NCBI RefSeq assembly: GCF_014773265.1
Contig: NZ_JACWMY010000002.1
Coordinates: forward strand, 558,001 to 622,000
Reading direction: 5' to 3'
Length of the DNA: 64,000 bases
From: Mucilaginibacter pankratovii
GTDB lineage: Bacteria > Bacteroidota > Bacteroidia > Sphingobacteriales > Sphingobacteriaceae
The notes beneath the pieces are model-generated. The model was not told the origin of the DNA. It did not search any database and worked only from the letters and a program-made list of their open reading frames with translations. This document shows positions 1-64,000 of the stretch, piece by piece. Numbering within the stretch: position 1 is the stretch's first letter; each line of letters opens with the position of its first letter. The translations under genes were made by a program, and so were the position numbers.

Positions 1-518
1 AACCACGACCGGCTATGATACACCGTTATTTTACCATTGCTATATTTAAACAGTTTGTCGTTAGAACGAAAGAACACATCATTGCCATAACTTACTATAT
101 CCCACAGGTCGGAGAATACCTGGTCGGATTTCGGGATCAGGTGTTTTAATGAAGTAAAAACCAGCGAGCCATTTTTACCGGGCGAAAAATACCCTATCTC
201 GTCCTGCCCGCCCACGTATAGCTTTTTATCGCTACCAAACTCCAGCGAGCGTACAATGGTACGATTGGGCAACGGAAAAAGCTGCCAGCTGGCACCGTCA
301 AAAACCAGTACGCCTTCGTTGTTGGCAAAATAGATACGCTTCTGCGCATCCTGGCGTATCTTCCAGTTTTGAGTGCCCGCGTTGTACTGCCTTTTCTCGT
401 AATTAATGGTTTTTCGTTGCGCAATGTACGCTTGCGCAAAGGCAAAATCACTCCCCGCAATAAAAAGCATCGCAAGTAAAAAACTGAAAAACAGCAATTT
501 ATGCCGAAATATGAACAT
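1..518 (-). CDS. Propeller-type sensor/regulator, N-terminal fragment
   Basis: The gene runs off the left edge; only the first 172 residues are present. An ATG at 518 opens a type I signal peptide (MFIFRHKLLFFSF to about ADFAFAQA). It is followed by short repeats resembling the sensor beta-propeller of Bacteroidota regulators: QDAQKRIYFANNEGVLVFDG, then YVGGQDEIGYFSP. Proteins of this kind normally carry two seven-bladed propellers, a Y_Y_Y domain and either a histidine kinase with HTH (hybrid two-component system) or a LuxR-type HTH. Which type this is cannot be seen here. The gene diverges from the SusC gene at 814, so the likely role is to sense the oligosaccharide imported by that locus and switch it on. 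The sensor-family call is fairly firm; the output domain is unknown. Confidence 0.7.
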   Translation of the reverse strand, partial: MFIFRHKLLFFSFLLAMLFIAGSDFAFAQAYIAQRKTINYEKRQYNAGTQNWKIRQDAQKRIYFANNEGVLVFDGASWQLFPLPNRTIVRSLEFGSDKKLYVGGQDEIGYFSPGKNGSLVFTSLKHLIPKSDQVFSDLWDIVSYGNDVFFRSNDKLFKYSNGKITVYHSRSW

Positions 519-630
519 TATTAATCAGAGGTTATGATGGTGGTACTAATATCGTTTTTTTTATGGCTTTTTTTTGCCTTGTTGTAGTAGTGATGTAGTC
601 TGTTATTCGTGCAAACGCCCATCTGTGCTA

Positions 631-638
631 TACTTTTG
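631..638 (+). promoter_or_regulatory. Candidate Bacteroidota -7 promoter element for the SusC operon
   Basis: The 295-base divergent gap 519-813 contains TACTTTTG, which fits the Bacteroidota -7 consensus TAnnTTTG. No convincing -33 TTTG box sits 19-21 bases upstream, so this is only a candidate. It would give a leader of about 170 bases before the ATG at 814. T-rich runs at about 553-575 are the only other visible structure in the gap. Confidence 0.35.
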
Positions 639-813
639 ACCCCGAACCAGGCGCATCCGGCGCTTTTGTAAACCAATATAAACGTATAACTAAATCATGA
701 TCTAATGTAACATGTGCATTTCCGTGCACCTAAAATCCTTTTATGAAAAAACTTTTACAACCAATCACGGGTTCAGCCCCCTTTCAATTAATTATAAACT
801 AACATTTAACCTT

Positions 814-3800
814 ATGCAATTTAAACTCAAGTTTCTTGTGGTTATCGCTTTGCTGTTTTGTTTTGTTGGCGAGGCATATTCACAATCCGCCCGCTTAACC
901 GGCAAAGTAACCCAGAAATCCGACGGACAAGGCGTACCCGGTGCAACCGTTGCCATTAAAGGCACCGCCTTAGGTACAGTAACAGATGTAAATGGCAATT
1001 ACACGCTTAATTTGCCGCAAGGTGGCGGTGTAATAGTAGTTTCCTTCATCGGTATGGTAACGGTTGAAAGAACCGTAACCGCAGCCGGAGTTGAAAACTT
1101 TGTTTTGGATGATGATGCTAAAGCACTTAGCGAAGTGGTAGTAGTAGGCTACGGTACACAAAAAGTTACCAATATTTCGGGTGCTATATCTGTAGTAAAA
1201 AGCTCGGATATCAAAAAGCTCAACGCTGTACGCGCCGAGGAAGCGCTGCAGGGCCTGGTATCAGGTGTTACCGTTATACAGCCGGGTTCGCCGGGTGCAA
1301 GGCCGTCCGTACTGGTAAGGGGTATCCCCTCTTTCTCGGGTAACGACCCAACCGTGGTGGTCGACGGATCTATCCAAACCTTAAGCGATCTGAATTCTAT
1401 CAACCCATCAGATATCGAATCTATCAACGTGCTTAAAGATGCTGCCAGCACAGCTATTTACGGCCTTAAAGGCGGTAACGGCGTTATTGTGGTGACCACA
1501 AAAACAGGCCGCAAAAACCAAAAAACCGAGTTTTCCATCAACAGCAACTACGGCGTACAGGATGTTTCCCGCCGCATTGGGGTGCTTAACGCTTCTGAAT
1601 ACGGTGCCATTGTAAACGAAGGCAGCGTGGCATCGGGCGGTAACGTTATCTTCCCCGATCTTTCTATATTGGGCGCGGGTACCAACTGGCAAAAAGAGAT
1701 CTTCCAGACCGCGCCTATGCAATCGCATAACATATCGGCACGCGGCGGCAGCGAAAAAATGTCGTACTTCCTGTCGGGAGGGTACCTCAACCAGGGCGGT
1801 ATTGTAGGTGGTTATGATAAATCGCACTTTAACCGTGGTACGTTCACAGCCAATTTAACTTTCGATTTTACATCGAAACTAAAGTTCATTGTAAACACTA
1901 CAGGTGTATTGCTGAACAATAAGGGTGTGGGCGAAAACTCGTTTAACAGTGTTATAGGCAACGCTCTCAACTTCGACCCTACCGTATCGGTTTTAAACAC
2001 CGACCCGAGCGTGACAAGCAAGTATGGTTATAGCAATTTGTTGCTTTCAGAGATCTCTAACCCGCTTACCCAACTGGATAATACTTACAATACAAACACC
2101 GGCACCAAAATTTACGGCAAGTTTGAATTGCAGTACGATATCATAAAAGGCCTAAAAGTTAACAGCCGCTTTGGTTATACCAAATACGATGATAAATCTA
2201 AAAGCTTCTCGCCGCTGGTATTTTTCGGCCCTCAGAACGTTGAGAACGGCCTTGATGCCGGAGGCAACCCCATTGCAGGCAGGCACAACAGCGTAAACCA
2301 AAGCAAAAACAGCAATTTCAACTACACATGGGAAAACTTTGCCAACTACAATTTCAACGTTGCTACAGATCACCATTTTGAGACCGTATTAGGTTTCTCA
2401 ATGGCTAAGATCACCGGCAACGGTATGAATGTAGGCCGGCAGGATGTTCCGTTCAACTCGTGGGAGTTTGCCGATTATTCTGCTGCAACAGGCACCAACA
2501 GTGCCGATAACCCAAATGCGCAAACAGGCGGCTACTTTCAGTACTTCAGGAGGAACTTATCGTACTTCGGTCGTGTTAACTACGATTACAAAAACCGTTA
2601 CCTGGCCTCATTCTCGGCACGCCGCGATGGTTCGTATGCATTCGGTATCAACAACAAATTTGCCGATTTCTATGCAGGTTCCTTAGGCTGGGTAGTTACC
2701 AGCGAGGAATTCTTTAAACCATCGTTCATCGATTTTCTGAAGATCCGCGGCAGCTACGGTGTAACCGGTAACGAAAATGTGTCCCCTCAGTATAATAAAA
2801 TAAACACAGGCGGCCCTGATTATGGCTCTACGGCCAACAGCAACGGTTACAACTATGGTAACGTTTTCTACACCGGCTCAACGCTTGCTTCATCGCGTAA
2901 CGACGACCTGGCCTGGGAGAAACAAAAACAAGGCAACATCGGGTTCGATCTTACCATGTTCCACAAACTGTCTATCTCTGCCGATTATTATCAAAAAAGG
3001 GTTAGTGGATTGTTGTTTACCCCAAATGCGCCGGGCATCTACGGTACCATACCCGTGCCGCCGTATAACATTGGCTCCACAAAAAGCACCGGTTTAGATA
3101 TTACCATAAGTTACAACGAAACCATTGGTACCGGCTTTAAATTGAACAACTCGTTCAACATTACCACTATTAAAAACATGGTAACGGCTACCAACGCCGA
3201 TGGTACCGCACGGATCCTGGGTGGTGGTTTCTTTAACGGCCAGTCGCAAACAGTTACCGTGTTTGAGAAAGGCCAAACGCCTGCTTATTTCTACGGCTAT
3301 AAAACCGATGGCTTGTTCCAAAACGCCGCCGAAATTGCAGCAGCGCCAACACAGGCAGGCGCGCAACCGGGCGATATCCGCTTTGTTGATACCAATAAAG
3401 ATGGCCTGATAAACGCCGATGACCGGGTAAAAATAGGCGACCCCTTCCCTAACTTTACTTTAGGCTGGAACCTGAGCATGGCCTACAAAGGCTTTGATTT
3501 CAGCGCCTTAACCTACGCTTCAATAGGTAACGATATCTATCGTGCTTACGAGCGTAACGCCAACTTCAGCAACAAATACCGCGCGGTGTTGGCCAGGTGG
3601 ACAGGCGAAGGCAGCACCAACGATGCACGCTACCCGCGTTACTCTTTCACCGACCCAAACAGCAACATCCGCGTATCAGACAGGTATGTTGAAGATGGTT
3701 CTTTTGTGAAAGTAAAAAACATCCAGTTGGGTTACACCTTCTCGAAAGCTGCGTTGAAAAACGTGTTCAGGTCGGTTAGGATCTACGCGCAGGTGAAAAA

Positions 3801-3936
3801 CGCGTTCGTTATTACCAAATATAACGGTTACGACCCTGAAATATCGGGCGGCGGCAACTTATTAGAGAACGGCGTGGACCGTGGTGCATACCCGCAGGCA
3901 CGTATTTACGCAGTAGGGCTTGATATTAACTTGTAA
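814..3936 (+). CDS. SusC-family TonB-dependent outer-membrane transporter (beta-glucan locus)
   Basis: Imports oligosaccharides across the outer membrane with its SusD partner, using TonB energy. The chosen ATG at 814 gives a clean signal peptide (MQFKLKFLVVIALLFC, cleaved after AYSQ); an upstream in-frame ATG at 712 would add 34 residues of non-signal sequence. The mature protein begins with a carboxypeptidase-regulatory-like domain (about residues 25-110: LTGKVTQ to FIGMVTVE). A plug domain follows (VVVVGYGTQKVTNISGA, then NVLKDAASTAIYGLKGGNGV) and then a 22-strand-type barrel ending in an aromatic-rich strand. The 1,040-residue length is usual, and there is no STN domain, so control should not pass through an anti-sigma factor. 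The SusD gene follows after 19 bases. Substrate is inferred from the downstream GH16 genes. Confidence 0.95.
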   Translation: MQFKLKFLVVIALLFCFVGEAYSQSARLTGKVTQKSDGQGVPGATVAIKGTALGTVTDVNGNYTLNLPQGGGVIVVSFIGMVTVERTVTAAGVENFVLDDDAKALSEVVVVGYGTQKVTNISGAISVVKSSDIKKLNAVRAEEALQGLVSGVTVIQPGSPGARPSVLVRGIPSFSGNDPTVVVDGSIQTLSDLNSINPSDIESINVLKDAASTAIYGLKGGNGVIVVTTKTGRKNQKTEFSINSNYGVQDVSRRIGVLNASEYGAIVNEGSVASGGNVIFPDLSILGAGTNWQKEIFQTAPMQSHNISARGGSEKMSYFLSGGYLNQGGIVGGYDKSHFNRGTFTANLTFDFTSKLKFIVNTTGVLLNNKGVGENSFNSVIGNALNFDPTVSVLNTDPSVTSKYGYSNLLLSEISNPLTQLDNTYNTNTGTKIYGKFELQYDIIKGLKVNSRFGYTKYDDKSKSFSPLVFFGPQNVENGLDAGGNPIAGRHNSVNQSKNSNFNYTWENFANYNFNVATDHHFETVLGFSMAKITGNGMNVGRQDVPFNSWEFADYSAATGTNSADNPNAQTGGYFQYFRRNLSYFGRVNYDYKNRYLASFSARRDGSYAFGINNKFADFYAGSLGWVVTSEEFFKPSFIDFLKIRGSYGVTGNENVSPQYNKINTGGPDYGSTANSNGYNYGNVFYTGSTLASSRNDDLAWEKQKQGNIGFDLTMFHKLSISADYYQKRVSGLLFTPNAPGIYGTIPVPPYNIGSTKSTGLDITISYNETIGTGFKLNNSFNITTIKNMVTATNADGTARILGGGFFNGQSQTVTVFEKGQTPAYFYGYKTDGLFQNAAEIAAAPTQAGAQPGDIRFVDTNKDGLINADDRVKIGDPFPNFTLGWNLSMAYKGFDFSALTYASIGNDIYRAYERNANFSNKYRAVLARWTGEGSTNDARYPRYSFTDPNSNIRVSDRYVEDGSFVKVKNIQLGYTFSKAALKNVFRSVRIYAQVKNAFVITKYNGYDPEISGGGNLLENGVDRGAYPQARIYAVGLDINL

Positions 3937-3955
3937 TGAATTAAACCGGAAAACA

Positions 3956-5464
3956 ATGAAAAAGATATATATGAAGATGATTGCCCTGGTTGTTGTTGCA
4001 ACACTAATGGGTTCATGCAAAAAGTTTATTGATTATAACCCGCACGAAGATTTTATTGTAACCGATCTGGATTACTTTAAATCGGAAAGCGATTACCGCA
4101 ACATGGTGGTGAGCGCTTATACGCCGGTGCAATGGCTTAACCAGGTTACCGTAATTGGCGATATTGCTTCTGATAACTCGGTAGCAGGCGGCGAAAGCGC
4201 ATCAGACGTACTGGCGCTGCAACAGATAGATGATTTTACGCTTACACCTATCAACTCCGCGCTGGAGGACCTGTATAGGGTTGCTTATGAAGGTGTTAAC
4301 CGCACCAATTATATTGTTCAGTATAAGGACAAAAACCCCGCAGGTGAAACCGTTAATTTCAGCGGTAAAGATGCCATGTACGGCGAGGTTTATTTCCTAC
4401 GTGCCTATTACTATTTTACTTTGGTAAAAATGTGGGGCGATGTGCCAATATTTTTGGATAAACGCATCTCGCTTACCGACGCAAGGGGCCTTGCCCGTTC
4501 ACCAAAGACGGAAGTGTACGCCCAGATAGAAAAAGACCTGCTTGCCGCAATCGCCGTGTTGCCAACAACATCAACACAGCCGGGCCGCATTACTAAATAT
4601 GCTGCTCAGGGTTTATTAGGAAAGGTTTATTTGTACGAGAATAAATTCAGCGAGGCTGATGCCGTGTTGGAACCGATAATTGCTTCAAACGCATTTACAT
4701 TGGTAGCCGATTATCCATCTATCTACCTGGCATCGGGCGAAAACGGTACAGAATCTGTTTTCGAGGTACAATACACCAATGGCTCGCCATATTATAACTG
4801 GGGTGGTGCAACCCGCGGCCAGGGTAACTACGCGGTTCAGCAAAACGGTATAAGGGGCCTTAGCGGCGGTGGCGCAATGCCTTACGCAGCAGGCTGGAGC
4901 ACTAACCTTCCATCGCAAAACCTGGCCAATGCTTACGCAGCAGGCGATCAGCGTAAGGATATTACAGCTTTCAATATCGAGGCTTATAAAACAGCGCACC
5001 CGGAATTTGGCATCAGCTACCAGGTGGCGCCTTATAAAAACACCGGCCTTTATAACGGTAAATACTTACCACGTAAAGGCGAAACATCCGGCCAGATAGA
5101 GTTGAATTACCTGAATAACTTCCGTGTAATGCGTTACTCTGAAGTTTTACTGATGGCAGCCGAAGCAATTAACCGCAGCGGTGGCGATAATGCAAAAGCA
5201 CTGGGTTACCTTAACCAGGTACGCCGCCGTGCATTTAAAGACAATGCACATGATGTTACCGCCACCGGCGATGCACTTAAACTGGCCATTTGGGACGAGC
5301 GCAGGCTGGAACTGGCTATGGACGGAGATCGCTTCTTCGACCTGGTGAGGACCGGGCAGGCAGCAAGCAAACTAACCGGTTTTGTAGCGGGTAAACACGA
5401 GCTGTTCCCTATCCCGCAGACAGAGATAACTATTACAGGTATCACACAAAACCCCGGCTATTAA
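3956..5464 (+). CDS. SusD/RagB-family glycan-binding lipoprotein (beta-glucan locus)
   Basis: Surface lipoprotein that caps the SusC barrel and delivers glycan to it. The ATG at 3956 gives a lipoprotein signal with lipobox LMGS-C (Cys21); a longer reading from 3920 lacks a signal. At 502 residues it is the usual SusD size. The N-terminal TPR-like helices (DLYRVAYEGVNRTNYIV, GEVYFLRAYYYFTLVKMWGD) are recognisable, as is the C-terminal SusD block (RNDNA-type MRYSEVLLMAAEAINRSGG, then IWDERRLELAMDGDRFFDLV). It lies in one operon with the SusC gene upstream and the PKD lipoprotein 16 bases downstream. Confidence 0.95.
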   Translation: MKKIYMKMIALVVVATLMGSCKKFIDYNPHEDFIVTDLDYFKSESDYRNMVVSAYTPVQWLNQVTVIGDIASDNSVAGGESASDVLALQQIDDFTLTPINSALEDLYRVAYEGVNRTNYIVQYKDKNPAGETVNFSGKDAMYGEVYFLRAYYYFTLVKMWGDVPIFLDKRISLTDARGLARSPKTEVYAQIEKDLLAAIAVLPTTSTQPGRITKYAAQGLLGKVYLYENKFSEADAVLEPIIASNAFTLVADYPSIYLASGENGTESVFEVQYTNGSPYYNWGGATRGQGNYAVQQNGIRGLSGGGAMPYAAGWSTNLPSQNLANAYAAGDQRKDITAFNIEAYKTAHPEFGISYQVAPYKNTGLYNGKYLPRKGETSGQIELNYLNNFRVMRYSEVLLMAAEAINRSGGDNAKALGYLNQVRRRAFKDNAHDVTATGDALKLAIWDERRLELAMDGDRFFDLVRTGQAASKLTGFVAGKHELFPIPQTEITITGITQNPGY

Positions 5465-5480
5465 CCTTAATTTTTAAAAT

Positions 5481-7562
5481 ATGAAGGCAATAAAATATTA
5501 TTTAGGATTAACCCTGGCACTGGCCGCAGTAGCGGGCTGTAAAAAGGATTATATTGATACATCTTTTGTTACCCAGGCCGCTGAGCCGGGTAAGTTGGGC
5601 GTGTTATTTAACATTACGCAGGATAACACCGGCCTGGTTACTATCATACCAAGCGGCGAGGGCGTTACCAGCTACGATGTTTACTTTGGCGATGGTGGCG
5701 AAACCTACACCAAAGTAGGTGCAGGCAAAACTATCGACCATAAGTATGCGGAGGGTGTTTATAACGTAAAATTGGTTGGGCACAACATTGGCGGTAAAAC
5801 CGTTGAGTTTACCCAGGCGCTTACGGTATCGTTCCGCGCACCGGCCAACCTTGTACCTGCGGTAAACACCAACGGTTTAACGGTTACGGTTGATGCAAAA
5901 GCCGATTACGAAACTATGTATCATGTGTACTATGGCGACGAAACCGGCACCACTCCCGAACCTTTCGATACATTTCTGGAAGGGCAACCGGCTGCGCACA
6001 CCTACAAGGCTGCAGGCACCTACACCGTACGCGTTGTAGCACTTAGCGGGGGCGTAGCCACCACCCAGGCCACGCAAACCATTAAGGTTGGTAAGCAGAT
6101 AGACCTGCCGCTGGCCTTTGATGATCCTAACTTTGATTACACCACCAGCGATTTTGGTGGCAACCAATCCGGCGTAACTGCCGACCCCGATAATGCGGCA
6201 AACAAAGTTTTAAAAGTTACTAAACCAGGCGGTGCCGAGGTTTGGGCCGGTACAACTTTGGGTACAGGAGCGGGTTTTGCAACAAAGGTGGGCATTACCG
6301 CTGCTAACTCAAAAATGACAGCGAGGATCTACTCCCCTGCTGCGGGCTTAACTATCAAGTTAAAATTAGAGGATCATGCCAACGGCGCAAACTCTGTTGA
6401 AACAGACTCCAAAACTACCAAAGCAAATCAATGGGAAACACTAACCTTCGATTTTAATAATAACTCGGCAGGCACCCCGGCTATAAACCCGGCCTTTACT
6501 TACGATAAGGCGTCAATGTTCTTCGACTTTGGCAACGGTGGCAGCGGTAAAGTGTTTTATATGGACGACCTGAAAATGAGTGTCCCTATTCAGCAAATTA
6601 GCTTACCGGTGACCTTTGACGCAGCAAATACAGATTACACCGTTACCGATTTTGGCAACAACAGTAGTATCGATGCAGTTGACCCGTTAAACGCGGCCAA
6701 TAAGGTTAAAAAGACCACCAAACCAGGCGGCGCCGAAGTTTGGGCAGGTACAACTATTGGCACGCCAGCCGGTTTCGCAACCAAAGTGCCCATTGCTGCC
6801 GACTTTGCCCAAATGACGCTGCGTGTATACTCACCTGCGGCAGGCCTCACCATTAAATTAAAACTGGAGGATCATACCAACGGCGCAAAATCTGTTGAGA
6901 CAGACGCGGTAACCACCGTCGCTAACGCTTGGGAAACTTTGACATTCAACTTCCTCAACAATTCGGCAGGTACACCGGCCTTTAACGCAACTACCAACTA
7001 CGATAAAGCGTCCGTATTCTTCGATTTTGGCGTAGCCGGATCCGGCAAGGTATTTTATTGGGACGACCTGAAGGCAGTACCTGCACCATCTTCGGTTTTA
7101 GGGATCCCACTTAATTTTCAGTCATCAACCCTAAACTACGTCTTTACCGATTTTGAAGGAGGTAACGTTACCGTAGTAAACAACCCTGCTTCGGGCGGAA
7201 TAAACACCAGCACAAAAGTTGCCAAAATGATCAAAAATCCCGGTGCAACTTATGGAGGTAGTTTCATCGCGCTTGATAATCCTATCGATTTCAGCAAAAA
7301 GATCATTAAAATGAAGGTATGGTCGCCGAGGATTGGTGCAAAGGTGTTGCTTAAGGTTGAGAACCTTACCAATGGCGGTATCAGCTTCGAAAAAGAAGTA
7401 TTGACTACCAAAGCCAACGAATGGGAAGAATTGACCTTCGACTATAGCGCCATCAATACCGCAAACTCTTATCAGAAAGTAGTACTGATATTTGACAATG
7501 GTACTGCAGGTGACGGTTCGGCCAACTTCACTTTCTATTTTGATGATATAACACTTAATTAA
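5481..7562 (+). CDS. PKD plus triple-CBM surface glycan-binding lipoprotein (SusE/F position)
   Basis: A 693-residue lipoprotein (lipobox AVAG-C, Cys20) in the place where SusE/SusF-type surface glycan-binding proteins lie. Residues 35-115 and 120-205 look like two PKD/Ig repeats (VYFGDGGETYT, HKYAEGVYNVKLVG, HTYKAAGTYTVRVVA). Three beta-sandwich modules follow at about 207-370, 372-535 and 540-693. The first two are near copies sharing KPGGAEVWAGTT, SPAAGLTIKLKLEDH, ETLTF and FFDFG; the third is more diverged but keeps the pattern. Each ends in a F-Y-x-DD motif typical of CBM4/9/16-like sandwiches. Family assignment of the modules is by eye. The likely job is binding long beta-glucan chains at the cell surface by avidity. 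Confidence 0.8.
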   Translation: MKAIKYYLGLTLALAAVAGCKKDYIDTSFVTQAAEPGKLGVLFNITQDNTGLVTIIPSGEGVTSYDVYFGDGGETYTKVGAGKTIDHKYAEGVYNVKLVGHNIGGKTVEFTQALTVSFRAPANLVPAVNTNGLTVTVDAKADYETMYHVYYGDETGTTPEPFDTFLEGQPAAHTYKAAGTYTVRVVALSGGVATTQATQTIKVGKQIDLPLAFDDPNFDYTTSDFGGNQSGVTADPDNAANKVLKVTKPGGAEVWAGTTLGTGAGFATKVGITAANSKMTARIYSPAAGLTIKLKLEDHANGANSVETDSKTTKANQWETLTFDFNNNSAGTPAINPAFTYDKASMFFDFGNGGSGKVFYMDDLKMSVPIQQISLPVTFDAANTDYTVTDFGNNSSIDAVDPLNAANKVKKTTKPGGAEVWAGTTIGTPAGFATKVPIAADFAQMTLRVYSPAAGLTIKLKLEDHTNGAKSVETDAVTTVANAWETLTFNFLNNSAGTPAFNATTNYDKASVFFDFGVAGSGKVFYWDDLKAVPAPSSVLGIPLNFQSSTLNYVFTDFEGGNVTVVNNPASGGINTSTKVAKMIKNPGATYGGSFIALDNPIDFSKKIIKMKVWSPRIGAKVLLKVENLTNGGISFEKEVLTTKANEWEELTFDYSAINTANSYQKVVLIFDNGTAGDGSANFTFYFDDITLN
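6100..7080 (+). repeat. Tandem intragenic duplication of a carbohydrate-binding module
   Basis: Two units, about 6100-6590 and 6594-7080, encode modules that look roughly two-thirds identical by eye, with in-phase repeats of KPGGAEVWAGTT, GFATKV, YSPAAGLTIKLKLEDH and NNSAGTPA. A third, diverged unit follows to 7562. This pattern indicates recent domain duplication inside the gene. Confidence 0.8.
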
Positions 7563-7572
7563 TTTAACAAAA

Positions 7573-8469
7573 ATGAAAATCAATATAAAAGTATTAACAG
7601 CGGCTTGCCTGCTGGCTGTTATAGTGGTGGTGAGCTGTAAAAAGCAGGAGTATACCTTCGGGAAGATCATCACCCCTACCGATGTGACTGTAACTACCCA
7701 AATTGAAGGCGTAGATGCTGCCAACCCTAATGGCGGCGGCAGTGGTAATGTAAGCATTACTACCACGGCAACCAGTGCCGTATCATACAAAGTAGATTAT
7801 GGCGATGGCAATGTGGAAATTGTGCCAACCGGTAAGGTAACGCATAAATACGCTAACCCGGGCACATCAGATTATACCATCATCGTAAGCGCAATTGGTA
7901 CCGGCGGCGTAACATCAACCGCTACCAAAAAGATAACGGTTTTTGTAGCCTTCGAGATCCCGGCTGCCATATTACAGAACCTGACCAACGGAAGTTCGAG
8001 AACATGGGTTACCGCACGCGAAACCCCCGGCCACGTGGGTGTAGGGCCAACCAACACCTACAGTTCTGATTATTACAGCGCCGAGCCAAACCAGCGCGCG
8101 GAGTGCCTGTACGATGATGAAATGACCTTTAGTAAGGATGCTAATAATAACATTACGCTTACTATCAATAACAAGGGCCAATCGTTCTTTATCGCAGGGG
8201 CAACAGCGTTCTATGGAGCGTCCGGTGGCGACAACTGCTATAACATTGATATAACAGCGCCGCGTAAGCTTACTTTCATGAATGCAACTTCCGGCTCAAC
8301 AGCCGCAAACTCTACACGCATACAATTCGTAGTTCCCGGTAACGGTTTGATAAACTTTGGCACCGGTGGCAATACTTATGAAATACTATCGCTTACCGCA
8401 ACAACAATTACCTTGCGTAACATCGGTATCGACGGGCTTGCATGGTATCAAAAATTTAAGGTTAAATAA
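7573..8469 (+). CDS. PKD-domain lipoprotein with C-terminal lipocalin-like/beta domain
   Basis: A 298-residue lipoprotein (lipobox VVVS-C, Cys22) starting 10 bases after the preceding stop. Residues about 35-120 form a PKD fold (YKVDYGDGNVE, THKYANPGTSDYTIIV). The remaining 170 residues form a beta-rich domain beginning LQNLTNGSSRTWVTARETPG. That combination recurs in laminarin-type loci of Bacteroidota as a second surface or periplasmic binding protein. No hydrolase motif is visible. It is expressed with SusC, SusD and GH16 as one operon. A glycan-binding role is inferred from context. Confidence 0.7.
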   Translation: MKINIKVLTAACLLAVIVVVSCKKQEYTFGKIITPTDVTVTTQIEGVDAANPNGGGSGNVSITTTATSAVSYKVDYGDGNVEIVPTGKVTHKYANPGTSDYTIIVSAIGTGGVTSTATKKITVFVAFEIPAAILQNLTNGSSRTWVTARETPGHVGVGPTNTYSSDYYSAEPNQRAECLYDDEMTFSKDANNNITLTINNKGQSFFIAGATAFYGASGGDNCYNIDITAPRKLTFMNATSGSTAANSTRIQFVVPGNGLINFGTGGNTYEILSLTATTITLRNIGIDGLAWYQKFKVK

Positions 8470-8476
8470 TAAGGAT

Positions 8477-9502
8477 ATGAAAAAATTAGGCTCCTATATG
8501 ATAATTGCGCTTGTGGCCGTGTTCGCAAGTTGCAGCAAAGAAACTAACAAAACCGACCCTAATAAGCCGGCGAATATCGAGATAAAGACAGTTCCGAGTG
8601 CCGATAACAGCGGCAACGTAGCGTTCACGGTTACGGCCACCAACGCGGCATCGTACGAGTTCGATTTCGGCAACGGCGTTTACCAAAGCTCCACTACCGG
8701 TACGCTTACTTACAAGTACCCGGTTGCGGGTACCTATACCGTAAAGGTTACTGTAAAAAGCGCTGCAGGTAGCGTAACCACGCAAACCACACAGGTTACC
8801 GTGGCGGCGAGCGAATCGCTTATCTTTTCAGATGAGTTTGATAAAGCCGGTGCTCCCGATCCCGGTAAATGGGGTTACGACCTGGGCAACAACGGCGGCT
8901 GGGGCAATAACGAACTGGAGTATTACACCAACCGCGCCGATAACGTTATCGTAGCAGATGGCAAGCTGAAGATCATGCTGAAGAAAGAAAACTTCAGCGG
9001 CTTTAACTATACATCTGCCCGATTGCTGTCAAAAGGTAAGTTCAACTTTAAATATGGCCGCGTAGAATTTAAGGCAAAACTACCTGCCGGTGCGGGCACC
9101 TGGCCTGCGCTTTGGGCGCTGGGCAGCAGTATAGATACCACCCCATGGCCTGCCTGCGGTGAGATAGATATTATGGAACATGTAGGTAACCAGCAGAACA
9201 AAATATTTGCTACGCTGCATTACACGGGCCATTCCGGGGGCAACGGGGTAGGCAATACCACCATGATACCTACAGCATCAACCGAATTCCATATTTATAG
9301 CATGGAGTGGACCGCTACCCAAATGAAGTTTTCTGTTGATGGTACGGTGTTCCATACTTTCGCCAATGACTCAAGCAAACCATTTAATGCCAATTTCTTC
9401 CTCATCATGAACGTGGCGATGGGCGGTAACTTTGGCGGCGCAGTAGATCCGGCCATCACCAATGCCACCATGGAGGTTGAGTACGTACGAGTTTACAGAT
9501 AA
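8477..9502 (+). CDS. GH16 endo-beta-1,3-glucanase (laminarinase type) lipoprotein
   Basis: Retaining endo-glucanase predicted to cut beta-1,3-glucan. The ATG at 8477, seven bases after the preceding stop, gives a lipoprotein signal (FAS-C, Cys19); an upstream ATG at 8357 lies inside the previous gene. Residues 35-110 are a PKD domain (YEFDFGNGVYQ, YKYPVAGTYTVKVTV). Residues 115-341 are a GH16 catalytic domain with KWGYDLGNNGGWGNNELEYY and the active site GEIDIMEHVG. In that site Glu229 is the nucleophile, Asp231 the assisting residue and Glu234 the acid/base. The E-x-D-x-x-E form with the beta-bulge is that of GH16_3 laminarinases. This is the last gene before a terminator. Confidence 0.92.
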   Translation: MKKLGSYMIIALVAVFASCSKETNKTDPNKPANIEIKTVPSADNSGNVAFTVTATNAASYEFDFGNGVYQSSTTGTLTYKYPVAGTYTVKVTVKSAAGSVTTQTTQVTVAASESLIFSDEFDKAGAPDPGKWGYDLGNNGGWGNNELEYYTNRADNVIVADGKLKIMLKKENFSGFNYTSARLLSKGKFNFKYGRVEFKAKLPAGAGTWPALWALGSSIDTTPWPACGEIDIMEHVGNQQNKIFATLHYTGHSGGNGVGNTTMIPTASTEFHIYSMEWTATQMKFSVDGTVFHTFANDSSKPFNANFFLIMNVAMGGNFGGAVDPAITNATMEVEYVRVYR

Positions 9503-9512
9503 CAACATCTAT

Positions 9513-9544
9513 AAAAAGGAGCGCCAACATTGGTGCTCCTTTTT
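9513..9544 (+). terminator. Rho-independent terminator after the SusC-GH16 operon
   Basis: A 14-bp stem with one G-U pair (AAAAAGGAGCGCCA / TGGTGCTCCTTTTT), a 4-base ACAT loop and a T-run. It separates the GH16 lipoprotein gene from the second GH16 gene at 9569. The near symmetry and A-run mean it could also act on the other strand. Confidence 0.85.
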
Positions 9545-9568
9545 ATATGACCATAACCCTATTAGTTT

Positions 9569-10453
9569 ATGCTTTACAAAAAATATTTTTTTGCTGCTGC
9601 TATGGCGGCGATAATTGCCTTGCCCGCCCTTTCTCAAACAAAAAAGCCGGTCGCGGCGAAACCAGCCGGTAAGGTGATTTTTTTTGACGATTTTTCGGGA
9701 AATAAGCTCGACCGCAGCAAATGGACGCCAATAGTTACCGGCTTTCATGTTAACGACGAATTACAGGCCTACGTAGATTCTGCCAATGTGATCTCGTTTG
9801 TAAACGGTGCCGCCGCCGAAGGTGCGCGTAATGGCGCGCTTGTATTAAGCCCAAGGTATTCGCCCGGGTTTAGAACTTTCGATGGGCAAACCTTCGATTT
9901 CATTTCGGGAAGGCTCACCACCATAAATAAGTTTGATTTTACCTATGGCACCGCCGAGGCACGTATTAAACTGGTAGCAGCTGATGGCTTATGGCCCGCC
10001 TGGTGGATGTTAGGCTACCCTAACTGGCCTGCCGGCGGCGAAACCGACATTATGGAGTTTATAGGCGAAGCCGACTGGGTTAGCGCTGCCGTACATGGCC
10101 CCGGTTATAGCGGCGAAACGCCATTTGTAAACCGCTTATATTTAAATAAAAACAATGATGCAACCAAATGGCATACCTACGCGGTTGACTGGACCCCCGA
10201 AAGCTTTGTGTTTAAATACGATGGCGTGCCTATGTTCCGGGTGACAAAAACCATGGCGCAGCATTATGGCAAATGGGTTTTCACCGATAAGCAATACCTG
10301 ATACTGAACTTTGCTGTAGGTGGTATTTATCCATTCAAAATAAACGGCCTCAAAAAGCCTTATTACGGCCTATCCGAGAAAGCGTTAAATCTCATTAAAA
10401 ATCAAAAAGCAAAAATGCTGGTAGACTGGGTTAGGGTTACCAAAAAGGGATAA
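9569..10453 (+). CDS. Secreted GH16 glucanase (second enzyme of the locus)
   Basis: A 294-residue GH16 protein with a type I signal peptide (cleavage near ALPALSQ), so it is periplasmic or secreted rather than lipid-anchored. The GH16 domain spans about residues 35-292. The active site is GGETDIMEFIG, with Glu158 as nucleophile, Asp160, and Glu163 as acid/base; the aromatic floor LWPAWWMLGYPNWP lies just before it. Compared with the preceding GH16 it lacks a PKD domain and has a longer loop (AAAEGARNGALVLSPRYSPG). It probably works on oligomers delivered by SusC. It starts 25 bases after the terminator stem, so it is either expressed at a lower level by read-through or has its own promoter. 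Confidence 0.9.
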   Translation: MLYKKYFFAAAMAAIIALPALSQTKKPVAAKPAGKVIFFDDFSGNKLDRSKWTPIVTGFHVNDELQAYVDSANVISFVNGAAAEGARNGALVLSPRYSPGFRTFDGQTFDFISGRLTTINKFDFTYGTAEARIKLVAADGLWPAWWMLGYPNWPAGGETDIMEFIGEADWVSAAVHGPGYSGETPFVNRLYLNKNNDATKWHTYAVDWTPESFVFKYDGVPMFRVTKTMAQHYGKWVFTDKQYLILNFAVGGIYPFKINGLKKPYYGLSEKALNLIKNQKAKMLVDWVRVTKKG

Positions 10454-10478
10454 GTTTCGATTTTAACCCTTCTGAATC

Positions 10479-10515
10479 AAAAAGGAGATGTTCAATTCAG
10501 AGCATCTCCTTTTTT
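10479..10515. terminator. Bidirectional terminator between GH16 and the efflux operon
   Basis: A 12-bp perfect stem (AAAAAGGAGATG / CATCTCCTTTTT) with a 12-base loop, a T-run to the right and an A-run to the left. It sits between the convergent GH16 gene (stop at 10453) and the efflux channel gene (stop at 10518) and can serve both. Confidence 0.85.
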
Positions 10516-10517
10516 CG

Positions 10518-11924
10518 TTATCGCCAGCCGCCGCCTAAAGCACGGTATAGGTTCACAACCGCCTGCAATTCCTGCAGCTTATCGTTCACACCGCTTAGTT
10601 GCGCCGATAACAACGTTTGCTCCGATGTCAAAACATCCGTATAGTTGGTAGCCGAACTGTAACGCAATAATTCCTGCGTGTACTCTACCGATTTTTGCAG
10701 CGCGGTTATCTGCTTACTGCGGGCATCCTCCTTTTCGATAGCTGTTTGATGAGCGTACAAGGCATCAGATACCTCCTGCCCTGCTACCAACAAGGTTTTC
10801 TGGAAACTGTTTAACGCCTGTTGCTGCTGTGCCTGCGCGGTGCGTAAACGGGCTTTATTAATACCCTGGTTAAATATGGGTTGGGTAAGCCCCGCCACGG
10901 CATTATAAAATATCGATTTATTAAAAAAGTCGCTCAATTGCAGGGTGGATAGGCCGGCCTGCGCAGTGATGGTAAACTGCGGATAAAAATAGCTTTTGGC
11001 AACATTGGTATTCTCAAACGCAACCCTGAAGGCCAGTTCGCTTTGCTGCACATCCGGGCGGTTCGTTAGCAGTTGCGCCGGGAAACCGGTTTGCAGGTCG
11101 CTCGCTATGTTTTGGCTTGCCAGCGTGGTCCGACTAACCGGACCGGGCGGGCGCGATAATAGAACGTTCAAAGCATTCTCGGTTTCGCGGATGCTGCGTT
11201 TTATATCCGGGATTGATACCTCGGCGGCATAGCGGTTGGCTTCGCTTTGTACCACGGCTGCGCCGGTAACTACGGCACCCTCTTTCAGCTGCTTCATGGT
11301 CTCTACATCCCTTATCCTGTTTTTCAGGGTTTCGAGTGTGATCTCCAGTTGCTTGTCTAAAGCCAGCAGGGTAAAATAGTTATTGGCAATATCTGCTATC
11401 AGCTGCGTTTGTACCGCACGTTTGGCAGCATCGCTTTGCAAAAAGTTGGCTAAGGCGGCGCGTTTGGTACTGCTTAATTTGCCCCATACATCAGCCTCCC
11501 ACGAAGTGCTTAAACCAGCCTGGTAGGTAGTGGTTAAAGTATTAAAACTGATGCCTGCCGGGAAATTTAAACCTGCCTGCGATTGTTTGGAGCGGGTTAC
11601 ATTAGCGCTGCCACTTAAGCTTGGCAGAAATGCGGCCTTGCTTTGCTGCAAAGTTGCCTGAGCAGCCAATATTCGCTGCACGGCCGATTTCAAGTCGAGG
11701 TTATTACTGATACCCTCCTGTATCAAACTTTTTAGGGCGGTATCGGCAAACAGGCTTTGCCAGGGTAAGGTCGCCATGGTGGCGCTATCCGTTGCGGCAA
11801 CGCCCCGGTACAAACCGGCGGTATTTACATCGGGCGTTTTATACGTTTTACCAACCTTGCAGGCCTGCAGGATAACCGCCACTACTGCAAAAAGGGCTAT
11901 GTATTTTATGACAGATCTGTTCAT
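10518..11924 (-). CDS. RND efflux outer-membrane channel (NodT/OprM-like lipoprotein)
   Basis: A TolC-type trimeric channel subunit that completes the RND pump encoded upstream. It has 468 residues, a lipoprotein signal (ILQA-C, Cys22) and two outer-membrane-efflux repeats (about 60-255 and 265-465). The repeats show long coiled helices rich in Gln, Ala and Leu, with LLTNRPDVQQSELAFRVAFE at the usual mid-protein turn and a C-terminal LYRALGGGWR. It is the last gene of a three-gene operon, starting 19 bases after the pump gene. Channels of this class export drugs, dyes or small metabolites; the actual cargo cannot be told. Confidence 0.92.
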   Translation of the reverse strand: MNRSVIKYIALFAVVAVILQACKVGKTYKTPDVNTAGLYRGVAATDSATMATLPWQSLFADTALKSLIQEGISNNLDLKSAVQRILAAQATLQQSKAAFLPSLSGSANVTRSKQSQAGLNFPAGISFNTLTTTYQAGLSTSWEADVWGKLSSTKRAALANFLQSDAAKRAVQTQLIADIANNYFTLLALDKQLEITLETLKNRIRDVETMKQLKEGAVVTGAAVVQSEANRYAAEVSIPDIKRSIRETENALNVLLSRPPGPVSRTTLASQNIASDLQTGFPAQLLTNRPDVQQSELAFRVAFENTNVAKSYFYPQFTITAQAGLSTLQLSDFFNKSIFYNAVAGLTQPIFNQGINKARLRTAQAQQQQALNSFQKTLLVAGQEVSDALYAHQTAIEKEDARSKQITALQKSVEYTQELLRYSSATNYTDVLTSEQTLLSAQLSGVNDKLQELQAVVNLYRALGGGWR

Positions 11925-11943
11925 TGTTAAAATATCTTCAAAA

Positions 11944-14900
11944 TTAATTGGCTGGTTTTACTTCAGCCACCACATCATCATCGTCGTCGTCGTGCGATTT
12001 ATCGCGGCCCACCTTCTCCTGCAAATGCTGGAAGATGATAAACAGCACAGGTATCACAAATACACCAAATACCGTCCCCACAAACATGCCCCCTACCGCG
12101 CCTACGCCGATAGATCTGTTACCGTTAGCGCCTGCGCCGGTAGAGAACATCAATGGCATAATACCGAAGATAAAGGCGAAGGAGGTCATCAGGATGGGGC
12201 GTAAGCGTGCCTCAGCCCCGGCAATAGCCGATGGAATAAGGTCCATCCCCGCCCTGCGACGGTCTAAGGCAAACTCCACTATCAAAATGGCGTTTTTGGC
12301 CAATAAGCCAATGAGCATAATGAGGGATATCTGCAGGTAAATATTACTGCCTATACCAAATATGGTGGCAAAGATATAGGTGCCTGCCAAACCAACCGGC
12401 AGCGAAAGCAATACCGCGAAAGGCAGAATGTAACTTTCGTACTGCGCGCTCAATAAGAAATATACAAACACCAAACACAAAATAAATATATAAGCCGACT
12501 GCGAGCCTGTGCTCAGCTCCTCGCGTGTTAAACCCGAGAATTCATAATCGTAACCTGCCGGCAGATGTGTTTTGGCAACTTCCTTAATGGCGTTGATAGC
12601 ATCCCCGGTACTGTAACCCGGTTTTGGCGACCCCGATACCGAAATGGCTGTAAACAGGTTAAACCTGGAGATAGCCTCGGGGCCAAACACTTTTTTTAGC
12701 GTGATGAAGGTGGTGATGGGTGCCATTACACCGGCGTTGTTGCGTACAAATATTTTGCTCAGCCCGGTTTCCTTGGCGCGGTAGTCATAATCGGCCTGTA
12801 CCATAACGCGGTACTGCTTGCCAAACTGGTTAAAGTTTGATGCATATAAACCACCGTAATATCCCTGCAAAGTGCTTAGTACCGAGTTTACGGTTACGCC
12901 TGCCTCTTTACATTTTGCTACGTTTATATCCACCTGGAACTGCGGGAAGTTTGGATTGAACGAAGAGTTTAAACTTTGAATTTCGGCACGTTGCCCAAGC
13001 GCTGCCTGAAAGTTATTACTCACCTTAAATAGCTCTTCTACGGTATGGCCACCTTTATCCTGCAATTCAAAAGAAAAGCCGTCGCTGTTACCAAAACCCT
13101 GCAGCGTTGGCGGCGAAAAATAGAATACGCTCGCTTCGCGAAGGTCCTTGGTTTTATAAAACAACTGGCCAATAATGGCTTCCAGGCTTTGTTCCTTTTC
13201 TTTGCGCTGGTCCCAGTCCTTCAGTTTTAAGATCACCATGGCGTAGGCACTTCCCGAGCCCGCGAGGAAGTTAAAGCCCACCAGTTTTAGCGAGTTTTCT
13301 ACTTCGGGAAAAGTGCGGCCTATGCTGTCTATCTTAGTGGCAACCGCTGCAGTACGCTCCATTGACGAAGCAGGCGGCAAGCTGATAGCAGCGAATATCG
13401 TCCCTTGGTCCTCATTAGGCACAAAGCTGGATGGTGTGGTTTTTACCAGGTAAACAAACACAGCCGAGAACACGGCCACAGCCAAAAGCGCTATCCACTT
13501 ACGGTGCGACAGGAAGCCAACAGATTTTTTATACTTACCGCTTACCGCATCAAAGGCGGTATTGAACACCACATAAAAGTGATTGATAAAGCCATGCTTT
13601 TTTGTTCCCTTCTCGTGCGGCTTTAAAAACAGCGCGCACAATGCGGGGCTTAAGGTTAAAGCGTTTACAGCGGATAATAAAATAGCCACCGCCAGGGTAA
13701 TACCAAATTGTTTGTAAAACACCCCGGTTGAACCGGAGATAAAAGTAACCGGCAAAAATACTGCCGACATAACCAATGTGATGGAAATAATGGCGCCCGA
13801 GATCTCGTTCATGGCATCGACGGATGCTTTTCGTGCCGATTTATAACCCTGGTCCATTTTGGCATGCACGGCCTCTACTACCACAATGGCATCATCCACC
13901 ACAATACCAATAGCCAGTACCAGCGCGAACAAGGTTAGCAGGTTGATGGTAAAGCCAAACAGGTTGAGAAAGAAGAATGTACCCAAAATTGCTACGGGTA
14001 CAGCAATGGCGGGTATCAGCGTAGAGCGGAAGTCCTGCAGGAAAACAAACACCACAATAAAAACCAGTATAAAGGCCTCTATTAATGTGCTGATCACTTT
14101 TTCTATCGAGGCATTTAAAAACTCATTGGCATCAACCAGGTAGGCTATTTTGACGCCCTTCGGGAATTTCTCTGATGCTTCATCTAAGATCTTTTTGGTA
14201 TTATCAATTACATCACGGGCGTTTGACCCCGCCGTTTGACTGATAGCCACACCCACCGATTCATGGCCGTTAGTCACTTCCTGGAAGGAATAGTCCAGCG
14301 CGCCCAGCTCTACCCGGGCAATATCGTTCAATCGCAATAGCTGACCGTTGCCTACCGATTTGATGATGATATCGCCAAACTCCTTGGCCGATTGCAAACG
14401 CCCTTTATAACGGATCACATACTGGAAAGGCTCGTGGCTGTTCTCGCCGAACTTACCCGGCGCCGCTTCTATATTTTGCTCGTTGAGTGCTTCGGTAACA
14501 TCATCGGGTATTAAGCTGTAGCGCGACATAACATCAGGTTTCAGCCAAATACGCATCGAGTAATCTTTAGAGCCGAATACCATGGCGTTACCCACACCCG
14601 TTACACGCTGTATGGCCGGCACCAGGTTTATTTTGGTGTAGTTCTGCAGAAAGGTTTCGTCGTAAGTTTTATTCTCGCTGTATAGCGAAAAAATAAGAAG
14701 ATTACTGCTTTGGCTTTTGGATACCGACACACCCGATTGTGTTACCACCAGCGGCAGTAAGCTGGTTGCCCTTGATACGCGGTTCTGCACGTTTACAGCT
14801 GCCAGATCGGGGTTGGTACCTACTTTAAAATAAACGGTGATTGATGCCGAGCCGTCGTTACTGGCGCTGGAGGTCATGTAGGTCATGTTCTCCACCCCGT

Positions 14901-15108
14901 TTATCTGCTCCTCCATTGGGATGATGACACTTTTTAAAACCACATCGGCATTAGCACCACTATAAAAAGCCTGCACCTGCACCGTTGGCGGCGCTATATC
15001 CGGGTATTGCGATACGGGGAGGGTAATAAGGCCCAGCACACCCAGTATTACCAGTATCACTGATATTACGGTAGATAAAACCGGGCGTTCTATAAATTTT
15101 TTAAGCAT
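11944..15108 (-). CDS. RND multidrug efflux inner-membrane pump (HAE1, AcrB/MexB type)
   Basis: A proton-driven pump of 1,054 residues, the normal size for the hydrophobe/amphiphile efflux-1 group. The opening MLKKFIERPVLSTVISVILV is the first membrane helix, and the proton-relay pair Asp405-Asp406 lies in GIVVDDAIVVVEA of helix 4. The Lys of helix 10 is in LLAKNAILIVEFALD. Porter-domain sequences such as GVENMTYMTSSASNDG and the two large periplasmic loops are present. An oddity is a C-terminal tail with six consecutive aspartates before VVAEVKPAN. It is in one operon with the adaptor (33 bases upstream) and the channel. No local TetR or MarR regulator is adjacent. Confidence 0.95.
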   Translation of the reverse strand: MLKKFIERPVLSTVISVILVILGVLGLITLPVSQYPDIAPPTVQVQAFYSGANADVVLKSVIIPMEEQINGVENMTYMTSSASNDGSASITVYFKVGTNPDLAAVNVQNRVSRATSLLPLVVTQSGVSVSKSQSSNLLIFSLYSENKTYDETFLQNYTKINLVPAIQRVTGVGNAMVFGSKDYSMRIWLKPDVMSRYSLIPDDVTEALNEQNIEAAPGKFGENSHEPFQYVIRYKGRLQSAKEFGDIIIKSVGNGQLLRLNDIARVELGALDYSFQEVTNGHESVGVAISQTAGSNARDVIDNTKKILDEASEKFPKGVKIAYLVDANEFLNASIEKVISTLIEAFILVFIVVFVFLQDFRSTLIPAIAVPVAILGTFFFLNLFGFTINLLTLFALVLAIGIVVDDAIVVVEAVHAKMDQGYKSARKASVDAMNEISGAIISITLVMSAVFLPVTFISGSTGVFYKQFGITLAVAILLSAVNALTLSPALCALFLKPHEKGTKKHGFINHFYVVFNTAFDAVSGKYKKSVGFLSHRKWIALLAVAVFSAVFVYLVKTTPSSFVPNEDQGTIFAAISLPPASSMERTAAVATKIDSIGRTFPEVENSLKLVGFNFLAGSGSAYAMVILKLKDWDQRKEKEQSLEAIIGQLFYKTKDLREASVFYFSPPTLQGFGNSDGFSFELQDKGGHTVEELFKVSNNFQAALGQRAEIQSLNSSFNPNFPQFQVDINVAKCKEAGVTVNSVLSTLQGYYGGLYASNFNQFGKQYRVMVQADYDYRAKETGLSKIFVRNNAGVMAPITTFITLKKVFGPEAISRFNLFTAISVSGSPKPGYSTGDAINAIKEVAKTHLPAGYDYEFSGLTREELSTGSQSAYIFILCLVFVYFLLSAQYESYILPFAVLLSLPVGLAGTYIFATIFGIGSNIYLQISLIMLIGLLAKNAILIVEFALDRRRAGMDLIPSAIAGAEARLRPILMTSFAFIFGIMPLMFSTGAGANGNRSIGVGAVGGMFVGTVFGVFVIPVLFIIFQHLQEKVGRDKSHDDDDDDVVAEVKPAN

Positions 15109-15140
15109 GATATTGCTTTAGTGTGTAAGCTGAAATTTGA

Positions 15141-16301
15141 TTATTTAAGATCGCCGTAAACCGATTGGGCGCTAACCGGAATAGGCTTAATGGCTGTGCC
15201 ATCGGCAATGTTGCCTGAGCTTTCCAGGATAATCTTATCCCCGGCTTTTAAGCCTTCGGTAACCACATAAAATTTGCCGGCGGTATTATCCATTACTTTT
15301 ACAGCCACGTTCTTCACCTTGTTCTGCGCATCTATAACGTACACAAAACGTTTGTCCTGTAATTCGTAGGTAGCGCTTTGCGGTACCAATAGGGCATCCT
15401 TTATGATATTGGGGATGCGTACCGAGGCGCTGCTCCCGCTGCGAATAAGCCCGCGCGGATTAACAAAATCGGCACGTACATTGGCGGCACCGGTTGCGGT
15501 GTTAATAAGGCCGTTCACGGTTTCTACCCGGCCGGTGTGCTCATAGGTGGTGCCATCCGACAAGATAAGCGATACGTTTGGCATTTTATTGATAACCGCT
15601 TTTAACGACCGGGTGCCTGTGCTATCCCTATTCAGATCGAGCAATTGTTTTTCGTTCATTGCGAAATACGCGTACACATTGGCGGTATTATAAACCGTGG
15701 TTAACGGATCTGTTGTAGTGCCGTTTACCAGGCTACCCAATTTAAATGGCAACGAACCAATAACCCCGCTTACCGGGCTGGTGATGGTGGTGTACCCCAG
15801 GTTAACCTGCGCATTGGCCAGCGCCGCCTTTGCCTGCGCCAAAGCCGCCGCCTTAGATTGCTGTGTATACTCCGCCGACTCCAGTTCGTACTTGCTGATG
15901 ATATCTTTTTCTACAAGGGGTTTTACTTTGTTCACCTGCATGCGGGCGAGGGCAAGGTCGGCTTCGGCGGTTTTGATGCCTGCCTGGGCGGTGCGTACTT
16001 CCTGCTCGTACTGCGGGGCGTTTATTTTGAAAAGCAACTGGCCTTTGGTTACGATGCTGCCTTCGTCTACAAATATTTTTTCTACGTAGCCATCAACCTT
16101 CGGCCTTATTTCGATATTCTGCTGGCCCTGTATGCTGGCCGGATAATCTACACTTAGCGTAGCATTGCGCGGCTGCAGTTCAAGCACCTTATAATCTAAT
16201 ACCTGCGTACCGGGCGCGTCGGCATCCTGTTGTTTTTTACCGCCGCAGGAGGCCAGGGTTATGCATCCAACGAGGCCAATGAAAAATAAGTTTCTTATCA
16301 T
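15141..16301 (-). CDS. RND efflux periplasmic adaptor (membrane fusion protein)
   Basis: Links the pump to the outer-membrane channel. The start at 16301 is preferred because it gives a lipoprotein signal (LAS-C, Cys19); an in-frame ATG at 16370 would add 23 residues with no signal character. The product is then 386 residues. The order is lipoyl-like half (IEIRPKVDGYVEKIFVDEGS), alpha-helical hairpin (AQAGIKTAEADLALARMQV to ANAQVNLGYT), second lipoyl half (TTITSPVSGVIG), beta-barrel and membrane-proximal domain, as in AcrA/MexA. It is the first gene of the operon. Confidence 0.93.
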   Translation of the reverse strand: MIRNLFFIGLVGCITLASCGGKKQQDADAPGTQVLDYKVLELQPRNATLSVDYPASIQGQQNIEIRPKVDGYVEKIFVDEGSIVTKGQLLFKINAPQYEQEVRTAQAGIKTAEADLALARMQVNKVKPLVEKDIISKYELESAEYTQQSKAAALAQAKAALANAQVNLGYTTITSPVSGVIGSLPFKLGSLVNGTTTDPLTTVYNTANVYAYFAMNEKQLLDLNRDSTGTRSLKAVINKMPNVSLILSDGTTYEHTGRVETVNGLINTATGAANVRADFVNPRGLIRSGSSASVRIPNIIKDALLVPQSATYELQDKRFVYVIDAQNKVKNVAVKVMDNTAGKFYVVTEGLKAGDKIILESSGNIADGTAIKPIPVSAQSVYGDLK

Positions 16302-16489
16302 CAATCGTCTTCTACCTAAAAGAGATGTTTGAGCGGCTATCGATCCCAAGGGCCTTATCATCATTTCCATTTATATTATTGTTACAAAACCAGGCAAATG
16401 TAAATATCCAATCATCAATAAAAGATAACACGGCCTGTAATTTTCATGGGACAATTATTAGATATCCTTTATTTTGAGTATTGCGGAAT

Positions 16490-16529
16490 AAAAAAAAGAG
16501 GCCGTTTCATATCTCTGAAACAGCCTCTT
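16490..16529 (-). terminator. Rho-independent terminator of katG
   Basis: Read leftward, AAGAGGCTGTTTCA pairs with TGAAACGGCCTCTT (one mismatch) around a short loop and is followed by a run of about eight T. It begins about 33 bases after the katG stop and insulates katG from the efflux operon. Confidence 0.85.
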
Positions 16530-16561
16530 GCATGTTATATTAAATTTGCTCCTAACCCAAC

Positions 16562-18832
<2,271 letters not shown>

Positions 18833-18961
18833 TTATAGGTTTCTGTTAAGTATTTGGTTTTACAGAGAAATATAAAATTAGGGTATTAACAGCGATATTC
18901 CCAATCGAATTATTCTATGGGAAATAGTTAAAAGCTATGGAGATAGTTGTTACCCGGGGTA

Positions 18962-19423
18962 TTACTTTTTTACAGCATGGCCAATAAAATAGCCGATGAT
19001 GAGGGCTACCACCATAAGCGCCCACCAAATGTATTGCCGTGTTTTAAGGCCGGCAATTATTCTTTGGTTCAGGAGCTTTTCGTTCTGGAGGGAAAGGTTT
19101 TGCTGCTGTAGTTTAGACAGGATACTGTTTACCTCTGTTGGTTTTGCCTGTTCCAGCTGGTAGCGTTTGAGGAAACCGCCCGCTTTTAAAAACTTGTCGC
19201 CCTTTAGCTTCAGCACCAGTTTTTCGGGCAGGTCGTAATCGCCGTGCTTGCCTGTTTCGGCTACCAGGCCCTCGCGAATCAAGATCTGAATAAGGGCGAA
19301 GGCGGAGGCTTCGTCCTGATCGAACAGGGTGAGCAATTGGTTTCGCGTTAAGCTGTCGGGGATGCCAAAGGCTTCCAGCACCGCGTCCAGCATTTCACAT
19401 TCGTATTCGTTCAGTTCTACCAC
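18962..19423 (-). CDS. Small C-terminally anchored membrane protein, unknown function
   Basis: A 153-residue protein with a GTG start; no in-frame ATG lies upstream before a stop, and the first internal ATG is at 19393. The first 75 residues look like a winged-helix-type helical domain (LTRNQLLTLFDQDEASAFALIQILIREGLV). A coiled-coil stretch follows (about 95-125: ILSKLQQQNLSLQNEKLL). One C-terminal transmembrane helix (YIWWALMVVALIIGYFIGH) ends in the cytoplasmic-type tail AVKK, as in tail-anchored proteins. No catalytic motif was seen and the family is not recognised. Confidence 0.6.
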   Translation of the reverse strand: MVELNEYECEMLDAVLEAFGIPDSLTRNQLLTLFDQDEASAFALIQILIREGLVAETGKHGDYDLPEKLVLKLKGDKFLKAGGFLKRYQLEQAKPTEVNSILSKLQQQNLSLQNEKLLNQRIIAGLKTRQYIWWALMVVALIIGYFIGHAVKK

Positions 19424-19547
19424 TTTGGCAAATTTAGTAATATCCTGTATAAATTGTTAGCTGGTCATGCCTTTATATAGCACTTCCATCCGGACCATCT
19501 GTTTCGCAGATCTACAGAACAAGGCAGCGCAATAAATACCCGACAGG

Positions 19548-19629
19548 GTTTACAAAAGTTTACACTATTTAAAAATATATTTTACAACTAATTGATTATA
19601 AGACATTTATTCCATTAAGCGAGTTTACA
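19548..19629. repeat. GTTTACA repeat cluster upstream of the orphan HTH gene
   Basis: GTTTACAAAAGTTTACAC at 19548-19565 holds two GTTTACA units ten bases apart, one helical turn. A third GTTTACAC lies at 19622-19629. The same 18 bases occur in reverse complement at 51999-52016. The cluster lies in the AT-rich divergent gap between the genes ending at 19423 and starting at 19712. It could be a binding site or a mobile-element scar. Confidence 0.4.
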
Positions 19630-19674
19630 CTTTTTTATAAAAATAAACACAAATGACATTTGCATTTATAAAGA

Positions 19675-19710
19675 TTATTCTTTAATTTTATCTTTATAAA
19701 TAAAGAATAA
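19675..19710. promoter_or_regulatory. Perfect 10-bp inverted repeat next to the HTH gene start
   Basis: TTATTCTTTA at 19675-19684 and TAAAGAATAA at 19701-19710 form exact inverted arms around a 16-base spacer, ending one base before the ATG at 19712. This position suits an autorepression operator or an mRNA hairpin masking the start. The region is very AT-rich, so chance is not excluded. Confidence 0.4.
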
Positions 19711-19711
19711 C

Positions 19712-20389
19712 ATGAATAAGAAAACAACCGCTATGGCAACGCTAACTGTTGCGCGACGTAAAGTGGATGAACTGCTTGCGCTGAAAAAAATCACAGTAGA
19801 AAATGTGCAGGAGCTCACCGGTGCCGAAAGGGAAATATTCCAGGAAAGGCTTACCCAAATATTAGCAGACTCGAAAGGCGTGGAACGAGACAACCTTTTA
19901 GCTAAAATAGAACTGATCCTCCCCGACAGTACAAAAAACGACGTGTGGGAACATAACCATACGGTGATCCGCAGCGCCATTTCGGATTTTATGCGCCAGT
20001 ATGGTGTTATGCCCACTAAAAGCGCCATAGCCGAAGAAACCGGCCTCAGCCGGCAAACGGTGACCAAACATTTTAAAGAATACAAATCGCACCCGGAATT
20101 TATAGCCGAAGCCGAGCAATTTAAATTTATGAGCCACGAAATGCTGGCCAGCGTATTTAAGTTTGCCCGTAACGGCAACATGCGGGCCGCCAGGCTTTAT
20201 TTTGAAATGGTTGGCGCCATCAACAAACCCGGCACCAACACCGTTGTAACCGAGCAGAAGAACTACATCCAAATAAACAACACCATCCTGAGCCAGGAAA
20301 ACCTAAAGCAGTTAACCGCCGAACAGCTGCTACAGATTGAGAATATTGTTAGGGATAGGGTGATGGAGTTGCCGGTAGTTGTTAGGTAA
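19712..20389 (+). CDS. Orphan helix-turn-helix protein resembling phage terminase small subunit/phBC6A51 type
   Basis: A 225-residue soluble protein with no signal or membrane segment. A helix-turn-helix is visible at about residues 98-125 (KSAIAEETGLSRQTVTKHFKEY). It is followed by a helical stretch FKFARNGNMRAARLYFEMVG, like the part of phBC6A51-type and terminase-small-like phage proteins that measures copy or unit growth. No large terminase, portal or other phage gene lies nearby, so if the resemblance is real this is a domesticated or stranded gene. Upstream sit AT-rich repeats that may be operators. The alternative is a stand-alone transcription regulator. The HTH is fairly sure; the phage link is a guess from pattern. 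Confidence 0.5.
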   Translation: MNKKTTAMATLTVARRKVDELLALKKITVENVQELTGAEREIFQERLTQILADSKGVERDNLLAKIELILPDSTKNDVWEHNHTVIRSAISDFMRQYGVMPTKSAIAEETGLSRQTVTKHFKEYKSHPEFIAEAEQFKFMSHEMLASVFKFARNGNMRAARLYFEMVGAINKPGTNTVVTEQKNYIQINNTILSQENLKQLTAEQLLQIENIVRDRVMELPVVVR

Positions 20390-20529
20390 TTTCTCCACTA
20401 CTAACAAAGGCCGGTAATTACAAGATTATTTATAATGTGTTGTGCGATTGGAGAGTGATATAAATGGCATAAAAAGTTGTGCATTATATTGAAACTTGAT
20501 ATATTTAGTTATCAATTAGCTCCCACATC

Positions 20530-21612
20530 ATGCCGAAGACCAAACCAGATACAAGGTTCGCTGCGCTTTTATTTTTATTGATAATGAATGCCGCGGTCGC
20601 ATTTGGCCAGGCAGAGAACTACCCATTGCCGGACAAAGTAGCCCGAGATTTTAAAGATCTATTGAACCGCCCGATGGTGGACCCGAAGCCCCGGTTCGGC
20701 AACGTAAGCATGGATACGATACAGGTAGATACCGGGAGTATCTATACCGAAGCCAACGAACGCATGCCGGTGCTTATTTACAAACCGGTAATAGCCGGGC
20801 AAACCAGGTTCCCGGCGGCGATATTCCTGCATGGCACCGGCGGCACTAAGGATCAGGGCAACATCAAGGCCATATTTATCAAACTGGCCAAATTGGGCAT
20901 TATGGGTGTAGCTATTGACGCACGTTACCATGGCCAGCGCATACCCGGCGGCGCTCACGGCAGTAAAGAATATACCGAGGCCGCTTACCAGGCCTTTAAA
21001 ACCAACGACCAAACACACCATGCTTATCCTTTTTTGTATGATACCTCTTATGATCTGTGGCGATTGGTGGATTACCTGGTCACCCGCCCTGACGTTAAAG
21101 CCGACCGTATCGGTATGGGCGGCATATCCATGGGTGGGGTGGAGACCTGGATGGCGGCATCGGTAGATATAAGGATACACGCGGCGGTGCTGGGTATTGC
21201 CGTACAAAGCTTTAAATGGAGCCTGGAGAATAACAAATGGCAAGACCGTGCCGGCACTATTGGCGACGCCCATAAAAAAGCCGCCCATGACCTGGGCGAT
21301 AGCACCGTTAATCAGGCCAATGTAAAAGCCGTATGGGACAAGATACTGCCCGGCATAACCGGCGAGTTTGATTGCCCGTCAATGATACGGCTTTTCGCGC
21401 CGCGGCCTTTACTGATATTAAGTAAGGACAAGGACACTAACAACCCATACCCCGGCGCACAGATCGGTTTCGTTACGGTAACCGACGCCTACAAGGCCAG
21501 GAACGCCACCGACAAACTGGATATAGTTGTACAGCCCAACCTGGGCCATGTTTTTAACGCGAAGGATGCTGATCTTACAATAGCGTTCTTTGCAAAATAT
21601 TTGTTGGAATAA
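20530..21612 (+). CDS. Secreted alpha/beta-hydrolase (dienelactone-hydrolase/acetyl-esterase-like)
   Basis: A 360-residue exported serine hydrolase with a type I signal peptide ending near AVAFGQ. The alpha/beta fold shows an oxyanion loop FLHGTGG (about residue 100), nucleophile elbow GGISMGG with Ser180, and an acidic residue in LLILSKDKD. The catalytic His is in NLGHVF near the C terminus. The arrangement is that of prolyl-oligopeptidase-like/acetyl-xylan-esterase-type enzymes. The substrate is unknown; deacylation of a plant or fungal polymer would suit the surroundings. It is monocistronic, 140 bases after the HTH gene. Confidence 0.8.
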   Translation: MPKTKPDTRFAALLFLLIMNAAVAFGQAENYPLPDKVARDFKDLLNRPMVDPKPRFGNVSMDTIQVDTGSIYTEANERMPVLIYKPVIAGQTRFPAAIFLHGTGGTKDQGNIKAIFIKLAKLGIMGVAIDARYHGQRIPGGAHGSKEYTEAAYQAFKTNDQTHHAYPFLYDTSYDLWRLVDYLVTRPDVKADRIGMGGISMGGVETWMAASVDIRIHAAVLGIAVQSFKWSLENNKWQDRAGTIGDAHKKAAHDLGDSTVNQANVKAVWDKILPGITGEFDCPSMIRLFAPRPLLILSKDKDTNNPYPGAQIGFVTVTDAYKARNATDKLDIVVQPNLGHVFNAKDADLTIAFFAKYLLE

Positions 21613-21866
21613 CAGTTCACTAAACGCTAAAATCAATATATTAAAGAATATTTAACTCCAATTTAGCCTGTGGTCGATGTTATCACCGCACCACAGACCG
21701 GATCCGATACTCAATTGTATAGAGCAATAATGTAAAATTCCGCTGTCCTTGGTGTTGTCTTCAACGACAAACGAGATGCCCCTCAGTAGCCTAATATTAA
21801 ATCTTTCAATTTCTTTACAGCACCCGGTTTTGTTGGTCACAAGACTAACAAAGGGCAGAACGCCCA
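21613..21866. other. Non-coding gap after the hydrolase, with a 26-bp palindrome
   Basis: About 250 bases with no supportable gene. A leftward GTG-started frame of 71 codons exists but begins inside repeat DNA. At 21828-21853 lies TTTGTTGGTC-ACAA-GACTAACAAA, a near-perfect palindrome whose arms are the same as the ends of the longer elements at 21994-22212 and 22755-22970. Confidence 0.5.
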
Positions 21867-21975
21867 CGTCATGCCGAATTTATTTCGGCACCCCACCTGC
21901 AAAGTAGCGACGTGCAAATCGTTTAGCATATCGGCGACCCGTCCTGTGGGGTCCTGAAACAAGTTCAGGATGACG
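21867..21975. repeat. 109-bp MITE-like palindromic element
   Basis: The ends form terminal inverted repeats of about 30 bp: CGTCATGCCGAATTTATTTC at the left and, in reverse complement, CGTCATCCTGAACTTGTTTC at the right, both running into a CCCCAC tract. The middle (about 21897-21945) carries no gene. Only one copy was noticed in the window. The form is that of short non-autonomous or REP-like intergenic repeats of Bacteroidota. Confidence 0.65.
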
Positions 21976-21993
21976 TTTAGGTGTCTACCGTAC

Positions 21994-22212
21994 CTTTGTT
22001 GATCATAAGACCATAGGTATGTTCGGAAGATTATTTTTGTTCCCCTCTCGAGAGGGGGCGCGCGGGTTTGTGTAGTGGCGGGGTGTGTTAGCCGTCATGC
22101 AATCACGAAATGCATCGGGCAGAAACACACCCCTGCACCCCTCTCAAGAGGGGAATCGCACATCCCTCCGCTTTTTATTGTTTGAACATTGTTAGTCACA
22201 AGACCAACAAAG
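21994..22212. repeat. MITE-like element, copy 1 (left of elaA)
   Basis: About 219 bp bounded by CTTTGTTGATCATAAG and CACAAGACCAACAAAG. Inside is a second inverted pair, GTTCCCCTCTCGAGAGGGGG and CCTCTCAAGAGGGGAATCGC. The same order of blocks recurs at 22755-22970. No transposase is encoded. The element ends about 57 bases before the elaA start codon and so forms part of its upstream region. Confidence 0.75.
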
Positions 22213-22268
22213 GCACGTAAAGGGCATGTTAGCAGATTTTCATTAATTTCGCCCCAAAACATCTCCTC

Positions 22269-22721
22269 ATGCACCTCACCCATAAAACCCTCCCCTTCCA
22301 CCAGCTTAACGTTGATGAGCTATACCAACTCCTCAGCCTGCGCAGCGAGGTATTTGTGGTAGAACAAAACTGTGTGTTTTTAGACCAGGACGATAAGGAT
22401 CAGCAATGCCATCACCTGCTGTTGTATGTGGATAACAAACTTGCTGCATATAGCCGGTTGGTGCCTGCCGGTTTATCTTATTCAGAACCGTCCATTGGGC
22501 GGGTGGTTACTTCACCTGCTTTCAGGGGCAGTGGATTGGGCCGTAAGTTGATGGAGCTTTCTATACAAAGCTGCGAAACGCTATTTGGCCCGCAGACTAT
22601 TCGTATAGGCGCGCAAACCTATGCGCTGCTGTTTTACCGCTCGCTCGGCTTTGTGGAAGATGGCGACCGTTACGACGAAGACGGGATAGAACACATCGAA
22701 ATGGTAAGGAAACCCGATTAA
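22269..22721 (+). CDS. elaA: ElaA-family GNAT N-acetyltransferase
   Basis: A 150-residue acyl-CoA-dependent acetyltransferase. The opening FHQLNVDELYQLLSLRSEVF with VVEQNCVF, the acetyl-CoA loop region IGRVVTSPAFRGSGLGRKLM (R/Q-x-x-G-x-G/A form) and the ending YDEDGIEHIEMVRK align well by memory with E. coli ElaA along the full length. The acceptor substrate of ElaA proteins is not well established. The gene stands alone, boxed between two copies of a palindromic repeat, and is followed by a hairpin seven bases after its stop. Confidence 0.9.
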   Translation: MHLTHKTLPFHQLNVDELYQLLSLRSEVFVVEQNCVFLDQDDKDQQCHHLLLYVDNKLAAYSRLVPAGLSYSEPSIGRVVTSPAFRGSGLGRKLMELSIQSCETLFGPQTIRIGAQTYALLFYRSLGFVEDGDRYDEDGIEHIEMVRKPD

Positions 22722-22727
22722 AAAACA

Positions 22728-22759
22728 CAAACCCGGCTGCCGTTCGGCAACCGGGTTTG
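22728..22759. terminator. GC-rich hairpin after elaA, fused to repeat copy 2
   Basis: CAAACCCGG-C-TGCCG pairs with CGGCA-A-CCGGGTTTG around a minimal loop, seven bases after the elaA stop. There is no T-run to the right, so termination on the + strand is plausible but unproved. The right arm overlaps the first bases of the repeat at 22755. Confidence 0.5.
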
Positions 22760-22970
22760 TTGGTCATAAGGCCACACCTATCGGAAGATTTTTTAGTTCC
22801 CCTCTTGAGAGGGGGCGCGCCGGTTTGTGTGGTGGCAGGGGTGTGTTTGCCACGATGCAATAGCGTAAAGCATGGTGCAGAACACACCCCTCCGCTCCTC
22901 TCAAGAGGGGAATCGCGCATGGCCCTGGCTTTTTTAATCTTCCGACCCTATAGTCGCAAGACCAACAAAG
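22755..22970. repeat. MITE-like element, copy 2 (right of elaA)
   Basis: About 216 bp with terminal inverted repeats of about 35 bp: GTTTGTTGGTCATAAGGCCA with TCGGAAGATT at the left mirrors AATCTTCCGA with AGTCGCAAGACCAACAAAG at the right. The internal pair is GTTCCCCTCTTGAGAGGGGG and CCTCTCAAGAGGGGAATCGC. It is the same type as 21994-22212, clearly homologous but not identical, in the same orientation. Open frames through it are repeat artefacts. Confidence 0.78.
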
Positions 22971-22978
22971 TCGATGAG

Positions 22979-23075
22979 TTTTGAATATCGAATAATGAAT
23001 TTTGAATATCGAACGCCGAAGTGCTTTTCACTTTACTTCATTATTCGATGTGGACATTCGGTGTTCGATATTAAA
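22979..23075. repeat. Third palindromic intergenic element (GAATATCGAA type)
   Basis: A left arm at 22979-23022 (TTTGAATATCGAATAATGAA, then TTTGAATATCGAACGCCGAA) is the imperfect inverse of a right arm at 23032-23072, across a nine-base spacer. The arms also hold direct repeats of GAATATCGAA. It abuts repeat copy 2 and ends nine bases from the stop of the GH16-like gene, so it may act as its terminator. Confidence 0.6.
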
Positions 23076-23083
23076 ATATCACG

Positions 23084-23824
23084 CTATTTTCCCGTAAACT
23101 TAAAGCTATGGATTACCACTTCCACCGGTTTGTCATCGGTTGGGGCGAGCCCTTTAAATAACCAAAGGTTTAAGAAAGCCGGCATAGCAACGCTACTGAT
23201 GGATACCGCAGGGCTTTTAAACTCCTTTGTTAAAAACAGGTTGTCGCGGTTATCACCGTCTACGTGGCCGTACAGGGTTTTAAACGTAACACTTTCGGGC
23301 GTACGGATGAACCTTTGCGTAGTGTAGGTACCATTCGGTGAAGTAAACTCGGTAGAATAGCTGGTATGCCTGGGCGGATCGCCCGCTTTTGGGTAAACGG
23401 TGTAGTTTAAGTTTGGATAGGCGCTGTTACCCCATCGTGCAAATTCAATATCCATTTCGTCCCTTGCATCAACACCCGAATAGTTGAACAATCCCAGCAC
23501 TATGTTCTTATCAAACTTATCCAGGTCGGCATCCATCTGCCATTGGTAAGTGCCCATGCCGAAGCTTTCGGTACTGCTGATCTCGGCACATTCCCAGCGG
23601 CCATTAGCGGCATTCTTGCTTATTTTAAGGTGCAGCCAGCCGCTCCCGTCAACCCATACATTACTGGCCGACCAATAATTCGGCCCCGGCCCTACCTGCT
23701 CGGCAGGTTCCTTTACGTTCCAGGTATAGCCGCTCCATTTAATGGTTTTTGTTTGGGCGGAAACGTTGCTATGGGCGGATAATAAAAACAATACAAATGC
23801 CGCCCCGAATAATCTTCTCATCAT
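23084..23824 (-). CDS. GH16-like secreted beta-glycanase
   Basis: A 246-residue exported protein (signal peptide ending near NVSAQ) made of one jelly-roll. The motif RDEMDIEFARWG gives Glu123, Asp125 and Glu127, the E-x-D-x-E form of GH16 enzymes without the beta-bulge seen in laminarinases (which have E-x-D-x-x-E, as in the two enzymes of the first locus). WVDGSGWLHLKI and FGMGTYQWQMDAD are typical strands before the active site. The specificity is unknown: beta-1,3-1,4-glucan, galactan or a transglycosylase role are all possible. It is the last gene of the sigma/FecR-linked operon, 27 bases after the GH18-like gene. Confidence 0.75.
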   Translation of the reverse strand: MMRRLFGAAFVLFLLSAHSNVSAQTKTIKWSGYTWNVKEPAEQVGPGPNYWSASNVWVDGSGWLHLKISKNAANGRWECAEISSTESFGMGTYQWQMDADLDKFDKNIVLGLFNYSGVDARDEMDIEFARWGNSAYPNLNYTVYPKAGDPPRHTSYSTEFTSPNGTYTTQRFIRTPESVTFKTLYGHVDGDNRDNLFLTKEFKSPAVSISSVAMPAFLNLWLFKGLAPTDDKPVEVVIHSFKFTGK

Positions 23825-23851
23825 TAGGTTTATAATTGGTGTTTATTGTGA

Positions 23852-25192
23852 CTACTTCTGTCCGTTAAATAAAGCGAGCATTAAGGAGTTTGCGTCGGCG
23901 GTATCATAATCGCCGCCCCATAAATAAGCGCCTTTAAAGCCGCTGGCCTTTACGTACAGCGACTTTTTGCTGATCAAAGGAACGCCGTTGTAATAGGTTT
24001 TTACGCCAAGCTTATTGGTCACTTCGTTTGCAAAAGCACCCGGGTCGGCAGCGATAATGGCTTTGTAGGTTACGTAATCGTAAGAGCCCCAGCTGGCGTT
24101 GTTGCCGGCTGCGTTCAATTCGTTATAACGTAAACCAAATGCGGGCATACCTACCACAATTTTACTGGCAGGCAGGTGGAAGTTTGTCCAGATGTTGGCG
24201 CTGCTCACCATAAAATCGTAGCTGGACGATTGATCTACCGGTGCATCAGGCCCGATGTGGCCGTTATCTTCATAAGCGTGGATATTCACCCAGCTTGCAG
24301 CGGAAAGATCCGGGTACTCCCAGTGCTGGTAGTTTACGGTAGCCGTAACGGTGACGATAGCGTTAGCCGGCAGAGCTGCCTTCAGTTCGGTAAGGAACGG
24401 GCCTATGGCGTGGATGTTATCCGGCGCGTTGCCCGAGTTGATGTCGGTCATCAGGATATCCACTCCATCCATGCGTTTGGCGGCAACATAGGCTTTTACG
24501 GCAGCAATCACTTTAGCGCGTTTGGCAGCATCGCGAATGGCGGTACCAAAATCGTTGGTTTCGTAGATGGCCCAGCCGTCGATACCCGAGAGCCTGCCGC
24601 TGATACCCATAATAACCGGTACACCGGCAATATGCGCGCGGGCAACAAGTTCGTTAGCTTTTTGGTTCACCTCTCCCGATGATACATCCAGATCACCCTC
24701 TGGCGAAACCAGGCCTACTTTGTATGCTATGTGGGTAACGTTATTAAAATTCACGTTGGCTGCGGTAGCGTCCCCGGTTAAATAGCTCATGGCTATCTGC
24801 GTGTAAGGTTTAAAGGTGTATGTAGTTGGGTTTACTAACACTTTGGTGCTGCGCACGGTAGAATCGCCGTTGTAGGTAACTTTTAGTTTGATGGTGAACT
24901 CGCCGCCTGCCTTTGGCGCAAATACAAATTTCTTGTCTTTAGATACTTCTACGTTGTTCACCTGCCAGCTCACAACCGCTTTATCTGCCGGGGTAATTTC
25001 TACACCGGTAAACTTGGCGGTATCGCCTTCGCTGATCACCTGCGCACCCGAGAATTGCCGCAGGATATCAAATATCCTTGGCTGAAGCGGGTTAGCCGCC
25101 TCCTGCTCCTGCGCCACGTCCTTTTTACATCCGGCACTTAGGGCCACCAGCAAAACCAGCAGGAACGATAATTTTTGATAGATCTTTTTCAT
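23852..25192 (-). CDS. GH18-like lipoprotein lacking the catalytic glutamate (probable glycan-binding protein)
   Basis: A 446-residue lipoprotein (lipobox SAG-C, Cys22). Residues about 40-125 form an Ig/PKD-like domain (VVSWQVNNVEVS, GGEFTIKLKVTYNG). Residues 130-446 have the GH18 barrel pattern, with THIAYKVGLVSPEG, VPVIMGISGR and a terminal GAYLWGGDYD. The signature that should read D-G-x-D-x-D-x-E is D242-G-V-D245-I-L247-M-T249, so both the middle Asp and the acid/base Glu are missing. Enzyme activity is therefore unlikely. Inactive GH18-like surface glycan-binding proteins are known in Bacteroides N-glycan loci, which fits this place next to SusD and an active-type GH18. Confidence 0.8.
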   Translation of the reverse strand: MKKIYQKLSFLLVLLVALSAGCKKDVAQEQEAANPLQPRIFDILRQFSGAQVISEGDTAKFTGVEITPADKAVVSWQVNNVEVSKDKKFVFAPKAGGEFTIKLKVTYNGDSTVRSTKVLVNPTTYTFKPYTQIAMSYLTGDATAANVNFNNVTHIAYKVGLVSPEGDLDVSSGEVNQKANELVARAHIAGVPVIMGISGRLSGIDGWAIYETNDFGTAIRDAAKRAKVIAAVKAYVAAKRMDGVDILMTDINSGNAPDNIHAIGPFLTELKAALPANAIVTVTATVNYQHWEYPDLSAASWVNIHAYEDNGHIGPDAPVDQSSSYDFMVSSANIWTNFHLPASKIVVGMPAFGLRYNELNAAGNNASWGSYDYVTYKAIIAADPGAFANEVTNKLGVKTYYNGVPLISKKSLYVKASGFKGAYLWGGDYDTADANSLMLALFNGQK

Positions 25193-25225
25193 TTTCTTAT
25201 GTTTTGAAATTTCTTAATCTTTAAT

Positions 25226-26233
25226 TTATTTCTTCGCCGCCTTTACTTCGGCATCAATAATACTGAGCAATGAATTTGCGCCACCGGCATCCTGCAAAAG
25301 TTGCCAAACCATTACACCGCCCGCTTTTTGCAGTGCCAGCGTGGTTTTGCTTTTGATGGTTGTTTTGCCGTTGTAATACATGGTGCCACCGGCTGCCACG
25401 GTTACCTCATCCTTATCTTCGGCACCGGGGTAGGTTTTAATGATATCGGCAAAGGTCATATCCTCACGCACACCGGCACCAAAGCCATAGCCATAAAACG
25501 GCAGCCCAAGGCTCAGTTTTTCTTTGGCGATGCCGCGTGTACCTGCCCAATAATCCAGGTCCTCCACCGCCATATTATAAGGCGAATGCTGACCAGGTTT
25601 CTCTGGTTTCCATGGCCCGGTTTTATCGTACGACATGATGTTGATAAAATCGAACTGCGCCAGCGCTTTGTTGGTGTACTGCGTAGCATAAACCGTGGCA
25701 ATGGCTGTAGTAAGCAGCTTACTTTTGGGCTGCAACACCTTTTTCAGATCAACCATAAAGGCCTCGTAGTTGCCATCAACAAAAGTGCCTTCCAGGTCAA
25801 CATCTATACCATCCAGGTTATACTGATCGGTTAACGCGGCAATACTGCTCACCAGTTTAGCACGACTGCTGTTATCAGCTATCAGCGTGGTGTAGTATGC
25901 CGGGGCAAGCCCGCCGCCTATGGATGCCAGCACCTTTACGTTTTTTGCATGTGCCGCTGCAACCAAAGCGCTCAAACCATCCAGCGTTGTAAAATTACCC
26001 GCAGCATCGGGATTGATGAAAGCGATGTTGAGATGGGTTATCTTGCTCAGATCAAACTTTATGGCCTGCCCATCCTCCACATTATGCGCGCGCAGGTAGC
26101 CTACTACTCTAAAAGAAGTGCTCCCTGCCGGGATTTTATCATCAACCTTAACTTCGGGTTTTGCGCCGCCTTTTTTGCAGCTTATCATCGCTATCACCAG
26201 GAAAATGGCGCACCAAATATTTTTGCTCATCAT
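25226..26233 (-). CDS. GH18 chitinase or endo-beta-N-acetylglucosaminidase lipoprotein
   Basis: Cleaves beta-1,4 bonds between GlcNAc residues by substrate-assisted catalysis. It has 335 residues with a lipoprotein signal (MIS-C, Cys19). The complete GH18 signature is LDGIDVDLEG: Asp141, Asp144, Asp146 and acid/base Glu148. The SxGG-type strand is VKVLASIGGG, the YxYD-like active-site strand is INIMSYDKTG, and the last strand ends GGVMVWQLLQDAGG. The single-domain build without a chitin-binding module suggests soluble oligomers or N-glycan cores rather than crystalline chitin. SusD follows, in reverse gene order, 9 bases away. Substrate cannot be settled from sequence. Confidence 0.88.
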   Translation of the reverse strand: MMSKNIWCAIFLVIAMISCKKGGAKPEVKVDDKIPAGSTSFRVVGYLRAHNVEDGQAIKFDLSKITHLNIAFINPDAAGNFTTLDGLSALVAAAHAKNVKVLASIGGGLAPAYYTTLIADNSSRAKLVSSIAALTDQYNLDGIDVDLEGTFVDGNYEAFMVDLKKVLQPKSKLLTTAIATVYATQYTNKALAQFDFINIMSYDKTGPWKPEKPGQHSPYNMAVEDLDYWAGTRGIAKEKLSLGLPFYGYGFGAGVREDMTFADIIKTYPGAEDKDEVTVAAGGTMYYNGKTTIKSKTTLALQKAGGVMVWQLLQDAGGANSLLSIIDAEVKAAKK

Positions 26234-26242
26234 TGTTGTATA

Positions 26243-27847
26243 TTATAGTTTATCCCACCAAACGCGTCCGGTCCAGTCATCCTGCCCACCGGGTATCAAA
26301 GCAATGGCTTTGTTAATGTTGGTTAGGTTCTGTTCGGTTTCGGTAAGCGGGTATTCAAACCTGCGCGGCGTAGTGGTCGCGGTAGATTCTGTCGTGATAG
26401 CAGGTGCTAAAACCGGGAAACCCGTACGACGCCAGTTGGCATAAGCCTCGGGACCGTTCAGCAATAAGGCTACCCAAAGTTGTGTATCTATCTGCCTCAG
26501 TTCGTTGCCCGGCGCAAGCGGATTATCCGTTTTAAAGTTTTGGATCTGGGTATCGGTTAACACCGGGCCGCCTTTAAACTCGGCCAGTTGTTTCATAGCC
26601 GCCGATACGCCATTTTGAAAATGCGTTGAAGCGTTAACACCCAGGCTTAAGCCCCAGCGCTGTGTGGCTTCTGCCAACAAAAGCTCTGTTTCAGCATACG
26701 TAATGTGGAAGAATGGTGCATCATTGGTGATCATCCAGTTGGCCAACTGTACTTTTTGGCCGTTGTTTGGCACCTGCACTGCGCGGCCGCCGCCAAGGTC
26801 AACATTTATGGCACCTAAATAATCATCGTAGTTATACTTACCGGGGCCAACGCCAATGATGCCAACCTGCGCTTTTACGCCGTCGGTAACGTCCAGCCTT
26901 TCCGATGGTTTATCGGGGTTTACCCAGTAAGCACGGGCAATGTATTGCAGGCGCGGATCGTTGGTGCTCTTCATTTGATCGAGCAGCGTATTACAAACAC
27001 GCGGTCGGCCTTCGTCGGGGTATTGGTTTATCGCAACCGAAACCGAGTTGCCGCGGATATCGGCATAGCTGTTTTGCACATCGGCATGGTGGGTAATGCA
27101 GTTATCGGCAGCGCTGGTAAATACACCGGCGGCATAGGCGGCCAGTACCTGTGTTTTTGCTTTCTCAGGGTCAACTTTGCTCAGGCGCATGGCTAAACGG
27201 AGGCGCAGGGAGTTAGCAAACTTTTTCCAGGCGGCAATATTGCCCTGGTAAAATATATCCGCAGATACGTTGTCCTTTGATGCGTCTAACTGGGCAGATG
27301 CTTCGGTTAACTCTTTAAAGAAATCATCATAGATATCTTTTTGCGCATCAAACGTTGGGCGGATAACTCCCGAGATGTATCCCGCACCCGCCTGTTTGTA
27401 AGGAATATCGCCATACAAATCTGTTATCCTGTCGAAAATATAAACCTTCATAATGCGGCACATGGCGTTCAGGTTTGGTTTAAGGGGCATTTTAGCAGAG
27501 CGGTCGGTCGCGTCAACAATGTTCAGCACATCATTGGGGTAGCCAAGCTCCCACAATTCCGACATGTACTGCCTGTTTTTCACGTACTCGAAACCGTATC
27601 GGGTGTAATATGCACCACCAATTTGCTGCACCAGCGGCATGGTCATGATAATGCCGGTACGCTCATTAATGGTCAACTCACCCGAATAGCGCAGCTGCGT
27701 AAGCACCAATTGGTTAACCGGGTCGAGGTTGCTCGATTTGGTGGGGTCGGTGTTCATGTCACCAAAATCATTAAACTTTTTACACGATCCCAAAATCATG
27801 GTAACCGTTAAAAGCATGATGGTTAATTTATTTATATGTCTTTTCAT
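26243..27847 (-). CDS. SusD-like lipoprotein (SusD-like_2 type)
   Basis: A 534-residue surface lipoprotein (lipobox ILGS-C, Cys22) that pairs with the SusC encoded just upstream. It opens with the FNDFGDMNTDPTKSS segment common in the SusD-like_2 family. It contains MKVYIFDRITDLYGDIPYKQA and KKFANSLRLRLAMRLSKVDP, and ends with the EAYANWRRTGFPVL and RRFEYPLTETEQN blocks of the family. This family often pairs with GH18-containing loci. It is second in the operon, 31 bases after SusC. Confidence 0.92.
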   Translation of the reverse strand: MKRHINKLTIMLLTVTMILGSCKKFNDFGDMNTDPTKSSNLDPVNQLVLTQLRYSGELTINERTGIIMTMPLVQQIGGAYYTRYGFEYVKNRQYMSELWELGYPNDVLNIVDATDRSAKMPLKPNLNAMCRIMKVYIFDRITDLYGDIPYKQAGAGYISGVIRPTFDAQKDIYDDFFKELTEASAQLDASKDNVSADIFYQGNIAAWKKFANSLRLRLAMRLSKVDPEKAKTQVLAAYAAGVFTSAADNCITHHADVQNSYADIRGNSVSVAINQYPDEGRPRVCNTLLDQMKSTNDPRLQYIARAYWVNPDKPSERLDVTDGVKAQVGIIGVGPGKYNYDDYLGAINVDLGGGRAVQVPNNGQKVQLANWMITNDAPFFHITYAETELLLAEATQRWGLSLGVNASTHFQNGVSAAMKQLAEFKGGPVLTDTQIQNFKTDNPLAPGNELRQIDTQLWVALLLNGPEAYANWRRTGFPVLAPAITTESTATTTPRRFEYPLTETEQNLTNINKAIALIPGGQDDWTGRVWWDKL

Positions 27848-27878
27848 CTTTTTATGATTATCAATTTCAAATACCTCG

Positions 27879-30800
27879 TTAAAATTTCACATTTAAGTTA
27901 AAGCCCCAGCTTTTGCGGGATGGTAACGACCCATACTCCAGCCCCTGCCCGTTGCCGTTGTTGTAGTTGGAATCCGGATCGACATTGGGTACGTTTTTGT
28001 GGATAATGAAGGGGTTACGGCTCACCAATGCAACCGTCATGTTTTTGATGCCCCATTTTGATGAAATAGCCGATGGTACATGGTAGCTTAAAGTGATCTC
28101 GCGCATTTTAACGTAGCTGGCATCGTAGATGAAAGGTGTTGCCACACCGTTGCCATCGCTGTAGTAATTTGCCCAATAAACGGCCGGATCTAAAGCTTTG
28201 GTGTTTTTGGTATAAACAGGATTGCCGCTTCCATCGGTACCTGTTTGTACCACGCCTTGCGGTACGTAGCCCCTAACATTGCCTGCTGCTGTCCATTGCT
28301 CAATGCTCTGGCCAGCGGTTTGGCGGTCCTCTTCAGATTTTATCCATTCGGCCCGGCCCGGTAAAGTGGTTAAGCTGCTGCCACGGATCACGTTGAAAAG
28401 GTTGGTCATGGAGAACAGGCTCGCCCCTTGTTTGATATCAACAATAAAGCTTAAGCCCAAATTTTTGTAGTAGAACGAACTGCTGATACCGCCTGTCCAG
28501 CTCCAGGTGCCTTTGCCTAATACCTGGCGATCCGTAGTTTGCAGCGGTGCTAAAGTAACCGGATCTAATATGGCGTTACCGTCTTTATCAACTTGTGCGC
28601 CGTAGCCCAGGATAGCGCCGTATGCGGTGTTCGGCCTTGCCACTACCGATGTACCCAACCAGCGTGCATCAGATAAGGTTAAATAAGGCACACCGTCTGC
28701 CAGCGATTCTACATTGTTGATGTTGCGGGCGAAATTCACATTCAAATCCCAGTTGAAATCTTTTAATACAATTGGTTTGGTGTTCAATTGAACCTCCACC
28801 CCTTTATTGCTGATAACGCCTGCGTTGATCAGTTGTTGCGCGAAACCTGTTGACAGCGGGATATTCACCACGTTGATCTGGTCGCGCGATTTGGAGGTGT
28901 AGTAGGTTACATCCAGCCCTATCCTATCGGTAAAAAATTTCAGCTCGGTACCAAACTCGTAAGAGCGGGTGCGGGTTGGTTTTAAGCCAAGCGGCGGCAA
29001 AATTGTACTGCCGATACCACCGATAGGTGTGCCGTTAAAGTTTTGGGGACTAAGCGCATAAACCAAATTCAATTGGTATGGGTCGGTATCGCTACCTACC
29101 TCGGCCACGGAGGCTCTTAACTTACCAAATGAAAGGATAGACTTATCGATCTTAAACGCATCGGTAAAAATAAAACTACCTGTTAAGGAGGGGTAGGTGT
29201 AGGTGTTATTGCTCGATGGCAGCGTAGATACCGCATCGCGGCGAAGGGTTGCATCTACGTATAAAATGCTTTTGTAACCGGCGCTCAATAAGCCGTAAAC
29301 CGAACGGGTTTCGCGGCCACGAGGCGATACATCCAGTATGGTTTTATCAGAGAAGCTATTAGAGCTTATTACATCCGTAGCCACCATATTGATATAATTG
29401 CCGGTGTAGCCCGGATTGAATGTGTGCGAGATACTTGCACCCAAACGGCCCGACAGGTTGAACGACGGTGTGAGTTGCTTCTGGGCTGTTAATAGCATAT
29501 CCGCTTCGGTAGTTTGTACCTTTTGGTTGGTGGTCTCCAGCCTGCCGGTTAGGGAGCCCGGTGTAGAGCGCGGACTAAATTTGCTGTAATCGAAATAAGT
29601 AAAATCTGTTGAAGCACGGCCCTGTAAACTCAACCAGCTGGTGATGGTATAATTACCCTGCAAACCGCCTATCATACGGTTCTTTTTGGTTTGGTTCTTC
29701 ATCTCGTTTATTACCCAGTATGGGTCAAGCCTGTACTGGCCGCCGCCCCATTCTACGTAGTTGCCCTCGGCGTCTTTGTAGCCGGTTTTGAAGTACGACT
29801 GATCTACGTTATTAGCCAGGCCGATAAAGTTATTACCGATGTTACCCGGATCATCAGCAAGCGAAGGGCGGTTAACTACATCCTCGTTCATGTACATCAC
29901 CCTGGCCTCTAAAGTAACTTTACTGCCAAATTTGGAGGTACCGTTAAAGTTAAAGGTGTTACGGCGGATGTTGCTGCCGGGTACGATGTCGCGGTTACGC
30001 AGATCGGAGATCGAGAGGCGGAACGATGTTTTATCAGTTGAATTAGAGAACGCAACGGTATTAGTAAACGTTGACCCTGTGCGGAAGAAATCCTTAATAT
30101 TATCTTTCACCAAGGCAAACGGACGGTAAACGCCATCAAAGCCTATTACGTTCAGGCTTGGATCTAAGCGCGGGCCGAAGTTGTTGAACAGCGTATTTTT
30201 TGCCTGTGCAGCATCAATTACCAGTTGCTCGGCACTACCTTGCCCGTAGATGAACTGGTTGCCGTCGAGCGTGGTCAGCTGGTTTTCTATAGATGAGGTG
30301 CTGTTAAACTCGATACCCAATTCTTTGCGGTTGCCGCCTCTTTTGGTGGTGATCAATATAACACCATTACCCGCGCGGCTGCCATAAAGCGCTGCCGCGG
30401 CAGGGCCTTTCAGTACGCTTATTTTATCTACATCATCGGGGTTGATGGCAGATATGGCATCGCCAAAATCCTGGCCACCGCTGTATTTACCACCGCCTAC
30501 CTGGCCGTAGTTAGAGTTATCAATCGGCACACCATCTACCACGTACAGCGGTTGATTGTTACCGGTAATAGTGGTATTACCCCTGATGATCACCCTCGAG
30601 GAACCGGCAGGGCCACCTGCAGTGCTATTGATAATTAAACCCGGCACTTTACCTGCAAGTGAATTGATCACGTTGGTTTCGCGGGCCTTTTTAAGGTCGT
30701 TGCCATCAACTTCGCTTAACGCATAACCTAAGGCACGCTGCTCGCGTTTGATACCTAATGCTGTAACCACCACCGTTTTTAGTTCGGTGCTGCTCAGCGC

Positions 30801-31379
30801 TAAGTTTACAACAATGCCGTTGGTTTGCTCATTGGCGATAAGTGATGATGGCTCGAAACCCAGCATCTTAAAAGTAACCACATCGCCATTGTTTGCCTCT
30901 ATGGAGAACTCGCCGGCGGTATTGGTAACTGCTATTTTATCGGTTTTGGTGTTGGTAACTGTTACGCCGGGCAGTGCCATCTTATCGGGATCTAACACCT
31001 TACCGCGTAATGTAAATACGGCGGCCCCCTTGTTGGTTTTTACCGCCTGTATCAGCACGGTTTCGCCCGAGATCTTGTACTTAACCGGGATCTGGGCAGC
31101 CAACGCTTCCATAATTTCAACCAGCTGCTTATCGGTAACCTTCAGGCTTATTTTTTGGCTGAGGTCTACATCGGCAGGGTTGTAGGAGAAGTGCACTTTG
31201 GTGGCATCTTCTATTTGCTTAAACACTTTTTCTACCGGCACCTTTTGCCAGTTAAAGGTGTAAAGTTTTTGCGGCGACGATTGGGCGTAGGCACCGGTAC
31301 AAATTACCAGGAACACCGCGCCAAGCATCCTCAATAACATTTTAGAGATAAAATGCGGATCGGGTAGTTTTTTTTGCAT
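27879..31379 (-). CDS. SusC-family TonB-dependent transporter with STN signalling domain
   Basis: Outer-membrane importer of 1,166 residues that also reports substrate to the periplasm. After the signal peptide (ending near GAYAQS) come an STN domain at about 38-112 (FNWQKVPVEKVFKQIEDATK, KISLKVTDKQLVEIMEALA) and a carboxypeptidase-regulatory-like domain at about 123-200. A plug follows (VVVTALGIKREQRALGYAL to VLKGPAAAALYGSRAGNGV) and then the barrel. The STN domain is the part that contacts FecR-type anti-sigma factors, and such a gene lies 46 bases upstream with its sigma factor beyond. An internal ATG at 31340 is another possible start. Confidence 0.95.
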   Translation of the reverse strand: MQKKLPDPHFISKMLLRMLGAVFLVICTGAYAQSSPQKLYTFNWQKVPVEKVFKQIEDATKVHFSYNPADVDLSQKISLKVTDKQLVEIMEALAAQIPVKYKISGETVLIQAVKTNKGAAVFTLRGKVLDPDKMALPGVTVTNTKTDKIAVTNTAGEFSIEANNGDVVTFKMLGFEPSSLIANEQTNGIVVNLALSSTELKTVVVTALGIKREQRALGYALSEVDGNDLKKARETNVINSLAGKVPGLIINSTAGGPAGSSRVIIRGNTTITGNNQPLYVVDGVPIDNSNYGQVGGGKYSGGQDFGDAISAINPDDVDKISVLKGPAAAALYGSRAGNGVILITTKRGGNRKELGIEFNSTSSIENQLTTLDGNQFIYGQGSAEQLVIDAAQAKNTLFNNFGPRLDPSLNVIGFDGVYRPFALVKDNIKDFFRTGSTFTNTVAFSNSTDKTSFRLSISDLRNRDIVPGSNIRRNTFNFNGTSKFGSKVTLEARVMYMNEDVVNRPSLADDPGNIGNNFIGLANNVDQSYFKTGYKDAEGNYVEWGGGQYRLDPYWVINEMKNQTKKNRMIGGLQGNYTITSWLSLQGRASTDFTYFDYSKFSPRSTPGSLTGRLETTNQKVQTTEADMLLTAQKQLTPSFNLSGRLGASISHTFNPGYTGNYINMVATDVISSNSFSDKTILDVSPRGRETRSVYGLLSAGYKSILYVDATLRRDAVSTLPSSNNTYTYPSLTGSFIFTDAFKIDKSILSFGKLRASVAEVGSDTDPYQLNLVYALSPQNFNGTPIGGIGSTILPPLGLKPTRTRSYEFGTELKFFTDRIGLDVTYYTSKSRDQINVVNIPLSTGFAQQLINAGVISNKGVEVQLNTKPIVLKDFNWDLNVNFARNINNVESLADGVPYLTLSDARWLGTSVVARPNTAYGAILGYGAQVDKDGNAILDPVTLAPLQTTDRQVLGKGTWSWTGGISSSFYYKNLGLSFIVDIKQGASLFSMTNLFNVIRGSSLTTLPGRAEWIKSEEDRQTAGQSIEQWTAAGNVRGYVPQGVVQTGTDGSGNPVYTKNTKALDPAVYWANYYSDGNGVATPFIYDASYVKMREITLSYHVPSAISSKWGIKNMTVALVSRNPFIIHKNVPNVDPDSNYNNGNGQGLEYGSLPSRKSWGFNLNVKF

Positions 31380-31425
31380 AGTTTAAGAATTAGGATTTGT
31401 TGATTGTATCGTTTGTTTTTTGAGT

Positions 31426-32472
31426 TTAGAACACAATTTTCACGGTATCGCCCTTCTGCACGTAGCTGAAGTTGTTTACGAAACCGATAGCATCGAGCAC
31501 CTCGGTAAGGCTTTTGTTATCAAACCGGCCGGTGAACATGATCTTGTTTGCTGCTTTACCATCGGCAATTAGGCGCACGCCATAGGTATAGTTTATTTTA
31601 TCGGCTATCTGGCTAAAGCTGGCGTTGGTAAACACCATTTTAATGCCCAGCCAGTTTTTAATTTCATTTTGATCGAAACTTGATTTTTGGAAGGTATTTG
31701 CACCGCTGGTTAGTACCACCTGTTGGCCGGGCGTTAAGAACTGGGCAGCAATAGGCGATTGCGGCTGGGTGGCTTCCACCTTTACCTTACCGGTAGCCAG
31801 CATTACACTCGCGGTTTTAGCATTAGCGTAACTGCTTACTTTAAATGAGGTACCTAATGCGGTGGTGGCGGTTTTGTTGGTAAGCACTACAAAGGGCCGG
31901 GTTTTATCCTTTTTCACTTCGAAGAAGGCCTCACCTGTTAATACAACGTGGCGATCATTGCGGCCATAGTCGTTTGCCAGTTGCAGCGAGCTCGATCCGT
32001 TTAGCGTAGCCACCGTACCATCGGGCAGTACCACAATTTTGCGGCTGCTCGATTCTGTTTGGGCAACCATGTGATACGTTGAGGTATTAACCCGGCTGTA
32101 CAAGACCACGCCCGATACCGGCGCGCTGAATTTGTAAACACCGTAGGCAATTACCAGGGCCAATATGGTAGCGGCGATAGCCAGTCGCGGAATCCATAAC
32201 CGGCGCACTTTGGCAACAGGTACGCCTTTTAGTTTTTCGCCGGCAATGGCGGCCTTTAGTTTTTCAAGTTCTTTGTGTTTATCGGCTTTGGTAACCCGTA
32301 TGGCCAAGAGCAGGCAAAGTTCGTGGGCATCGGCAATCTTCTTTTTCAACAGCGGCTGCGTAAGGATGATGTTTTCCCAATGCGCTTTATCTGCCTCGTT
32401 TAAATCGTAGCAGTAGTTAATAAAGCTTTCATCCGTTAAAAAATCCTCGACATTATAGTTATTGTAGTCCAT
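31426..32472 (-). CDS. FecR-family anti-sigma factor
   Basis: A 348-residue inner-membrane regulator. The N-terminal cytoplasmic part (about 1-93) would bind the sigma factor. A single transmembrane helix spans about 95-114 (LAIAATILALVIAYGVYKF). The periplasmic FecR domain (IVVLPDGTVATLNGSSSLQL, VVLTGEAFFEV, TTALGTSFKVSSY) covers about 150-240. The C-terminal DUF4974 module (IKNWLGIKMVFTNASFSQIA to VQKGDTVKIVF) is the usual Bacteroidota ending that meets the STN domain of SusC. It is divergent from its sigma factor gene and first in the SusC operon. Confidence 0.93.
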   Translation of the reverse strand: MDYNNYNVEDFLTDESFINYCYDLNEADKAHWENIILTQPLLKKKIADAHELCLLLAIRVTKADKHKELEKLKAAIAGEKLKGVPVAKVRRLWIPRLAIAATILALVIAYGVYKFSAPVSGVVLYSRVNTSTYHMVAQTESSSRKIVVLPDGTVATLNGSSSLQLANDYGRNDRHVVLTGEAFFEVKKDKTRPFVVLTNKTATTALGTSFKVSSYANAKTASVMLATGKVKVEATQPQSPIAAQFLTPGQQVVLTSGANTFQKSSFDQNEIKNWLGIKMVFTNASFSQIADKINYTYGVRLIADGKAANKIMFTGRFDNKSLTEVLDAIGFVNNFSYVQKGDTVKIVF

Positions 32473-32605
32473 TTAGTTGGTATTTACACACAAGTGCAAA
32501 AGATTATTCGTTTTTACCAACGCTTTTTAAATTATTTTAAAAAGATTTTATTAATTTCATCATTAATTAATAAACCGGGCCTTAACCTCCCTGTAAAACA
32601 GCTAA

Positions 32606-33193
32606 ATGAGTAATAAGATCACACGCGAAAAAAAGAATTGGGCGCTGCTTGCAGAAGGCGGCGAACAAGGGCTTTACGCGTGCTTTGATATTTTTTACGA
32701 CGACCTGTACCGTTTCGGCCTATCCATGTATAAAAACCCGGAACTGGTGAAGGAGGGCATTAACAACCTGTTTATCGAGCTTTGGCGCATCCAGCATAAA
32801 CTGGCCGATGTACAGAATGTGCAGCAATACGTGCTTACCATATATAAGCGCATCCTTTATAAAACGTACCAGCTTTATACGCGCAATACGCTTACCTCTA
32901 CTTTGGATGAGGATACCATTACCACCGCCGCTGCCGAACAGCCCTACGAAAACATCCTGATTGCCAGCCAGCACGATGAGATAACCAAGAAACGTTTGCA
33001 GAAAGCGCTGAACCAGTTATCGCCGCGGCAAATAGAGATCATCCGGATGCGCTATTTTGATGAGAAGAGTTTTGCCGATATAGCCTTACAAACCGGCCTT
33101 ACTGAGCGCACAATATACAACACGCTCCACAATGCCATTAAGGCGCTGCGCGATATTTTTGTGCTGGTGGTTATATTTAAGATATTGAAATAA
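32606..33193 (+). CDS. ECF sigma factor (sigma-70 family, PUL type)
   Basis: A 195-residue extracytoplasmic-function sigma factor. Region 2 is at about 22-90 (ACFDIFYDDLYRFGLSMYKN, NNLFIELWRIQHKLADVQNV). Region 4 is at about 130-185 (RLQKALNQLSPRQIEIIRMR, FADIALQTGLTERTIYNTLH). There is no large extra domain. It ends in a hydrophobic stretch (FVLVVIFKILK), as in several Bacteroidota members of this group. Together with the FecR gene on the other strand it should activate the operon 32472-23084 when the STN-SusC senses its glycan. The ATG at 32606 fits the family length. A strong hairpin terminator lies about 20 bases after the stop. Confidence 0.92.
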   Translation: MSNKITREKKNWALLAEGGEQGLYACFDIFYDDLYRFGLSMYKNPELVKEGINNLFIELWRIQHKLADVQNVQQYVLTIYKRILYKTYQLYTRNTLTSTLDEDTITTAAAEQPYENILIASQHDEITKKRLQKALNQLSPRQIEIIRMRYFDEKSFADIALQTGLTERTIYNTLHNAIKALRDIFVLVVIFKILK

Positions 33194-33213
33194 GCCACAA
33201 AACAAATTAAAAC

Positions 33214-33248
33214 AAAAGAGGGTTAGCATTTCCGCTAACCCTCTTTTT
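33214..33248. terminator. Bidirectional terminator between sigma gene and cytochrome gene
   Basis: A perfect 14-bp stem (AAAAGAGGGTTAGC / GCTAACCCTCTTTT) with a six-base loop, flanked by A and T runs, between two convergent genes (stops at 33193 and 33267). Confidence 0.9.
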
Positions 33249-33266
33249 GTTGATATCTGGATTTGT

Positions 33267-35201
33267 TTACCGTAACGAGTTAATATAACCCGCAATTTTG
33301 TATGCCTCGGCTTTGGTAACCTGCGGCATTGGCGGCATCTCGGTGGAGTAACCCGGCCAGTTTTGCGGCTGCGGGTTATGGATCAGCGAGAAGATCTTCT
33401 CCGGTGAATATTTACGCTTCGCGATCTCTGCGAATGGCGGGCCTATTTGCCTTTTGGTTGGGTTATGGCACGAGAGGCAGGTATTTTTGGTCAGCAAACC
33501 TTCTACCTCTTTAAAGGTTGGTGCTTTGGTGCTGGTGGCCTTAGTCGCGGCAGCTCCGCCTTTTGCCGGTGCGGTAGTTTTTTTGGTTGCTGGAGTTACG
33601 GCCGGTGTGGTGGCAGAGTTTTTAGTGCTCACTTCACTCATCGAAAGCTTATCGCCATCGGGGATCTGGTTTAAGGTGTAATAGGCTACCGGGTGTACCA
33701 GTGAATAAAATCCGGTTTGCGACCGTAAGCCATCCAGCGTTAAGGTATGGATATAGTACTGGCGAAGGCCCTGAACGATGATCCTTGCCTTTAATCCGTC
33801 GGCAGAAACTTTAACGCCCGCGATTTTCAATTTTTCGGTATTTACCGGTGGCGAACCGTAAACCGGGTGATATTTGTAGATAAAGCTTTCGGCGTTGTAG
33901 GATGCCAGGTCTTCGGCCGATTTACGGTCGACAGGCGCGGTGAATTCCACTTCAAAACCATCGGGCATTGCCCTTACGGCTTTCATCTCAAATGGTGTTT
34001 TGTTGTTATAAACCAATCTTTCCAGCCCTTCGTTAGCGTCACCTGCCGAGCCCCAACCGCGGTTTGTTTCGCCTACAAATAAGGAGCCATCGGTACCCCA
34101 TTCTAAACGCAGAACGCCCGAACGGAAACCTTTACGGAACAGGAATGCTGCACCCTGCTCCTGGCCTTTTACGGTTTCGAGAAAGATGCGCGAGATGATG
34201 CTCATCCCCTGGTCGCCCGCCAGGATCTGGCCTGCAAAGGGGCCAAAGGTATTGGCGGGGATCTTAACAGCCTCTGATGAGGAGATCCCTAAAATACCAT
34301 AAGGCAGCCATACCGATGGTAATTTCAGCTCGGGAAATACCTTCTTCATCTCAAACAGGGTTTTGAAGGATTCGTTCACCCGGTTCTCCGGCTTAATGTA
34401 TCGGCCCTGCTCGTTTTTGATGCGGCGCTCGTCCATCTGCGAGTAAAAGAAATCAGACTGTAGTTTCACCGGTGAATTTGGCAGGCTGGTCCACCTTAAG
34501 CTGGCGGGGTGGCCCATAAAGTCGCCTTTATTCACTTTCCATAAACCGCCCGAGCCTACCCAGTCACCCTGGTTCTCGGTATAATAAAACTCGCTATCTA
34601 TTGAGCTTATACCTGCCGGCGAGCGGAAACCCGCCGCGTAAGGTGTCATTTTGCCGCCTGGGGTAATATTCATTGCCCAGCCACGCATAGGCACACGGCT
34701 TTCGGCTCTCCACCATTCTTCATCGCCGAAGGCAACGTTGGCAGTTATCATAAAGGTGCCATCCTTCATTATTTTAGGTCCGAAGCTGTATTCGTGGTAG
34801 TGGCCGCTTAGTGGCCATGCGTAAACGGTTTCGTAGATCTCGGCTTTGCCGTCCTGGTCTTTATCAACCAGTTTGGTAAGCTCGCCGCGTTGTGCTACGT
34901 ATAGCGCGCCATCTTTATAGGCAATACCCAATATCTCGTGCAGGCCGTAAGCAAAACGGCGCCAGTAAGGCTTTGCGCTGGTTGGGTTTTCTACAATATA
35001 CACCTCGCCGCGGCGGGTGCTCAGCGCCAGGTCGCCGTTTGGCAGGGTTGTTAAACCACCTACCTCTAAAACGGGGCCTTCGGGTACACGTACTTTATTT
35101 ATCTTGAAAAAATCTTCCTCTTTAGGGGTCTCCTGGGCAAAAAGCGTTGAAAAGCTTAAGCTTAGCGCCAGTGTCAGTATCGTTTTAAATGTATATTTCA
35201 T
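33267..35201 (-). CDS. Exported beta-propeller fused to cytochrome c domain
   Basis: A 644-residue exported protein (signal ending near STLFAQ). Residues about 40-420 read as a glucose/sorbosone-dehydrogenase-like or PQQ-free six-bladed propeller (EVGGLTTLPNGDLALSTRRG, GFRSPAGISSIDSEFYYTEN, LRLEWGTDGSLFVGETNRGW). A beta domain (about 430-530) and an Ala/Thr/Lys-rich linker (about 540-565) follow. The C-terminal class I cytochrome c has haem motif CLSCH (Cys575, Cys578, His579) with a likely axial Met near TEMPPMP. Such fusions pass electrons in the periplasm. The partner is the DUF1080 gene 11 bases upstream, which points to oxidation of sugars to 3-keto forms. Whether this protein is itself a dehydrogenase is not known. 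Confidence 0.8.
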   Translation of the reverse strand: MKYTFKTILTLALSLSFSTLFAQETPKEEDFFKINKVRVPEGPVLEVGGLTTLPNGDLALSTRRGEVYIVENPTSAKPYWRRFAYGLHEILGIAYKDGALYVAQRGELTKLVDKDQDGKAEIYETVYAWPLSGHYHEYSFGPKIMKDGTFMITANVAFGDEEWWRAESRVPMRGWAMNITPGGKMTPYAAGFRSPAGISSIDSEFYYTENQGDWVGSGGLWKVNKGDFMGHPASLRWTSLPNSPVKLQSDFFYSQMDERRIKNEQGRYIKPENRVNESFKTLFEMKKVFPELKLPSVWLPYGILGISSSEAVKIPANTFGPFAGQILAGDQGMSIISRIFLETVKGQEQGAAFLFRKGFRSGVLRLEWGTDGSLFVGETNRGWGSAGDANEGLERLVYNNKTPFEMKAVRAMPDGFEVEFTAPVDRKSAEDLASYNAESFIYKYHPVYGSPPVNTEKLKIAGVKVSADGLKARIIVQGLRQYYIHTLTLDGLRSQTGFYSLVHPVAYYTLNQIPDGDKLSMSEVSTKNSATTPAVTPATKKTTAPAKGGAAATKATSTKAPTFKEVEGLLTKNTCLSCHNPTKRQIGPPFAEIAKRKYSPEKIFSLIHNPQPQNWPGYSTEMPPMPQVTKAEAYKIAGYINSLR

Positions 35202-35212
35202 TGCGGTGCGGC

Positions 35213-36619
35213 TTAGAATAATAGGGTGTAACTTAACTTGCTGCCAATGGCTACGATCAATTGTTTCTTGCCATCAGCATCTCTGATAACCGGCTTCGCC
35301 GATCCATCGGCAAGCTGTATGTAGTATGCTTTATCGCCTACCAAATACAGGCCGTTGCCCAGATCTTCAACAGATGAGGCGCTCGCCAGTAGGAAATACA
35401 GGCCCTCCGCCGGTTTCTCTAGGCTAATCTCGCGGCTTATACCCTGCCCGTTCGCCAGTATCTTCACATCATCGGTAACGGTGTTGCCGTAGATGTAATA
35501 TTTAAAGGCGGGCCTTTCCTGGCTATCCAGTACATATCCTTTGGTGAAAAAGCCGGTGCCGGTGGTATCTGCATTCCATTTGTCCTGTGCGCTTGCCAGT
35601 TTATTAATAGCTAAAACAGGTTTTGCGGTAAAATGGGTTACACTGCCTAAAGCGAGCGAGGTACCGTTACCACGATCATGAAACATGGGGGTAGCATCAA
35701 CAAAACCACCGTGCCAGCCCTGCAACAGGGTGCCGTTATCCAGGTCGTAGCTGTAGGCCGTTTTCTCCGGCCCGCCTACCGATATGGCATGCACCGAACG
35801 AACATTACCAATATCCACAAAGCTGCGCAGCATATTGTTGCTTTCCGCGTTGATGTAAATCGGGTCGTCATCATTACCCTGCCTCATTTTAGGCAATGTT
35901 GTTAAAGGTGTAACGGAGATGTTTTTAAACGCTACAGAACCGTGGTCGCCCTGCAAGCGCAAGGGGCCTGTAGCTTTTTCTGCACCGGCGGCGCCACGGG
36001 TCGCGCCAAACAGTTCTACATTCTCATGGATGGTTACGCCGTTCAGGTCGATGCTTATTATTTTCGCATTCGCGATTTTCTTGCCCGCTGCGTCAAATTT
36101 AGGAGCCTGGAAGATGATCTTGATATGCTGCCACAAGCCGGGTGCTTTGCTCGCGTTTTGGCGGGGCGCAACACCACCGTAACCTTTTTCGGCTTCGGGT
36201 TTGCTATCATCCCAGCGCTGGTATATACCACCATTGTTGTGCGATGTGGACGTTCTCAATCCCCAGGCATCGTCTATCTGGATCTCGTAATTTCCCTGCA
36301 GGTAAATACCCGAGTTTGCTCCTTTTGAGGTTAAATAATCCAGCTCTACAGCAACATCACCGTATTCGGCAGTGGTGAACAGGTCCGATCCGGCTTTTTT
36401 TTCTGTGGACTGGTTAACCAGAATACCGTCGCCTTTGGTGGTTTTCAGCGCATTTTCGGCGTTGAGGTCGGCAAAAACATTCCCGGCTACCGACCAGGAA
36501 CTACCGGGGTTTTTAAAAGCAGACAGATCTTTAAGATCGATACGCTGACCAAGGGCCAGTACGGTTCCGCAAAGCCAGAGCGTGGCCGTAAGACCCGCCT
36601 TTGTGACGTTTAGATTCAT
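35213..36619 (-). CDS. DUF1080 (3-keto-disaccharide hydrolase) domain protein
   Basis: A 468-residue exported protein (signal ending near VLALGQ). Residues about 25-235 are the LamG-like DUF1080 fold: TKGDGILVNQ, TAEYGDVAVELDYLTSKGAN, SGIYLQGNYEIQIDDAWG, LWQHIKIIFQAP and GPLRLQGDHGSVAFKNISV. DUF1080 members have been tied to hydrolysis of 3-keto-glycosides. The C-terminal 220 residues are an unassigned beta-rich region (HAISVGGPEKTAYSYDLDNG, WHGGFVDATPMFHDRGNG). It is translationally close to the cytochrome-fusion gene, so they form one operon. The tight pairing suggests an oxidise-then-cleave route for a glycoside. Confidence 0.8.
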   Translation of the reverse strand: MNLNVTKAGLTATLWLCGTVLALGQRIDLKDLSAFKNPGSSWSVAGNVFADLNAENALKTTKGDGILVNQSTEKKAGSDLFTTAEYGDVAVELDYLTSKGANSGIYLQGNYEIQIDDAWGLRTSTSHNNGGIYQRWDDSKPEAEKGYGGVAPRQNASKAPGLWQHIKIIFQAPKFDAAGKKIANAKIISIDLNGVTIHENVELFGATRGAAGAEKATGPLRLQGDHGSVAFKNISVTPLTTLPKMRQGNDDDPIYINAESNNMLRSFVDIGNVRSVHAISVGGPEKTAYSYDLDNGTLLQGWHGGFVDATPMFHDRGNGTSLALGSVTHFTAKPVLAINKLASAQDKWNADTTGTGFFTKGYVLDSQERPAFKYYIYGNTVTDDVKILANGQGISREISLEKPAEGLYFLLASASSVEDLGNGLYLVGDKAYYIQLADGSAKPVIRDADGKKQLIVAIGSKLSYTLLF

Positions 36620-36667
36620 GTAAGGTATTTATTTATTATTTGTTTTTCTGTACTTATACCGGCAGGG

Positions 36668-36725
36668 AATGTGCTATGGCATTCCAATATTCAATAGGAC
36701 GAAGATATTGAACCTGTAGCACATT
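36668..36725. other. Long interrupted hairpin between GH92 and the DUF1080 operon
   Basis: AATGTGCTA at 36668-36676 is the exact inverse of TAGCACATT at 36717-36725, and an inner pair CAATAT/ATATTG lies between them. It occupies the 139-base gap downstream of GH92 and upstream of the DUF1080 start. No T-run follows on either strand, so a simple terminator is doubtful; an operator or mRNA structure is possible. Confidence 0.4.
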
Positions 36726-36758
36726 ATGATTTACCGTGTGATCATTTTTAGCATTAAA

Positions 36759-38912
36759 CTACTTTGAGGCGATAGAGATCTTCCCTCCCTGTTTAAACAG
36801 ATCGTGCGACACAAAGTATCCGTTCAGTTTTGCCCCGTTTACTTTTACTGATGTGATGGCCCTGCCCTTTCCAGGTTTGGTGATGGTTAGCAACTTGCCA
36901 TTGCTGGTGCGCCATTTTACCTCATCAAAAAGCGGCGCGGTAACGATGTACTTAGGGTCGGTTGCCGAGAAGGGATACAAACCCAAAGCGCTGAACACGT
37001 ACCAGGACGACATCTCGCCGGCATCGTCCATTCCGCTCAGCTCCAGTCCTTCTTTGCCGATACCATACAGATCATTCATGATGTGATCCAGGATCTTTTG
37101 CGATTTCGCCGGCTTGTTGATGAAAATATAGGCGAACGGTGCTTCATGGTCGGGCTGGTTGCCCTGGCAATACTGGCCTATCATGGTTTCTACGTTACGT
37201 GCGATGTAACTGGGGTTCCATGGCAGGGTGAACAGCGAATCGAGCTTGGACTCGAATCCCTTTGGCCCGCCGTATAATTTAATTAAGCCCGGCATATCAT
37301 GCGGCGCGAAAAAAGATACCTGCCAGGCGTTTGCTTCGCGATACATGTACTCGTAGTAAGGATATTGGGGGTTAAAGTTTTTTATCCAATCGCCGTTCTC
37401 CAGTCGCCCGCGCATAAAGCGGGTGGACGGGTCGAACATGTTTTTGTAGTTTTTAGACCGGGCCATCAGGATGCGGTAGTTGGCGGTATCGCCTAACTTT
37501 TTGGCTATCTGCGCTACCGAATAATCGTCATAAGAATATTCCAGAGTTTTAGAAACACCGGCTTTGGCCTTGGTCTCCACATTTGGGTTAGCTATATCCG
37601 GGTCGGAGATGTAACCTTTTTCGATATACTCGGCGATGTAAGGCCGCGCTCCGCCTGAGACGTTGGCATTTCTTAACAGTATTTGGTATGTGCCTTTGAT
37701 ATCAAAATTATCGATCCCCCGGAGGTAGGCACCTGCAATAGAGGATGCGCCGTGGTCGCCGTGAAAAAAGGTGGGGATAAAGCCTGTTTTATCGCCCACA
37801 TCCTTCATCGATTTAATGACGTCGAGCGTAACCTGCGGACTGATCAAGCCCAAAAGCACATCCTTATTGCGGTAAGTATCCCAAAGCGAAGGTTCGGTAT
37901 AGTAGTTAAAGCCGGTTTTCACCACGTTCTTTTTGACATCTGTAAACTCGCCGTTCACATCGCTGCGTAATGCCGGCCATAAAAAAGAGCGGTACAGGCA
38001 GGAGTAAAACATCGTCTTTTGCTTAGCTGTGCCGCCTTTTACCTGGATAAACGAAAGCAGTTTTTCCCAATTTTGGGTAGCTTCTGCGCGGATGGTTTCA
38101 AAAGATTTATTGCCTATTTCCTTTTCGAGATTCTGCTTTGCATTTTCCGCGCTAACGAAGGAGAGCCCTATTTTAAGCTCTACTGGCCCGGTGCCCTCAT
38201 TGGCCAGGGTGATGAGCGCATTGCCGGTGCGTTTGCCTTCATCGGTCTTGTCTAAACTTTTTATTTTGGTGTTGATAACCGCATAGAAGTAAACATTCTC
38301 GCCTCCCTGGAAACCCTGTACGGCGTTATCGCCAACCTGCTTGATGTTCCAGGTTGTTACCCGGCTGTTGGCTTTGCCGAGATCGAAAAGTATTTGCCTG
38401 TTGGTGTTGTTTTGATAGGTATATTGGTGGTAACCACTTCTTAGTGTCGAGGTGAGTTTCACATCAACTTTATAATCATCCAGATAAACCTGGTAAAAGC
38501 CCGGTGCCGAGCTTTCCTTTTTATGCGTAAACCGCGAACCAAACTTGCCGTTCCCGCCGGATACGGGAAGGATGGGGATGTTACAAAGGTTCCAGTGCCC
38601 CTTGTTGGTATGGGTAAACCCCAGGATAACGGAATCTTCGTACTGGTAACCCGCGCCCGAACCATATTCGGTAACCGGGCTTAGCTGTACCATCGCGTTT
38701 GGCAGCGAACTGCCGGGAAACGTTAACCCCGCCCAGGAACGCCATCCCTTTGGCAATTCGTAACCGAGAATTTTTGGATCGTTAAGCGGTGCCGTGCCTA
38801 TAAAGGTGTTTACATACTTTGTGTAAACCGGTTTTGGCTGGCTTTTTACGGATGCAGTTGCAACAAGACACAATGCGGCAATGCTTACAAATTTTCTGAG
38901 TGGACCTCTCAT
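36759..38912 (-). CDS. GH92 alpha-mannosidase
   Basis: A 717-residue exported enzyme (signal ending near ASVKSQ) of a calcium-dependent inverting exo-mannosidase family. The beta-sandwich N domain (KYVNTFIGT, GLTFPGSSLPNAMVQLSP) is followed by an alpha/alpha barrel. The putative acid is Glu526 in YREANAWQ, the PDHEAPF loop lies near 588-592, and the base pair is Asp629-Asp630 in SGMDDAGEMSSWYVFSALGL. The last motif is usually G-N-D-D-x-G-Q-M; here Asn is Met and Gln is Glu, so linkage choice may differ. The substrate is probably alpha-mannan or high-mannose glycan. It is monocistronic with gaps of 139 and 444 bases on its two sides. Confidence 0.93.
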   Translation of the reverse strand: MRGPLRKFVSIAALCLVATASVKSQPKPVYTKYVNTFIGTAPLNDPKILGYELPKGWRSWAGLTFPGSSLPNAMVQLSPVTEYGSGAGYQYEDSVILGFTHTNKGHWNLCNIPILPVSGGNGKFGSRFTHKKESSAPGFYQVYLDDYKVDVKLTSTLRSGYHQYTYQNNTNRQILFDLGKANSRVTTWNIKQVGDNAVQGFQGGENVYFYAVINTKIKSLDKTDEGKRTGNALITLANEGTGPVELKIGLSFVSAENAKQNLEKEIGNKSFETIRAEATQNWEKLLSFIQVKGGTAKQKTMFYSCLYRSFLWPALRSDVNGEFTDVKKNVVKTGFNYYTEPSLWDTYRNKDVLLGLISPQVTLDVIKSMKDVGDKTGFIPTFFHGDHGASSIAGAYLRGIDNFDIKGTYQILLRNANVSGGARPYIAEYIEKGYISDPDIANPNVETKAKAGVSKTLEYSYDDYSVAQIAKKLGDTANYRILMARSKNYKNMFDPSTRFMRGRLENGDWIKNFNPQYPYYEYMYREANAWQVSFFAPHDMPGLIKLYGGPKGFESKLDSLFTLPWNPSYIARNVETMIGQYCQGNQPDHEAPFAYIFINKPAKSQKILDHIMNDLYGIGKEGLELSGMDDAGEMSSWYVFSALGLYPFSATDPKYIVTAPLFDEVKWRTSNGKLLTITKPGKGRAITSVKVNGAKLNGYFVSHDLFKQGGKISIASK

Positions 38913-39101
38913 TTGATAAGTAATTAAAAATTAGATATATGTAGTGCATCTCCCTCCTTTTACAAGGCTCCCTCGGGTTTTGCACCGCCAATATCGTTAT
39001 TTCTGCTCAGATTGAACTCTTATCCGTGGATATATTGTTTGATTCTGTTTATCTTTAAGTTAACCCATAAAATATTGGACCAAATTTGTAGTCTCCTGAA
39101 C

Positions 39102-39316
39102 TTACGAGTCCGCATAGCGGACGGCAAATCTTGTAACAATGGGTTTCAACCCCTTGCTAAGCATACCAAACAAAGCAAGTTTCATAGAAACGATCCATAT
39201 TTGGCGCGCTGCAATGGCTATTTATATATATCGAGCCTACGGCTCTCGGGTTTCTATCGTATTCTTACAACGGATTAAAATCCGTTGCTACAATATTGGC
39301 CGAGGCGATGCCTCTT
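39102..39316. repeat. Chain of mini-hairpins, probable dispersed intergenic repeat
   Basis: The 444-base gap 38913-39356 carries no gene. It holds a series of short perfect palindromes with 2-3 base loops: GTCCGC-ATA-GCGGAC (39108-39122), GAGCC-TAC-GGCTC (39233-39245), CAACGGATT-AA-AATCCGTTG (39268-39287) and GAGGC-GAT-GCCTC (39302-39314). An imperfect one lies near 39137-39156. The even spacing of different stems of one design argues against chance and resembles repetitive elements I associate with Sphingobacteriales intergenic regions. Confidence 0.6.
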
Positions 39317-39356
39317 TCTTTCAGTCTACCCGTTTTGTGGGGTAACTTAAACTTGA

Positions 39357-42113
39357 TCAGTTGGTAAAATCGAACCACAGGGTGCCGCTAACCGGCTTTC
39401 CATCCAAATGATTTTTCTGGCTTTGCGGGCCCATCACGTCGGCGGACTGGAATTTGGTACCGATAGGGTTTATCGCTTTCATAAACCCAATACTGCCTGC
39501 CGGGAAAGTGGGTTCCACATTATTATTACTTAAAGCCGCCTGCTCCCTGGCCGGCTGATACATTTGCAGGTAAGTATTTTTATCAGCGATGTAAACCGTA
39601 AATGGAGATTCCTTATTTTCGATAACGGCCCAGTTTACTTCAGCGTGGTAGCCTTTAAACTCGGGGTAACCCCAGGTTTCGCCGGTTATGGTATTGTTAT
39701 AGGCTTTGTGCCAAACGCCGAATTGCTGACCTTTCAGCCGGTTCTTCCATACCCGGTAAGGGCCGCGGCCCAGCCATTTCATACCCGTAACCTTTTCTTC
39801 GGGATAATTAAAGGTGATGCCCATAAAATCAACATCGCCCTGCTGCGTATACTGATACTGCAGCTTAACGGGCTGACCGTGTTTAAAGGTCCATTTGATT
39901 TGCAGCGGTGCAGCGCCCTCATATTCGGCTTGTACTATATATTGGGCTTTATCTGCCTTATAAGTAAATTCCTTTAAGGTAGTATTAACCCCGGCCAGTA
40001 CCGGCCCGCCCGATAGGGAAACCGTACCCGTTGGCTTCACTACTTTTTGGATATACCCGGTAGTTTTATCAAAATAATAGCTGATGCCATCGCATTTTAC
40101 GGTAAGTTCTTTATCGCTTTCGGAAATGCTTATGCCCGGTGTTTTTGCAATTGCCGGAGCATTTGGCGCCGCGACAGGCGCGTGGATAGCCCAGCTCCAG
40201 GTAAAGATCTCTTTTTTATCCGGATCGTAAGCGGTGAGGTAAAGGGCATCGCTTTTTTTCCATGTTGATGGCAGGTTTAAATTGAATACGCCTTTTTCGC
40301 CCGGTTTTAAGTTTAGTGCCGCGGGGACACCTGTGGCCTGTAAAATAGCTGCCGAAGTTTTACTTTTTGCCGGAGGGAATTTAACCAGTTTCCATTTAAA
40401 GGTGCATTGGCTAAAATTGGTGAACGAGTACCTGTTCTCCACCGGGATCTTCCCGTCGAAACGCTTATCAATCGGCTGCGGATCGACATAAACCGGCGAC
40501 CAGATCTCTTTAACGGTATAAAAGCTGGCTTCCTTTTCGCGATGCGGGCCTACAATGCCATCCGGCGCGTGGTTTCCATCAGCGTCATACGCTCCGTTCT
40601 TATCGGTGCGAATAAGCGCCTCATCCAAGAAGGCCCATATAAACCCGCCTGCGCCGTGCGGGTGCTTCATCATCGCGCCCCAAAAATCATCAAGCGCAGC
40701 CCCTGCTCCGCCATCATACAAGGCGTGCATAAATTCCGTCGGGAAAAATACTTCCTGCCCGGCAGAGGCTGCGTTAACCATATATTTATAATCGGGGTAA
40801 TGCTTTGTATCGGTACCGTTAAACTTTTCCCAGGGATGTATTACGGTACGTTTTTGAGGATCGTAAAGCGCGTAATCGTTATCCAGTCCGCGGTTCCAGC
40901 CACCTTCGTTGCCGTTATCCCAAAAGACAATCGATGGGTGGTTTACATCGCGCAGCACCAGTTCTTTCACCAACTTATGGCCTACTATGGTATCATATTT
41001 TGCCTGCCAGCCGGTGAGTTCGTCCAGTACATAAAGGCCCAGGGAGTCGCACACATCCAAAAACTCATGATCGGGCGGATAGTGCGACATGCGTACCGCG
41101 TTATTATTCATCTGCTTCATCAGCTTAGCGTCCATCAAATGGACACCTTTGCTTAGCGTGCGCCCTGTTTCGGGCCAAAAACTGTGGCGGTTAGTACCTT
41201 TTAAGATTACCCTTGCGCCATTAACATAGAAACCGTCATTAGTCCGGACTTCCACCGTGCGGAAACCAAACTTTTGCTTGATACGGTGTACAACACCCTG
41301 TTTATTTTTGATACTGACGATTACCTGGTACAGGTTGGGGAATTCGGCGCTCCACAGCTGCGGTTTATTAAAGCTGCCTTTTAATTGCAGGCTGTCTGCC
41401 GTAGTATTTGCTTTAACCGTTAAGAGCGCGCCAACATTTTGTCCGTTGAGCTTTTGCACCTGCCCAATAATGGTTTCGTCTCCTTTTAAATTCCGCGCGA
41501 AAACATTCAGCAGGAAAGAGCCATCAGCCTTGGCGTTTACCGATGTCCGTTCGATAAAGGTTGCCGGCACTATCTCCAAGTAAACGGGGCGGTAAATGCC
41601 GCCTAACACCCAAAAATCGCTATCCCTTCTCTCGGCATCGTTCACAGATGAATTTGCGGAAGTTTTATCAACCGTAACTTCCAGCAGGTTTTTGCCTACG
41701 GGTTTTAGCAGGTCGGTTATATCGTACTTAAAGCGGTAAAAAGCGCCCTGGTGTATGGGGCCGGCCTGCTTGCCGTTAATCGTTACTTTGGTATCGGTCA
41801 TCGAGCCCTCAAAAACAATGAAAACCTTTTTGCCTTGCATGCCCGACGAAGCAAATTCGTATTTGTAGAGGCCCTTTTCGTTGGCTTTTACCTTATCGTG
41901 CCCATAATTATAGGTACCAAAACCCTGCTGCTCCCAGTTGGAGGGAACGGGTATCTTTGTCCAGCTGCCGCTTTTACGGCCCCCGGTACAATAAAAATCC
42001 CATTGCACGGTGTGGTCCTTATCCGTACCGGATAAATATTTAATAACCGTTTCCTGCGAAAACGCGTTAACGCCCGTCAGCAGCAATAATAATTGCAATA
42101 CTATTTTTTTCAT
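39357..42113 (-). CDS. GH2 beta-galactosidase-type glycoside hydrolase
   Basis: A 918-residue exported enzyme (signal ending near VNAFSQ). The order is sugar-binding jelly roll (about 25-190, SGSWTKIPVPSNW, GGIYRPVYLEIVP), Ig-like domain (195-295), TIM barrel (298-560) and C-terminal domains including a small beta-galactosidase-like module (YFDKTTGYIQKV to PYRVWKNRLKGQQFGVWHKA). The acid/base is Glu403 in FWDNGNEGGWN and the nucleophile is probably Glu460 in PTEFMHAL. It starts with the typical GH2 RHSFWPETGRTL segment before the barrel. Beta-galactosidase is most likely; other beta-glycosidase activities occur in GH2. It has its own upstream region with an operator-like palindrome. Confidence 0.9.
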   Translation of the reverse strand: MKKIVLQLLLLLTGVNAFSQETVIKYLSGTDKDHTVQWDFYCTGGRKSGSWTKIPVPSNWEQQGFGTYNYGHDKVKANEKGLYKYEFASSGMQGKKVFIVFEGSMTDTKVTINGKQAGPIHQGAFYRFKYDITDLLKPVGKNLLEVTVDKTSANSSVNDAERRDSDFWVLGGIYRPVYLEIVPATFIERTSVNAKADGSFLLNVFARNLKGDETIIGQVQKLNGQNVGALLTVKANTTADSLQLKGSFNKPQLWSAEFPNLYQVIVSIKNKQGVVHRIKQKFGFRTVEVRTNDGFYVNGARVILKGTNRHSFWPETGRTLSKGVHLMDAKLMKQMNNNAVRMSHYPPDHEFLDVCDSLGLYVLDELTGWQAKYDTIVGHKLVKELVLRDVNHPSIVFWDNGNEGGWNRGLDNDYALYDPQKRTVIHPWEKFNGTDTKHYPDYKYMVNAASAGQEVFFPTEFMHALYDGGAGAALDDFWGAMMKHPHGAGGFIWAFLDEALIRTDKNGAYDADGNHAPDGIVGPHREKEASFYTVKEIWSPVYVDPQPIDKRFDGKIPVENRYSFTNFSQCTFKWKLVKFPPAKSKTSAAILQATGVPAALNLKPGEKGVFNLNLPSTWKKSDALYLTAYDPDKKEIFTWSWAIHAPVAAPNAPAIAKTPGISISESDKELTVKCDGISYYFDKTTGYIQKVVKPTGTVSLSGGPVLAGVNTTLKEFTYKADKAQYIVQAEYEGAAPLQIKWTFKHGQPVKLQYQYTQQGDVDFMGITFNYPEEKVTGMKWLGRGPYRVWKNRLKGQQFGVWHKAYNNTITGETWGYPEFKGYHAEVNWAVIENKESPFTVYIADKNTYLQMYQPAREQAALSNNNVEPTFPAGSIGFMKAINPIGTKFQSADVMGPQSQKNHLDGKPVSGTLWFDFTN

Positions 42114-42207
42114 AATATTTATTAGGTGTAATGGTTGGCAAGCCTAAACTAAACAAGATTAATTACTCCCTTGCAATTAAGAAAGAATACCGTAAATTAA
42201 AATTACG

Positions 42208-42223
42208 CAATCGTTACCGATTG
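42208..42223. promoter_or_regulatory. Operator-like palindrome upstream of the GH2 gene
   Basis: CAATCG-TTAC-CGATTG is a perfect 6-bp palindrome with a 4-base spacer, 95 bases upstream of the GH2 start. The form suits a dimeric LacI-type or similar repressor. No LacI gene is in the window. Confidence 0.3.
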
Positions 42224-42261
42224 TGGCAATAACCGGGCTGTAGAAGTTTTGTGTTATTCAT

Positions 42262-42298
42262 AAAAAAAGCCGGCAAGCGAAATACGCTACCGGCTTTA
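42262..42298 (-). terminator. Terminator of the third SusC/SusD operon
   Basis: Read leftward, AAAGCCGGTAGCG pairs with CGCTTGCCGGCTTT (one bulged base) around an ATTT-type loop and ends in seven T. It lies about 80 bases after the last gene of the operon (stop at 42377). Confidence 0.88.
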
Positions 42299-42376
42299 AC
42301 TCAACCAATATATGAACCAATAATTATTCTGTTTTTCTGAGCCTGATGCTTCTGAACTGCAAACGGCTACCCTGCA

Positions 42377-43600
42377 CTAATCCACTTTTTCATTCCAGAA
42401 GGTAAATTCACTGATGTTGCTATAGTTACTATCGTTTGTGGTTACGTGTTTAATGCGTACACGGATGTACCTTACCGAAGGCACCGTGTCGAAATCAAAT
42501 TTCTGCGCGTTCTGGCCATCATCGGTTCTGCGTATATCCTTCAACAGTGTCCATCCCTTGGCAGTCATTTCGGCCGGCCATCCGCTGTCGCGCGGCGACA
42601 GGCTTGTTTCTGCACCGGTAATATCCGCTATCCCCCAAACTTCAAACTGATCTGGATTATTGCAGCAGCTACGCCCGGTTTCTTCTACCGATGTAAGCTT
42701 TTTATACACTTTACCCATATCAAAAGTTATTGCATGCGGCATGCCATGGCTACCATCGCTATGGAATACATCCGGGTACCCCTGCGGGCCAACCGACCCG
42801 TCCCACAATTTGCGCACCGTGGTGTTGGAGTCGTAGATCCCGGCATCGCCAGGTAAAGGGTTCTCCCTGAATAACGACTTATCGCATACGGCAATAAATC
42901 TGATGGTGGGGAAGGTAGCTTTTTCCAGCGTAGTGAATACGTCAGCCGCGTTGGAGGCTGGTACGTAAGCCGATTGATACTTTACCACCGTTCCAAATTT
43001 AAAATCGGGCAGATTAATGGCATTGTTCTTTGGCAGCAAGGTTGCGGTGTTTAACCCGCCGGTATTGGTATTGTATTCTATGGATGTAGATACGTTACCA
43101 CTATCCGGCTGAATAAAATTAAGATCTACCGATCCATCAGGGCGCACCATATACGGGTTTGCTATATTATAACCACGGTTAAGCAGGGTAGACTGGTAAA
43201 CAGGCCCGTACACACGAACATTGTTCAGATCCTGCCCCACCGAGGTACCGCCGCTGTTATCGTGCGCTACTATCCTGAAGCTATATACATACTCCTTCAG
43301 GCCGGGGATGGATACTTTAACGGAGTCGGCCGGGCTGTGGCTTGTAGCATCAAGAGTTAACGAGTCTTTGCCGTTATTCCAGGTGATCACATAATTTTTA
43401 ATGCTTGGATCGGGGCTGGGGTGCCATACCAATACCGCCCGCAAATTACCGGGGCGATACCCTACGCCGGTTGCCAGGCCCGGATAAGTTACTTCGTGAT
43501 TATCTAAAAATGTTTTATAGTCATCGGCATACTTTTTACAGCTACCTGTTACTATAAATATGATGGATAAGATAACTATAACACGGAAAATATTTTTCAT
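42377..43600 (-). CDS. DUF4998-type surface lipoprotein with C-terminal F5/8-like domain
   Basis: A 407-residue lipoprotein (lipobox VTGS-C, Cys21). The first half has the DUF4998 pattern: NHEVTYPGLATGVGYRPGN, VLVWHPSPDPSIKNYVITWN. The last 140 residues resemble a discoidin/F5-F8 type C sugar-binding sandwich (LWDGSVGPQGYPDVFHSDGS, HAITFDMGKVYKKLTSVEET, RYIRVRIKHV). Proteins of this build take the SusE/F place after SusD and bind the glycan. It is the last gene of the operon, 23 bases after the DUF4959-type gene. Confidence 0.8.
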   Translation of the reverse strand: MKNIFRVIVILSIIFIVTGSCKKYADDYKTFLDNHEVTYPGLATGVGYRPGNLRAVLVWHPSPDPSIKNYVITWNNGKDSLTLDATSHSPADSVKVSIPGLKEYVYSFRIVAHDNSGGTSVGQDLNNVRVYGPVYQSTLLNRGYNIANPYMVRPDGSVDLNFIQPDSGNVSTSIEYNTNTGGLNTATLLPKNNAINLPDFKFGTVVKYQSAYVPASNAADVFTTLEKATFPTIRFIAVCDKSLFRENPLPGDAGIYDSNTTVRKLWDGSVGPQGYPDVFHSDGSHGMPHAITFDMGKVYKKLTSVEETGRSCCNNPDQFEVWGIADITGAETSLSPRDSGWPAEMTAKGWTLLKDIRRTDDGQNAQKFDFDTVPSVRYIRVRIKHVTTNDSNYSNISEFTFWNEKVD

Positions 43601-43623
43601 TGCTTTAATTTATTAGTTAAGGC

Positions 43624-44862
43624 TTATTGTGTAGGGTCGCCAAATAATGTAATCTCCTTTGCGTTAACATAGTCGAGCCCGGCCCAGGTTTGCGTGCATT
43701 GGAAACGGATAAACTTAGCCTTAGGGGCAGTGTTTGGCATTTTAAAATCGACACCTGCCGCGCCGTAGGCTATATCAGCCGCGTTTGCGTTGCCCGGGGG
43801 TAAGCCCGACGGAGGGTTTGGATAAACAAAATTGCCCATGTTAACCCAATCGCCAAGTACGGTACCCACAGGCGTGGTTGCTGCCGGCCAGGCCGAATAA
43901 TCTGCCGGGTTATCTTTCAACGAACCCCAGATGGTGAACTGCCTTGTGTTTTGATAGCCATAAATATCCGACAGCCTGTTATATAACCTAACACGGCTTA
44001 TTTTTGCGGTAACACCTAATGCAATGGTGCCAATTTTTAGAGGGTTGCTGGTGGTATGCCATCCCGGGTCGCCCAGGTTATCATCAAAAAAGAATTTAAA
44101 CTCCCAGCCGTAGCCGATAGGGCTATCGGTTGGTAAATGGAAGGTAGAGAACTTCTTCTTATCCAAGGCAACCTCAAACAATGGCGTAAGGGTTTTGAAA
44201 ACCGTATCGGATATATTCCCAAACCTATCGGTAACAAAAACACCAAACTTTTGAGGAGCCGCCGGGAAACCAAGTGCCGAAACATTGATAGTGTCGCCGG
44301 TTAGGTAGGTAGGCTCTTGCTCATCGTATTTATTGGTAGCCGAATTAAAGGTGATAACATGTACGGCTACCGGCACCTTGTTAGGGTTAAACCCAAAGAA
44401 GTTAGCACCGCCAAAATCGGGCGTGATAGTCAAATTAGAGTTAATGTACAGGTAATTTGGCGTGGCCGGGTTTACGGTTACGGTAACCGGATCGGACATT
44501 ACATTGGCCCTGCTTACCGCGTATAAAGTTACCGTGTATTCCTTAGCTCTTGCAAAACCATCAACAATAATGGTATCGGTATAATAACTGGCCTTTGTCT
44601 CTCTTGTCCTGGTATCGTTTATATTATAGCGGGCCAAAACGTATAACAGGTTTTTCTCATTTGGTAAGGTATAGGTTAGGCGGGCTGCACCATTAAGGTT
44701 CTCTACCTTAACATTGGTTACCGGCCCGGGTTTAGTCTGATCGGTTGATACCACCTGGATGTTAGATTCGGCTTTCTTGCATGATGGCGAAGCCAGCACG
44801 ATAAGCAACACCGAGACCAGCATATAGCATGCGAAGTACCTGCGTTTAAATATCTTTTTCAT
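43624..44862 (-). CDS. DUF4959/DUF5126/DUF5000-type surface lipoprotein
   Basis: A 412-residue lipoprotein (lipobox SPS-C, Cys28). The three parts seen are a fibronectin-III-like DUF4959 (TKPGPVTNVKVENLNGAARL), a middle DUF5126-like region (about 150-245) and a C-terminal F5/8-like DUF5000 domain. The last contains RLYNRLSDIYGYQNTRQFTI, GTVLGDWVNMGNF and KFIRFQCTQTWAGLDYVNAK. The family names rest on recalled patterns. A glycan-binding role follows from position between SusD and the DUF4998 lipoprotein. Confidence 0.8.
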   Translation of the reverse strand: MKKIFKRRYFACYMLVSVLLIVLASPSCKKAESNIQVVSTDQTKPGPVTNVKVENLNGAARLTYTLPNEKNLLYVLARYNINDTRTRETKASYYTDTIIVDGFARAKEYTVTLYAVSRANVMSDPVTVTVNPATPNYLYINSNLTITPDFGGANFFGFNPNKVPVAVHVITFNSATNKYDEQEPTYLTGDTINVSALGFPAAPQKFGVFVTDRFGNISDTVFKTLTPLFEVALDKKKFSTFHLPTDSPIGYGWEFKFFFDDNLGDPGWHTTSNPLKIGTIALGVTAKISRVRLYNRLSDIYGYQNTRQFTIWGSLKDNPADYSAWPAATTPVGTVLGDWVNMGNFVYPNPPSGLPPGNANAADIAYGAAGVDFKMPNTAPKAKFIRFQCTQTWAGLDYVNAKEITLFGDPTQ

Positions 44863-44913
44863 AATTTATATTTTAATATTAGTTGTTGCCAAACACATGA
44901 TTATATAAAACTA

Positions 44914-46827
44914 CTACCAGTACGGATTTTGCGTAAGGTTTTCATTTATAATGACATCCTGCGTTGCAATAGGAAATAAATAATCCTTTACACCAAATAC
45001 CGGGATAAGAACCGTGCTTGGGCGATAATAAGCGGCAGAACTACCCTCGTTAATGTTCCATCCCTGCAATGGTTTGCTTAAAACTTCCTGCAGTTCTTTC
45101 CACCTGCGCAGGTCCCAGCCTATCTGGCCTTCAAACGCTAACTCTATCCTTCTTTCCTGGTGAATGATCTGGCGCAAACCGTCTTTACCGGTGGCTTTCC
45201 CCGGGTTGGTTGAATAAGCAGTCCAGGAAGCTTGCACACCCTGCAGGCCCGCCCTCGCCCTAACCATATCAATGTATTTGTATACCTCTGCCGACGGCCC
45301 TTCGGCCTCATTAAGCGCTTCGGCGTATAAAAGATACAGGCCCGATAAGCGTATAATAGGCAGCTGATAGCTCACCACATCAAAGGTTTTATCCATTACG
45401 GTTTGGTAATTGGCCAGTTTTTTTGGCCAGATGCCGGTAATATTGGTAGAGTTAAAGCTTTTAGGGCCGGCTGTTGCAAAAATACCTTTTGCCTGTACAT
45501 AAGGTGCGTCATCTTCCTTAAGCTTACCGTTGCCAAACCAAATGCTGCCATCAAATGCTAAGCTGGCGTAATAACGCGGCTCGCGGCCCAAATTACCCTG
45601 CGCGGTTTCGTAGCCTTGTTTTATGTAATGCTTATTAGCGTCGTCGCCTGCCTTTGGGGTAAAACGGCCGTTGTAATCAAAGGTTTTATCCTCGTTAATA
45701 GGCACGCCCTGTTTGGTGTAAAACAGTTCGGTTTCGGCAATTGGCACCGCCCAGTTGGATGGGTACGTATTTGCCATACTAACAGCATCACTGGTTAACT
45801 TAGGCATAACAAATCCCTGGTAACCAAAGCCGTAGTTTAGCGCCCAGATCAGTTCGGGGTTTTGCTCCCATTTGCCGGTTACAGCCGATTGCAGCGTTAA
45901 AAGTTTCTTCACCTCGTCTGATGCGTCGCTTACTGCGGTTGTGGGTGGCGCGGTATTTAAATGCAGCCCCCTTGCTTCGCACTCGGTTATGGCCGCCTTT
46001 GCCGCGTCTGCTGCTGCCTTCCATTTAGTGGCATCATATCCGGCCGAGAAAAGCAGTTTGCCGCTACGATCTTTAATACCCGCATAATCGGGGTTGCCGT
46101 TAAACAGGGGGCTGGCAGCTGTGGCCAACACCTCAGCTTTTACTGACATGGCTATAAACTTAGTGATGCGGCCAAACTCTTTTGTTTGATTTTCTATCAC
46201 CGGCGGCAGATCGGGTATCGCGGCATCCAGCTGTGATACTACGTAAGCAAACGATTCGTCGGTAGATGAACGCTTCCTTTTTAAAGAATCTGTAGGTGCA
46301 TCTATCGGGAAACTCTTATCTATTATGATTATCGGGCCATACATGCGCATCAAATAATAATGATAGAATGCTTTCAGGAATTTCACCTCGGCTATCCAGC
46401 GCCTCTTTTCCGACTCGCTCAGATCTATCGGCTTATCAATGTTCTCCAGCATGGTGTTACACCTCCTTATGCCCTGGAAGAGGTTAACGTTACCAACGCC
46501 GCCGGCGCCCCAGTAATTTAAAACCGGTGAGCCGGTGCTTTGCACGCCTCTGATGAGGTTGAATCCGCTCTGATCAAAAAAAGTGACGCCCAGGTTATTA
46601 GGGTAAATAATTTCTGCCGAGGTAGTGAACCCGGCGTTATAAATTACGTTGTTCAGCTGCTGCATGGTAGAGTAGCAACTAAAAAGGTAACTCTCCGCCT
46701 CGTTACGGTTCCTGAAAGCATAATCAAGCGTACCTACGTTATCAGGAGCCACGTCCAGGTATTTTTTGCACGACACACCCGTCATACAAAAAAGGGCCAT
46801 CAGTATATATTTATAATATGATCTCAT
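44914..46827 (-). CDS. SusD/RagB-family lipoprotein (third locus)
   Basis: A 637-residue surface lipoprotein (lipobox TGVS-C, Cys20), longer than the SusD of the first locus by about 130 residues because of insertions in the middle (about 270-420). Recognisable blocks are NRNEAESYLFSCYSTMQQL, WIAEVKFLKAFYHYYLMRMY, LPIIRLSGLYLLYAEALNEA and IHQERRIELAFEGQIGWDLR, and it ends NENLTQNPYW. It pairs with the SusC encoded 26 bases upstream. Confidence 0.94.
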   Translation of the reverse strand: MRSYYKYILMALFCMTGVSCKKYLDVAPDNVGTLDYAFRNRNEAESYLFSCYSTMQQLNNVIYNAGFTTSAEIIYPNNLGVTFFDQSGFNLIRGVQSTGSPVLNYWGAGGVGNVNLFQGIRRCNTMLENIDKPIDLSESEKRRWIAEVKFLKAFYHYYLMRMYGPIIIIDKSFPIDAPTDSLKRKRSSTDESFAYVVSQLDAAIPDLPPVIENQTKEFGRITKFIAMSVKAEVLATAASPLFNGNPDYAGIKDRSGKLLFSAGYDATKWKAAADAAKAAITECEARGLHLNTAPPTTAVSDASDEVKKLLTLQSAVTGKWEQNPELIWALNYGFGYQGFVMPKLTSDAVSMANTYPSNWAVPIAETELFYTKQGVPINEDKTFDYNGRFTPKAGDDANKHYIKQGYETAQGNLGREPRYYASLAFDGSIWFGNGKLKEDDAPYVQAKGIFATAGPKSFNSTNITGIWPKKLANYQTVMDKTFDVVSYQLPIIRLSGLYLLYAEALNEAEGPSAEVYKYIDMVRARAGLQGVQASWTAYSTNPGKATGKDGLRQIIHQERRIELAFEGQIGWDLRRWKELQEVLSKPLQGWNINEGSSAAYYRPSTVLIPVFGVKDYLFPIATQDVIINENLTQNPYW

Positions 46828-46853
46828 GTCTTCTCTGTTTTAATCTGTTATGG

Positions 46854-49800
46854 TTATAAATTAACATTAAGGCCAACATTAAATACTTTTTGGATAGGGT
46901 AAGCAAACCCGTTGCCGCCCTGCTCCGGATCCCACATCTTGAAGGGGCTCCAGGTAACCAAATTTAAGCCGTTAAAATATATCCTCAGGTTGTTAAGTTT
47001 TAATGCTTTTGATAGGCGGGTAGGTAATGTATAACCTATTTCTAACGATTTTAACCGTAAAAAGCTTGCATCGCGCAGCCACCAGGTGCTGGGCTGCAGG
47101 TTATTCTCAATCCCTGCCCTTGTAGTACCCAACCTTGGGTAAGCAGCATACAGGTCTTGATTTTCTTCGCTCCAATGGCTATCGGCAAATTCCTGCAAAA
47201 CCTGTGTATTACCATACACATAAGCATCCGGGCTTGGAATGAACGGGCTAACACGGGTAGGGTCGACAAAGAAAGATACCCTTGCCTGCCCCTGGAAAAA
47301 CGCCGACAGATCGAACCCTTTATAACCGGTAGAGAAGCCAAAGCCGTAAACGATCTCCGGTGTTTGCGGGTAACCCAAAAAGGTTAGGTCGAGATTATCT
47401 ATCTTGCCATCGCCATTTAAGTCGCGATATTTGATATCCCCACCTTTCGGCTTAATACCTGTTCCGCTAAATACCTGCGATGGCGAGTTCATTGCTTCCT
47501 GGTCGTCTACAAACAACCTTTCGGCAACATAACCATAACCCCGGCTAATGGGCTGGCCTATAAAGTGCCTCCATGGCTCGTTAAAGTTTGGTTCTTCTAT
47601 AAAAGTATACTTGTTGGTTGAGTAAGTGAAGTTACCCCTAAAAGACGCCCACAAACCGCTGCTGAAATTTTGTTTGTAATCTGCAGACAAGTCCACGCCT
47701 TTGGAATCTACAACACCTAAGTTGGAGCTGATAGCCGATTCAAAACCTTCGCTTGAAGGAACCAGCCTCTGGCGTAAAATATCGTACCGGTGATTTTTAT
47801 AGATCTCGGCAATAACGTTCAGGTTTTTCAATATCGTAAACTCAACCGCTAAGTTGGTTTGCTTTGAAGTTTCCCAGGTGATATTGTTGTTCTCGTAACT
47901 GTTGATGAAAACACCCTTACGCTCGTAGGAATTATTAAAACCAAATTGCGCGTAGTTGGGGCCGTCGACAAAGTTAACGTCAGACTGGTAAAAGAAACGT
48001 TGCTGGCCAATGGCATCATTACCCACCTTGCCGAAACTTGCACGTATTTTTAAGCGTTGGATGATATCCGGGTTCCAGAAACTTTCGTTTGATACTACCC
48101 ATGAGCCGCCAATGGTTGGGAAGAAACCGTAACGGTGCACGGCATTAAAACGCTCCGAACCATTGTAGCCAAAGTTACCTTCTATGAAGTACTTGCTTTT
48201 AAAACCGTAGGTTAAGCGGCCCGCCAACCCCAGGTTCCTGAACGGAAGGGAGTATTGTAATGTAGTTTTATTGGTTTTAGGATCTTTTTGGCTGGAATAT
48301 ACAGTTTGCTGAACGGTACCGATCAACGTTGCGTTGATATTATGGTCGCCCAGCTGCTTGTTATAGTCCATAGCGCTTTGCAGATACATGAAAGTATCCG
48401 CGTTTGGTTCGTTTTTATTGTATGATAGGTATTCCTGCGCCACGTTGTTGCCCGTTGGCTTAGGGTTAAGCCAGGTTAAAGTGTATTGATCGGTCACCTT
48501 ATCATACGAGCCGATATTGTAATAAAACGGACTATAAGTTAATTGCGAATCGAAATACGAGTGCCTGTTGGTGTTAAACAGGGTGCGGAATTTTAATCCG
48601 TCGGTAAGGAAGTTCAGGTTTTGGTTCAGCTCCAATTGGGCCGACATCCGCGACTCGGAGAAATTCTTATGTCCCCGTAAAAGCGCCGCGTATGGGTTAT
48701 TGTATAAAATACTATTATTGTCGGCACCATCGGCCTGGCCTACATTACCAAACAATATGTGCTGCGCGTTTGCATTAGCTGCATCGGCAGGGTAAAATGC
48801 CGGGAAAAGCACCGGGCTGGTATGAACGGCAATGTTATACAGATCCGATGCGAAGGAACCGTCGCTGGTGAGAGGGCCGCTGTATTCGTTAAAAGTACCT
48901 GATAACCTTACAATAACCTCGGTGCTTTTAGTTAAGGCAAGGTTAATGTTAGAGCGTAACTGGTAGTTTTTAAAGCTTACGTTGTTATTGTTATTATTGC
49001 GGATATCTGTTTTTAAAACGCCATTATCCTGGTTATAAGTACCGGTAATGTAATAGCGGGCCAATCCGCTGCCACCGCTAACGCTTAAGTTGTTGCGTTG
49101 TGTTGTAGCCCTTTTGTTGAACAGCATTTTTAGCCAGTCTACAGCCGGGTAAACATACGGGTTGGCGCCGGGGCCGCCGTTAATTGTATTTTGGGTATTA
49201 ACTATCTTGCTTTGCGGGAAAGGCAAAGGCAATGCAGGGTCGCGGGTTAGCGAGGCCTCGTTGTACAGGTTCATGTATTCGATAGGGCCAACTATTTGTG
49301 GTGTTTGTGTGGCCTGCGATGAAGAATACTCCGACCGGAAATTGATCTTGGCCGGGCCTTCTTTACCTTCCTTTGTACTTACCAGGATAACCCCATTGGC
49401 ACCCCTTGCTCCGTAAAGAGCAGTCGCGCTTGCATCCTTTAAAATGGAGAAGCTGGCGATATCGTCAACCTGTAACCGGGCAAGGTCTGACGTGGTTAGC
49501 TCCACGTTATCTATCAAAATAAGGGGATCTTGCTTGTAGCCGAACGTAGTTACGCCACGCACAAAAAACGAAGCATTATCCTGCCCCGGCTGTCCGCTGC
49601 GCTGATAGGAAATAATACCGGCCGCCTGCCCTGCCAGTGCGGCAGTTAAGTTACTTGCGGGTATCTTTAGCTCGCTGGGTTTAATGCTGGTTACCGAACC
49701 AACCAAAGCCTCCTTACGCTCCTTTTTACCGAAGGCCGTTATAACTACCTCATCAATCTGGCCCTTGGTTTCGGCAAGGCGGACGTTAAAGATCTTATTA

Positions 49801-50129
49801 GTAGCAGATACAACAAACGTTTGAGATGTAAAACCTACAAACGAAACCCGAAGGGTCGCGCCATCTTCTACATCTAAGATAAACCGGCCGTTCACATCTG
49901 TTAAAGTGCCCACTTTGCTGTTGTTTACAACGGTAACACTAACGCCGGGCAGGGTGATCCCGGTGGTATCGGTAACCTTACCGGTTACGGTAATTTTTGC
50001 GGTTTGAGCAAAGGCGGTACCAAAAAACAAGGAGAACACAATAAGCAGTAAGCAGCGCCGCTGGTAAGGGCTGCCCGGCTTTTTTTGCGCTGTTAAAGGT
50101 GCTTTACCTAAAATATGAGATTGGTTCAT
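46854..50129 (-). CDS. SusC-family TonB-dependent transporter (third locus)
   Basis: Outer-membrane importer of 1,091 residues. I chose the ATG at 50129; a longer frame from 50162 would need a TTG start. The signal peptide is long and basic at its start, with core RRCLLLIVFSLFFGTAFAQ. It continues with a carboxypeptidase-regulatory-like domain (VTGKVTDTTGITLPGVSVTV to VSFVGFTSQTFVV), a plug (EVVITAFGKKERKEALVGSV, FSILKDASATALYGARGANG) and a barrel ending in VFNVGLNVNL. There is no STN domain, so anti-sigma control is not expected. The substrate is unknown; nearby GH2, GH36 and F5/8 lipoproteins suggest a galactose-containing glycan. Confidence 0.94.
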   Translation of the reverse strand: MNQSHILGKAPLTAQKKPGSPYQRRCLLLIVFSLFFGTAFAQTAKITVTGKVTDTTGITLPGVSVTVVNNSKVGTLTDVNGRFILDVEDGATLRVSFVGFTSQTFVVSATNKIFNVRLAETKGQIDEVVITAFGKKERKEALVGSVTSIKPSELKIPASNLTAALAGQAAGIISYQRSGQPGQDNASFFVRGVTTFGYKQDPLILIDNVELTTSDLARLQVDDIASFSILKDASATALYGARGANGVILVSTKEGKEGPAKINFRSEYSSSQATQTPQIVGPIEYMNLYNEASLTRDPALPLPFPQSKIVNTQNTINGGPGANPYVYPAVDWLKMLFNKRATTQRNNLSVSGGSGLARYYITGTYNQDNGVLKTDIRNNNNNNVSFKNYQLRSNINLALTKSTEVIVRLSGTFNEYSGPLTSDGSFASDLYNIAVHTSPVLFPAFYPADAANANAQHILFGNVGQADGADNNSILYNNPYAALLRGHKNFSESRMSAQLELNQNLNFLTDGLKFRTLFNTNRHSYFDSQLTYSPFYYNIGSYDKVTDQYTLTWLNPKPTGNNVAQEYLSYNKNEPNADTFMYLQSAMDYNKQLGDHNINATLIGTVQQTVYSSQKDPKTNKTTLQYSLPFRNLGLAGRLTYGFKSKYFIEGNFGYNGSERFNAVHRYGFFPTIGGSWVVSNESFWNPDIIQRLKIRASFGKVGNDAIGQQRFFYQSDVNFVDGPNYAQFGFNNSYERKGVFINSYENNNITWETSKQTNLAVEFTILKNLNVIAEIYKNHRYDILRQRLVPSSEGFESAISSNLGVVDSKGVDLSADYKQNFSSGLWASFRGNFTYSTNKYTFIEEPNFNEPWRHFIGQPISRGYGYVAERLFVDDQEAMNSPSQVFSGTGIKPKGGDIKYRDLNGDGKIDNLDLTFLGYPQTPEIVYGFGFSTGYKGFDLSAFFQGQARVSFFVDPTRVSPFIPSPDAYVYGNTQVLQEFADSHWSEENQDLYAAYPRLGTTRAGIENNLQPSTWWLRDASFLRLKSLEIGYTLPTRLSKALKLNNLRIYFNGLNLVTWSPFKMWDPEQGGNGFAYPIQKVFNVGLNVNL

Positions 50130-50781
50130 AAAGTTTTGTTCATAAAATTTATTTTTAATCAATCGGGTTTACTCAATCAGTTTCTTGAGGTCTGCTGAAT
50201 TGTTGCGGGGATATCGATCGGCGCTTTGCAAGTTTTTTGGCAATACAACGCCATCGCCCAGGGCTTCCTGAACTGCACAGCTTGCGATAAAAAACAGCGG
50301 TATTGGCCACTCGCCCGGAATTATTACGACCCGGCTTACGTGGCCCGTTGGCTTTCCCCTTAAAATATAAGAGTCAATTTTTTACATAATTAATTGGTTT
50401 AGTGAATAATTGGTTTTGTAAATGTATAGTGCAACGGCCGATAAAAAAATGGATTAACTTTCAAAAAAGATAGACAATATTCTGATTTTTAACTTTTTTA
50501 AAAAAAAACCTTTAGGGGTGTATCTGGGGATAAAGATAAAGAACCCCTCAGTTTTTGTGTGACAGGTAAAACATTATTGCAGTCAATACCGGCAAAAACA
50601 ATCGGATTACAAGCCGAAACAGGCTTAAAGAGCAAAATACCTTTTTTGGGATAAGCCCTTATTGCAGATAGACAATATTACGATTATCACATTTTTTGGG
50701 CGAATAATTTAGGAGGCGGGTATTAATAGGCCAAATTGAAGATATTTGTCCATTTGACGAGTAACCACGCCACGGTATCCT
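50130..50781. promoter_or_regulatory. Upstream region of the third SusC operon with a 24-bp direct repeat
   Basis: A 650-base gap without genes. AGATAGACAATATT occurs exactly at 50468-50481 and 50666-50679; extended to 24 bases (50468-50491 and 50666-50689) the copies agree at 20 positions. They are 198 bases apart in the same orientation, about 340 and 540 bases upstream of the SusC start. T/A-rich tracts lie at 50490-50515. No -7 promoter match was found on the coding strand. Confidence 0.45.
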
Positions 50782-51822
50782 TTAATTCACCGTTCCGAAT
50801 TTGTATACGATAATTTCATGGTATTCCTCGCCCGGATGTAACTCAGCAGAAGGGAAATCGGGGTGATTGGGGCTATCCGGATAATACTGGCATTCCAGGC
50901 ATAAACCGTCGAACGGCTTGTATGGGCGCTTAAAATTCCCCTCGGCTTCACCGTTAAGATAATCACCGGTATAAACCATTACCGATGGATAAGTAGTATA
51001 CACTTTCAGCGTTCTGCCTGATGTTTTTTCTATCAATTCGGCAGCAGGTTTAAGTACTTTGGCTGCATCGGTCAACACGTAGCAATCATTGAACAGGGCA
51101 GTAACCTGGTCGCCAATCATCATTTTACTCTCCAAAGATTCGCCGTTAAAAGCATGTTTCCCCGCCGGTTTTATTTGTCCATTGGGGATATATGACTCGT
51201 CTACCTCCAGCATATTATCAGCATAAACTTTAACAGCGTGCCCGAAAACACCCTCGCCTTTTGCCGACAAATTAAAATAAGCATGATTGGTAAAATTAGC
51301 TACGGTTTTTTTATCGGTTTGCGCTTTAAAATCTATGGAAAGCTCGTTTTCATCCGTAAAGCGGTAGGTTACGGTAAGCTGGAGGTTGCCGGGGAAGCCG
51401 CCGTCGCCATCTTCGCTATGGAGGGTGAAGGATAGGCTATCGTCATGTAACTCATAGTCAAAAACCCGGGTGTTAAACGCCGCGTTACCGCCATGGTTGG
51501 TGTTAGGGCCATCGTTGGCGTGTAACTGATAAGCTGTGCCATCTAAAGTAAATTCGGCACCGCCTATCCGGTTTGCAAAACGGCCTATCGTAGCGCCGAG
51601 GTAACAAGTATCGTTCACATAATCGTTCAATGCCGGGTAGCCTAACACCACGTTGTCAAAACCACCATCCTTATCGGCAACCACTACCGAAACCACAGTG
51701 GCCCCATAGTTAGTTAACTCTACATAAGCGCCTGTAGCATTTTGTAGCCTGAACAGGTAAACCGGGCAACCTGCATGGTCGCCCCACTGGCGATACGATA
51801 TAGCGGCGGGGCTTTGGATCAT
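50782..51822 (-). CDS. galM: Aldose 1-epimerase (galactose mutarotase)
   Basis: Interconverts alpha and beta anomers of galactose or glucose after glycoside cleavage. The ATG at 51822 is preferred; the longer frame from 51846 would start with TTG. The product is 346 residues with no signal peptide, so it is cytoplasmic. The family motifs are GATIGRFANRIGGAEF, GPNTNHGG (His110), the catalytic His170 in NFTNHAYFNL, and the catalytic Glu in GLCLECQYYPDSPN. It is the last gene of the alpha-galactoside gene run, 201 bases after the GH36 gene, and that gap carries TGTAAAC repeats. Confidence 0.93.
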   Translation of the reverse strand: MIQSPAAISYRQWGDHAGCPVYLFRLQNATGAYVELTNYGATVVSVVVADKDGGFDNVVLGYPALNDYVNDTCYLGATIGRFANRIGGAEFTLDGTAYQLHANDGPNTNHGGNAAFNTRVFDYELHDDSLSFTLHSEDGDGGFPGNLQLTVTYRFTDENELSIDFKAQTDKKTVANFTNHAYFNLSAKGEGVFGHAVKVYADNMLEVDESYIPNGQIKPAGKHAFNGESLESKMMIGDQVTALFNDCYVLTDAAKVLKPAAELIEKTSGRTLKVYTTYPSVMVYTGDYLNGEAEGNFKRPYKPFDGLCLECQYYPDSPNHPDFPSAELHPGEEYHEIIVYKFGTVN

Positions 51823-51927
51823 GGTAGAGTTTGTTTTAAAGGTCAAGATAAGGTATAAGTTTTTAACTTAACAAATACAGGTTAAATCTTTTTAGCCGGC
51901 ATTTGTTATTAAGCTAATGTTGGTACT

Positions 51928-52016
51928 GGATACGGTGTAAACCTCGGTTTTTTATAATTATTTGATTATCAATACCTTACTAAACACACAATGAAATTGT
52001 GTAAACTTTTGTAAAC
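51928..52016. promoter_or_regulatory. TGTAAAC repeat cluster between GH36 and galM
   Basis: GGATACGGTGTAAACC at 51928-51943 resembles GGTTACGGTGTAAATG at 61503-61518 in front of the divergent AraC gene. GTGTAAACTTTTGTAAAC at 51999-52016 holds two TGTAAAC units ten bases apart. Three copies of a 7-mer within 90 bases upstream of galM suggest a regulator site. Confidence 0.4.
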
Positions 52017-52023
52017 TTTTTTA

Positions 52024-54234
52024 TTATTTAGCTTCGGTAAGCTGTACAACCGCGCTGGTTTTATTAGTGCTGATCCCCGGATCAAAACCAACCGTCATCA
52101 GGAAATCGCCGGAGTAGGTTTTCTTCCCATCCATCGGTGATGATGAGCCCGGGTAAAGGTTTATTTCCTTTAGGCTGTAGCGTTTGGCAGGGTCCAATCC
52201 TTTCAGTTTTATGGGTAGCCTGTTGCCTCGCCCGTAGCGGTTATTAACCAGGTAATTGAAGATCACTGCCGACGTTTTAGTAGTATCTACATACATTACA
52301 GCGGCTACACTTTCAGTAACCGGATCTGATAAACGGTATTGGTCGCCCTGCCATATCACCGGTTTTAAGCTGTTATAGTTCTTCACCGCATCCTGGCAAA
52401 AAGCAAGATCGTTCCCGGCCAGTTTACTGATAACGATATCAAAACCCAAACGCCCCATCATGGCTACATCCACCCGGAATTTTAGCGGTTGTTTGCCCCA
52501 GTCGGTTACGTGGTTAGCGGTAGCCATTGCCGGGTAGAAGTAAGAGTATTCCCACTGCATAAAAATGCGTTCCAGCGGGTCGGTGTTATCGCTTGGCCAA
52601 AATTCGGTGAAGTATTGCAGCGCGCCATAGTCAACACGGCCACCACCGCCCGAGCAAAGCATCATGGGCACACTGGGGTATTTTGTGCGGATGCGCTGCA
52701 AAACTTTATAAAGCCCACGCACATATTCTACATAAAACCGTGACTGGTCTTTTTTCAGAAAGGTTGAATAAGCGTTATAAATAACCGCGTTGCAATCCCA
52801 CTTGATGTAAGCCAGGTTGGGGCTTTTAATAAACAGCGAATCTACAATGCTGTATACAAAATCCTGTACTTTGGGGTTAGCCAGATCCAGCACCAGCTGG
52901 TTACGGAAATAGTATTCGGGCCGGCCGGCTTGTTTAACCACCCAATCAGGGTGTTTTTTGTAAAGCTCGCTTTGCGGGTTTACCATCTCCGGCTCTATCC
53001 ATATCCCGAATTTTACACCCGTGTTTTGCGCTTCTTTTACCAGCGAAGCGATGCCATTTGGCAGTTTCTTCACGTTTTCCTGCCAATCGCCCAAACCTGC
53101 ATGGTCATCATTGCGGGGGAACTTGTTGCCAAACCACCCATCGTCTAACAAAAACAGATCAACGCCGAGCGTTTTGGTGTCTTTTAAAAGCTCCTTCAGT
53201 TTACTTTCATTAAAACCGAAGGCAGTAGCCTCCCAGTTGTTGAGCAAAGTTAAACGCGAGCCTTTGCCATCCAGCAGTTTATACTCACGCGCCCAGCGCT
53301 GTAATTTGCGACTGGCCTCGCCCTTGCCTTTATCAGAAAGGGTATATAAAAATGGCGGTGTGGTAAACTCTTCTCCCGCTTTAAGCAGATAAGGCGAAGC
53401 GTAATTATTGATCCCGGCGATGATCCTCAGGTTATCCTGCGGATCCACCTCCAGGTCGATGCGGAAATTACCGCTCCATTCCAGTGAACCGTAAAGCACG
53501 GTCCCCTCATCTTCTGATGCGGGTTTATCAATCGAGATCATGAACACCGATGGCTGGAATAAATTGGCCCGGCTGCCCAGTTTACTGTCGAGAACTTTGA
53601 TGCCGTGGCTAAGTTCTTTTTCTTCGGGCTGCATCTCTTTGGCCCAGTCGCCATGATACTGCCTTAACCAATAACTTTTGGCCTGCACGTATAAATTTGC
53701 CGAAGCGAATTTTTGCAGGCTGATATTGCCTTTCTCCAGGTTTTTGATGGCGCTCCATTGTTCAACCACATCTTCTTTGAAGTATGATTTGTAGTAAAGC
53801 GTTACCTCCACATCATAAACCGGGTCTTTCAAATTCACGGTTAGCAAAGCCACATCTTCATCCACTTTAGTGAGCTGGTGGCTCACATATTTCAGATCGA
53901 GCGACATATTACCATCTGCATGGGTTACGGCGATGGCCGGTTCAGCCAGGTTACGCGAACCCGCTGTAGTGTAAGCCGAATTGAGCTGCCCACTGTAATC
54001 GGCAGAGGATTTGTGCATGGCCGCCACTTCGTTATATTCTTTAGCATCTGCCAGTTTTTTACCGAAATAAACGGTGCTCAGGTTTTTCTCCCCATCTACC
54101 TGCAGTAAAAAAGCATGGTGCGCGGTCTCTACAGGAATGGTGATCACCTGCGCGTTTACCGGCTGGGCCGTGGCCAAAAAACAGCCCGCAACTAATGTTG
54201 CCGCAGCCTTTTTTAAAGAATAAAATAGATACAT
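52024..54234 (-). CDS. GH36 alpha-galactosidase
   Basis: Removes terminal alpha-galactose from melibiose, raffinose-type sugars or galactomannan. It has 736 residues with a type I signal peptide (cleavage near QPVNAQ), so it is periplasmic. An N-terminal beta-supersandwich (about 30-330) precedes the TIM barrel. Barrel motifs are LLNNWEATAFGF, LLDDGWFGN and FGIWIEPEMVNP. The nucleophile is Asp480 in YIKWDCN and the acid/base is Asp549 in FWPSDNTDPLERI, in the classical GH36 order. It lies 104 bases after the DUF5107 gene in a run of five genes read in the same direction. Confidence 0.95.
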   Translation of the reverse strand: MYLFYSLKKAAATLVAGCFLATAQPVNAQVITIPVETAHHAFLLQVDGEKNLSTVYFGKKLADAKEYNEVAAMHKSSADYSGQLNSAYTTAGSRNLAEPAIAVTHADGNMSLDLKYVSHQLTKVDEDVALLTVNLKDPVYDVEVTLYYKSYFKEDVVEQWSAIKNLEKGNISLQKFASANLYVQAKSYWLRQYHGDWAKEMQPEEKELSHGIKVLDSKLGSRANLFQPSVFMISIDKPASEDEGTVLYGSLEWSGNFRIDLEVDPQDNLRIIAGINNYASPYLLKAGEEFTTPPFLYTLSDKGKGEASRKLQRWAREYKLLDGKGSRLTLLNNWEATAFGFNESKLKELLKDTKTLGVDLFLLDDGWFGNKFPRNDDHAGLGDWQENVKKLPNGIASLVKEAQNTGVKFGIWIEPEMVNPQSELYKKHPDWVVKQAGRPEYYFRNQLVLDLANPKVQDFVYSIVDSLFIKSPNLAYIKWDCNAVIYNAYSTFLKKDQSRFYVEYVRGLYKVLQRIRTKYPSVPMMLCSGGGGRVDYGALQYFTEFWPSDNTDPLERIFMQWEYSYFYPAMATANHVTDWGKQPLKFRVDVAMMGRLGFDIVISKLAGNDLAFCQDAVKNYNSLKPVIWQGDQYRLSDPVTESVAAVMYVDTTKTSAVIFNYLVNNRYGRGNRLPIKLKGLDPAKRYSLKEINLYPGSSSPMDGKKTYSGDFLMTVGFDPGISTNKTSAVVQLTEAK

Positions 54235-54338
54235 ATTTTAAATTGATATGGTAGAAGTTGCGCAAACCCTTTAATACCGATGAAGTTTTCAGCTTCACCG
54301 GTTCGATGGTTATCGTTGATTGTTGGGTTGCTTTGTTT

Positions 54339-57300
54339 TTAGTAGCTGGACACGTTCATTTGTTTTTTTGCCATCTCTAAATGGATCTTTGCGCCGGCGT
54401 GTGCGGCATCCAGTTGCAGCACTTTTGTAAACATTTCTGTTGCGGCATCAAAATCCTCCAGCCCAAGCAAACCCAAGCCTTGTAAAAAGCTGGTATGGCA
54501 CAGGTTCCGCAGATTCAGGTCATCATCAAAAATGAGCAGGTTGGGCAGCGATACCGCGAAGTAGTCGATCTTTACAACATCGTTTGCATGGGCTTTGCCG
54601 TAAGCCAACAGTTTATTAAAGATGCTTTTCGCCCGTTCCTTATCGCCCAGTTTATTCCAGCTCAGGCCCTGGTAAAAGATCTTATCGGGTTGCTGGTCGT
54701 TATAAAAAACAGCGGCAGAAGGCTCATCCAAGCCAACGGTCGACTGGCTAAAAAAAGCTTTAGCTTCATCAGCCTTATTTAAACCTTCATAGGCGCAGCC
54801 CAGCCAGTAGTCGATATCGTTTTCCTGCGTGCCGTATAATTTACCTTCCCCTAAGTTATGAGGATAGCTTTTGGCCTGGTTGAGATAGGCAATAGCTTTT
54901 TCAAAACCACCATCTTCTATAGCTTGTTTAGCCAGTTGTATTAAACTAAAAATATACTGCCCTGATGCCTTGCCCTCGCCCCCTTCCCATGGGTGGAACT
55001 GGCGCTGCATCAGAAGACCTAAGGCTTTATCATATTCGCCCAGCAGGTTATAAAGCGTTACCCGCTCTAAATAAACATCGTCACGCTGCTCCGCTACCGG
55101 CAGGTGGTCTTCCAAAAATTTAAGGCGCACACTTACCGGGTAGTTTAAGCGCTTATAAAGCTGATCCAGTTCCATCAATACGCGGGCATCGGTGGTATCC
55201 AAAGCAAATGCTTTTTCAAAATACTTCAGCGCTTTCTCAGCATCGTTTTGCTTGTTAAAATAGGCTATCGCCAAATTCCTGAACACGGTTGGGAATTGGG
55301 CATCCAGCTTAGCGGCTTTCTCCCAATAGCCGAGTGCATCGTCGTATTGGCGTTTATCGTAAAACAGGTTGCCGAGGTAATATGGCGCTTTGGCATCTGA
55401 TGGATTTAGCTCCATGGCCAGCTGCAGTATTTTCACCTCATCCAACCGGTTCGGGAAACACAGGTACGGGTCGGCAGCGGCGGCTTTTTCAAACCATTTT
55501 TGAGCTTCTTCTTTCAGTCCATTTTTATGGTTTATATAGCCCAGGCTGTAGTAAACCATCGGGTTATTACCCTGTTCTTTTAAAGCCAGTTGCAACAGTT
55601 CATCAGCTTCGGTATATAACCCAGCGGAAGCGTAATCGAGGGCGTATTCAATAAAATTCTGGTCATCGTTCCTGCTCAAAGCCAATAGTTCATCCAGGCT
55701 TTCGGCGGCTTTCTCCATATTGCCGTCCAGCTTATAAAGTTGCATTTTTTCAAAAACGGCCCCAAGGTTAAAGCTATCGCGCTCCAGTGCTGCATCGACT
55801 ACTTTAAAGGCTTTATCCAATTGTTGAAGATTGCGCAGCGCGGCAATTTTGATCACATAGGCCTTGCTGTTGTTGGCATTCCTGTCCAGCGATTGGCTGA
55901 TATGGTCAAGCGCCAATGCAAAGTGCCCGCGGGCTGCATCGGTCTTTGCTACTTCAAAAAAGCCGCTATCCTTCCAGGCGTTGCTCCAGGTAGCTTTGTA
56001 GAAAACGGTGTAAGCTTCGTCTGTTTTATCCTGATATTTCAAACACAAGCCAAGGTTGTAGTATGGCTCGCTGTCGTATGGATTTGGGTTGCGCTGGATG
56101 CTGGTTTCTACGGCCTTCCTCAAAAATGGTTCCGCTTTGGCAAACTGCCCTTTGCGGATATACCATTTACCCAGAGCGTTGTTATTGCGGATATCTCCCG
56201 GTTCGCGGCGGAGTGCTTCCTCGTAATAAGGCACCGGCGAAAACGTGGCATGGCGGTATTGCTCCAAATGTTGTGCCGTTAAAAACAATTGCTCAACGCT
56301 CTCCACATCCGCAGGTTCCAAAGCAGGCTTTGCCGGGATAGGCATCTCGTTCTTTTTGTTCTTGGCAGGTTCGTAGCGCAGCACCTCGCGGCTATCTTGC
56401 GTGATAATCAACAATAATTCCTGTTCGTTCAAACCTGCATCAACAGTAATGTCCTTAACAAAGACGGCTTCAGGCGTAAGCGTTGCGGTATGTGTCAGCA
56501 GATCTTCGCCTTTGTAGCTAAGGCTGATCTGCAGACCTGGTTGCGCCGAGGTTACCTGCACTTTAAGCGTTACCTTATCGCCGGTTTTGCTGAGCGCCAA
56601 CAAAATATCCTTCGATGCATTTTTCACCATACCTAACTCGCGGTAGGGCAAAAAGTACTGGGTAAAGGTTTTCTCTTCGTTGGGCATCAGCCAGCTAAAA
56701 TCGGGTTGGTTATCGGTGAAAACGCCTGTCATCAGTTCGATATACGGGCCGTCCTCATCGGTGAGGTTCCTGTCCCAGGCCTGGCCGAAATCGCTGTGGC
56801 CCCAGGTCCATTGTTTTTTACCGGGAGATACATGGTGATTGGCCACATGCAGCAGACCGGCTTCGCTATCGTGCTCGTAGCCGCCAACAAAATCATAATC
56901 AGAATTGATGGCCATGTACGAGGTTGGCACCGGGATATTTTTATACATCGAGATATCCGTGCCCGGGGAATAATCCACCTTGTAATACGTGCCGGTTGCG
57001 ATGGGGAAATCAGATACATCGCGCTTGCCATGGTCAAACACCGCGTTCACATCCGGCGGGAATACCGATTGGTAATAGTCGTTCACCTTTACTGCGGGGT
57101 TGGCCCACCATAAAAAGGTTTGCGGCAGGGCCGAGCGGTTAAACAGCTTTGCTTTTATTTCGATATAGGCCGTATCCGGGTGCAGGGTAAAACCCGCCAT
57201 CCCCTTGGTATGGAACATCCGCTCCACCTCGTTCACCCAAACGGTTTTGCTGCCATCGGCGTGTTCTTCCAATTTATAATCAACCGGATCGAAAGTGCTT

Positions 57301-57680
57301 GGGCGATGGTGCTGCGGCCAGTTAAACTCAATACCGCCCGAGATCCATGGCCCAGTAAGGCCAACCAAAGCCGGCTTAATTACCTGGTTATGGTAAATGA
57401 AATGGCGCTGTTTAATTTTATCGAAAGCGGTTTGAATACGCCCGCCCAATTGCGGCAGTATCATCACCTTGAGGTACTTGTTCTCGAGGAATAAGGCAGT
57501 GTACGCCTTGTCCTCTTTTTCATCAGCAATTTTTTCGATAACGGGGTTTGGGTAAACCACCCCGCTGCTGCCCTGGTAAACCCGTTTTTCGAAAAACATA
57601 GGGTTTTTATCCGGTTTGCCAACACCGTACGTAGGGATAATTACTTGCTCTTCCCAAACGGAAACAGATGAATTTTGCAT
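54339..57680 (-). CDS. DUF5107 domain protein with TPR repeats
   Basis: A 1,113-residue cytoplasmic-type protein (no signal peptide). Residues about 20-395 form the DUF5107 beta-rich domain, which reads like a galactose-mutarotase-type supersandwich: YLKVMILPQLGGRIQTAFDK, GPWISGGIEFNWPQHHRPST, WWANPAVKVNDYYQSVFPPD and DGPYIELMTGVFTDNQPDFS. Residues about 480-1105 are many TPR units (RNNNALGKWYIRKGQFAKAE, EPYYNLGLCLKYQDKTDEAY, NPMVYYSLGYINHKNGLKEE, and others). The mutarotase-like fold beside sugar enzymes suggests a carbohydrate-active or carbohydrate-sensing role. It lies 15 bases after the sugar porter gene. Conserved acidic and His residues in the first domain are candidates for catalysis, but the function is not known to me. 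Confidence 0.8.
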   Translation of the reverse strand: MQNSSVSVWEEQVIIPTYGVGKPDKNPMFFEKRVYQGSSGVVYPNPVIEKIADEKEDKAYTALFLENKYLKVMILPQLGGRIQTAFDKIKQRHFIYHNQVIKPALVGLTGPWISGGIEFNWPQHHRPSTFDPVDYKLEEHADGSKTVWVNEVERMFHTKGMAGFTLHPDTAYIEIKAKLFNRSALPQTFLWWANPAVKVNDYYQSVFPPDVNAVFDHGKRDVSDFPIATGTYYKVDYSPGTDISMYKNIPVPTSYMAINSDYDFVGGYEHDSEAGLLHVANHHVSPGKKQWTWGHSDFGQAWDRNLTDEDGPYIELMTGVFTDNQPDFSWLMPNEEKTFTQYFLPYRELGMVKNASKDILLALSKTGDKVTLKVQVTSAQPGLQISLSYKGEDLLTHTATLTPEAVFVKDITVDAGLNEQELLLIITQDSREVLRYEPAKNKKNEMPIPAKPALEPADVESVEQLFLTAQHLEQYRHATFSPVPYYEEALRREPGDIRNNNALGKWYIRKGQFAKAEPFLRKAVETSIQRNPNPYDSEPYYNLGLCLKYQDKTDEAYTVFYKATWSNAWKDSGFFEVAKTDAARGHFALALDHISQSLDRNANNSKAYVIKIAALRNLQQLDKAFKVVDAALERDSFNLGAVFEKMQLYKLDGNMEKAAESLDELLALSRNDDQNFIEYALDYASAGLYTEADELLQLALKEQGNNPMVYYSLGYINHKNGLKEEAQKWFEKAAAADPYLCFPNRLDEVKILQLAMELNPSDAKAPYYLGNLFYDKRQYDDALGYWEKAAKLDAQFPTVFRNLAIAYFNKQNDAEKALKYFEKAFALDTTDARVLMELDQLYKRLNYPVSVRLKFLEDHLPVAEQRDDVYLERVTLYNLLGEYDKALGLLMQRQFHPWEGGEGKASGQYIFSLIQLAKQAIEDGGFEKAIAYLNQAKSYPHNLGEGKLYGTQENDIDYWLGCAYEGLNKADEAKAFFSQSTVGLDEPSAAVFYNDQQPDKIFYQGLSWNKLGDKERAKSIFNKLLAYGKAHANDVVKIDYFAVSLPNLLIFDDDLNLRNLCHTSFLQGLGLLGLEDFDAATEMFTKVLQLDAAHAGAKIHLEMAKKQMNVSSY

Positions 57681-57695
57681 GTTATATATAATAGT

Positions 57696-59039
57696 TTAAT
57701 GTCTTATTAAATTGTCTTCCAGTTCTTCCAGGGTTTGCCCCTTAGTTTCTTTCACCTTTGCTTTTATAAACAAAAAGCCCGCCAGGCAAATACCCGCGTA
57801 CAGGTAAAACGGCCCGTAGGTACCCAGTATCTTAGCCAGTATTGGAAAGGTAAATACGAGGATAAAATACGCCCCCCAAAGCGACACGATGGCAACAGAC
57901 GAAGCCACACCCCGGATTTTATTCGGGAAGATCTCGGAGATAAGCACCCAGGTAACCGGCGCAAGCGAGATAGCATAGGTGCTTATCGCCAGCAACACAA
58001 CCATAGATACCAGCCCGGCAGGGAATTGATTTTGTAGCAGCACGGCCAGTACAATGTACAGGATAGCCAGGCCTAATGAGCCCCATAACATCAGCGGGCG
58101 GCGGCCCAATTTATCTACCTGCCACATGGCCAATAGCGTAAACACCAGGTTTACCACGCCAATAGCAACAGTTTCGAATAACTGCCTGTTGAGGTTTGCC
58201 CCTACCGATTCGAAAATGGTGGAGGTATAATTAAACACCACGTTAATGCCGCAGAACTGCTGAAAAACTGCCAGCGTAACCCCAACCACAACAGCCGGGC
58301 GAACAGCCTTTTCAAACACCATGGCGTATGATTGTTTTGTAGCCCCAACCAGTGATTTTTCAACCGCTTTAAAGGTCATATCTGCAAAATCCGGTGAGCC
58401 GATTTTGTTGAGGATCAGCTTTGCCTTTTCAGGCTGACCTGCCTTCATCAGCCACCTCGGGCTTTCGGGCAACCAGGTAACGCCTATTAAAAATACTGCC
58501 GATGGTACCACGCCCAGGCCAAACATCCAGCGCCACGAATCGGCGCCATGGTCGGCAAGGAAATAGTTAACCAAGTTGGTAACCAATATACCTATCACCA
58601 CCGTAAGCTGGTTAATAGCCACATTGCGGCCGCGCACTTCGGCCGGCGAAACTTCGGCTATGTACATGGGGCAAAGCATAGAAGCCATACCTACGCCAAT
58701 TCCCGCTGCAAAGCGCAACACCAAAAAATAGGTTAAGGATGCCGAGAACGCTATACCGATAGATGATACCGCGAAAATTAATGCCGCAATGATGAGCCCG
58801 GGTTTGCGGCCATATTTATCGGCAATATTGCCTGCAAGCAGGCAACCCACAATACAGCCCAAAGCCAGCGAGCCTGTTAAGAAACCCTCCCATACCGGTG
58901 TAAGCGCGAATTGTGTGCGCAAAAAGGGTAAGGCGCCGGAGATGACCGCGAAATCGAACCCGAATAAGTACCCGCCGAGTGCCGAGATAAAGGAAATGCC
59001 GATAATATAACTGCTGTTAAAGCTTTTGGAACTGCTCAT
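57696..59039 (-). CDS. MFS sugar porter
   Basis: A 447-residue twelve-helix proton symporter of the XylE/GalP/AraE group, moving a monosaccharide or small oligosaccharide into the cytoplasm. The sugar-porter motifs are present: FGFDFAVISGALPFL in helix 1, DKYGRKPGLI after helix 2, PMYIAEVSPAEVRGR, PESPRWLMKAG after helix 6, QQFCGINVVFNYTSTIF in helix 7, DKLGRRPLML and the ending PETKG-like VKETKGQTLEELE. It stands between the GH-D-like enzyme and the DUF5107 gene. Galactose, glucose or melibiose are all possible loads. Confidence 0.93.
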   Translation of the reverse strand: MSSSKSFNSSYIIGISFISALGGYLFGFDFAVISGALPFLRTQFALTPVWEGFLTGSLALGCIVGCLLAGNIADKYGRKPGLIIAALIFAVSSIGIAFSASLTYFLVLRFAAGIGVGMASMLCPMYIAEVSPAEVRGRNVAINQLTVVIGILVTNLVNYFLADHGADSWRWMFGLGVVPSAVFLIGVTWLPESPRWLMKAGQPEKAKLILNKIGSPDFADMTFKAVEKSLVGATKQSYAMVFEKAVRPAVVVGVTLAVFQQFCGINVVFNYTSTIFESVGANLNRQLFETVAIGVVNLVFTLLAMWQVDKLGRRPLMLWGSLGLAILYIVLAVLLQNQFPAGLVSMVVLLAISTYAISLAPVTWVLISEIFPNKIRGVASSVAIVSLWGAYFILVFTFPILAKILGTYGPFYLYAGICLAGFLFIKAKVKETKGQTLEELEDNLIRH

Positions 59040-59093
59040 TTTTAGGTTGTATAAGTTTAACTGGTGGCATAATATTACTATTTATTTTGATGA

Positions 59094-61349
59094 TTATTTT
59101 ACCGGAACTAATTTCAGCATCACTCCATCACCCGGAGCGGATGTAATGACAAGCTCCTGTGCATCAGCCGCTAATTCGCTAATTACACTATCATTCATAA
59201 AATCGCGCAATTCGTATTTCTTCTTCGCGTCAAGGTGCAAATCGCCCCGGTTGAATACCTGTTTAAAATCTTTTTTCAGATCGAAATTGAACAGAGCTAC
59301 CATCGAGGTATCACCCGGCAGGTAAAAAGACAACTGCTGATCGAAGCTTTCGCCATCGGCGGTTTTAATAGGGGTAAATGCCTTCGGGTCACTGAAAAAT
59401 TTGGCTATATTTTCATTGTTTAAAAATGTTTGTGCGCGGTAAGCGGCTATAGGGTTGCGGTAATCAGACCCGTCCCCCAAAATACTGCCCATCACCATCA
59501 TGGCGTACAGGCGCACCTTTATCTCCTGCTCGTTCAGGTCGAGGTTGCGCTGGAAGTTTTTCATGATGCTTACATCCAGGTTGGTATAGGGGAATAACGT
59601 TCCCTGGATCCAGCCCATGTGTGAGCCTGTTGCCAGCGATGACTCTGTACTGCCCCATCCCGGGAAGCCTTTCTGATCATCGCGCAGGTGCGAATAAACA
59701 TCTGTTGATACAAACCTGGTATGCGCATACTGGTGCGGAAAAAGCGGGGAAATAGCCTGGGTGATAAAAATATCCTTACCCATGATGGAATCTACCAAAT
59801 GCCGCAGGGTTTTCATGCCATAGTTATAAGCTTGCATCCCGGTGCGCACCTTCGGATCGTAACGTTTTGTGGTTTCCAGCGCCCCGGCGGTTAAAAAATC
59901 TATTTTAATAAATTTAGCGTTGATGGCCTTTGCCTTATTTAATTGCTGAATGATGTATAACCGGATAGCCGGATGCGATGGATCCATGGCATAAGCGCCC
60001 CATTGTCCATCTTTGTACATAATGGGCTTACCATTCTTGTCGTGCAGTAAAACGTCCTCCAGCAGGTAATCAGAGCCGGGTACCTTGTGCCCTTTGATAT
60101 TATCTTTCCAGCTCCACATGGCAAAGGGGATAAAGTAAAAGCCCATTTGCTGTCCATTCTTGTTGCCATACTCTCCAATTTCTTTTAGAACTTCGGTGGT
60201 GTAGATACCCTGATCGTAGGAATCGACGCTGAGCACCGGTTTTGAATAAGCGCTGAAGTTGGGCATCGAATGCAGAAAATCGGAGACTTGGTGTACCGCC
60301 GGTGGCATCATCACCTTTTCGTAACCCAGCACGCCTTCTACTCCAAAGCTGTTCCAGTATACCGGTGCCGGGGCCTGCCAGGTTTGCCTGCCGTTGATGA
60401 TGGAGTTTACCCTGCCATAATCCTTAAATGTTTCGTGCAGATCATCCGAGCTGCTGATATAAATTGTGGGCGAGCTCACCGTTTGGACAAGCGCGGTACC
60501 GTGTTGTGTATGGTCATGCGTGCCATCCAATCCGCCGTAGCCCGACTTCAACGAGGGGTTATCCTCCGTAGCTACACCGCCAAAAACGTTTAGCGAATCT
60601 ATATAGCCCGATTCTGTGGCGGTTTGATAACTAAGGCCGGTTTTCCAGAAATCATGCTCAACGCTGCCGATAACCAATCCGGAGTTTTTCAACTGGTCGT
60701 AAACCGCTAAAAATTCATAGCTGATGCCCTTGCTTTTTGGCTCGGCGCCTTTTGGCCAATGCCTTTCCAGGGTAGGTGTCCAATCATCGTTATCAAAAGG
60801 TACATCCAGTATGCGGGGCTCTGTCCCCGGGATAAAAAGCTTGCCTTTGTTAACAGGAAGGATGGCTATAGGACTAATATTTCTCGTTTCGATAGGCTTA
60901 CCGGCCGACGTGGCACTTGCTTTTACCAGCGCGTAATGCTTTCCCTGGTAAAGCGTAAATCGCTGGGTGATACTGATATCGTGCTGTGCATCGCTATGCT
61001 TAACCGTAAGACGTAAGCCCTTGCCCACCTGGTCGCTTACCGGTTCAACGGTACAAGTATGGTTAGATAATGCCGTAGTTGACAAGTATCCTGAATTTAC
61101 ATCCTGAACGTACGCCACCGCATTATCTATATGCGCGCCATTGCCGAATACGTAATTCACCATCCCGGTTTTTTTATCAACCGATATTTTTACCTGCGGG
61201 TTGCTGATAGAAGTATTATCGGTTCTTTTTTGAAGTTCCTGGGCCTGCAGGCTTCCGCCCAAAAAAGTTAAAACGAACAGGGCGATCAACCTGAACGGCC
61301 CGGTTTGCGTTATTTTAAAATTGCTTATTGTGGTATTGAAATACGGCAT
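59094..61349 (-). CDS. Clan GH-D-like exported glycoside hydrolase (putative alpha-galactosidase)
   Basis: A 751-residue exported protein (signal ending near GGSLQAQ). An N-terminal beta-supersandwich (about 50-330) is followed by a TIM-barrel-like part. The strand FIKIDFLTAG holds Asp484, aligned with the K-x-D nucleophile of GH27/GH36 enzymes; RFVSTDVYSH holds Asp550 as a possible acid/base. The 66-residue distance is close to the 69 of the neighbouring GH36. Overall similarity to ordinary GH36 is weak to the eye: the nucleophile strand is KIDF rather than KWDC and the barrel opens SVDSYDQGIYTTEV. It is the first gene of the run facing the AraC regulator. Specificity may be alpha-galactoside or another alpha-linked sugar. 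Confidence 0.65.
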   Translation of the reverse strand: MPYFNTTISNFKITQTGPFRLIALFVLTFLGGSLQAQELQKRTDNTSISNPQVKISVDKKTGMVNYVFGNGAHIDNAVAYVQDVNSGYLSTTALSNHTCTVEPVSDQVGKGLRLTVKHSDAQHDISITQRFTLYQGKHYALVKASATSAGKPIETRNISPIAILPVNKGKLFIPGTEPRILDVPFDNDDWTPTLERHWPKGAEPKSKGISYEFLAVYDQLKNSGLVIGSVEHDFWKTGLSYQTATESGYIDSLNVFGGVATEDNPSLKSGYGGLDGTHDHTQHGTALVQTVSSPTIYISSSDDLHETFKDYGRVNSIINGRQTWQAPAPVYWNSFGVEGVLGYEKVMMPPAVHQVSDFLHSMPNFSAYSKPVLSVDSYDQGIYTTEVLKEIGEYGNKNGQQMGFYFIPFAMWSWKDNIKGHKVPGSDYLLEDVLLHDKNGKPIMYKDGQWGAYAMDPSHPAIRLYIIQQLNKAKAINAKFIKIDFLTAGALETTKRYDPKVRTGMQAYNYGMKTLRHLVDSIMGKDIFITQAISPLFPHQYAHTRFVSTDVYSHLRDDQKGFPGWGSTESSLATGSHMGWIQGTLFPYTNLDVSIMKNFQRNLDLNEQEIKVRLYAMMVMGSILGDGSDYRNPIAAYRAQTFLNNENIAKFFSDPKAFTPIKTADGESFDQQLSFYLPGDTSMVALFNFDLKKDFKQVFNRGDLHLDAKKKYELRDFMNDSVISELAADAQELVITSAPGDGVMLKLVPVK

Positions 61350-61699
61350 TTACGGTTGTTGTTTTTTATCAGGTCCCCCCGTCAAACTTTAAAGCCCCGT
61401 TTAATGGCAGGCATAAAAGCTGATTCCTTAGCACATTTTATTTCGCGGCAATTACGCAAGCGGAAATAATACAAAGCATTAACAGGATCGGTATCGCTAA
61501 TTGGTTACGGTGTAAATGTCACAGATTAAAGAGGATAATAAAATAGGTAATGTTACGGACTTGATGGACTTTATTACGGTTTACCTGTTTTTATTAAATT
61601 TATTGCGGGATGCTGATATATTAATATTTTTTATCAATGTTTGTATCCAGGGCGTTACCAATTACCCTGAAGTTTACATCATAATACACCTTTATTAGC
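61350..61699. promoter_or_regulatory. Divergent control region of the alpha-galactoside genes and AraC gene
   Basis: A 350-base gap between divergent starts. GGTTACGGTGTAAATG at 61503-61518 matches the site at 51928. TAATTGGTTAC at 61498-61508 and GTTACCAATTA at 61654-61664 are inverted copies (10 of 11) about 156 bases apart. A GTTTACA unit lies near 61673. These are candidate sites for the AraC-type protein, perhaps with looping. No clear -7 element was found. Confidence 0.4.
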
Positions 61700-62644
61700 A
61701 TGGCAAAAAGCACTGTAATACGTCGCAGAGATGGTTTTGAGGGACAAAAACTGATTGTGCTGCCAAAAAAAATAATCACGAATTTTTTAAGTAAGGATTT
61801 AGTTACCAAACAGATATACATCACCGATATTGGCTACTACCCAAAAGCCATGCACCATTACGCCGAACGCCCGCATGGTATTAACCAGCATATTATTATT
61901 TATTGCACCGAGGGCTACGGCTGGTTAGAGATCAACAAGAAAAAAGTAGAAGTATCGCCTTCGCAGTTTATAGCTATCCCGGCCAACACGCCGCACAGGT
62001 ACGCGGCCAATATGGATAAACCATGGACTATCTACTGGATTCACTTTAAAGGCGAGATAGCTTCCTTTATTTTGGAACTTATCCTGAAGAACTCCGAAAA
62101 CTATAAGCCGTATTTGTCCTTTAATGAGAACCGGATTAAGCTGTTCGAGGATATCTGTTTTAACCTGGAAAAAGGGTATAGCAGCGATGCCCTGCGCTAC
62201 GTGAATATGATCTTTTCGCACTTTTTATCATCGCTGATATACGAGGATAAATTTAACCAGGTGGATGATAAGCCTGCTGATAACGATATGGTGGAAAAAA
62301 CCATTCGGTATATGCAGGACCATATCAATACCATGATACGGCTTGATGACCTGAGCGGTTATGCCAGGCTTTCCACATCGCATTACTCCGCTATTTTCCG
62401 GGCGAAGACGGGATATTCCCCCATCGAATATTTTAACCAACTGAAAGTTCAGAAGGCATGTCAGTACATCTCGTTCACCACCATGTCTATCAAAAACATC
62501 GCTTTAAGCCTTGGGATAGAGGACCAGTATTATTTTACCAGGATGTTCACCAAGTTGATGGGCATCTCGCCAAACGAATACAGAAAGAAGGTTAAAGCAA
62601 GCCCCGGAAACAGCGAGGATACGGCTTCCGGGGCTAAACGTTAA
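61700..62644 (+). CDS. AraC/XylS-family transcriptional regulator (MelR/RafR-like)
   Basis: A 314-residue one-component regulator. The cupin sugar-binding part (about 35-165) contains HIIIYCTEGYGWLEINKKKV, PSQFIAIPANTPHRYAANMD and PWTIYWIHFKGE, close to the N-terminal domains of raffinose/melibiose regulators. The C-terminal double HTH spans about 200-300, with IRLDDLSGYARLSTSHYSAI and the signature IALSLGIEDQYYFTRMFTKL, MGISPNEYRKK. Divergence from the GH-D-like gene and the linked GH36, porter and galM genes make it the likely activator of that run. The last codons form a GC hairpin (62600-62635). Confidence 0.92.
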   Translation: MAKSTVIRRRDGFEGQKLIVLPKKIITNFLSKDLVTKQIYITDIGYYPKAMHHYAERPHGINQHIIIYCTEGYGWLEINKKKVEVSPSQFIAIPANTPHRYAANMDKPWTIYWIHFKGEIASFILELILKNSENYKPYLSFNENRIKLFEDICFNLEKGYSSDALRYVNMIFSHFLSSLIYEDKFNQVDDKPADNDMVEKTIRYMQDHINTMIRLDDLSGYARLSTSHYSAIFRAKTGYSPIEYFNQLKVQKACQYISFTTMSIKNIALSLGIEDQYYFTRMFTKLMGISPNEYRKKVKASPGNSEDTASGAKR

Positions 62645-62650
62645 ACAGTT

Positions 62651-62839
62651 TTACGAATGCGAAGGAAGGTTTCCGAAGCCCCCGGCTAAAGTTCCCTTAC
62701 GCTTACTTACCCAGCTATTGATCATTCCGCAGCTTTGAGGATTAGGCTCAAACTGGGCCGCCGCGATTGAAAACATCGAAAAAATGGCAACAAAGGCGGT
62801 TAACAACCGCTTTTGTGCATCTTTAATTAACTGGCTCAT
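62651..62839 (-). CDS. Tiny exported protein, unknown
   Basis: A 62-residue frame starting at the ATG 62839, 22 bases after the DUF1223 stop and in the same direction, so probably co-transcribed. It begins with a basic segment (MSQLIKDAQKRLLTAF) and a hydrophobic core ending IAAAQ, a good type I signal peptide; the remaining 33 residues have one Cys. Small genes of this shape can be real or the remnant of a longer gene. A longer frame from 62884 would overlap the DUF1223 gene and lose the signal at the N terminus. Confidence 0.45.
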   Translation of the reverse strand: MSQLIKDAQKRLLTAFVAIFSMFSIAAAQFEPNPQSCGMINSWVSKRKGTLAGGFGNLPSHS

Positions 62840-62861
62840 ATAAACTATTTTTAAGGTTGAA

Positions 62862-63656
62862 TCACAGGGTTGGTGCGGCGGCACTCAGACTGGCTCGGCC
62901 GGCGGCTGTGATCAAACCTGTTTCGGAATTTTGGATCAGGCCGATAATTTCCCAGTCCTTAGAGTTGAAGCCAACGGGCAGATCGATCTGTTTTGTGCCT
63001 TTTTTGCCGGCCGGCAAATCAATAGCGTAAAGCTCATGCACGATCTGCGCATGTGAGAGGGTACGGCCCGCATTCTCGCCTTTTTTTACAACACTAAGGG
63101 CATGTTTCTGTACGACGGCAATCATAAGCTGGCTGTTAGCAGCATCGCCTGTAACCTGATAATCAAGGTCTAATTTTGCGGAGGATTGCTTACCCTGCAA
63201 GTTTAAGGATGCCGGTGCAGGAGTATTTAAGGCCTCTTTAATGGCGGCGTTTATCGCCGGCTCGTCCGATCCCACAAATTCCGCTCTGCCGTTGAAAATC
63301 ACCTGGGGCGTATATACCTGGCCGGCAAACTGGCGGCTGTATTGGTATTGGCGTTTGCTGTATTCGGGCTTGCTGAATACGTCTTTCCAGCCAAGGCGGT
63401 TCCAATAATCTACATGGTAAGCTAAAACGTATACCGGCTTGTCCCCGGCTTCTTTTTGCACACGGGCAAGCACCTCGTCGGCAGGCGGGCAGCTGGAGCA
63501 TCCCTCGGATGTAAATAGCTCTAAAACGGCGAAGCCGCTTCCGGTAGCGGGCAGATCTTTTTTATTTTTTACGGGGGCCTTTTTATCAACGAAGGCCGCG
63601 GCAGAAAGCATGCACACCGCTAAGGTGCATATGGTTGCGATGATTGGATTTTTCAT
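62862..63656 (-). CDS. DUF1223-family exported thioredoxin-like protein
   Basis: A 264-residue exported protein (signal around residues 1-22, near SAAAFVDK). The DUF1223 fold starts with VLELFTSEGCSSCPPADEVL, containing a C-x-x-C pair (Cys53, Cys56) in thioredoxin position. It continues VLAYHVDYWNRLGWKDVFS, TPQVIFNGRAEFVGSD, with a C-terminal beta domain. A periplasmic redox or metal-handling role is often supposed but unproved. It is a separate unit from the sugar genes. Confidence 0.85.
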   Translation of the reverse strand: MKNPIIATICTLAVCMLSAAAFVDKKAPVKNKKDLPATGSGFAVLELFTSEGCSSCPPADEVLARVQKEAGDKPVYVLAYHVDYWNRLGWKDVFSKPEYSKRQYQYSRQFAGQVYTPQVIFNGRAEFVGSDEPAINAAIKEALNTPAPASLNLQGKQSSAKLDLDYQVTGDAANSQLMIAVVQKHALSVVKKGENAGRTLSHAQIVHELYAIDLPAGKKGTKQIDLPVGFNSKDWEIIGLIQNSETGLITAAGRASLSAAAPTL

Positions 63657-63779
63657 ATCTTTTGGATTTTGTTATGATCCAAAAGTACCTGCCGACGGCG
63701 TCAAAACTAAGTGAAAACAGGCTCAGTTGGACACATCCGCACCTCAACCGGGACAAAGTGGGCGCGAAAATGCAGGCAA

Positions 63780-64000
63780 TTACCGCTCCTCCATCCAGGA
63801 CAGGAAGCCGCTTGATTTTTCTTTATTGATGAGCAGTTTTTCCGGCGTTTCTATCACCAGTTTAACGTAAAGCTTACGCAGGAAATAATGCTCCACTTCT
63901 TTAATCGCTTTAAAATTGACCAGGTATTGCCTGCTCACACGGAAGAATTGCTTGGCTGATACCGCGCCGGCTATCTGATCCAACGACTGGTTTAACGCAT
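63780..64000 (-). CDS. LytTR-family response regulator, C-terminal fragment
   Basis: The gene runs off the right edge; only the last 73 residues are in the window. They read ALNQSLDQIAGAVSAKQFF, RVSRQYLVNFKAIKEVEHYF, KLVIETPEKLLINKEKSSGF, the typical end of a LytTR DNA-binding domain (R-x-H/S-R-x-x-x-V-N pattern and final F-x-x-W). Most Bacteroidota members have an N-terminal receiver domain and work with a LytS-type kinase; that part would lie beyond base 64000. Identity as LytTR is firm, and the rest is assumed. Confidence 0.88.
   Translation of the reverse strand, partial: ALNQSLDQIAGAVSAKQFFRVSRQYLVNFKAIKEVEHYFLRKLYVKLVIETPEKLLINKEKSSGFLSWMEER

Follow-up and report, generated by a model that had tools for sequence, protein, structure and literature searches.

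Repeats flanking an elaA-like gene as probable REP-like hairpins split by MITEs of an IS4-family element

The two 217-bp repeats that flank an elaA-like gene in the window (the whole 64-kb stretch of DNA that was analyzed) are very probably REP-like hairpins, each split at its axis by a MITE of a hairpin-preferring IS4-family element, with elaA as a resident gene. In the proposed course of events the hairpin would have come first and the MITE second: an ancestral hairpin, TTTGTTGGTC-RYAA-GACCAACAAA, would have been split at its symmetry axis by insertion of a MITE of ~180 bp, putatively an IS4-family insertion sequence reduced to a shell without transposase, with ends CATAGGTGTTCGGAAGATT. We infer that the MITE was moved in trans by an IS4-type transposase that would prefer sites centred in palindromes, insert at a site of ~10 bp, often GT-N6-AC, and duplicate that site. 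The interior of the MITE is a dispersed palindromic repeat, here called family A (CCCCTCT...AGAGGGG), and elaA lies by chance between two landing sites. The ends, the duplications, the hairpin preference, the differing cores and the lack of both repeats in the sister genome come directly from sequence comparison. The features of the locus are as follows.

20530-21612, hydrolase gene, in a stretch (~20370-22240) without counterpart in the sister genome
21829-21852, + strand, intact REP-like hairpin (TTTGTTGGTCACAAGACTAACAAA), a MITE-free landing site; close relative dispersed in 37/61 genomes
21995-22001, + strand, copy 1 split hairpin, left arm TTTGTTG
22002-22011, + strand, copy 1 left target duplication ATCATAAGAC; 8/10 identity with the right duplication
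22012-22194, + strand, MITE copy 1, 183 bp, with well kept left end CATAGGTATGTTCGGAAGATT, family-A palindromic core and decayed right end
22040-22155, + strand, copy 1 family-A core, CCCCTCTCGAGAGGGG ... CCCCTCTCAAGAGGGG, with nested GGGGTGTGTT/AACACACCCC
22195-22204, + strand, copy 1 right target duplication GTCACAAGAC
22205-22211, + strand, copy 1 split hairpin, right arm CAACAAA
22269-22721, + strand, elaA-like GNAT acetyltransferase, 150 aa, resident gene
22727-22760, + strand, terminator-like hairpin directly 3' of elaA, common to the sister genome
22756-22762, + strand, copy 2 split hairpin, left arm TTTGTTG
22763-22772, + strand, copy 2 left target duplication GTCATAAGGC; 7/10 identity with the right duplication
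22773-22952, + strand, MITE copy 2, 180 bp, family-A core, ends partly decayed
22953-22962, + strand, copy 2 right target duplication GTCGCAAGAC
22963-22969, + strand, copy 2 split hairpin, right arm CAACAAA

Two homologous, like-oriented repeats on either side of elaA had been predicted from the sequence, and this was confirmed with aligned blocks 757-758 bp apart; both the outer arms and the inner CCCCTCT/AGAGGGG pair are present in the repeats. The bare version of the outer arms that had also been proposed is there, as an intact hairpin at 21829-21852. What did not hold was the view of each 217-bp repeat as one element, as the mobile part begins 17 bp inward of each side and the arms are target. 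The 3' end of the terminator-like hairpin of elaA overlaps the split hairpin of copy 2. A search with TTTGTTGGTCNNAAG at <=2 mismatches gave 7 matches in the 64-kb window, 6 of them at this locus (shuffle mean 2.29, with 0/100 shuffles reaching 7), and CCCCTCTCNAGAGGGG at <=2 mismatches gave 8 matches (4 places, both strands) compared to 0.03 expected. Rfam gave no match at gathering score in 20200-23300.

The window copies and their decay

The mobile parts at 22012-22194 and 22773-22952 were 76.7% identical over 176 aligned columns, and each of them (183 and 180 bp, shorter than ~0.5 kb) is without a transposase gene inside. When the flanks are joined they read TTTGTTG-ATCATAAGAC-CAACAAA for copy 1 and TTTGTTG-GTCATAAGGC-CAACAAA for copy 2. 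With end positions chosen before the duplications and ends were tested, the copy 1 duplications were 8/10 identical, a level reached by random 10-mer pairs from the window at a frequency of 0.0007, and the copy 2 duplications were 7/10 identical, reached by random pairs at 0.005. The score of the copy 1 left end was reached by 0/20000 random 23-mers, the copy 1 right end was unrecognisable on its own in this test, and the ends of copy 2 gave P = 0.011 (left) and P = 0.0025 (right). Similarity to the ends of the autonomous element described below (L112) is clear at the left of copy 1, weak at both ends of copy 2 and not seen at the right of copy 1. Two elements that share the core, and whose ends are exact on one side and off by 1 mismatch on the other (L126 and L154), were 75-79% identical to the window copies.

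Used as queries against this genome, the repeats gave 21 and 25 matches, most of which fall in the CCCCTCT...AGAGGGG core, and copy 1 found matches in 20/41 genomes searched, all but one of the 20 within the genus. Among the matches listed in this genome, both arms were reached only by the two copies.

Outer arms and a dispersed REP-like hairpin

The outer arms TTTGTTGGTC/GACCAACAAA correspond to the halves of a split REP-like hairpin, of which the copy at 21829-21852 (folding z = -3.57) is unsplit. With TTTGTTGGTCNNAAGACCAACAAA at <=3 mismatches, 6 rows at 4 places were found in this genome, one of them within copy 1, and none with the reversed control. The exact pattern TTGTTGGTSNNNNSACCAACAA was found in 37/61 congeneric genomes at 0-26 copies each (5 in this genome), and its reversed control had 0 matches across all 61. 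Close neighbours were counted in 18 stretches that were picked, among the matches listed, since hairpins stood close together there; these held 18 pairs <150 bp apart, 15/18 with inverted loops at 45-138 bp spacing, and among the inverted-loop pairs 11/15 had GCC outside left and GGC outside right. The dispersal of the hairpin and its frequent occurrence in inverted pairs indicate that the arms are a dispersed REP-like hairpin, frequently in REPIN-like pairs. Measured against the usual description of a REP, a 20-40-bp palindrome in many copies, the hairpin is dispersed but has only 0-26 exact copies per genome; REP sequences are described as usually exceeding 100 copies per genome (PMC2817692).

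Most of the congeneric genomes encode RAYT-type Y1 transposases (PF01797 matches in 53/61). The best PF01797 match from each of 30 genomes was used to scan RAYT loci for hairpins, and hairpins at <=2 mismatches were found near 1/30. This locus (L231) had two hairpins at 2 mismatches and two at 3, and at two others (L218 and L229) a single match at 3 mismatches was seen, of the kind that chance would give. One genome (G055) with 15 hairpins had no PF01797 match at E 1e-5. A RAYT was rejected as the mover of the hairpin, as among the 30 loci only L231 had such hairpins; a link within a particular RAYT clade may still exist. Separately, L251-L263 are REPIN-like inverted hairpin pairs with outer GCC/GGC tags, for which the RAYT scan gave no mover.

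Ends, target duplications and an IS4-family parent

Reading inward from the arms in the other copies of this genome we found a second conserved boundary, ATAGGTGTTCGGAAGATT, with 15 matches in this genome at <=3 mismatches compared to 2 for the reversed control. An exact ATAGGTGTTCGGAAGATT scan of public genomes returned 75 stretches, 63 of them titled Mucilaginibacter. Paired ends usually enclose 130-430 bp, and the pair at L112 (Mucilaginibacter sp. L196) encloses 1,270 bp, a complete IS4-family element with a 397-aa transposase that is flanked on both sides by GTGGGGACAC, a duplication splitting TTTGTTGGTG...CACCAACAAA. The parent transposase is assigned to the IS4 family by model and motif: it scored 145 bits against NCBIfam NF033592 transpos_IS4_1 (cut-off 115) and 60.2 against PF01609 (cut-off 23), and it has DDE spacers of 74 and 106 with Y(2)R(3)E(6)K, the family being described by spacers of 60-110 and 100-150 and Y(2)R(3)E(6)K (PMC2266710). 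A search of solved structures with this transposase gave none at E 0.001. Related transposase pieces (20 to 329 aa, 75-100% identity) lie beside further ends at L124, L125, L132, L162 and L174, and the L112 transposase found relatives in 3/61 genomes.

The bases next to the ends of L111 and L129 indicate a duplication of 10 bp, with one further base per side belonging to the element. End pairs were defined by one exact end, a partner at <=4 mismatches 60-1500 bp away and 31-bp flanks on both sides; this set (n=41) excludes copies at contig ends. A 10-bp direct repeat, read in one fixed frame, was kept at >=9/10 in 22/41 pairs, while 1000 re-pairings averaged 1.7 and never exceeded 7; the ends behind these counts are not independent, several coming from single genomes (X5P1, L196, RYN_326). 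The other 19/41 pairs, without a >=9/10 duplication in the fixed frame, include some chance pairs (two Kiritimatiellae loci, L149 and L151) and L154, which is merely shifted by one base. Some pairs have inverted flanks, not explained by direct duplication; these were seen at L117, L141, L170 and L171 and at C28:289467/289866 in this genome, and recombination between two insertions may be one possibility for them. MITEs with inverted flanks look as if placed between the halves of an inverted hairpin pair.

The L112 transposase, a query that does find relatives elsewhere, had no counterpart in this genome at E 0.01. All 15 end-like sites here are 1500 bp or more away from any contig end, making it unlikely that an autonomous copy was collapsed at a contig break, and the autonomous element has probably been lost from this genome. 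The window copies are decayed MITEs, old as judged by their sequence, and with the transposase match missing they look like relics. The original prediction had suggested looking for target duplications and a transposase with matching ends; candidates for the former are the 8/10 and 7/10 repeats, and the latter was found in L112, not in this genome.

A related IS4-type element was observed at three loci of another genome (G013; L176, L181 and L183), with a transposase 45% identical, ends CACAGGTGTTGGGAAGAG and palindromic flanks, CTCGGC...GCCGAG.

Insertion at the centres of palindromes

Of 77 exact ends with flank, 40 adjoin the half-hairpin TTGTTGGTGNNNNCACC at <=3 mismatches, compared to 0.0005 in shuffled flanks and 1/7,654 positions elsewhere in the same loci. 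The other 37/77 do not adjoin the TTGTTGGTGNNNNCACC hairpin, and some of those lie within other palindromes. Unpaired ends passed a similar half-hairpin test in 22/33 cases. When empty sites were reconstructed, 15/41 paired at >=9/12 positions around the axis, and mean axis pairing was 6.5 vs 5.0 with halves mixed among sites; as the mixed halves share the motif, this palindromy control is conservative. Strain X5P1 has five copies in another palindrome, ACTTTTTGT...ACAAAAAGT (L106, L109, L137, L156, L164). In related genomes the same mobile part also lies between other arms with perfect 10-bp duplications, for example GTATCAAGAC, GTGCTTAAAC and GTTTGGATGC, and this variation between insertions indicates that the arms belong to the target. 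At the elaA locus three REP-like hairpins stand within 1.2 kb.

elaA and the sister genome

The MITE of copy 1 ends 74 bp upstream of the elaA start codon. The elaA protein scored 112 bits with the ElaA-type model PRK10314, below the cut-off of 171. It had a match in 61/61 genomes at E 0.001, of which 22/61 were close (E 1e-49 or better, 58-100% identity) and the others weak. Eight elaA neighbourhoods were fetched, and the only syntenic one was that of the sister genome G059, where elaA is 91% identical (about 88% over DNA), its gene order is preserved and both repeats are missing. Where copy 2 and its hairpin follow the terminator-like hairpin in this genome, the sister has other sequence immediately after it. 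Both the MITE of copy 2 and the hairpin around it are absent there, so no empty hairpin is seen at that site.

As the sister keeps elaA without the repeats, elaA is not cargo, and this candidate was rejected. The refuting condition originally named, elaA without repeats at the same locus in all relatives, was checked in that one syntenic relative, where elaA stands without them; the other 7/8 neighbourhoods aligned at the DNA level only at elaA. A joint absence of elaA and both repeats, as would be expected at a related empty site of a composite transposon, was not found, as the sister retains elaA. Of the two layouts originally suggested, a composite mobile unit carrying elaA is not supported, given the sister and the separate hairpin and decayed duplication of each copy. 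The other, a hot spot at which a dispersed element lands by a transposase acting in trans, agrees with what look like hairpin-preferring IS4-family MITEs at a locus with three hairpins in <1.2 kb and a transposase encoded elsewhere.

Cores carried by the shell

Clustering of the cores of 38 MITE-sized elements by blastn gave clusters of 16, 11, 2 and 2 and seven singletons. One shell therefore holds palindromic cores without detected mutual relation. The cluster of 16 includes two of the three elements with the CCCCTCT core of the window, beside a CCCTCCC variant; the motif classes were defined after inspecting the cores. The CCCCTCT/AGAGGGG core is one of several palindromic cores found in this shell. 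Shell, core and a direct repeat occur together in L126 (repeat 8/10) and in L154 (10/10 when shifted by one base), from which it follows that shell and core can be transposed together. In this genome the family-A core occurs with the shell and also, among the core loci scanned, without it at nine (no end at <=5 mismatches: L011, L013, L015, L017, L020, L021, L022, L026, L027), of which L017 and L026 adjoin another kind of end. A third repeat (TAATAGCCCATCATTAGACAG...GTTCCGCTGGAACG) interrupts the family-A palindrome at CTCTTGAGAG; this is seen at C10:79049/79261 and C34:191384/191595 (L012, L028, L029, L031), with direct flanks at C34 and inverted flanks at C10.

A broader reading, which we offer tentatively and hold to be possible rather than probable, is that palindromes in this genus serve as both cargo and docking site. 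The IS4-type shell would carry interchangeable, mutually unrelated palindromic cores, which other elements would split at the axis in their turn; REP-like repeats would then spread in MITE shells and not by RAYT.

Alternative explanations

The like orientation of the two copies on both sides of elaA is what a composite transposon moving the gene as a unit would give; since G059 has elaA in unchanged gene order but neither copy, and since each copy has a hairpin and a duplication of its own, this is extremely improbable. A single 217-bp MITE with TTTGTTGGTC/GACCAACAAA as its own terminal inverted repeats would account for the almost identical arms of the two window copies and for the joint loss of hairpin and MITE at the copy 2 site of the sister. 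It has little probability given that related genomes have the mobile part between other arms with perfect 10-bp duplications, that intact MITE-free hairpins are dispersed and that both arms occur in no further copy among the matches listed in this genome.

Two further explanations place the mobile unit elsewhere. The inner CCCCTCT/AGAGGGG palindrome could be the mobile unit, REPIN-like and perhaps moved by a RAYT, having entered incidental shells secondarily. The nine scanned core loci without a shell and the frequency of RAYT-type Y1 transposases in the genus (PF01797, 53/61) are in keeping with this, and the joint presence of shell, core and direct repeat in L126 and L154 argues against it; we consider it unlikely. 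It is also very doubtful that the hydrolase was cargo, with the stretch from ~20370 to 22240 (hydrolase, bare hairpin, the repeat called family B and copy 1) arriving as a unit. The sister genome lacks this stretch, a remnant resembling the hairpin, CTAACAAAGGCC, is present at 20401 and the hydrolase is patchy, being found in 12/61 genomes including this one. Against this, the sister retains at the junction a piece like the right half of family B, so that deletion in the sister is as likely indicated as insertion here, and no matched ends or duplication were noticed around the 1.9-kb stretch, for which the search was not systematic. Splitting of resident hairpins by MITEs of an IS4-family element is the reading we retain.

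Comparison with known systems

IS231-type mobile insertion cassettes and other loaded MITE shells are transposase-less IS ends carrying other DNA; compared to these cassettes, the load here is non-coding palindromic repeats and not a gene. An IS4-family insertion at the palindromy axis of REPs with direct repeats, as here, has been described for ISRm22 of Sinorhizobium meliloti, where some copies have mismatched repeats that its authors ascribed to possible recombination between copies (PMC1525189). ISRm22, which is placed in the IS4 subgroup IS4Sa (PMC2266710), is described as IS copies in one alphaproteobacterium with 6-bp repeats (PMC1525189), whereas most of the elements here are MITEs, their hosts are Mucilaginibacter-like bacteria, the repeats measure 10 bp and the target palindromes belong to more than one family. 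In Table 1 of PMC2266710, IS4Sa has ends CA------T, a length of 1150-1750 bp, repeats of 8-10 bp and YREK. L112 matches these table features, by which it was judged rather than by a tree, with CA------T ends, 1270 bp, 10-bp repeats and YREK; unlike IS4Sa, the window copies have no transposase. The short hairpins, often in inverted pairs, resemble the REPINs and BIMEs described in PMC3116915 and PMC2817692, but those are described with a RAYT, and here no link to RAYT genes was found (hairpins near 1/30 RAYT loci scanned).

No report of such a MITE family in Mucilaginibacter was found in the literature searched, whose coverage left most subscription journals outside. As far as these sources go, an IS4 element at a REP axis is already known from ISRm22, and the elements here differ in being a family of MITEs whose palindromic cores are interchangeable. 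Two decayed copies next to a resident gene are in themselves nothing unusual, and the family around them is of moderate interest. In place of a possible gene-carrying composite transposon there is a simpler rule, that an IS4-type element and its MITEs prefer the centres of short palindromes, and this rule would account for the box-like look of repeats with palindromic arms. The ends, target and duplication provide a means to name unannotated repeats in Mucilaginibacter-like genomes, and a shell with varying cores would be a testable route by which REP-like repeats could spread without RAYT.

Other repeats in this genome and genus

The family B repeat, CGTCATGCCGAAT...CAGGATGACG, lies at 21869-21976. 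A 400-bp query with a family B relative gave 57 matches in this genome, most to family B and with several places counted on both strands. Family B starts with CGTC, a start in common with a class of palindromic repeats described from five phyla, Bacteroidetes among them (PMC3733652).

A second insertion sequence, with ends CATAGCCGTTAACTTAAGGG, was observed on contigs C1, C3, C4, C7, C8, C9, C16, C18, C22 and C34 of this genome (G000), in each case ~100 bp from the contig end; as the contigs break off within the element, its transposase is out of view. Its ends fit the IS231 end consensus, CAT-------AA--TAA, given in Table 1 of PMC2266710. Nine of ten exact ends adjoin a half-hairpin like GGTGNNNNCAC or TTGTTGGTG, and the tenth (C34) adjoins GGTGGATATAC. 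Elements with ends CATAGCCGTCAACTTAAGG and an AACGG...CCGTT-type interior were seen at L017, L026, L294 and L295, where they sit in palindromes like CTCTTGAGAG or CTCCTTGGGGAG, another palindrome split by another shell.
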